Assembly (NCBI GenBank): GCA_904393575.1
Contig: CAJFMZ010000009.1
Location: 1-32,553 of the forward strand
Direction of reading: 5' to 3'
From: an uncultured Sellimonas sp.
GTDB lineage: Bacteria; Bacillota; Clostridia; Lachnospirales; Lachnospiraceae
Length of the DNA: 32,553 bases
Shown here: in pieces, positions 1 to 32,553 of the stretch
How the letters are laid out: each line of letters opens with the position of its first letter
How positions within the stretch are numbered: the first letter of the stretch is position 1
Notes under the pieces: model-generated
The model's database searches: none
What the model saw: only the letters and a program-made list of their open reading frames with translations
What the model was told of the DNA's origin: nothing
Made by a program: the position numbers and the translations under genes

Positions 1-86
1 GAGAAAGAGGGATTTGAACCCTCGCGCCGGTTGCCCGACCTACACCCTTAGCAGGGGCGCCTCTTCAGCCTCTTGAGTATTTCTCC
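1..86 (-). tRNA. tRNA-Ser(GCU), 3' end clipped by about 1 nt at window start
   Basis: Reverse complement GGAGAAATACTCAAGAGGCTGAAGAGGCGCCCCTGCTAAGGGTGTAGGTCGGGCAACCGGCGCGAGGGTTCAAATCCCTCTTTCTC: long variable arm, T-loop GGTTCAAATC, anticodon loop CTGCTAA giving GCT. Confidence 0.95.
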
Positions 87-138
87 GGATACTGAATTCG
101 TGTCAGTATTTTGTTGTGCGTTCCATAACGCATGAGTT

Positions 139-167
139 ATTATACTAAACTCCTTCTTCCTTGTCAA
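139..167 (-). promoter_or_regulatory. sigma-A promoter for tRNA-Ser
   Basis: Minus strand TTGACA-17 bp-TATAAT (perfect consensus) upstream of the tRNA. Confidence 0.8.
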
Positions 168-256
168 GCAGATTTTTTATATTTTCCGAAGGCTGTTTTA
201 TTTCTCCTTTTTTCCTTTTCCCGCCTCTACTTTTTGCTACTGTCATGTATTCTTTC

Positions 257-285
257 TTGACATCATTTTTTCGGAATCCTACAAT
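257..285 (+). promoter_or_regulatory. sigma-A promoter for the alpha/beta hydrolase
   Basis: TTGACA-17 bp-TACAAT, about 54 bp upstream of the start codon at 339. Confidence 0.7.
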
Positions 286-338
286 ATTTTATATAAGAAT
301 AAGCGATAAGTCCAGTGACTTAGAATGGAGGTGCTTTT

Positions 339-1274
339 ATGTTACATGAAGTCAGTTTTCCATCTTACAATGAGCGTGACACTGTGTGCGGCTGGATCTA
401 TGTACCTGCTGCCAGACCAAAGGGTATCGTGCAGCTGATCCACGGCTACGGAGAACATTCCCGCAGATATCTGCACATGATCTCTGCTTTTTTAGACGCC
501 GGATATATTGTCGCGGCCGACGATCATGTGGGACACGGAAAAACAGCCATGGTAAATGACACATGGGGTGACTGGGGCGACAAGGGATGCCACACCATGA
601 TGGAGGACGAACATACGCTCACCGAAATGGTACGGGAGAAATATCCGAATCTTCCTTATTTCCTGTTTGGACACAGTATGGGCTCTTTTATTGCAAGAGA
701 CTATGCGGCAAAATACGGCACAGAGCTTACAGGAGTTACAATCTGTGGTACTGCCGGTGTCTTTCAGGGAGCTGCCGAGGCAGAGAAAGAGCTGAAGGAA
801 GTCGTAGAGAGCGGTCATGGGGATGAAGCGGATCCGTCCTATGCCGGAAAGCTGCTTGGCTGGATGTGCGAGCGCTGCGAGAGCGCGGAGCTTGGGAATG
901 AATGGATCTGCTCTGATCCATATGTCCAAAAAGATCACGCCGAAGATCCTTTCGATGCGTTTACCAAGCCGACACTGAATCGTTCCCTTTACTATTTCAC
1001 TCAGATGATGCGTGTCATTACCGGACCGGAATGGGCCGAAAAAGTGCCTGCTTCTCTTCCGTTCTATAATATAGGCGGAGACCAGGATCCGGTTGGAAAC
1101 TACGGTCAGGGCGTCTATGAGGTATCCAACTGGCTCCACGATACCGGACACTGTGTCCGTACAAAAGTATATCCGGGATACCGCCATGAGATTCATAATT
1201 ATGCTGACATCCGCTGTGAAGTGGAACAGGGTATTATCAAATTCATGGACAGTCTGATCTGCAGGGACAACTAG
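339..1274 (+). CDS. alpha/beta hydrolase (serine aminopeptidase S33 / monoacylglycerol lipase-like)
   Basis: 311 aa ORF; IVQLIHGYGEHSRRY, nucleophile elbow GHSMGS, late YPGYRHEIHN histidine region; GGAGG-type RBS. Confidence 0.85.
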   Translation: MLHEVSFPSYNERDTVCGWIYVPAARPKGIVQLIHGYGEHSRRYLHMISAFLDAGYIVAADDHVGHGKTAMVNDTWGDWGDKGCHTMMEDEHTLTEMVREKYPNLPYFLFGHSMGSFIARDYAAKYGTELTGVTICGTAGVFQGAAEAEKELKEVVESGHGDEADPSYAGKLLGWMCERCESAELGNEWICSDPYVQKDHAEDPFDAFTKPTLNRSLYYFTQMMRVITGPEWAEKVPASLPFYNIGGDQDPVGNYGQGVYEVSNWLHDTGHCVRTKVYPGYRHEIHNYADIRCEVEQGIIKFMDSLICRDN

Positions 1275-1300
1275 GACTTCCCTTCCAGGGAAATGCAAAT

Positions 1301-1350
1301 GCCGTGCCGGGACGAGCTTGAAGCTTCGTTTCCTGCACGGCGTTTCTCTT
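1301..1350 (+). terminator. Rho-independent terminator of the hydrolase gene
   Basis: GCCGTGC..GGGACGAGCTT/AAGCTTCGTTTCC.TGCACGGC stem followed by GTTTCTCTTTTT. Confidence 0.7.
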
Positions 1351-1357
1351 TTTATTT

Positions 1358-1723
1358 TTATGCTCTTTCCACGTTCCTGGTGGCCACAATATCCACTCCG
1401 GTTCCGGCCGCATCCTTCAAAATCACGTCGCCAATCTGAACCGGGGCCTCTGCCTCGATTCCTTTCAGAGCCCGGATGCAGTCAAAGATTTTGTCTTTTG
1501 GAATATCTTCTTTTGTCTTTACCGATACCATATCCGCAGTCCCTCCTTTTACCTTGACGGTAGAAGTTACAATGCGGGTCGGACTGGTCACCTCTTTCCT
1601 GGCATAGACTTCCCCTCTTTTACAAGTATTTCCGGTGACATTGATAATCTGTCCGTCTTCCATTTCTACGGTAATAGGGCATCCCATTGGACAGCTGATA
1701 CAGGTTAATTGCCGAATGTCCAT
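1358..1723 (-). CDS. DUF1667 domain-containing protein (Cys-rich, putative Fe-S partner of the FAD oxidoreductases)
   Basis: 121 aa; N-terminal CISCPMGCPITV...GNTCKRGE motif and VTSPTRIVTSTVKVKGG; placed directly after the FAD oxidoreductase. Confidence 0.85.
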   Translation of the reverse strand: MDIRQLTCISCPMGCPITVEMEDGQIINVTGNTCKRGEVYARKEVTSPTRIVTSTVKVKGGTADMVSVKTKEDIPKDKIFDCIRALKGIEAEAPVQIGDVILKDAAGTGVDIVATRNVERA

Positions 1724-1725
1724 TT

Positions 1726-2991
1726 CTACGCCTCCTCTATCTTCACTGTGATGGTCTTCAGATCAGGATACTCGAAAAGCTGCGCTTTTGTCAGTCTGAT
1801 CTCTTCCATTTCTCCCGGAGCCACAATCTGACGTCTGCGCCGGATGACTCTTTCCTCATCAAAATATACACTTACATAACAGTTTTTCATTACCGCTCCT
1901 ACGCGGAACCGTACAGTCAGCTGATCCTCCATCCTGCTCGGATCAATGAAGGATGGTACCGTATACCGGACTCCGCCTGACGGGTTCATCAGAATTTTGC
2001 GACCCCTTCCGCCGCTTCGTTCTCCTTTGACGTAAGACACCGCATTCTTTCCTGCCGCAGCCGCTTCTTCGGATACAAAATCAACCAGGTCGTGCACATG
2101 GAGCACATTGCCGCAGGCAAAGACCCCCTCGATATTCGTCTCCAGACTTTCATTGACAATCGGTCCGGATGTCACTTTGCTCATTTCCACGCCCATTCCC
2201 CTGGAAAGTTCGTTTTCAGGGATCAGCCCTACCGAAAGCAGCAGGGTGTCGCAGGAATACTCCTCCTCCGTTCCCGGAACAGGAGTCCCGTTCTGATCCA
2301 CTTCGGCCAGTGTGACTCCCTCCAGCCGCTCTTTTCCCTTTATATCCACAACTGTATGGCTTAGTTTCAGCGGAATTCCATAATCATCGAGGCACTGGAC
2401 AATATTTCTCTTGAGTCCTCCGGAATATGGCATCAGCTCTGCCACCACTTTTACCTTTGCCCCTTCCAGTGTCATCCTTCTGGCCATGATAAGTCCGATG
2501 TCTCCGGAACCAAGGATTACGATTTCTCTCCCAGGCATCAGTCCTTCCATATTGACCAGCCTCTGTGCTGTTCCGGCGGAAAAGATTCCTGCCGGCCGGT
2601 ATCCCGGTATATTCAGCGCGCCTCTGGACCGCTCTCTGCACCCCATGGAAAGGATCACTGCCTTTGCCTGAATTTCAAACAGTCCTTCCTCTCTGTTCAT
2701 GGCCGTCACAACTTTCTCATGACTGATATCCATCACCATCGTGTTCAGACGGTATTCAATCCCAAGATCAAGGACCTGGTCAATAAATCTCTGTGCGTAT
2801 TCCGGACCCGTCAGCTCCTCCTGAAAGGTGTGAAGGCCGAACCCGTTATGAATACACTGATTCAGGATTCCTCCAAGCTCCCTGTCTCTTTCCAGAATCA
2901 GTATCCGGTCGATCCCGTTTTGTTTGGCCGAAACCGCGGCCGCAAGACCTGCCGGTCCTCCCCCGATGATGACAATGTCATAATTTTTCAT
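1726..2991 (-). CDS. NAD(P)/FAD-dependent oxidoreductase
   Basis: 421 aa; N-terminal IIGGGPAGLAAAVSAKQNG dinucleotide fold, internal VILGSGDIGLIMARRMTLEGAKV, FACGNVLHVHDLVDFVSEEAAAAG. Confidence 0.88.
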   Translation of the reverse strand: MKNYDIVIIGGGPAGLAAAVSAKQNGIDRILILERDRELGGILNQCIHNGFGLHTFQEELTGPEYAQRFIDQVLDLGIEYRLNTMVMDISHEKVVTAMNREEGLFEIQAKAVILSMGCRERSRGALNIPGYRPAGIFSAGTAQRLVNMEGLMPGREIVILGSGDIGLIMARRMTLEGAKVKVVAELMPYSGGLKRNIVQCLDDYGIPLKLSHTVVDIKGKERLEGVTLAEVDQNGTPVPGTEEEYSCDTLLLSVGLIPENELSRGMGVEMSKVTSGPIVNESLETNIEGVFACGNVLHVHDLVDFVSEEAAAAGKNAVSYVKGERSGGRGRKILMNPSGGVRYTVPSFIDPSRMEDQLTVRFRVGAVMKNCYVSVYFDEERVIRRRRQIVAPGEMEEIRLTKAQLFEYPDLKTITVKIEEA

Positions 2992-3008
2992 GTTCGAAGC
3001 CTTCCTTT

Positions 3009-4445
3009 CTACAATCTGTCTTTATTCGTGCCAACAACAATCCGGGAATCTCCGCCCGATTTTGTAATGTCGGACATACTGGTTCCCAGCTCCCGCGCAA
3101 GAATCTCCATGATTCTCGGAGAACAGAATCCGGACTGGCAGCGTCCCATTCCTGCTCTTGTCCGTCTCTTGACACCGTCCAGAGATTTTGCACCAAGAGG
3201 ACGGTGAATTGCATCCAGGATTTCCCCTTCCGTAATCATCTCGCACCGGCAGATTATATTTCCATAGGCAGGTTCCCTTTTAATCAGTTCTGCATGTTCT
3301 TCCTTTGACAGTGAATTCGGATCGAGGATGCCCTTTCTTGTCGAAATGAACTCTTCCTTTTCCTGAAGCCCCATATTTTCTTTCAGTATCTGCGCCACCA
3401 TTTCTCCGACAGCCGGACAACTTGTCAGTCCCGGAGATTCGATTCCCGCGCAGTCGATAAAACCTTCCGCATCTTCCACCTCTCCAATGATGAATTCACT
3501 GCCGTCCTCATGGGCGCGAAGCCCTGCAAATGACGTGATCACCTGGCGCATCGGAAGATCTTTGACACTTTGTCCCGCCTTTTTGATAACTTCATCCAGG
3601 CCTTCTCTGGTTGTATTGGTTCCATCTTTATTTTCGATATCATTGGCAGTAGGCCCCAGAAGAAGATTCCCGTGCACCGTAGGCGTCACAAGGACTCCTT
3701 TGCCGTATTTCGTAGGGAGTGAAAAGATCGTTCTGCTTACATGCTGTCCTGCACTCTTGTCCAGAAGGCAGTATTCACCCTTTCGCGGCGTAATGTGAAT
3801 CTTCTTTTGACTGACCATATTGTGGAACCGGTCCGCATAGACGCCTGCCGCATTGACTATATACCTGGTCCGGAAGGTTCTCTTATTTGTATGCAGCGCA
3901 TAGCCTCCATCGATTTTGACGATGTCCTCTACTTCTGTCCGGAAATGGAATTCTATTCCGTTTTCATACGCATTTTCTGCCAGGGCAATATTCAGCCCGA
4001 ACGGACAGACGATCCCGGCAGTTGGGGCGTATAGTGCCGCATAGACCTGATCGTTGAGATTCGGTTCCATTGCTTTGGCTTCTTCGCCGCTCAGGATCCG
4101 CAGACCTTTCACGCCGTTTTTCTGTCCCTTTTCATAGAGCTCCCGCAGTTTCGGCACATCTTCCTCATTCAGACAGATGACAAGGGAACCGATTCTCTGA
4201 AATGGAAAATCCAGGTCTTTGGAAAGCTGTTCCATCATCTCGTTCCCCTTGACATTCAATCTGGCCATCAAAGATCCCGGAGCGGCATCGTAACCGGCAT
4301 GCACAATGGCGCTGTTTGCCTTGGATGTTCCACAGCAGATATCTTCTTCCTTTTCCAGGACGCATGCTCTGACCTGATACCGGGACAGTTCCCGTGCGGC
4401 TGCCGCTCCGGATACTCCCCCTCCAATTATGATCACATCATACAT
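3009..4445 (-). CDS. FAD-dependent glycerol-3-phosphate dehydrogenase-like oxidoreductase (GlpA/GlpO type) with C-terminal BFD-like [2Fe-2S] domain
   Basis: 478 aa; IIGGGVSGAAAARELSRY, HAGYDAAPGSLMARLNVKGN, C-terminal CRCEMITEGEILDAIHR...TRAGMGRCQSGFC. Confidence 0.85.
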   Translation of the reverse strand: MYDVIIIGGGVSGAAAARELSRYQVRACVLEKEEDICCGTSKANSAIVHAGYDAAPGSLMARLNVKGNEMMEQLSKDLDFPFQRIGSLVICLNEEDVPKLRELYEKGQKNGVKGLRILSGEEAKAMEPNLNDQVYAALYAPTAGIVCPFGLNIALAENAYENGIEFHFRTEVEDIVKIDGGYALHTNKRTFRTRYIVNAAGVYADRFHNMVSQKKIHITPRKGEYCLLDKSAGQHVSRTIFSLPTKYGKGVLVTPTVHGNLLLGPTANDIENKDGTNTTREGLDEVIKKAGQSVKDLPMRQVITSFAGLRAHEDGSEFIIGEVEDAEGFIDCAGIESPGLTSCPAVGEMVAQILKENMGLQEKEEFISTRKGILDPNSLSKEEHAELIKREPAYGNIICRCEMITEGEILDAIHRPLGAKSLDGVKRRTRAGMGRCQSGFCSPRIMEILARELGTSMSDITKSGGDSRIVVGTNKDRL

Positions 4446-4478
4446 TTTGCCTCTTCTCCCTTCTTGTTTGCATCATTC

Positions 4479-6008
<1,530 letters not shown>

Positions 6009-6241
6009 CTACATCGTCCATACATTCTGGTTTGTGGAAGAAACACACATCGCCCCTGCCGACAGTGCCGCCATGACGGACTTTTTGTCCGTGATCAGTC
6101 CGCCCGCTATCACCGGTGTTCTCACATCATGAAAACCACTTTGACCTCTTCCAACCCGCAGCACTTCTCCAGACCCTCTTCATCTTTTACCGCTGCAATG
6201 ACCGGATTCGCCTCCAGCATGTCATAGAATCTCTGATCCAT
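6009..6241 (-). pseudogene. glpP: glpP remnant (glycerol-3-phosphate-responsive antiterminator), central region deleted and frameshifted
   Basis: N-terminal piece MDQRFYDMLEANPVIAAVKDEEGLEKCCGLEEVKVVF (frame ending at stop 6122, RBS GGAAGG before 6241) is followed in another frame by RTPVIAGGLITDKKSVMAALSAGAMCVSSTNQNVWTM* (stop at 6009-6011). Both match the two ends of GlpP-family proteins; the middle is missing. Confidence 0.85.
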
Positions 6242-6307
6242 TTTCCTTCCACTCACTTCCGTTTTCTGTTCTTCCGGAACCTTCCGGATGTCTGTCCGGA
6301 AATTCCA

Positions 6308-6357
6308 GAAAAAAAGAAGAGCAAAACAAAACAACATCTCTGTTGTCCTGTTGCTCT
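6308..6357 (-). terminator. Leader terminator upstream of glpP remnant (candidate GlpP antitermination target)
   Basis: Minus strand AGAGCAACAGGACAACA-GAGA-TGTTGTTTTGTTTTGCTCT followed by TCTTTTTTTC, between a predicted promoter (6390-6418) and the glpP start (6241). Confidence 0.75.
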
Positions 6358-6389
6358 CCCGTCTCAGCTTTTGTTCTTCAATTAAGAAA

Positions 6390-6418
6390 ATTTTACCATA
6401 GCAGCCTCTTTTTTACAA
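6390..6418 (-). promoter_or_regulatory. Predicted sigma-A promoter of the glp operon
   Basis: Minus strand TTGTAA-17 bp-TAAAAT upstream of the leader terminator. Confidence 0.55.
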
Positions 6419-6445
6419 GAGACCTGACAGAATTTCTTGATACTA

Positions 6446-7156
6446 TCAGATGTTTTCCGCTATTGTCTCCTCAATTCTGCGTTTTACTTCAGCAGCGATC
6501 TCCGTAGTCTTCATGTCCTTATATTCCTCATAGTACATCGGCTTCAAAAAATGTACCTGTACCTTGACCGGTTTAATGCTGTTGGTATCAAAAGGTTTGA
6601 ATGCATCGATCAGTGCCACCGGAATGATCGGGCATCTGGCCTTGGTGGCAGATTTGAAACTGCCTCCCTTAAAGGTCCCCGGATGGTTGCCGTTCTTGGA
6701 ACGTGTCCCTTCCGCAAAGATCAGATAGTTTCTTCCGTTTTTGACTTCCTTTGTCACGTCAATGATGACCTGCATGGCCTGGCGTACATCATCCCGGTCA
6801 ATCATATAGGCTTTCATGCAGGCAAACACCTGCTTCAGAAACGGAATATTGGCAATCTCTTTTTTGGCCACCACGGAAAAAGGAACCGGACATGCCTCAA
6901 TGATCGCCAGCACGTCATACAACCCCTGGTGGTTGGGGAAGAACATAAATCCGCTCTCTTTTGGAATATTTTCAAGTCCATGTGCCTCAATATGGACACT
7001 TCCCCCTTTGTTCGCCTTATGATCGATATATTTCAGTAATTTATAGCGCTCTTCTTCTGTATATTTATCTACATGAGATGCGTAGTAGCAAAGCTTGATC
7101 CATCCATGCGGGACATAGATCAGATTCCTGAGAACCATCATCAAAATACGTTTCAT
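6446..7156 (-). CDS. 1-acyl-sn-glycerol-3-phosphate acyltransferase (PlsC family)
   Basis: 236 aa; NHQGLYDVLAI (NHxxxxD) and FAEGTRSKNG (EGTR) motifs. Confidence 0.92.
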   Translation of the reverse strand: MKRILMMVLRNLIYVPHGWIKLCYYASHVDKYTEEERYKLLKYIDHKANKGGSVHIEAHGLENIPKESGFMFFPNHQGLYDVLAIIEACPVPFSVVAKKEIANIPFLKQVFACMKAYMIDRDDVRQAMQVIIDVTKEVKNGRNYLIFAEGTRSKNGNHPGTFKGGSFKSATKARCPIIPVALIDAFKPFDTNSIKPVKVQVHFLKPMYYEEYKDMKTTEIAAEVKRRIEETIAENI

Positions 7157-7170
7157 CTCTTTTTCTCCTC

Positions 7171-7722
7171 TTATGCTTTCCTGTACTTTTTGACCGCGGT
7201 TTCGTACAGATTATTTCCTTTACTGTCCGCCACCACGATCACCGGAAAATCCTTGACCTGAAGCTTCCGGACTGCTTCTGTTCCCAGATCCTCATAGGCA
7301 ATCACTTCCGAGGACTGGATGCACTTTGAAAGGAGCGCCCCAGCTCCTCCTACCGCTGCAAAATAAACGGCATTGTTTCTCACGATCGCTTCCAGCACCT
7401 CCTTGCTTCTCTTTCCCTTTCCAATCATGGCTCCCATTCCAAGGTCCAGAAGCTTAGGGGTGTATTTGTCCATCCGGCTTGCTGTTGTCGGCCCTGCCGA
7501 TCCGATCGGGCGTCCCTCCCTTGCAGGGGACGGTCCCATATAGTATATCATCTGCCCTTTGATGTCAAACGGAAGCGCTTCTCCCCGGTCAAGGGCCTCT
7601 TTCATCCGCTTGTGTGCGGCATCTCTGGCCGTATAAATCGTTCCTGTAATATAGACATAATCTCCCGCTGTGAGCTCTTTGGCGGTCTGCTGATCAATCG
7701 GTGCGGTAATATGCTTCTCCAT
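7171..7722 (-). CDS. Class I (Fe-S) fumarate hydratase, beta subunit / C-terminal domain
   Basis: Start assigned to MEKHITAPIDQQTAKELTAGDYVYITGTIYTARDAAHKRM; YYMGPSPAREGRPIGSAGPTTASRMD is typical. The longer 258 aa ORF call overlaps the upstream gene. Confidence 0.93.
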   Translation of the reverse strand: MEKHITAPIDQQTAKELTAGDYVYITGTIYTARDAAHKRMKEALDRGEALPFDIKGQMIYYMGPSPAREGRPIGSAGPTTASRMDKYTPKLLDLGMGAMIGKGKRSKEVLEAIVRNNAVYFAAVGGAGALLSKCIQSSEVIAYEDLGTEAVRKLQVKDFPVIVVADSKGNNLYETAVKKYRKA

Positions 7723-7759
7723 ATAGTTTTCCTTCCTTTCCTGCTTCGCATCCATCCTG

Positions 7760-8602
7760 TTACAGTTCCCTGACAATATGTCGATTGACATGGCAACAGA
7801 TATTGACTGCCACCGGAAGTCCTGCGATATGTGTCGGATAGGTGTTGATGTGTACTGCCAGAGCAGTCGTTGTACCTCCCAATCCTCCAGGTCCGATTCC
7901 AAGTCCGTTGATTTTGGCAAGCATCTCCTCTTCCAGTTCCCTGACATACGGAATCTCTGAGTGAGCCCCTGTCTCTCTTGTCAAAGCCTGCTTTGCCATC
8001 AGCGCGCATTTTTCAAAGGTTCCTCCAATACCGACTCCTACCACCATCGGCGGGCAGGCATTCGGCCCCGCATCGCTGACTGCCTTTAAAATGGCATCCT
8101 TGACTCCTTCGATACCGTCCGCCGGTTTGAGCATAAAGACCCTGCTCATGTTTTCGCTTCCAAAACCTTTCGGCGCTACCGTGATCTTTACCTTGTCTCC
8201 TGGAACAATGGCGTAGTGGATCACTGCCGGTGTATTGTCCCCGGTATTGACCCGGTCAATCGGATCCCTGACAACGGACTTTCGTAAAAATCCATCGGTA
8301 TATCCCTGACGGACTCCCTCATTGACTGCGTCCTCCACAGCGCCTCCTTCCAGATGAACGTCCTGTCCTACCTCCAGAAAGACAACCGCCATTCCAGTAT
8401 CCTGACAGATCGGAATCTTGTCGTCCGCCGCAATCTGAAGATTTTCGGAAAGCTGATCCAGGATCTGTCTTCCAAGGGGCGACTCTTCTGTTTCCCTGGA
8501 CTGCTTCAGAACTGTCTCCATATCTTTTGAGAGATAGTGGTTTGCTTCTATGCACATTTCCCTGATGTTCTTTGTAATTTCACTGACATTCACTGTACGC
8601 AT
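7760..8602 (-). CDS. Class I (Fe-S) fumarate hydratase, alpha subunit
   Basis: Start assigned to MRTVNVSEITKNIREMC; ICQDTGMAVVFLEVGQDV, GNDTPAVIHY-like, GGTFEKCALMAKQAL motifs. Confidence 0.93.
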   Translation of the reverse strand: MRTVNVSEITKNIREMCIEANHYLSKDMETVLKQSRETEESPLGRQILDQLSENLQIAADDKIPICQDTGMAVVFLEVGQDVHLEGGAVEDAVNEGVRQGYTDGFLRKSVVRDPIDRVNTGDNTPAVIHYAIVPGDKVKITVAPKGFGSENMSRVFMLKPADGIEGVKDAILKAVSDAGPNACPPMVVGVGIGGTFEKCALMAKQALTRETGAHSEIPYVRELEEEMLAKINGLGIGPGGLGGTTTALAVHINTYPTHIAGLPVAVNICCHVNRHIVREL

Positions 8603-8613
8603 ATGTTCTCTCC

Positions 8614-10092
8614 TTATATCTTGTGTCCATATTCCTCTAAAAACCGTTCCGCCGCATGTTTGGCTCTCGCCTCTCCGATGCTGTAAGTCCAACCCGGCTC
8701 ATTGTCATACCGGTCCACCACTTCCCGACAATAGGAGATAAGATTTTGTGGATCTCCTTTGAGATGACTGATCTGCTCCGCATCCACGGCAGAGAGAAGA
8801 TCTCTGGAAAACAGATACTGGATCTCATCGTAGGATTCGATCCATTCTTCCTTGTAGGCAAAATTATAACGTGCCATCCACTCATCCGGCCTGGAAAGCG
8901 AAAGAATCAGATACAGTCCCGCGCACACAGCCGCACTGTAGCGAAACAGCGGAAAGTCTTTTTTATACACATTTACTATAACACCTGCCAAAATGAAAGA
9001 CAAGACACATAATCCCCACAGCACCAGGACTCTGCCAAGCGTCAGCTGATAAGCCCCGATATACATGCACATCCGATAGGCAGAAGAAGCGATCAGAATA
9101 TATGTGCATCCAGAAAATACCGTAAGCAGTCTCTGCATGGTCCGTTTCGGATGAAACAGATGGATGACGGCCAGCACGATCAGCAGATTCAGCACACTGA
9201 CCCCAAGCAACTCGAAAAATCCGCTCCTTGCATACCGGGCGTAAGTGTATCCTTCCGGAAGCCCCATTCCATGTCCAAAGAACAGGGAGCCGATCTGAAT
9301 CAGGCAAAAAATCAGGTAGACAGCCGTCAAAATCGCAATACAGGTAATTCCTGCAATCTGAATGGGGCGCTCCTCCTTTTCTTCGGTTTCCGGATCCGGA
9401 TCATAATTGACGAACGCCTGCCAGACCGCAAAACACAGCACAAATCCGGTCAGAAACAGGGAAATCTTCCCTGGGGAGAAGAACCATCCATTCCGGTTCC
9501 TGGTCATCATCCTCACAAAGGAGGCAAACACCACATCCCCGGAAAATAGAAGCGGAAAAATGACCAGAAGCAGCAGCACCGCAAAAATCATACCAAGAAC
9601 AATCTGTCCTGCAAAGGAAGCATTTCCACTTTTCTCTTTTCCCTCCTTCTGTTTCCGGCACCGGATCATGGCCCGGAACGGGGACAGCAGGTTGCCAAGA
9701 GGCGCAAACATCATTCTAAGATAGACCGCTGTGTAATACAGAAAGCTCCATTTCCGGTCTTCATAGAACTGATGTATCAGAATGAGAAAAAACAGTCCAA
9801 TACTCCCAAACCAGTTGCAAAAGATAAAAAAGTCCGAGGTCGTCAACGTCGAGGAAACGCCAAGCAGCACCATCACTGTCATATAATAGACTGTCTCTTT
9901 TTGGATCTTCCTCTCAAACATCCGGAAAAATCCGGTCAGAAACAGGCAGGTCACCAGCATCAGAACGGGAATCCCGATCCCGCTCATATTTCGGTACAGC
10001 AAAATCTCAAACACGATCCCATATGCCAGACTTCCCAAAAGCAGCTTTCCGCTTTTTTGATCCATGAGCTGCTCATATCTGCTCTTTTCCAT
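8614..10092 (-). CDS. Multi-spanning membrane protein, DUF4173/DUF4153-like
   Basis: 492 aa with many hydrophobic helices; family assignment from overall character and EEWIESYDEIQYLFSRDLLSAVDAEQISHL-type C-terminus. Confidence 0.65.
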   Translation of the reverse strand: MEKSRYEQLMDQKSGKLLLGSLAYGIVFEILLYRNMSGIGIPVLMLVTCLFLTGFFRMFERKIQKETVYYMTVMVLLGVSSTLTTSDFFIFCNWFGSIGLFFLILIHQFYEDRKWSFLYYTAVYLRMMFAPLGNLLSPFRAMIRCRKQKEGKEKSGNASFAGQIVLGMIFAVLLLLVIFPLLFSGDVVFASFVRMMTRNRNGWFFSPGKISLFLTGFVLCFAVWQAFVNYDPDPETEEKEERPIQIAGITCIAILTAVYLIFCLIQIGSLFFGHGMGLPEGYTYARYARSGFFELLGVSVLNLLIVLAVIHLFHPKRTMQRLLTVFSGCTYILIASSAYRMCMYIGAYQLTLGRVLVLWGLCVLSFILAGVIVNVYKKDFPLFRYSAAVCAGLYLILSLSRPDEWMARYNFAYKEEWIESYDEIQYLFSRDLLSAVDAEQISHLKGDPQNLISYCREVVDRYDNEPGWTYSIGEARAKHAAERFLEEYGHKI

Positions 10093-10306
10093 CTTCTTCC
10101 TCCCTTTCTACATATTCAATCAAATCACCGGGCTGGCAGTGAAGTGCCCTGCACAATGCATCCAGCGTTGTAAACCGCACTGCCTTGGCCTTATTATTTT
10201 TCAGGATCGACAGATTTGCCATGGTGATATCTACCTCTTTGGACAATTCCGTCAGTCCCATCTTTCTTTTCGCCATCATGACATCCAGATTGATACGTAT
10301 TGCCAT
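10073..10306 (-). CDS. XRE-family (YozG-like) helix-turn-helix regulator
   Basis: 77 aa; MAKRKMGLTELSKEVDITMANLSILKNNKAKAVRFTTLDALCRALHCQPGDLIEYV. Confidence 0.9.
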   Translation of the reverse strand: MAIRINLDVMMAKRKMGLTELSKEVDITMANLSILKNNKAKAVRFTTLDALCRALHCQPGDLIEYVEREEEDGKEQI

Positions 10307-10319
10307 CGTCCGCTCCCTC

Positions 10320-10784
10320 CTAAATCGTCAGATCATTTTCCTGTTTGCAGCGGACTGCCTCCGCAAAAACACCGGCCAGCACAAAACTGAACAGAGCCGC
10401 GATGAAAAAGACGATAACAATCACCACACCGGCGACAGTAAACGCAAACAGCTCTTTTACCAGAAAAACCACCGCGATGACAGCTCCTGCTGTTCCCATG
10501 ATCTTTAGTTTCCTTACGTTTTCATCTACAAAACAGTCCTGGCTGATCACCGTCCTGATCATCTTTCTGAGGCAGAATACAATCGTGAGTCCCATAACAC
10601 CGGAGATCAGATAGACTGTAACGTACAAAAAATAATGTTCCCGAATCATTTCCGCATAATGCTCTCCCGCATAGCGTAAAAGAAACGGGGACGTCAAAAG
10701 CACGATGACACCGGATACCATCATAAAATCCAGAAACCATTTCGTTCCCCATATCAGCTTTTGTTCTGATCTTTTTCCCATCAT
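10320..10784 (-). CDS. DUF2975-like membrane protein
   Basis: Start at MMGKRSEQK preceded by AAGGAGGAA RBS; four hydrophobic segments; directly followed by the XRE gene, the usual DUF2975/YozG pairing. The ORF-track start at 11243 reads through non-coding and antisense sequence. Confidence 0.75.
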   Translation of the reverse strand: MMGKRSEQKLIWGTKWFLDFMMVSGVIVLLTSPFLLRYAGEHYAEMIREHYFLYVTVYLISGVMGLTIVFCLRKMIRTVISQDCFVDENVRKLKIMGTAGAVIAVVFLVKELFAFTVAGVVIVIVFFIAALFSFVLAGVFAEAVRCKQENDLTI

Positions 10785-10821
10785 CTTGTCAGATTCCTCC
10801 TTGTCATTTTTGATTTTCTCT

Positions 10822-10850
10822 ACCATAGCATTGTTTTTATTGTTTTTCAA
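10822..10850 (-). promoter_or_regulatory. Predicted promoter of the DUF2975-XRE operon
   Basis: Minus strand TTGAAA-17 bp-TATGGT. Confidence 0.55.
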
Positions 10851-10876
10851 TATAGTTTTATCGTTTTTCGATAAAA
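10839..10876. promoter_or_regulatory. Tandem palindromes, candidate operator of the XRE regulator
   Basis: ATTGTTTTTCAAT (10839-10851) and TTTTATCGTTTTTCGATAAAA (10856-10876); centres 21 bp apart, the first overlapping the -35 box. Confidence 0.6.
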
Positions 10877-10907
10877 TTAAGAATTGAAAGAGAATGGGAA
10901 GGGTGAA

Positions 10908-10936
10908 TTTACATTTTTCTTTCAAGCCTGTATAAT
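10908..10936 (+). promoter_or_regulatory. Promoter for the C_GCAxxG_C_C protein gene
   Basis: TTTACA-17 bp-TATAAT. Confidence 0.65.
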
Positions 10937-10969
10937 GAAAGGCAGAGAGACGAGAAAAGAGGAATGCAT

Positions 10970-11434
10970 ATGAATACGAACATTGATATGGAACAGCTTG
11001 TACGGGACGCGGATGACATCTTCCACCAGGGATTTGCCTGTTCGGAATCCGTGATCTATGCGATCCGTAAAAATTTTGAAATTGATCTTTCCGATGACGC
11101 CATTGCCATGAGCAGCGGTTTCCCGTGGGGACTTGGCGGAGGAGGCTGTATCTGTGGCGCACTGGCAGGAGGAGCCATGTGCATCGGTTACTTCTTCGGA
11201 CGGAGGACACCGGGAGATCCCAGGAATCAGCGGTGCTTTGCACTGACGAAGGAACTTCATGATTTCTTTACGGAGTCCTTCCATTCTCCTTGCTGCGGAG
11301 TCCTGATCAAGGATTATGACCGGGACGCCCCGGAGCGGAAAGCCATGTGTACGGACATCGTCACTTCTACAACGAAAAAGGTGGCGGAGATCATTTTAAG
11401 AGAACTGGAACACGACAAACAGCAGGAATCCTAA
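10970..11434 (+). CDS. C_GCAxxG_C_C family protein (putative redox protein)
   Basis: Cys pattern GFACSES...GGGGCICGALAGGAMCIGYFFGRR...CCGVLI; start at 10970 (MNTNIDMEQ) or 10964. Confidence 0.82.
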   Translation: MNTNIDMEQLVRDADDIFHQGFACSESVIYAIRKNFEIDLSDDAIAMSSGFPWGLGGGGCICGALAGGAMCIGYFFGRRTPGDPRNQRCFALTKELHDFFTESFHSPCCGVLIKDYDRDAPERKAMCTDIVTSTTKKVAEIILRELEHDKQQES

Positions 11435-11457
11435 GCGCGATTCCTGCTGTTTTTCTT
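11420..11457 (+). terminator. Terminator between convergent genes (likely bidirectional)
   Basis: CAGCAGGAATC-ctaagcgc-GATTCCTGCTG followed by TTTTTCTT; the TAA stop lies in the loop. Confidence 0.85.
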
Positions 11458-14110
11458 ATGAATCTTTCTTCAATTCATCGATAATATTCTGTTTTTTGAT
11501 CTTGCTCATGGAATAGAGCATGGTGATAAATACGACGGCAAATACCCATATTACCGAAATCAGCATTCCTCCCCACGGCCGCTTGAACTCTACTGCCGCT
11601 CCCTGGTTCAATACCCGAAACATGGCAAAGCTGATTGCAAGGGAGAGCACTACTCCGTAGAAAATCGAGCGGAAACCGTATATCAGGCACTCGTAATTCA
11701 TCATCTTCTTCATGCTTCTCATAGTCATTCCCATAGATTTGAGCATGGCGAATTCCCGTTTCCGGAGCATGATATTTGTGGAAATCGTATTAAACACATT
11801 GACCGCCGCAATCAGGGAGATCAGTGTGATAAATCCAAAAGAAAGAATGCGGATCGCGATCTGAATACCCCGGTCCTGCTCGTATTCCTGGGCCACATTC
11901 TGCAGAGAGTCCTTATCCATTCCCCGCTCTTCCATTTTTGCAGTCAGATCCTCGTAGGATTTCTGGTAATTGGAAGACTGGATCTGATAAAACCAGGTGA
12001 ACCCGGACTGATTGTACCCGTCAGCCCCGATAAGCTCTGCCCTCCTGTTTTCCGGAATGATGATCGTACAGAATGCCTGTGGATCTTCCAGGCCTTCCGG
12101 CATGGCGTCCATCTGTGTCTTCAACGTCAGACTGCATGCATGGTCAAAGACATTCTCTACAGACTCGGTGCCGTCCGTTTCGTATTCTCCCTGAGGGAGC
12201 ACACGGATCGTGGTCCCTTCCTTCTGAACCGTATGAATCTTCTCATAGCGGCCTGTTTTCCCGTTAAAATATCCGTAGGTATCGTAGTAAAGTACATCCT
12301 GACTGCCGCTTTCCAGATACGGCTTTGGATCGATCCCGTTCTTCTCCGCGTAAGACTCAAATTCCTGTTCTGAGAGCCCGATCACCTGAAAATAATTGTA
12401 AGAATACTTTTTATTGTACGGTGCGGCCTCCCTCTCAGAGACATTGTAAAAATCTTCCAGCAGATAGCCAAACATCAGATCCGTACTCTCTTCTGTAGCA
12501 TTCTTCTTTGCGATTTCGACAGGGATACTCATCTCTCCATGGAGTTCCACCTCATCCACATCTTCTCCCTGCTCAAACATCTGGAGCAGACTTTCACGCT
12601 CTTCCTCGCTTTGCTCGGAATCCGCCGTCACATACTGAAGTTCATATTCCGGTGCTTCCAGCATAAAGGCCCCTGTCATATCCATGTAATTGGAAAACAG
12701 TGTTGCCGCGGTAAAAAGAACAATGCTCACTGTCAGAGAAAAGACTGTTGCACGGTATTTCTTCCGGTCCCGCTTATAGTTTTTATCCGCCAGCATTCCT
12801 TCCAGGCCGAAGAGCTTCCTGATCATTTTCGGGCTTTTGACCTCTTTGGGACGGATCCGGATGTCCTTGTTGGACCGGATTGCTTCCAGAGGCGTGATCC
12901 TTTTGATTCTTGCTGCCGGAATCCAGACAGAAATACAGATGATCAAACATGCGATCAGTGCAGACACAAGAATCGCTCCCGGAGAGGTCTGCAGGGTAAT
13001 CCTGTCGTCCTGGTTTCCGTGGATATACTGAGCCAGAGATCCTCCGATAAAGTGCAGGGTCACTCCGATTCCGCCAATTCCGCAGAGAATTCCAAGGGGA
13101 ATTCCAATCCCGCTTACGACCAGCGCTTCCTGCCACATGGATCTTCGAAGCTGTCTTCTGGTGGCTCCGATGGAGGACAGCAGGCCAAACTGTGTCGTTC
13201 TCTCTCTCAATGAGATGGAAAATGCATTGTAAATCAGGGAAACGGCCCCCACGCCGATGATGATAATCAGGATGGTCAGCATGCCGCTTAACATTCCCTG
13301 GAAGGATTCGTTTCCGGAAATTCCCATCCATTTCAGGACACTGCTGTTTTCCTGCATATATGCTTCATCCTGGTATTTCTCCATAAATTGGAACGCATCT
13401 GCCGGATGTCGGAGCTCCACATACAACTGATTGATCTTCTGCTCCCCGCCTCCTTTTCCGATAAAAGCATCCATCCCCGCACCGCTTCGCTGGGTATCAC
13501 CCCAGTGTTCCAGAAATCCGGTGACGGTAAACTGACGCACTTCCCTCTGCCGGAAGGTTTCTGTCATCTTTAGATTCTCGTCAAACTGGATGGATGTATT
13601 AAACATCAGACTGTTTCCATTCTCATCGATCCTGTCCCCTACCGGGAAGGTCACCGTATCGCCGATCCGCACTTCCTGTCCATTTTGCTGCAGACCGCCC
13701 TGAACGATGATTTCATTTTCGTTTTCCGGAAGTCTTCCCTGTGTCAGTTTCACAGAAAGCATATCCGCAGCCTTTTCATCCATCGTCTGAAGATACAGAT
13801 AGTTTCCAAAGAGATCCTGGTCATTTTCCCCGATCTTTGCATATCCGATCTCGGAGATAACCGAAGCATCCTTTACTTCTTCATCCTGCTGTATCTTTTG
13901 AACCTGCTCCTCAGAAAGTCCTTTGGCCGCCACATGCCAGCTTCCATCCGTCTGTACCGCATAGTCATACATATATCTCTGAAGACTGATTCCCAGTGTG
14001 ATGACAGCCGAAATCATCGCTGTCGCCAGAATCACTCCAATGATTGTGACAATAGTCCTGGCCTTGTTCTGTTTCATGGTCCGGTTGGTGATCGTTGCAA
14101 AAATACTCAT
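11456..14110 (-). CDS. ABC transporter permease, FtsX-like domains
   Basis: 884 aa; N-terminal KARTIVTIIGVILATAMISAV, FGLLSSIGATRRQLRRSM, FAMLKSMGMTMRSMKKMM. Confidence 0.92.
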   Translation of the reverse strand: MSIFATITNRTMKQNKARTIVTIIGVILATAMISAVITLGISLQRYMYDYAVQTDGSWHVAAKGLSEEQVQKIQQDEEVKDASVISEIGYAKIGENDQDLFGNYLYLQTMDEKAADMLSVKLTQGRLPENENEIIVQGGLQQNGQEVRIGDTVTFPVGDRIDENGNSLMFNTSIQFDENLKMTETFRQREVRQFTVTGFLEHWGDTQRSGAGMDAFIGKGGGEQKINQLYVELRHPADAFQFMEKYQDEAYMQENSSVLKWMGISGNESFQGMLSGMLTILIIIIGVGAVSLIYNAFSISLRERTTQFGLLSSIGATRRQLRRSMWQEALVVSGIGIPLGILCGIGGIGVTLHFIGGSLAQYIHGNQDDRITLQTSPGAILVSALIACLIICISVWIPAARIKRITPLEAIRSNKDIRIRPKEVKSPKMIRKLFGLEGMLADKNYKRDRKKYRATVFSLTVSIVLFTAATLFSNYMDMTGAFMLEAPEYELQYVTADSEQSEEERESLLQMFEQGEDVDEVELHGEMSIPVEIAKKNATEESTDLMFGYLLEDFYNVSEREAAPYNKKYSYNYFQVIGLSEQEFESYAEKNGIDPKPYLESGSQDVLYYDTYGYFNGKTGRYEKIHTVQKEGTTIRVLPQGEYETDGTESVENVFDHACSLTLKTQMDAMPEGLEDPQAFCTIIIPENRRAELIGADGYNQSGFTWFYQIQSSNYQKSYEDLTAKMEERGMDKDSLQNVAQEYEQDRGIQIAIRILSFGFITLISLIAAVNVFNTISTNIMLRKREFAMLKSMGMTMRSMKKMMNYECLIYGFRSIFYGVVLSLAISFAMFRVLNQGAAVEFKRPWGGMLISVIWVFAVVFITMLYSMSKIKKQNIIDELKKDS

Positions 14111-14790
14111 GAGCGGATCACCTCATCTCTGACGATTCTCCCATCTTCCAGGGTGATAATCCGGTCTGCCTGAAGGGCAATGTTCTCATCATGTGTGATG
14201 ACCAGCATCGTCTGGTCATAGGCCCGGTTGGAATACCGGAGAAGATTCATGATCTCCTTACTGTTTTCCGAATCCAGATTTCCTGTAGGTTCGTCCGCCA
14301 GCAAAATGGCCGGAGCGTTTAGAAGCGCTCTTCCGATGGATACCCGCTGCTGCTGCCCTCCGGAAAGCTGGTTTGGCAGGTGGTAAATCCGGTCCTTCAT
14401 ATTCAGAATCTCAATAAGTTCGTCAAACCGCTTCTGGTTGACCTTTCTGCCGTCCATCAACACCGGAAGAGTCATGTTTTCTTCCACGTTGAGCACCGGA
14501 ATCAGGTTGTAAAACTGATAGATGATACCTACCTGCCTCCTGCGGAAGATGGCAAGAGCATCCTCTTTCTGGGCATACACATCTTTTCCATCTACATAGA
14601 CTTTCCCGGATGTAGGACGGTCCACCCCACCGATCAGATGAAGAAGCGTTGATTTTCCGGATCCGGAAGATCCGATAATAGAGACAAACTCCCCTTTTTC
14701 TACCGAAAAAGACACTCCATTCAGTGCATGGACTTCATTTTCCCCTTTTCCGTATACTTTTGTCAGATTTTCTATTTTCAGAATTTCCAT
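14107..14790 (-). CDS. ABC transporter ATP-binding protein (MacB/LolD-like)
   Basis: GSSGSGKSTLLHLIGG Walker A, LSGGQQQRVSIGRALLNAPAILLADEPTGNLD; start MEILKIENLTKVYG after an AGAGGAGG RBS. Confidence 0.96.
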   Translation of the reverse strand: MEILKIENLTKVYGKGENEVHALNGVSFSVEKGEFVSIIGSSGSGKSTLLHLIGGVDRPTSGKVYVDGKDVYAQKEDALAIFRRRQVGIIYQFYNLIPVLNVEENMTLPVLMDGRKVNQKRFDELIEILNMKDRIYHLPNQLSGGQQQRVSIGRALLNAPAILLADEPTGNLDSENSKEIMNLLRYSNRAYDQTMLVITHDENIALQADRIITLEDGRIVRDEVIRS

Positions 14791-14820
14791 TCCTTTTCCT
14801 CCTCTTACTTTCTGAACATA

Positions 14821-14852
14821 AGTATACCCGCCCAGCATGACACCCGAATGAC
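14821..14852 (-). promoter_or_regulatory. Candidate response-regulator-activated promoter of the ABC genes
   Basis: GTCATTCGGGT GTCATGCTGGG tandem 11-bp repeat, CGGG, then TATACT -10; no good -35 box. Confidence 0.45.
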
Positions 14853-14875
14853 TTTTTCATAACAATTTTGTCACT

Positions 14876-15880
14876 TTACCGGTTTTCATAAAACCGAATA
14901 AGAAACACCGATCCACCTTCTTTTGCGTTCTTGGCGGTAATCACCGCCTTTTCCTGGGAGAGAATACTCCTGGAAAGGGAAAGGCCAATTCCGAAATTCT
15001 GATGTTCTGACATTCTTCCCTTGTAAAACCGTTCAAAAATATGGGGCAGATCCTTTTCATCAATCCCTGTTCCGGAATCCTTGACGGAAATCTCCGTGTA
15101 GAGTGGATTTTCTTCCCATGCAATCCGGATCGTACCGCCGGTTGGAGTATGTTCCATACAGTTTTTCAGGACATTTCCAACCGCCTCTGTGGTCCACGCC
15201 TCGTCCCCGTAGAAATAAGCGTCTTTCGGTCCTTCGAAAACCAGCTTCTGTTCCCTTAGTTCCATTGGAATTTCCAGTGGTTCCACCACTTCTTTTACAA
15301 AGGGCTCTACCATGATCTTCTTCCGCTCCAGTGTGACCGCCCCCGCATCCAGTTTGGATAATTTCAAGAGGGCCAGAATCAGCCATTCCATTCTCTGAAG
15401 CATTCCGGTCATCTCCCGGCAGATCTTTCTTTTTTGCTCCTCTTCGATCTTTGGATTTCGAAGTCTCTCCACCATCAGGTTTACGGAAGTCAGAGGCGTC
15501 CGGATCTGATGGGAGATATCCGCCAGCGCATCCGCCAGATATCTCTTTTCCCTCTTCAACTGGTCATTCTGTTCCCGAAGCCGCACAGTCATCTTGTAGA
15601 TTTCATCTTTCAGAATCTCAAGATCCCCTTCCCGGTATTCACCAAGTTCCAGCCGGTCCTCCCCGTGGAGAATCCGGTCGATCCTCTGGGTCAGCCGCTC
15701 CACATCTTCGTACCGCCGCTTCAGGCAGATCCAGAAAACGGACAGCAGCACCAGTCCTTCCGCCGCCAGATAACAGACCGGATTTCCTCCTGCCGCCAGA
15801 AACAGCACGCACGCCGCGGCCATAACTGCCAGAAATACCAGTACATAGTTTCCGATTTCCCGGTTTCGAAACAGCTTCAT
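14876..15880 (-). CDS. Sensor histidine kinase, two TM helices with almost no extracellular domain
   Basis: 334 aa; H-box ADISHQIRTPLTSVN, N-box NVLKNCMEHTPTGG, DSGTGIDEKDLPHIFERFYKG, GIGLSLSRSI. Confidence 0.95.
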   Translation of the reverse strand: MKLFRNREIGNYVLVFLAVMAAACVLFLAAGGNPVCYLAAEGLVLLSVFWICLKRRYEDVERLTQRIDRILHGEDRLELGEYREGDLEILKDEIYKMTVRLREQNDQLKREKRYLADALADISHQIRTPLTSVNLMVERLRNPKIEEEQKRKICREMTGMLQRMEWLILALLKLSKLDAGAVTLERKKIMVEPFVKEVVEPLEIPMELREQKLVFEGPKDAYFYGDEAWTTEAVGNVLKNCMEHTPTGGTIRIAWEENPLYTEISVKDSGTGIDEKDLPHIFERFYKGRMSEHQNFGIGLSLSRSILSQEKAVITAKNAKEGGSVFLIRFYENR

Positions 15881-15883
15881 CTC

Positions 15884-16561
15884 TTATCCCTCCATCTTGT
15901 ATCCAAGTCCCCGGACCGTTTTAATGATTTTCGGATCCTGAGGATTGTCTTCAATTTTTTCCCTCAGTCTTTTGATATAGACGGTCAGCGTATTGTCATT
16001 GACATATTCTCCCGCCATATCCCAGATCTCCTCCAGAAGCATGGAACGGGACATGACCATGCCCCGGTTCTGGAAAAAGACGAGCAGCAGACGGTATTCC
16101 AGTGCGGAGAGAAACACTTCCTCTCCCCTTTTTGTCGTAGTTCCCTTCACCGGATCCACGCAGAGGTCCTGGCAGATGAAAAGCTTCTGCTTTTTTCCAG
16201 TTCTTCTGAGCACCGTCCGCATTCTGGAGACCAGTTCCCTTGGCCGGAAGGGCTTGCTGATATAGTCATCCGCACCCATCTCAAGCCCGGTCACCACGGA
16301 AAACTCGTCATCCAGCGCCGTCAGAAAGATGATCGGAATCTCATAGCGGGATTTGATCTGGGTGCAGGCACTGTACCCGTTTCCCTGTGCCAGCGTAATA
16401 TCCAGAAGAATCAGGTCAAACTCCTGTCCTTCCAGAAGTTCCATTGCCTTCTCCTGTCCATCGGCACACTGTACCTCAAAGCCTTCCGTCTTTAAAAATT
16501 CTGTCAGATTCTCTACGATCAGCCGGTCATCTTCCACCAGCAGCACCTTTGTTTCCTGCAT
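15884..16561 (-). CDS. OmpR-family response regulator
   Basis: 225 aa; VLLVEDDRLI, LLDITL, LTALDDEF, ISKPFRPRELVSRM, C-terminal winged helix VNDNTLTVYIKRLREKI...TVRGLGYKMEG. Confidence 0.96.
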   Translation of the reverse strand: MQETKVLLVEDDRLIVENLTEFLKTEGFEVQCADGQEKAMELLEGQEFDLILLDITLAQGNGYSACTQIKSRYEIPIIFLTALDDEFSVVTGLEMGADDYISKPFRPRELVSRMRTVLRRTGKKQKLFICQDLCVDPVKGTTTKRGEEVFLSALEYRLLLVFFQNRGMVMSRSMLLEEIWDMAGEYVNDNTLTVYIKRLREKIEDNPQDPKIIKTVRGLGYKMEG

Positions 16562-16610
16562 ATCTGCCCTCTCCTTTCCATCCTGTCTGTCTTCCGTTCA
16601 TTCTGTCTTC

Positions 16611-16639
16611 ATTAAACAGGATCACCGTGGAAAAGTCAA
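16611..16639 (-). promoter_or_regulatory. Predicted promoter of the response regulator operon
   Basis: Minus strand TTGACT-17 bp-TTTAAT. Confidence 0.55.
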
Positions 16640-16656
16640 TTCCCGCCAACTTTTTC

Positions 16657-16685
16657 TTGACTGTTTCCGATCGTTTTGCTATTCT
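16657..16685 (+). promoter_or_regulatory. Predicted promoter of the MATE gene
   Basis: TTGACT-17 bp-TATTCT. Confidence 0.6.
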
Positions 16686-16724
16686 GTTCTGAGAAAGAAA
16701 TACAGACTTACCGCCGGGTAATCA

Positions 16725-16784
16725 AGCGTTGGATTTTGTATCGTAGGCCTTTGAAGATACAAAATGTCAGCGCTTTTCTTTTTG
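16725..16784 (+). terminator. Leader terminator (attenuator) upstream of the MATE gene
   Basis: AGCGTTGGATTTTGTATC-loop-GATACAAAATGTCAGCGCT followed by TTTTCTTTTT, downstream of the promoter and upstream of the RBS (AGGAGGG) and ATG at 16825. Confidence 0.75.
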
Positions 16785-16824
16785 TCTTTTCCGGCATGGA
16801 AGTCTGAAACTACAGGAGGGTTTT

Positions 16825-18144
16825 ATGACAAAAAACAGACCATTTCAGGATTTTATCCGATATTCCTTTTTCAGCATTATGGGTATGATTGCCATTTCCT
16901 GCTATATTCTTGCTGATACCTTTTTCGTGGCCCAGGGACTTGGGACAAACGGTCTTGCCGCCCTGAATCTTGCCATTCCGACCTACGATTTCATTCATGG
17001 AACCGGACTGATGCTCGGTATGGGAGGCGCTACCCGGTTTTCCATTCTGAAAAGCCAGAATAATCAGAAGGGAGCCGATACGATTTTTACGAATACCGTA
17101 TATCTGGGGATCTTTTTCTCAGTGATTTTCATGTTGGGAGGGCTGTTCTTCTCCGGTTCTCTGTCAAGGCTCCTTGGCGCCAATCAGAATACCTTCGAAA
17201 TGACAAACACCTATCTGCGTGTAATGATGCTGTTTTCACCGGCTTTTATTTTTAATGATATTATTCTCTGTTTCGTAAGAAACGACGGCAATCCAAGGCT
17301 GTCCATGATTGCAACTGTGTGCGGAAGTCTGTTCAATGTCGTATTTGACTATCTTTTTATCTTCCCCTGCGGTATGGGAATGCTTGGTGCGGTTCTTGCC
17401 ACCGGATTTTCTCCGGTTGTCGGACTTGTCATCATGTCCCCACACTGGCTTGGAAAGAATCGAGGATTCCATTTCCGGAAACTCGCTCCGGATTCAGATT
17501 CTATCCGTACCAACATTGCCCTTGGATTTCCGTCCCTGCTGTCCCAGATCAGCGCTGCGATTGTCATGATCGTATTTAATATGCTGATTCTTGGCCTGGA
17601 AGCCAATACCGGGGTGGCCGCCTACGGAGTCATCGCCAACATTTCCCTTGTGGTACTTTCCTTCTACACCGGCATCGCCCAGGGAATCCAGCCTCTCGTC
17701 AGTCATTCCTATGGACGAAATGAAACGGAGGGCATTCGGCGCTTCCTACGCTATGCCATGGTTTCCATGGTCATCCTGTCCGCATTGATGTACCTGATTC
17801 TTTTTGTCTTTTCGGATCCGATCGCATCTGCGTTCAACAGCGAACACAGTGCAAAGCTTCAGGAGATTGCGGTTACCGGACTGAAGTTATATTTTACATC
17901 CCTTGTGTTTGCGGGATTCAATATCATTCTTTCGATGTACTTTACTTCCATTGAGAAGGCACTTCCGGCGCAGATCATCTCTCTCCTGCGGGGACTGATC
18001 CTGATTATTCCGGTTGCCTTTCTCTTTGCAAAACTCTGGAATATGACAGGGGTCTGGATGTCTTTCCCTGCCACAGAGCTTGTGACAGCGATTGTTGGAG
18101 TGGTACTGTATTTCATTTATAAAAACCGGCTGTATAGAAGATAA
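16825..18144 (+). CDS. MATE family efflux transporter
   Basis: 439 aa; 12-TM pattern; DTFFVAQGLGTNGLAALNLAIPTYDFIHGTGLMLGMGGATRFSI, GIAQGIQPLVSHSYGR. Confidence 0.93.
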   Translation: MTKNRPFQDFIRYSFFSIMGMIAISCYILADTFFVAQGLGTNGLAALNLAIPTYDFIHGTGLMLGMGGATRFSILKSQNNQKGADTIFTNTVYLGIFFSVIFMLGGLFFSGSLSRLLGANQNTFEMTNTYLRVMMLFSPAFIFNDIILCFVRNDGNPRLSMIATVCGSLFNVVFDYLFIFPCGMGMLGAVLATGFSPVVGLVIMSPHWLGKNRGFHFRKLAPDSDSIRTNIALGFPSLLSQISAAIVMIVFNMLILGLEANTGVAAYGVIANISLVVLSFYTGIAQGIQPLVSHSYGRNETEGIRRFLRYAMVSMVILSALMYLILFVFSDPIASAFNSEHSAKLQEIAVTGLKLYFTSLVFAGFNIILSMYFTSIEKALPAQIISLLRGLILIIPVAFLFAKLWNMTGVWMSFPATELVTAIVGVVLYFIYKNRLYRR

Positions 18145-18185
18145 AAACGGTTCTAATCTTTACTTTGGGATAAAGCAGACATAAA

Positions 18186-18222
18186 ACAGGCATAGAGATT
18201 GAACTCTATGCCTGTCTTTTAT
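18186..18222 (+). terminator. Terminator of the MATE gene
   Basis: ACAGGCATAGAG-attgaa-CTCTATGCCTGT then CTTTTATTT. Confidence 0.88.
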
Positions 18223-18259
18223 TTACAGACTTCAAATACGCGCAGCTCCATGCTTTCGT

Positions 18260-18634
18260 TTAATCATCGACATTATGGCTTTTATCTTCCAGAATGTGAG
18301 AAAAAAGCATAATTACTTTCCAAATAATGACAGCCGCTAATACCGGCGCTGCTAACCCCAACACCATATCGCTATATCTCTGAATGTCGATCAGTACCTT
18401 AACGTAACCTTCTATTTCCTTATAGAGCGCCCATCGATTTACAGCCCAGGTTGAAAGATAACTCATGTAGTATAAAACGAGGATACCGATTAAACATATT
18501 TTTATAATATTTTTTTCCTTTTTCATGTTCATACCAACACCTACTTTCTCCTGAATTTCAAATAAGTCCAGACTATTTTTTTGATAACTTCTATCTTTTT
18601 TATAAATTATAACATTTTTTTGCGTATCGTCCAA
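18260..18634 (-). CDS. Small membrane protein of unknown function (start may instead be 18532, MNMKKEK)
   Basis: Two clear hydrophobic segments (IIKICLIGILVLYYMSYL; DMVLGLAAPVLAAVIIWKVIMLF); no antisense competitor. Function not recognised. Confidence 0.5.
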   Translation of the reverse strand: MDDTQKNVIIYKKDRSYQKNSLDLFEIQEKVGVGMNMKKEKNIIKICLIGILVLYYMSYLSTWAVNRWALYKEIEGYVKVLIDIQRYSDMVLGLAAPVLAAVIIWKVIMLFSHILEDKSHNVDD

Positions 18635-18781
18635 TAATTTCTGGATATTTTTATTTAACAGTTACTGTCAAGTAATCGTTGGCAACTTTCTAATATCCAG
18701 CCATATGAAGCAGTCTTTTCCATCTTTCTTCGGTGCCTTTGCTGACATCAGAATCTCTCCCTCTTCACACAGACCAGATAC

Positions 18782-18823
18782 AAAATCGCCAAAATCGACA
18801 TTTGTCGACCTTGGCGATTTTTT
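18782..18823. terminator. Hairpin with flanking A/T tracts, possibly a bidirectional terminator (3' end of the SLC13 operon)
   Basis: AAAATCGCCAA aa TCGACA tt TGTCGA cc TTGGCGATTTT followed by TT on the + strand; shorter TTTT on the - strand. Confidence 0.6.
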
Positions 18824-18893
18824 AAGTGGATTTTTATATTTCTTTGTTCTATTGAAAAGAAGGAAAATCTGTAATTAATGGATGTGTTCTCTT

Positions 18894-20186
18894 TTACGGG
18901 AACGGCGGGAATACGATATAAATCGTAACAGCAGTTACAAGAATCATAATTCCCAGCAAAGGGAGGGTGTATTTCAAAAATTTGACAGGATTATAGTTTC
19001 CGAGGCTGAATGCAAAGGCACAGGTTACACTTCCGCTTGGGAAGCAGAATGCGTAGAACCCGGAAATCATACATGCTGCCATCAGGCTTCGTGGATCCAT
19101 TCCTGCGGCAAGGGCTACCGAAGCTGCAATGGATGTCATGACAGCCTGTGTTCCTGTATTGGACAGGAACGTGGTCAGGATAGCTGTGAAGATACAGCAG
19201 AGCAGGATAACGATGAATCCGTTGTCTGTCCAGCTGATCAGCGGGAGAAGAAGTTCTCCGATCAGATCCGCCGCACCGCTTCCTGTCAGGGCTGCTGTCA
19301 CTGCCAGAATTCCAACGTACAGCCAGGATGTATCGCTGGCAATATTGGTGATCAGTTCCTTTGGAGAAAGGATCTTCGTAAATCCAAGCAAGCAGACCGC
19401 TGCTGCTGGAATCATATACATCATATCTCCAAGATGGGAGTTAAAAATCATAACCAGAATCACTATGGCAAACAGAACATACACCAAATATTCCTGCCAT
19501 TTTTTCAGAGTACTTTCTCCCACTCCGGATACACGGATTTCTTCTGACAGTGTTCCCGTAGCGGAATCAGGCATCTTTTTCCACATAAAGAAAATATAAA
19601 TACACGTTACAATGATCGTTGGAATCCGAAGTTTAAACAGATCTCCAAACTTCATCAGATAGTTTGGATCATTCACTACTCCGGATACATAGGTATTTAA
19701 CAGAAAATCCTGTGTTGCCCCTACTCCAAGAGGTGCTGCGTACACGCAGGATGCTACGATAGCCATCAGCGGAATTACCATTTTGGACGGTTTTACGCCG
19801 CTTTCTTCCGGAAGATACTGAAGGAATGTGATGGTCAGCGCAATGGAGACCATATCCGGAAGCACTGTATTCATAATCAGGAATACGATGATGATTCCTG
19901 CCACAAGCATTCCATTTCTTTTACCATCAAAGATCCGGAACAGTTGGCTGATTTTCTGCGGAAAGCTCGTTTTCTGTAACGCCGCCGTCATGGTAATCAT
20001 AACCGCGATCAGAATGACAGAAGAATTGGAAAAACCGGCAAAGGCTTCCGGTATGGTCAGTACGCCTGTCATAACCAGGACAACCGCACAGGCCATGGTA
20101 ATCAGTCCAAAGGAATATTTTCCCTGTAAAAACAGAGCTGCCATTACGATCACAACGGCAAATGTGACTATTATCTCAAAACTCAT
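18894..20186 (-). CDS. SLC13/DASS-family (ArsB/CitT-like) anion transporter
   Basis: 430 aa; multiple TM helices; FAGFSNSSVILIAVMITMTAALQKT, TFLSNTGTQAVMTSIAASVALAAGMDPRSLMAACMISGFYAFCFPSGS. Confidence 0.85.
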   Translation of the reverse strand: MSFEIIVTFAVVIVMAALFLQGKYSFGLITMACAVVLVMTGVLTIPEAFAGFSNSSVILIAVMITMTAALQKTSFPQKISQLFRIFDGKRNGMLVAGIIIVFLIMNTVLPDMVSIALTITFLQYLPEESGVKPSKMVIPLMAIVASCVYAAPLGVGATQDFLLNTYVSGVVNDPNYLMKFGDLFKLRIPTIIVTCIYIFFMWKKMPDSATGTLSEEIRVSGVGESTLKKWQEYLVYVLFAIVILVMIFNSHLGDMMYMIPAAAVCLLGFTKILSPKELITNIASDTSWLYVGILAVTAALTGSGAADLIGELLLPLISWTDNGFIVILLCCIFTAILTTFLSNTGTQAVMTSIAASVALAAGMDPRSLMAACMISGFYAFCFPSGSVTCAFAFSLGNYNPVKFLKYTLPLLGIMILVTAVTIYIVFPPFP

Positions 20187-20212
20187 ATTCTACCTCCTCG
20201 TCTTTTTCTATG

Positions 20213-21256
20213 TCAGAATGTAATCACCGCTTTGATCGCTTTTCCTGACCTTGCGTCCTCAAATGCCTTCAGCGCATCTTTGTATTTGTATACATGGATG
20301 ATTTTTTTCAGGTCATCCTGGATCTGTTCCATCATAAATACTGTAGCGGAACTGCCGTCCGTTCTCAGATTCAGTGTCGGTCCTTTTGCTCCAACAATCG
20401 TCAGTTCCTTCCGGAAAATCGGAAGTGGATCAAATCCCTGGATGGTTCCATGATAGACTCCTGCAGCCACAATGCGTCCTCCCGGACGAACGATCTGCAA
20501 TGCGTCCACCAGAACCTGATGTGCTCCTGTCGCTTCCACAACCACATCCGGTCCTTTTTCTCCGCAGATCGTGCGGATCACGTTTCTGCCTTCCTCATCA
20601 TTTCCCACGACTGCATCACAGATTCCCGTACATCTTGCGCTCTCCTGCCGGTCCGGATTCTGATCTACAGAGATGATCGCTCCGGCTCCAAGTTTCTTGA
20701 GGATAATGGCCGTTATCATTCCCATCGCTCCGAGCCCAAACACTACCACATTGTCTCCCGGCCTGATCGCCGCCTGCATTGCGATATGATAGGCACAGTT
20801 CGTCGGTTCCAAGAGAGAGGCGGTAATATCATCCAGCGTCTCCGGAATCGGACTTAAGAACCTGTAGTCCTCTGTACTTCTCACCAGTGTCTCCTCTGTA
20901 AAGCCTCCCGGCAGCAGTGCATCGTTCATACTTCTGCAATAATTCGGCATACCGTTCCTGCAGTTCCAGCATCTGCCGCACGTTCTGGATAATTCACTGG
21001 CCACCCGATCTCCAGGCTGAAAATCGTTGCAGTCCGGGGCTGTTTCCACAACAATGCCCGAAAATTCATGTCCGAAATAGCGTTCCCGGCTTCTGTCTCT
21101 TGTTCCGTTCATCAAGGCAAGGTCGCTTCCGCAGATGCCGCAGGCTTTCACCTGGACTTTTACCATTCCGCTCTGCATTTCAACGGAAGATGCATCTGTC
21201 TGGAGCTGCAGTTCGCCTGACTCAAGTAATGCTATTGTTCTCATTCTCTGTTCCAC
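20213..21256 (-). CDS. Zinc-dependent MDR alcohol/polyol dehydrogenase
   Basis: 347 aa; CGICGSDLALMNG, GHEFSGIV, structural Zn Cys set CGRCWNCRNGMPNYC, GLGAMGMITA. Confidence 0.93.
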   Translation of the reverse strand: MEQRMRTIALLESGELQLQTDASSVEMQSGMVKVQVKACGICGSDLALMNGTRDRSRERYFGHEFSGIVVETAPDCNDFQPGDRVASELSRTCGRCWNCRNGMPNYCRSMNDALLPGGFTEETLVRSTEDYRFLSPIPETLDDITASLLEPTNCAYHIAMQAAIRPGDNVVVFGLGAMGMITAIILKKLGAGAIISVDQNPDRQESARCTGICDAVVGNDEEGRNVIRTICGEKGPDVVVEATGAHQVLVDALQIVRPGGRIVAAGVYHGTIQGFDPLPIFRKELTIVGAKGPTLNLRTDGSSATVFMMEQIQDDLKKIIHVYKYKDALKAFEDARSGKAIKAVITF

Positions 21257-21276
21257 TCCTTTCTGTCTGATCCGTT

Positions 21277-22050
21277 TTACTTTCTGTAGGCTTTCAGCAG
21301 TTCCCTTGCATCCACGCCGGCACGCATCCAGTCAGACGGCACGTCTGCCTCGATCGTAAGTGTTCCGTCATATCCTTTCAGCTGCTCAAAAAACGGAGCA
21401 TAATCGTAATCATCATTCACATTCGGATAGTTTCTCTCCGGATAGGAAGTCGGATAATCGATATGTACATGATGTACCAGTTCTTTGTATGTCACAACGT
21501 CCTCAAAAGGTTCCCCTGACCAGACAAAGTGTCTGAGATCCGCCATTGCAAACAGATTCGGCATATCTGCTTTTGCAATCACTTCCGCGGCCTGGGGTAG
21601 CGTATTGATATAGTTGGAGTATTTCGGACCGAGAGGTTCAATCAGAATATCCTGTCCGTTTTCTCCTGCAATCTCACACAGCATACGGAGAAACCGGATA
21701 AAGGCATCCTCTCTTTTGATACTGTCTTCATCGATCAACTGCCTGGCTTTTCCATTTCCAAACAGGATCTGACGGATTCCGAGCTGTCCTGATTTTTTGC
21801 AGGTAGATTTCAGATAGGACTCCAGATCCGTCTCCTTGAAATCCGGCCGGAAGAATAAAGGCTCTGTAATCGGCAGAATTCGGGCTCCGTTCGGAATCGG
21901 GAATGCTGCTTCTTCCACATGCCGGCAAAACGTATCGAATGCCTTCTCGTCCAACTGCTCGATCTCCGGCATATCCAGCTCCGCATAATCAAAGCCGGCT
22001 TTTTTTATCTCGTCATAATCTTTTATAAAACCAAATCCACCAAGTTTCAT
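21277..22050 (-). CDS. Sugar phosphate isomerase/epimerase-like TIM barrel (AP endonuclease 2 superfamily)
   Basis: 257 aa; AGFDYAELDMPEIEQL, ILIEPLGPKYSNYINTLPQAAEVI, HVHIDYPTSYPE, LTIEADVPSDW. Confidence 0.87.
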   Translation of the reverse strand: MKLGGFGFIKDYDEIKKAGFDYAELDMPEIEQLDEKAFDTFCRHVEEAAFPIPNGARILPITEPLFFRPDFKETDLESYLKSTCKKSGQLGIRQILFGNGKARQLIDEDSIKREDAFIRFLRMLCEIAGENGQDILIEPLGPKYSNYINTLPQAAEVIAKADMPNLFAMADLRHFVWSGEPFEDVVTYKELVHHVHIDYPTSYPERNYPNVNDDYDYAPFFEQLKGYDGTLTIEADVPSDWMRAGVDARELLKAYRK

Positions 22051-22063
22051 TCCATATCCTCCC

Positions 22064-23059
22064 TTATTTCAATACGTCCAGACTGTCCGGGGCGAATCCC
22101 TGGAAGTCCCGTTCTCTGAGAAGCTCCTGTACTTCTAAGAGAACAGGAAGACTGGTAATCGCTCCCATACGGGAAACCGTAATGGCTGCCGTGTGTCCTG
22201 CGAACGCAAGCGCCTGTTCCTTGGAAAGTCCGGCAGTCAGTCCTGTACAAAATGCCGCAACAAAGGAATCTCCAGCCGCAGTAGGATCAGCGGCTTCCGG
22301 CATTTTGACACATGGGGAATGAAGCACTCCTTCACTTCCAGATAATACTGCTCCGTTTTCTCCCATGGTAATAATCAGATTCTCTACGCCTCTCTTGTGA
22401 AAATATGCAGCCGCCTCTTTGACGTCCTCCTCCTGCAGGCCGCCTTCTGTCCGGATCTTATGACCGGAAAGGGATGCGGCTTCGTGTTCATTTGGCGATA
22501 AATAGGAGGTACAGGAAAGCAGCCTGTCTGAAATTTCCGCCGCAGGAGCCGGATTTACCATTACCGGAACCCCTGCCTCATGCGCCCATTCTGCTACCTG
22601 TTCCACTACCGGCATCGGAATTTCAAACTGGAGAATCACAATGTCATAGTCCCGGATCCCTTCCTTCAACCAGGAAAGCTCTTCCGGACGAATCGTAAAG
22701 TTTGCCCCAGGACAGACTGTGATCCGGTTCTGTGTTCCGTTCTCCTTCTCTTCCAGCATGATCACTGCCGCTCCTGTTGCCTCATGTTCATCCGTCAGGA
22801 TATGGGAAACATCCACGCCCGATTCTTCTGCTGCCTTCAGAAGCTGCTTTCCAAACTCGTCATGTCCGACTTTTCCTGCCATGGTAACCTGGGCTCCCAG
22901 CCGTGCGCACTGCACTGCCTGATTCAGTCCCTTTCCTCCGGGAGCGGTCTGAAAGTTTCCTCCGATCACAGTCTCTCCCGCACCAGGCAGACGCTTTGCG
23001 GATGCAGTCACATCCATGTTGAGACTTCCCACAACCAGGATTTTTGGTCTTTTCAGCAT
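22064..23059 (-). CDS. PfkB-family carbohydrate kinase (ribokinase-like)
   Basis: 331 aa; VVGSLNMDVTASAKRLPGAGETVIGGNFQTAPGGKGLNQAVQCARLGA; DPTAAGDSFVAAF. Confidence 0.93.
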   Translation of the reverse strand: MLKRPKILVVGSLNMDVTASAKRLPGAGETVIGGNFQTAPGGKGLNQAVQCARLGAQVTMAGKVGHDEFGKQLLKAAEESGVDVSHILTDEHEATGAAVIMLEEKENGTQNRITVCPGANFTIRPEELSWLKEGIRDYDIVILQFEIPMPVVEQVAEWAHEAGVPVMVNPAPAAEISDRLLSCTSYLSPNEHEAASLSGHKIRTEGGLQEEDVKEAAAYFHKRGVENLIITMGENGAVLSGSEGVLHSPCVKMPEAADPTAAGDSFVAAFCTGLTAGLSKEQALAFAGHTAAITVSRMGAITSLPVLLEVQELLRERDFQGFAPDSLDVLK

Positions 23060-23077
23060 ATTTCAAGCAGCTCCTTC

Positions 23078-24058
23078 CTAGTTTACTTTTTTTGCGGCTT
23101 CATTCATCTCGTCCAGAATCTGGCGGACCGTACTCATTTCCTTAAGGGACGCACGTGGTGTCCTTCCGTTGACAAAATCCTCCAGGGAAGTTCTGGCAAA
23201 AATCGGATAGTAGACATCACTGTCCGTACTCATCGGAATGCGGACCACTTCTTTTCCGTATTCCCGCGCCTCCAGGCAGTTTTCCGCAAGTGTATAATAT
23301 CCGTTTTCTGTCACGATGCACCATCTGTTCTCTCTTTTACTTTCCTCGTCCATCGGATATGCATATCCGGTTTCCAGTACGAGAGATGCTCCATTGGACA
23401 TCTGAAGAAGGGATGATCCGTAAATCTCGATATCGTAATCCTCATTGTACTGATAGGATGAGGCCAGTACCGACGCCCGGTCTGAATCCGTCAGATACAA
23501 TGCCATATCAAGAAAATGTACACCAAGATTGGTCATGCATCCGCCTCCGGCTGTTTTTTCAGACAGCATCCACGGGGAGGATACCAGATATCTGGAAGGA
23601 GGTCCTGCAATAAACCGGTAGCTCATGTGAATGATTTTACTGTTCAAAATGGATTCTTTCAGTTTTGCCACCGTATCACTGTAACGCCATACGAATGGAA
23701 CTGCACAGAATGCATCCGCTTCCTGGGCTGCCTTTGCAATCTCCGCTACTTCCTGTTCGTTCATTCCCATCGGTTTTTCGATGGAAAACGGAATCCTGCG
23801 CCGAATCAGTTCCAGCGCCAGATCTTTCATCTCGTTATGAGGTGCGAAAGCGAATACAAAGTCTACTTCTTCCTGATCCAGCAGTGCTTTCCAATCCCCA
23901 TATACCCGGCATCCAAACGGTTCCGCCAGCTTTTGAGCCAGTTTTGTATCCGGATCACTCATTGCTACAATGGTATTTTCCGGAATTCCCGGAAAATATA
24001 ACGGCACATGCCAGTGGCTGACGCCGAGAAACGCGATTTTCAAGTCATTGATTGTCAT
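23078..24058 (-). CDS. Gfo/Idh/MocA family oxidoreductase
   Basis: 326 aa; PFSIEKPMGMNEQEVAEIAK (EKP motif), GGGCMTNLGVHFLDMALYL. Confidence 0.92.
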   Translation of the reverse strand: MTINDLKIAFLGVSHWHVPLYFPGIPENTIVAMSDPDTKLAQKLAEPFGCRVYGDWKALLDQEEVDFVFAFAPHNEMKDLALELIRRRIPFSIEKPMGMNEQEVAEIAKAAQEADAFCAVPFVWRYSDTVAKLKESILNSKIIHMSYRFIAGPPSRYLVSSPWMLSEKTAGGGCMTNLGVHFLDMALYLTDSDRASVLASSYQYNEDYDIEIYGSSLLQMSNGASLVLETGYAYPMDEESKRENRWCIVTENGYYTLAENCLEAREYGKEVVRIPMSTDSDVYYPIFARTSLEDFVNGRTPRASLKEMSTVRQILDEMNEAAKKVN

Positions 24059-24097
24059 AATACCCTCTCCTTCCTCTGGTATAATCGTTCTATCGTA

Positions 24098-24988
24098 CTA
24101 AATTTCAGGCAGAATTTTGCGAAGATAGTCAATGGATTTTTTCATTCCGATGGACGCGTCCGGGATATCCGCCGGATGCCATCTTCTTTCGTACTCCAGT
24201 GACAGCCAGTCTTCATATCCGTGTGCTTTCACCTCTTTGAGGATTTCCGGCCACGGCAGAATTCCTTCTCCTACGATTCTTGTGTATACATTCCGTTCTG
24301 ACTCGTCCGGATGAGAAACATCGGAAGATTTGAATTCCGTATTTCCTTCATGGAATACAAGGTCTTTCACATGCATATATCCGATCAGACCGCTCTGAAG
24401 GGCAATGGCTTCCTTGTAGTCTTCCCCTCCGGTAAAGGTCAGGTTCGCCTGGTCATATAAGATTCGCACATGATCACAGTCAATGTCTTTGATCAGATCT
24501 GCACTCTGGCGTGCTGTCAGTGTCATCGTGTTAAAATGGTTTTCAATGGTCAGTGTCACGCCGTGAGCCTTTGCTTTTTCACCCAGATACCGCATCGATT
24601 CAATGAGACGGTCTCTCTTTTCTTCCAGATGGTCCGTCTCTCCTGCCGACAGATTGCCGCCGTAGATCCGGATCCGTCCCGCTCCAAGGAAATCGCAGTA
24701 TTCAATGACCTTCTCGATCCCTTTGATTTCCGCCTGGCGGACTTCTTCATCCAGAGAATTGAATTTGGAATTGTAAGGAGTCAGGCAGACAATCTGAATC
24801 CCATGATCCTTTGCACATTGTTTCACTTTCTGCAGCGTATCTTTTCCGCATTCGCACGGGAGACCGGAGCGATAGTCATCCTGTACAACAATTTCCGCTC
24901 CTTCGGCTCCAATTTTTGAAAACAGCTCGATTGCCTCTGTCACCGTATATTCCGGTGTTCCCATCGTATGTCCTGCAATTTTAAACAT
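24098..24988 (-). CDS. Sugar phosphate isomerase/epimerase-like TIM barrel
   Basis: 296 aa; EAIELFSKIGAEGAEIVVQ, GVTLTIENHFNTMTLTARQSADLIKDI, MHVKDLVFHEGN, GEGILPWPEILKEVKAHGYEDWLSLEYE. Confidence 0.93.
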   Translation of the reverse strand: MFKIAGHTMGTPEYTVTEAIELFSKIGAEGAEIVVQDDYRSGLPCECGKDTLQKVKQCAKDHGIQIVCLTPYNSKFNSLDEEVRQAEIKGIEKVIEYCDFLGAGRIRIYGGNLSAGETDHLEEKRDRLIESMRYLGEKAKAHGVTLTIENHFNTMTLTARQSADLIKDIDCDHVRILYDQANLTFTGGEDYKEAIALQSGLIGYMHVKDLVFHEGNTEFKSSDVSHPDESERNVYTRIVGEGILPWPEILKEVKAHGYEDWLSLEYERRWHPADIPDASIGMKKSIDYLRKILPEI

Positions 24989-25003
24989 CCGTCCATTCCT
25001 CCT

Positions 25004-25948
25004 TTATTCCATACCCGGTAATCCTGCGCTGATCAGAATCCGGTTCAGCAGTTCATGTGTCTTGTATGCATCCTGAGGGCTGGTCATCGGTGTTTTGTTG
25101 TTCCGGATACAGTCAAAGAAATGCCGGATCGCAAAACTGAATCCCAGTCTGTCTTCTGATTTGGCCCATCCCATGGCCAGAGGAGTAAGCTCAGTCGTAT
25201 GTCTCTGTTCATTGTCCACGATCGTAACGCTTTCCGGCATATGGACATGGACTGTCCGGTTATCGCCGTGCATTTCCAGATTTTCCTCCCACTGTCCGGC
25301 ACTGCGGTCCGCAATCAGAATTCCGGAAGAACCGTTCTCAAACTCAATCTGAGCTGTGGTAAAGGTTTCGTAATCCCGGTCTGTATACTTGGAGATGGCT
25401 TTGACATCCTTTGCTTCTCCACAGAAATACCGCATCAGGTCTACCATGTGGACAGCATTTTCCAGTGTTGCGTGATATTCGGTCTGAGGACGGTTTTTCT
25501 GAGCAATCATGACATCCGGCGCCTTGTCTCCCCATACTTTCTTGGCTTCGGTTACAACCGGAGCGTACCGTCTGTTAAATCCGATCATCAGTTTCCGGCC
25601 TGTCTTCTCTGCAAGATCTGCAATCTCATCGCAGCTTCTGAGTGTTGTCGCCATCGGCTTTTCACAGTAGGTATCCACTCCATGGCGTAAAAGGAAAGAA
25701 ACCTGCTCAGCATGCACATCCTTTGGCGTCAGCACAAAGGCACAGTCCAGACCCAGATCTACGAGCTTTTCGATGGAATCTACCGCCTGCTGCACTCCGA
25801 AGCTTTTGGCCGCCCGCACTGCGTTTTCGTAATTCTTTGCCATCACACCGACAAATTCGATATCCTCTGTCTGTGCAAGCACCGGTAAAAAGTTATTTTT
25901 GGAAACATAGCCGGTTCCGATGACTCCGACTCTTAATTTATCAGCCAT
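25004..25948 (-). CDS. Gfo/Idh/MocA family oxidoreductase
   Basis: 314 aa; VGVIGTGYVSKNNFLPVL, YCEKPMATTLRSCDEIADLAEKTGRKLMIGFNRRYAP. Confidence 0.94.
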   Translation of the reverse strand: MADKLRVGVIGTGYVSKNNFLPVLAQTEDIEFVGVMAKNYENAVRAAKSFGVQQAVDSIEKLVDLGLDCAFVLTPKDVHAEQVSFLLRHGVDTYCEKPMATTLRSCDEIADLAEKTGRKLMIGFNRRYAPVVTEAKKVWGDKAPDVMIAQKNRPQTEYHATLENAVHMVDLMRYFCGEAKDVKAISKYTDRDYETFTTAQIEFENGSSGILIADRSAGQWEENLEMHGDNRTVHVHMPESVTIVDNEQRHTTELTPLAMGWAKSEDRLGFSFAIRHFFDCIRNNKTPMTSPQDAYKTHELLNRILISAGLPGME

Positions 25949-26855
25949 TGATCTGTTCCTCCTTCTTATATTCTTCTACAATCTTCTCCAGTTTCTGATA
26001 TTCTTCCCCGCTCAAAGGACGAAGCGGCGCACGGCATACATCATGTTTGATCACTCCGCGGATCTTAAGCAGTGCCTTCAGCCCCGGAATACCAGGGATG
26101 CCTGCCAGCTTCCTGTCCAGTGCCACGATCTGCTCCTGGGTCTCCATGGCTCCTTTCATGTCCCCTTCTCTGAACTGACGGTACAGCCGGGTAAACCGCT
26201 CATGGAAGATACTTCCCGGTCCAGTCACCGTTCCGACTCCTCCGGTGATAAGGCACTGAAGGAACAGGCTGTCGCATCCGATCAGAAGATCCGGTTTCCG
26301 GTCTGCTTTTTCAAAGTAGTCTTCCACTCTCATCAGATCCGGGCTTGAAAACTTAATTCCCGCAATATTCGGAAATGTATTCATCAGCCGGTTTAAAAGT
26401 TCCGGTTTCACATCGTTGGTCGTGCATCCCGGAATATTGTAAATATAAACCGGGAAGTCTTCCGGAAGTGTGGAAATTACATCACTATAATACTGGAATA
26501 ATGCTTCTTCATCCATCGGGAAAAACGCCGGCGACATGATTCCGATTCCGTCCGCCCCGATCTTCACACTGTGCTGCGCATGAGAAATGGTTTCCGCTGT
26601 TGTCATAGCTCCGCACTGAATGAATACCGGAACCCTTCCATGGCTCGTTTCCACCATGATCTGGGCGATACGCTGGCGTTCCTCTTCCGTCAAAAGAAGG
26701 CTCTCTCCGTTCGTCCCGTTTGGATACAGGCAGTCCACTCCGGCTTCGATCAGATACTCCGCAAATGCCGCCACACCCTGCTCATCGACTTTTCCATCTT
26801 CCGTCATCGGTGTGATAGTTGGAATGACAACACCTTTCATTGATTTTCTCTCCAT
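25941..26855 (-). CDS. Dihydrodipicolinate synthase / N-acetylneuraminate lyase family aldolase
   Basis: 304 aa; KGVVIPTITPMTEDGKVDEQGVAAFAEYLIEAGVDCLYPNGTNGESLLLTEEER, FPVYIYNIPGCT, AGIKFSS. Overlaps the next gene's start by 8 nt. Confidence 0.93.
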   Translation of the reverse strand: MERKSMKGVVIPTITPMTEDGKVDEQGVAAFAEYLIEAGVDCLYPNGTNGESLLLTEEERQRIAQIMVETSHGRVPVFIQCGAMTTAETISHAQHSVKIGADGIGIMSPAFFPMDEEALFQYYSDVISTLPEDFPVYIYNIPGCTTNDVKPELLNRLMNTFPNIAGIKFSSPDLMRVEDYFEKADRKPDLLIGCDSLFLQCLITGGVGTVTGPGSIFHERFTRLYRQFREGDMKGAMETQEQIVALDRKLAGIPGIPGLKALLKIRGVIKHDVCRAPLRPLSGEEYQKLEKIVEEYKKEEQING

Positions 26856-26893
26856 GATTCGTATCCTCCTTTATTATGATATCTCCTGAAAAA

Positions 26894-26915
26894 ATCATGT
26901 AATTGTTTTCATATA
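26894..26915. promoter_or_regulatory. Degenerate third LacI-family operator upstream of the aldolase gene
   Basis: ATCATGTAAT-TG-TTTTCATATA: one conserved half-site relative to 27025-27046. Confidence 0.45.
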
Positions 26916-27024
26916 GAAAACTTTTATTCTCATTTCAGATCATTCTTTTTGTACACTATTTACACGTTTTTATCTTTTTTATTGTCTGATCGGTACATAA
27001 TTTTTCTTCTTTTTCTTCGTTTCT

Positions 27025-27046
27025 TTCATGTAATTGATTACATGAA
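27025..27046. promoter_or_regulatory. LacI-family operator at the catabolic operon promoter
   Basis: TTCATGTAAT-TG-ATTACATGAA, perfect 10-bp arms. Confidence 0.8.
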
Positions 27047-27047
27047 T

Positions 27048-27077
27048 AATGTAGCACATACGTGCTTATCACGTCAA
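27048..27077 (-). promoter_or_regulatory. Predicted promoter of the catabolic operon
   Basis: Minus strand TTGACG-18 bp-TACATT, immediately upstream of the 27025-27046 operator. Confidence 0.55.
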
Positions 27078-27153
27078 TTGTGGTTTTTTACAAAAACACG
27101 ATGCTGATTTTATGCACTTTTCCGGTTTGGTTTTTTTGTTTTTGACTTTAGAA

Positions 27154-27182
27154 TTGAAAAATCAGGCAGCAAATGATACACT
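27154..27182 (+). promoter_or_regulatory. Predicted promoter of the LacI-family gene
   Basis: TTGAAA-17 bp-TACACT. Confidence 0.55.
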
Positions 27183-27183
27183 T

Positions 27184-27205
27184 TTCATGTAACAGATTAC
27201 ATAAG
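27184..27205. promoter_or_regulatory. LacI-family operator at the regulator's own promoter
   Basis: TTCATGTAAC-AG-ATTACATAAG directly after the -10 box. Confidence 0.75.
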
Positions 27206-27218
27206 GAGATGGAAAACT

Positions 27219-28226
27219 ATGGCAACGATCCAAGATGTCGCAAGAGAAGCCGGTGTGTCAACAGCTACGGTATCACGCATCCTTCACAACAGCTCCAACG
27301 TTCTTCCTGAAACCCGTGATAAGGTGATGGCCGTCATCGAAAGACTGGACTACCACCCGAATCGTCTTGCACGACAGTTCCGCACTCAGGAGACAGGCAA
27401 TATTCTGATTCTTGTTCCGGAACTTGAAAATACATTTTACTATGAAATCATATCTGGAATTGAAAGTACCGCAAAAGACAATGGATATCATATCCTGATT
27501 GCGGAAACGCATAACGATGTGAAACTGGAAGCATATTTTTTTGAATGTCTCAAACAAAAGCAGGTAGACGGTATCATTACTTTTTCAGCCAGGCTGGAAC
27601 CAGAGCAGCTGGAACGGCTTTCCAGCCAGTGTCCGTTTATCATTGTCTGCCGCTACTTTGAGGGGATGAATCTTCCAAATGTCGCCATCGACAACCGGAA
27701 GGCATCCCGTGATATTACCAATTACCTGCTGAATCTCGGTCACCGCCGGATCTGCTGTCTGGTGGGCAATACGGACATTCCACTGTACCAGGACCGTCTA
27801 AACGGCTACATGGATGCTTTAAAGGAGCGGGGAATTCCTGTTCTGCCGGAAATGATCTGTACTGAAAAAGTCACGATTCAGGGCGGATACGATGCAATCG
27901 AGCGGCTGGCCGGGGCCGGAATCGATTTTTCTGCCGTTGTGGCATGCGGTGATACTCTGGCAATCGGAGCCATCCGGGCCCTGAAGAACATGGGCCGCAG
28001 CGTGCCGTCCGATGCAGCCGTCACCGGATTTGACGATATTGAACTTTCTTCCCTCTACAGTCCTTCTTTGACCACCGTACGGCAGCCGAAGAAACAGATG
28101 GGAATCCGGGCTATGGAAAAGCTTCTGGATCTGATTGCCGGGAAAACTCTGATTCACCAGCAGGATATCCTGAATTATGAGCTGATCATCCGGGAAAGCA
28201 GCGGAGAGTATATCGGACTGCATTAA
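27219..28226 (+). CDS. LacI/GalR-family transcriptional regulator
   Basis: 335 aa; MATIQDVAREAGVSTATVSRILHNSSNVLPETRDKVMAVIERLDYHPNRLARQF plus periplasmic-binding-like domain. Confidence 0.97.
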   Translation: MATIQDVAREAGVSTATVSRILHNSSNVLPETRDKVMAVIERLDYHPNRLARQFRTQETGNILILVPELENTFYYEIISGIESTAKDNGYHILIAETHNDVKLEAYFFECLKQKQVDGIITFSARLEPEQLERLSSQCPFIIVCRYFEGMNLPNVAIDNRKASRDITNYLLNLGHRRICCLVGNTDIPLYQDRLNGYMDALKERGIPVLPEMICTEKVTIQGGYDAIERLAGAGIDFSAVVACGDTLAIGAIRALKNMGRSVPSDAAVTGFDDIELSSLYSPSLTTVRQPKKQMGIRAMEKLLDLIAGKTLIHQQDILNYELIIRESSGEYIGLH

Positions 28227-28231
28227 ATTTC

Positions 28232-28282
28232 AAAAAACAGGAAGACATTCCATTCTTCGAATGTCTTCCTGTTTTTCTTTTC
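28232..28282. terminator. Bidirectional terminator between convergent lacI-family gene and gyrA
   Basis: AAAAACAGGAAGACATTC-loop-GAATGTCTTCCTGTTTTTCTTTTC. Confidence 0.85.
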
Positions 28283-28318
28283 TATAGCCGCTTATCCTAT
28301 GTCCAAACGGTCACTTCT

Positions 28319-30826
28319 TTATTCTTCTGTGCTTTCTTCGTTCTCTTCGGATTCGGAAGCTTCATCTGCTTCTCCCTCTTCGTCGTCTTCCGTCTTTCTG
28401 ACTTTGGCGATGCTTGCCACGCTTACATTGTCATCCAGATTGATGAGTTTGACGCCGGATGTGATCCGTCCAAGTTTGGAGATGCCGGAGCACTCGGTCC
28501 TTATGATGATTCCTTCAGTGTTGATGATCATAATCTCATCGTCTTCATTGACCGCCTTCACGCCGACTACATTTCCTGTCTTTTCGATGATCTTATAGCA
28601 CTTGATTCCTTTTCCGCCGCGGTTCTGCGGTGCAAATTCATCCATTGCAGTCAGTTTGCCCATTCCTTTTTCCGATACCACAAGGAGATAGTCTCCCTGA
28701 ATGCTCAGCTGCATGCCGATCACTTCGTCCTGGTCACTCAGGTTCATTCCCCGGACTCCCATGGAAGTTCTTCCTGTCGGGCGGACGTCTGTCTCATGGA
28801 AGCGAATACACTGTCCGTATTTCGTCACAAGCAGAATATCCCGTGTATTGTCTGTAGTCTTTACTTCAATCAGCTCATCGTCTTCCCGAAGAGTGATGGC
28901 AGCAAGTCCGGTCTTTCTGACGTTTGCATAGTCCATGATCGGAGTCTTCTTCACAAGGCCCTTTCTGGTCGCCATGAAGAGGTACTGTCCTTCCTCGTAC
29001 TCTTTGATCGGAATGACCGCCGTGATCTTTTCTTCCGGCTGAAGCTGCAGCAGATTGACGATCGCCGTGCCTCTTGCGGTTCTTCCTGCCTCCGGAATCT
29101 CGTATCCTTTCAGACGATATACCCTTCCGGTATTGGTAAAGAACATGATATAGTGATGCGTTGAACACAGGAACAGCTCTTCTACATAATCTTCATCCAG
29201 AGTCTGCATTCCCTTGATGCCGCGCCCTCCACGGTTCTGGCTCTTGAAGGTATCGGCCGTCATCCGTTTGATGTATCCGAGTTTCGTCATGGTGATAACC
29301 ACATCTTCTCTTGGAATCAGGTCTTCCGTGGAAATATCGTATGCATCGAATCCGATCTGGGTTCTTCTTTCGTCTCCATATTTTTCACTGATGGCGAGAA
29401 TCTCTTCTTTGATCACGCCAAGAAGTAAATGTCTGTCTGCCAGGATTGCCTTCAACTCCTCGATCCGCTTCATCAGCTCTTCAAATTCTTTTTCCAGCTT
29501 CTCCCGTTCCAGTCCGGTCAGTGCCCGCAGACGCATGTCCACGATCGCCTGTGCCTGTGCGTCAGATAATTCAAAGCGCTCCATGAGCTCGGTCTTTGCA
29601 AGCTGTACGGTCTGGGAACCGCGGATAATCTTGATGACTTCGTCAATATTGTCCAGGGCAATGAGCAGTCCCTGTAAGATATGGGCACGCTCTTCCGCCT
29701 TGTTGAGATCATACTGCGTCCTTCTTGTAATGACATCTTCCTGATGTCTCAGGTAATGTCCCAGCATATCCAGAAGGTTCATGACCTTCGGCTCTCCGTT
29801 TACAAGGGCCAGCATGATGACTCCAAAGGTATCCTGGAGCTGAGTGTGCTTGTAGAGCTGGTTTAAAATGACATTGGCGTTTGCGTCACGTCTCAGCTCA
29901 ATGCAGATTCGCATACCTTCCCGGCTGGACTGGTCGCTTAAATCCACAATGCCGTCGATCCTCTTTTCCTTGACCAGATCCGCGATCTTGGCGATCAGTC
30001 TTGCTTTATTGACCATGTAAGGAAGCTCCGTTACGATAATACGGCTCTTTCCGTTTGCCATAGTCTCGATATTCGTTACGGCCCGTACGACAATCTTGCC
30101 CCGTCCGGTGCGGTACGCTTCGCTGATGCCTCTTGTTCCGAGGATCGTCGCCCCGGTCGGGAAATCCGGACCTTTTACGATCTTCATAATATCTTCGATG
30201 GATGTCTCTTTGTCCTCCATCTGGTCATCGATAATCTTGACCACCGCCCCGATGACTTCTCTTAAATTGTGCGGTGGAATGTTGGTGGCCATGCCGACCG
30301 CGATACCGGACGTTCCGTTTACCAGAAGATTCGGGAATCTTGCCGGCAGTACGACCGGCTCTTTTTCCGTCTCATCAAAGTTCGGCTCAAAGTCCACGGT
30401 ATTTTTATTGATATCCGCAGTCAGCTCCATGGAAATTTTGCTGAGCCTTGCCTCAGTATAACGCATGGCCGCGGCACCGTCTCCATCCACGGATCCGAAG
30501 TTTCCATGTCCGTCCACAAGCGGATAACGGGTAGACCACTCCTGAGCCATATTGACCAGGGCTCCATAGATGGAACTGTCACCGTGCGGGTGATATTTAC
30601 CCATCGTATCACCGACGATACGTGCACACTTACGGTGCGGCTTGTCCGGACCGTTGTTCAGCTCGATCATGGAGTACAGGATTCGTCTCTGTACCGGCTT
30701 TAAACCATCTCTGACATCCGGAAGCGCACGGGAAGCGATGACGCTCATGGCATAGTCGATATACGACTCTTTCATTTTTTTCTCAAGATCGATCTCCTCG
30801 ACCTTATCAAAGATATTGTCTTCCAT
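28319..30826 (-). CDS. gyrA: DNA gyrase subunit A
   Basis: Start [53 protein letters not shown]; catalytic-Tyr region [12 protein letters not shown]; GyrA-box [11 protein letters not shown]. Confidence 0.97.
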
Positions 30827-30842
30827 TGCTTGTCTCCCTTCC

Positions 30843-32553
<1,711 letters not shown>

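Follow-up and report, generated by a model that had tools for sequence, protein, structure and literature searches.

Internal deletion of the glpP antiterminator gene behind an intact GlpP-type leader in the glp operon of an uncultured Sellimonas

The DNA analysed in this study, referred to as the window, is a stretch of 32,553 nucleotides from an uncultured Sellimonas sp. (contig CAJFMZ010000009.1), and a glp operon is located on its minus strand. The glycerol kinase gene glpK (4479..5975, minus) encodes FGGY_N and FGGY_C domains, and its product is 96% identical to that of the sister species. It is followed on the same strand by a glpA-type glycerol-3-phosphate dehydrogenase gene with a BFD [2Fe-2S] domain (3009..4445; DAO and Fer2_BFD), by an FAD/NAD-linked oxidoreductase gene in the glpB-like place (1726..2991; Pyr_redox_2), in an order that is the same in relatives, and by the last gene of the operon, which encodes a DUF1667 protein (1358..1723). 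All of these genes were intact, and glpK had a pN/pS of 0.03 against the sister, in agreement with the sequence-only reading, which had described the remainder of the operon as undamaged. An acyltransferase gene lies at 6446-7156, and a promoter and a leader are found between this gene and a remnant of glpP.

We found that window positions 6241-6009 (minus) represent a glpP (G3P_antiterm) gene carrying a 337-bp internal deletion and a frameshift, as had been claimed. The N-terminal ORF (6241-6122, minus) has 39 codons, corresponds to approximately residues 1-38 of GlpP, and ends in ...KVVFMM followed by a stop codon. The C-terminal piece (6128-6009, minus) is in another frame, reads DVRTPVIAGG...NVWTM before its stop codon, and corresponds to residues 150-188. 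It matched positions 138-173 of the PF04309 profile with 44.8 bits, exceeding the Pfam curated cut-off. In the sister, Drancourtella massiliensis An770 (G002, NZ_JACJKH010000024.1), an unbroken glpP of 188 codons is present at the syntenic place, and full-length glpP was also found in seven further related records. Both halves of the remnant were collinear with the intact sister gene at 80-84% DNA identity and had the same neighbours on either side, which excludes a chance resemblance.

The size of the deletion was inferred by comparison with the An770 gene. The missing 337 bp correspond to 112 codons plus 1 nt, close to the earlier estimate of about 110 codons, and the reading frame was shifted because of the one additional base. 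At the junction (6128..6129, minus), codon 37 is fused to codon 150 of the 188-codon gene in a clean deletion. The 8 nt ATGATGTG between the two frames had been described as a linker. This description did not hold, as codon 37 supplies the first two bases and the remaining GATGTG represents codons 150-151 (D-V in the window, D-L in the sister). An insertion of these 8 nt was also rejected, because the flanking sequence on both sides aligns to codons of the intact gene. Direct-repeat slippage was rejected as the origin of the deletion, since no repeat exceeded 6 nt and the break points themselves had none. At 6122-6128, a GTG in the C-terminal frame shares bases with the stop codon that ends the N-terminal remnant (GTGA); re-initiation at this site is conceivable, and the overlap is probably due to chance.

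A functional GlpP has the 173-position PF04309 domain in a single open frame. At the window locus, about positions 137-173 were covered in one frame, the N-terminal piece was in another, and the middle of the domain was absent. With the frame lost and the middle missing, no functional GlpP can be made from this locus, as the sequence-only reading had concluded. The homologous ends in their original order, the syntenic site, and the inactivating lesion identify it as a glpP pseudogene. No PF04309 match above background other than the remnant was found in the organism's own assembly, which is 91% complete and comprises 2.66 Mb in 289 contigs.

The age of the loss was estimated from the retained codons. 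Between the window and the sister, the 77 retained glpP codons showed 31.5 synonymous and 13.5 non-synonymous changes, giving a pN/pS of 0.12, and the identical codons in pairs of intact glpP genes gave 0.13-0.26. Because the remnant ends carry the same mark of purifying selection as intact copies, the loss of glpP is recent, which upholds the earlier proposal. By its substitution pattern, the remnant thus evolved as a working gene for the greater part of the period after the two lineages separated. A recent loss would also account for the undecayed glp genes.

An intact promoter and a conditional terminator, which together extend over 6418-6309 (minus), had been overlooked in the sequence-only reading. 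The promoter of the glp operon (6390..6418, minus), detected by consensus scan, is TTGTAA-17-TAAAAT with an extended -10 (TG), and it is kept in the sister and in related species. A GlpP-type leader composed of a box, a hairpin, and a T7 tract spans 6375-6309 (minus). The UGAGAC-GGGAGAG box (6354..6366, minus) is the best-conserved part of an alignment of 16 leaders (A1) and, by analogy with B. subtilis (PMC9604022), is the probable GlpP-binding site. The conditional terminator (6309..6360, minus), recognized by folding, covariation, and the covariance model R1, consists of a 20-bp hairpin with a 4-nt loop and the T7 tract. The hairpin had a stability of -29 kcal/mol (z -4.1), and none of 200 shuffles was equally stable. 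In the alignment with the sister, the leader had one mismatch over 92 nt, whereas the neighbouring DNA was approximately 80% identical. The covariation in the 16 aligned leaders was above that of shuffles (0/500) and above that of slid controls. These results indicate that a promoter followed by a conserved box and an intrinsic terminator precedes the glp genes of the window. A new promoter bypassing the terminator was considered and rejected, as the consensus scan found no promoter-like site between the terminator and glpK.

We investigated the distribution of this leader with R1, which was built from leaders adjoining GlpP. The window leader scored 71.1 bits, and matches elsewhere reached 74.6 bits. 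The leader was present in 23 of the 397 family genomes sampled, with a single copy in the window's genome, and further examples at Lachnospiraceae glp operons include L052, L060, and L113. In a 299-genome sample, GlpP was present in 16 of 19 genomes with the leader compared with 64 of 280 leaderless genomes (p 1e-7). When the members used to train the model were left out, GlpP was present in 8 of 10 leader genomes (p 3e-4), and this figure is the fairer one because the training leaders came from beside GlpP. Where GlpP lies elsewhere, the leaders precede glpK or a glpA-type gene. Both the R1 scores and this association show that the window leader belongs with the GlpP-linked leaders of its relatives. 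Low-scoring R1 matches (31 bits), seen in G260 and G305 with no glp genes nearby, were taken as chance. A search of the leader against 4227 Rfam families gave no match besides a chance miRNA at E 0.95. With its UGAGAC-n-GAGAG box and a length of approximately 60 nt, the leader forms a clear RNA element and is a candidate for a new RNA family, absent from Rfam as searched.

No intact GlpP was found in 4 of the 23 leader genomes, namely those of the window, G268 (79% complete), G130 (92%), and G370 (99%). In G268 (L134, C19:17211-17537), glpP is internally deleted and decayed, with a left break near codon 32, a right break near codon 150, and an additional frameshift and stops. As in the window, the leader (45.5 bits) and the glp genes, intact as far as read, are retained, and glpP is cut to its N- and C-terminal ends with a near-identical missing middle. 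Unlike that of the window, the remnant is more decayed, its C-terminal piece is 50% identical, and it belongs to another genus. Common ancestry of the two deletions was judged unlikely from gene state and GlpK identity, because the congener G002 (GlpK 96%) has an intact gene and G268 is more distant (GlpK 87%). The deletion in G268 is probably independent and older, and the near-equal missing interval may be a coincidence, two cases showing no more than that. In G370:C12 (L154) and G130:C166 (L135), the leader lies directly before glpK with no glpP between them, and no PF04309 GlpP was found in either genome. In the congener G001, GlpP is likewise absent; glpK there follows a transporter gene, with no strong leader match. 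The cases of G268, G130, G370, and G001 indicate that loss of glpP is recurrent and that the leader can outlast the gene. Two partial GlpP-like stretches were observed in G313 besides a fuller copy (G313:C1:421368-421751 and 492448-492606) and are possibly decayed paralogues.

It has been reported that the 5' UTRs of glpD, glpT, and glpFK in B. subtilis contain a core promoter, a GlpP site, and an inherent terminator, and that such a leader is not induced in glpP-deficient cells (PMC9604022). If the window leader works in the same way, its hairpin would end transcription unless GlpP with glycerol-3-phosphate prevents termination. With GlpP gone, most transcripts would be expected to stop at approximately 6309, and the glp operon would be uninducible and expressed at the read-through level alone. 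We consider it probable that the locus is a GlpP-controlled operon that recently lost its own regulator by the 337-bp frameshifting deletion, with uninducible, read-through-level expression to be expected. The sequence-only reading had proposed that induction was rewired to a constitutive state, a silent state, or control in trans. Because the terminator is kept and GlpP is gone, uninducible or low expression is the most likely of these, and constitutive expression is argued against by the lack of a promoter-like site between the terminator and glpK. The loss of glpP itself is real and fairly ordinary in kind, and slightly unusual for the retained terminator.

The 91% completeness of the genome weighs against this explanation, as a second GlpP could be missing from the assembly. 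Such a copy in the unassembled part would work the leader in trans and make the local gene a redundant casualty. Several relatives have two or three copies or an unlinked GlpP (for example G054, G155, G162, G181, G279, G053, and G149), but G002, the only other congener with GlpP, has one full copy by PF04309, and by completeness alone a random gene is missed with a chance of approximately 9%. Control by another copy, also suggested earlier, is therefore unlikely in our view, and none was found in the assembly as it stands. An artefact of assembly or strain mixing, with a full glpP in the organism, would likewise leave remnant ends that look fully constrained, and the draft assembly of 289 contigs is compatible with one. 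However, a collapse would depend on an extended direct repeat, and no repeat in the sister gene exceeds 6 nt near either break region; the missing middle is on no other contig, and the site lies well inside its contig with both flanks collinear with the sister. We regard an artefact as very unlikely. The retained leaders also bear on the loss of induction. In G370 and G130, well-preserved glp operons stand behind the leader with no GlpP detected, so silencing need not follow, and in G268 the leader and the glp genes persist beside a badly decayed glpP. These cases would fit a leader that is now GlpP-independent, either because another factor prevents termination or because it is a fixed attenuator with enough read-through. 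Yet there is no candidate factor, the statistical link between leader and GlpP is strong, and G130 and G268 are incomplete genomes whose losses may simply be recent. GlpP independence in the window is thus quite improbable, and a general version, in which Lachnospiraceae repeatedly keep the leader after glpP loss for a second antitermination factor or for GlpP-free use of the hairpin, seems equally doubtful.

On the favoured explanation of recent regulator loss, the window carries a natural knockout of glpP that leaves the target RNA intact; in three relatives the leader is likewise present and no intact GlpP was found. These genomes offer a direct way to test whether GlpP is needed by GlpP-type leaders, and they bear on the ways in which glycerol control is given up by gut Lachnospiraceae. 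Compared with the glpP-glpK operon of D. massiliensis An770, the window is alike in gene order, in its near-identical leader, and in a GlpK of 96% identity; it differs in that An770 has a complete glpP of 188 codons. Compared with B. subtilis, the window differs in that the leader is followed first by glpP, which shares an operon with glpK and is deleted, with no other copy in the assembly. It resembles the GlpP system of the B. subtilis glpD, glpFK, and glpT leaders in having a promoter, a GlpP site, and an intrinsic terminator before glycerol genes, and in the PF04309 family of the regulator.
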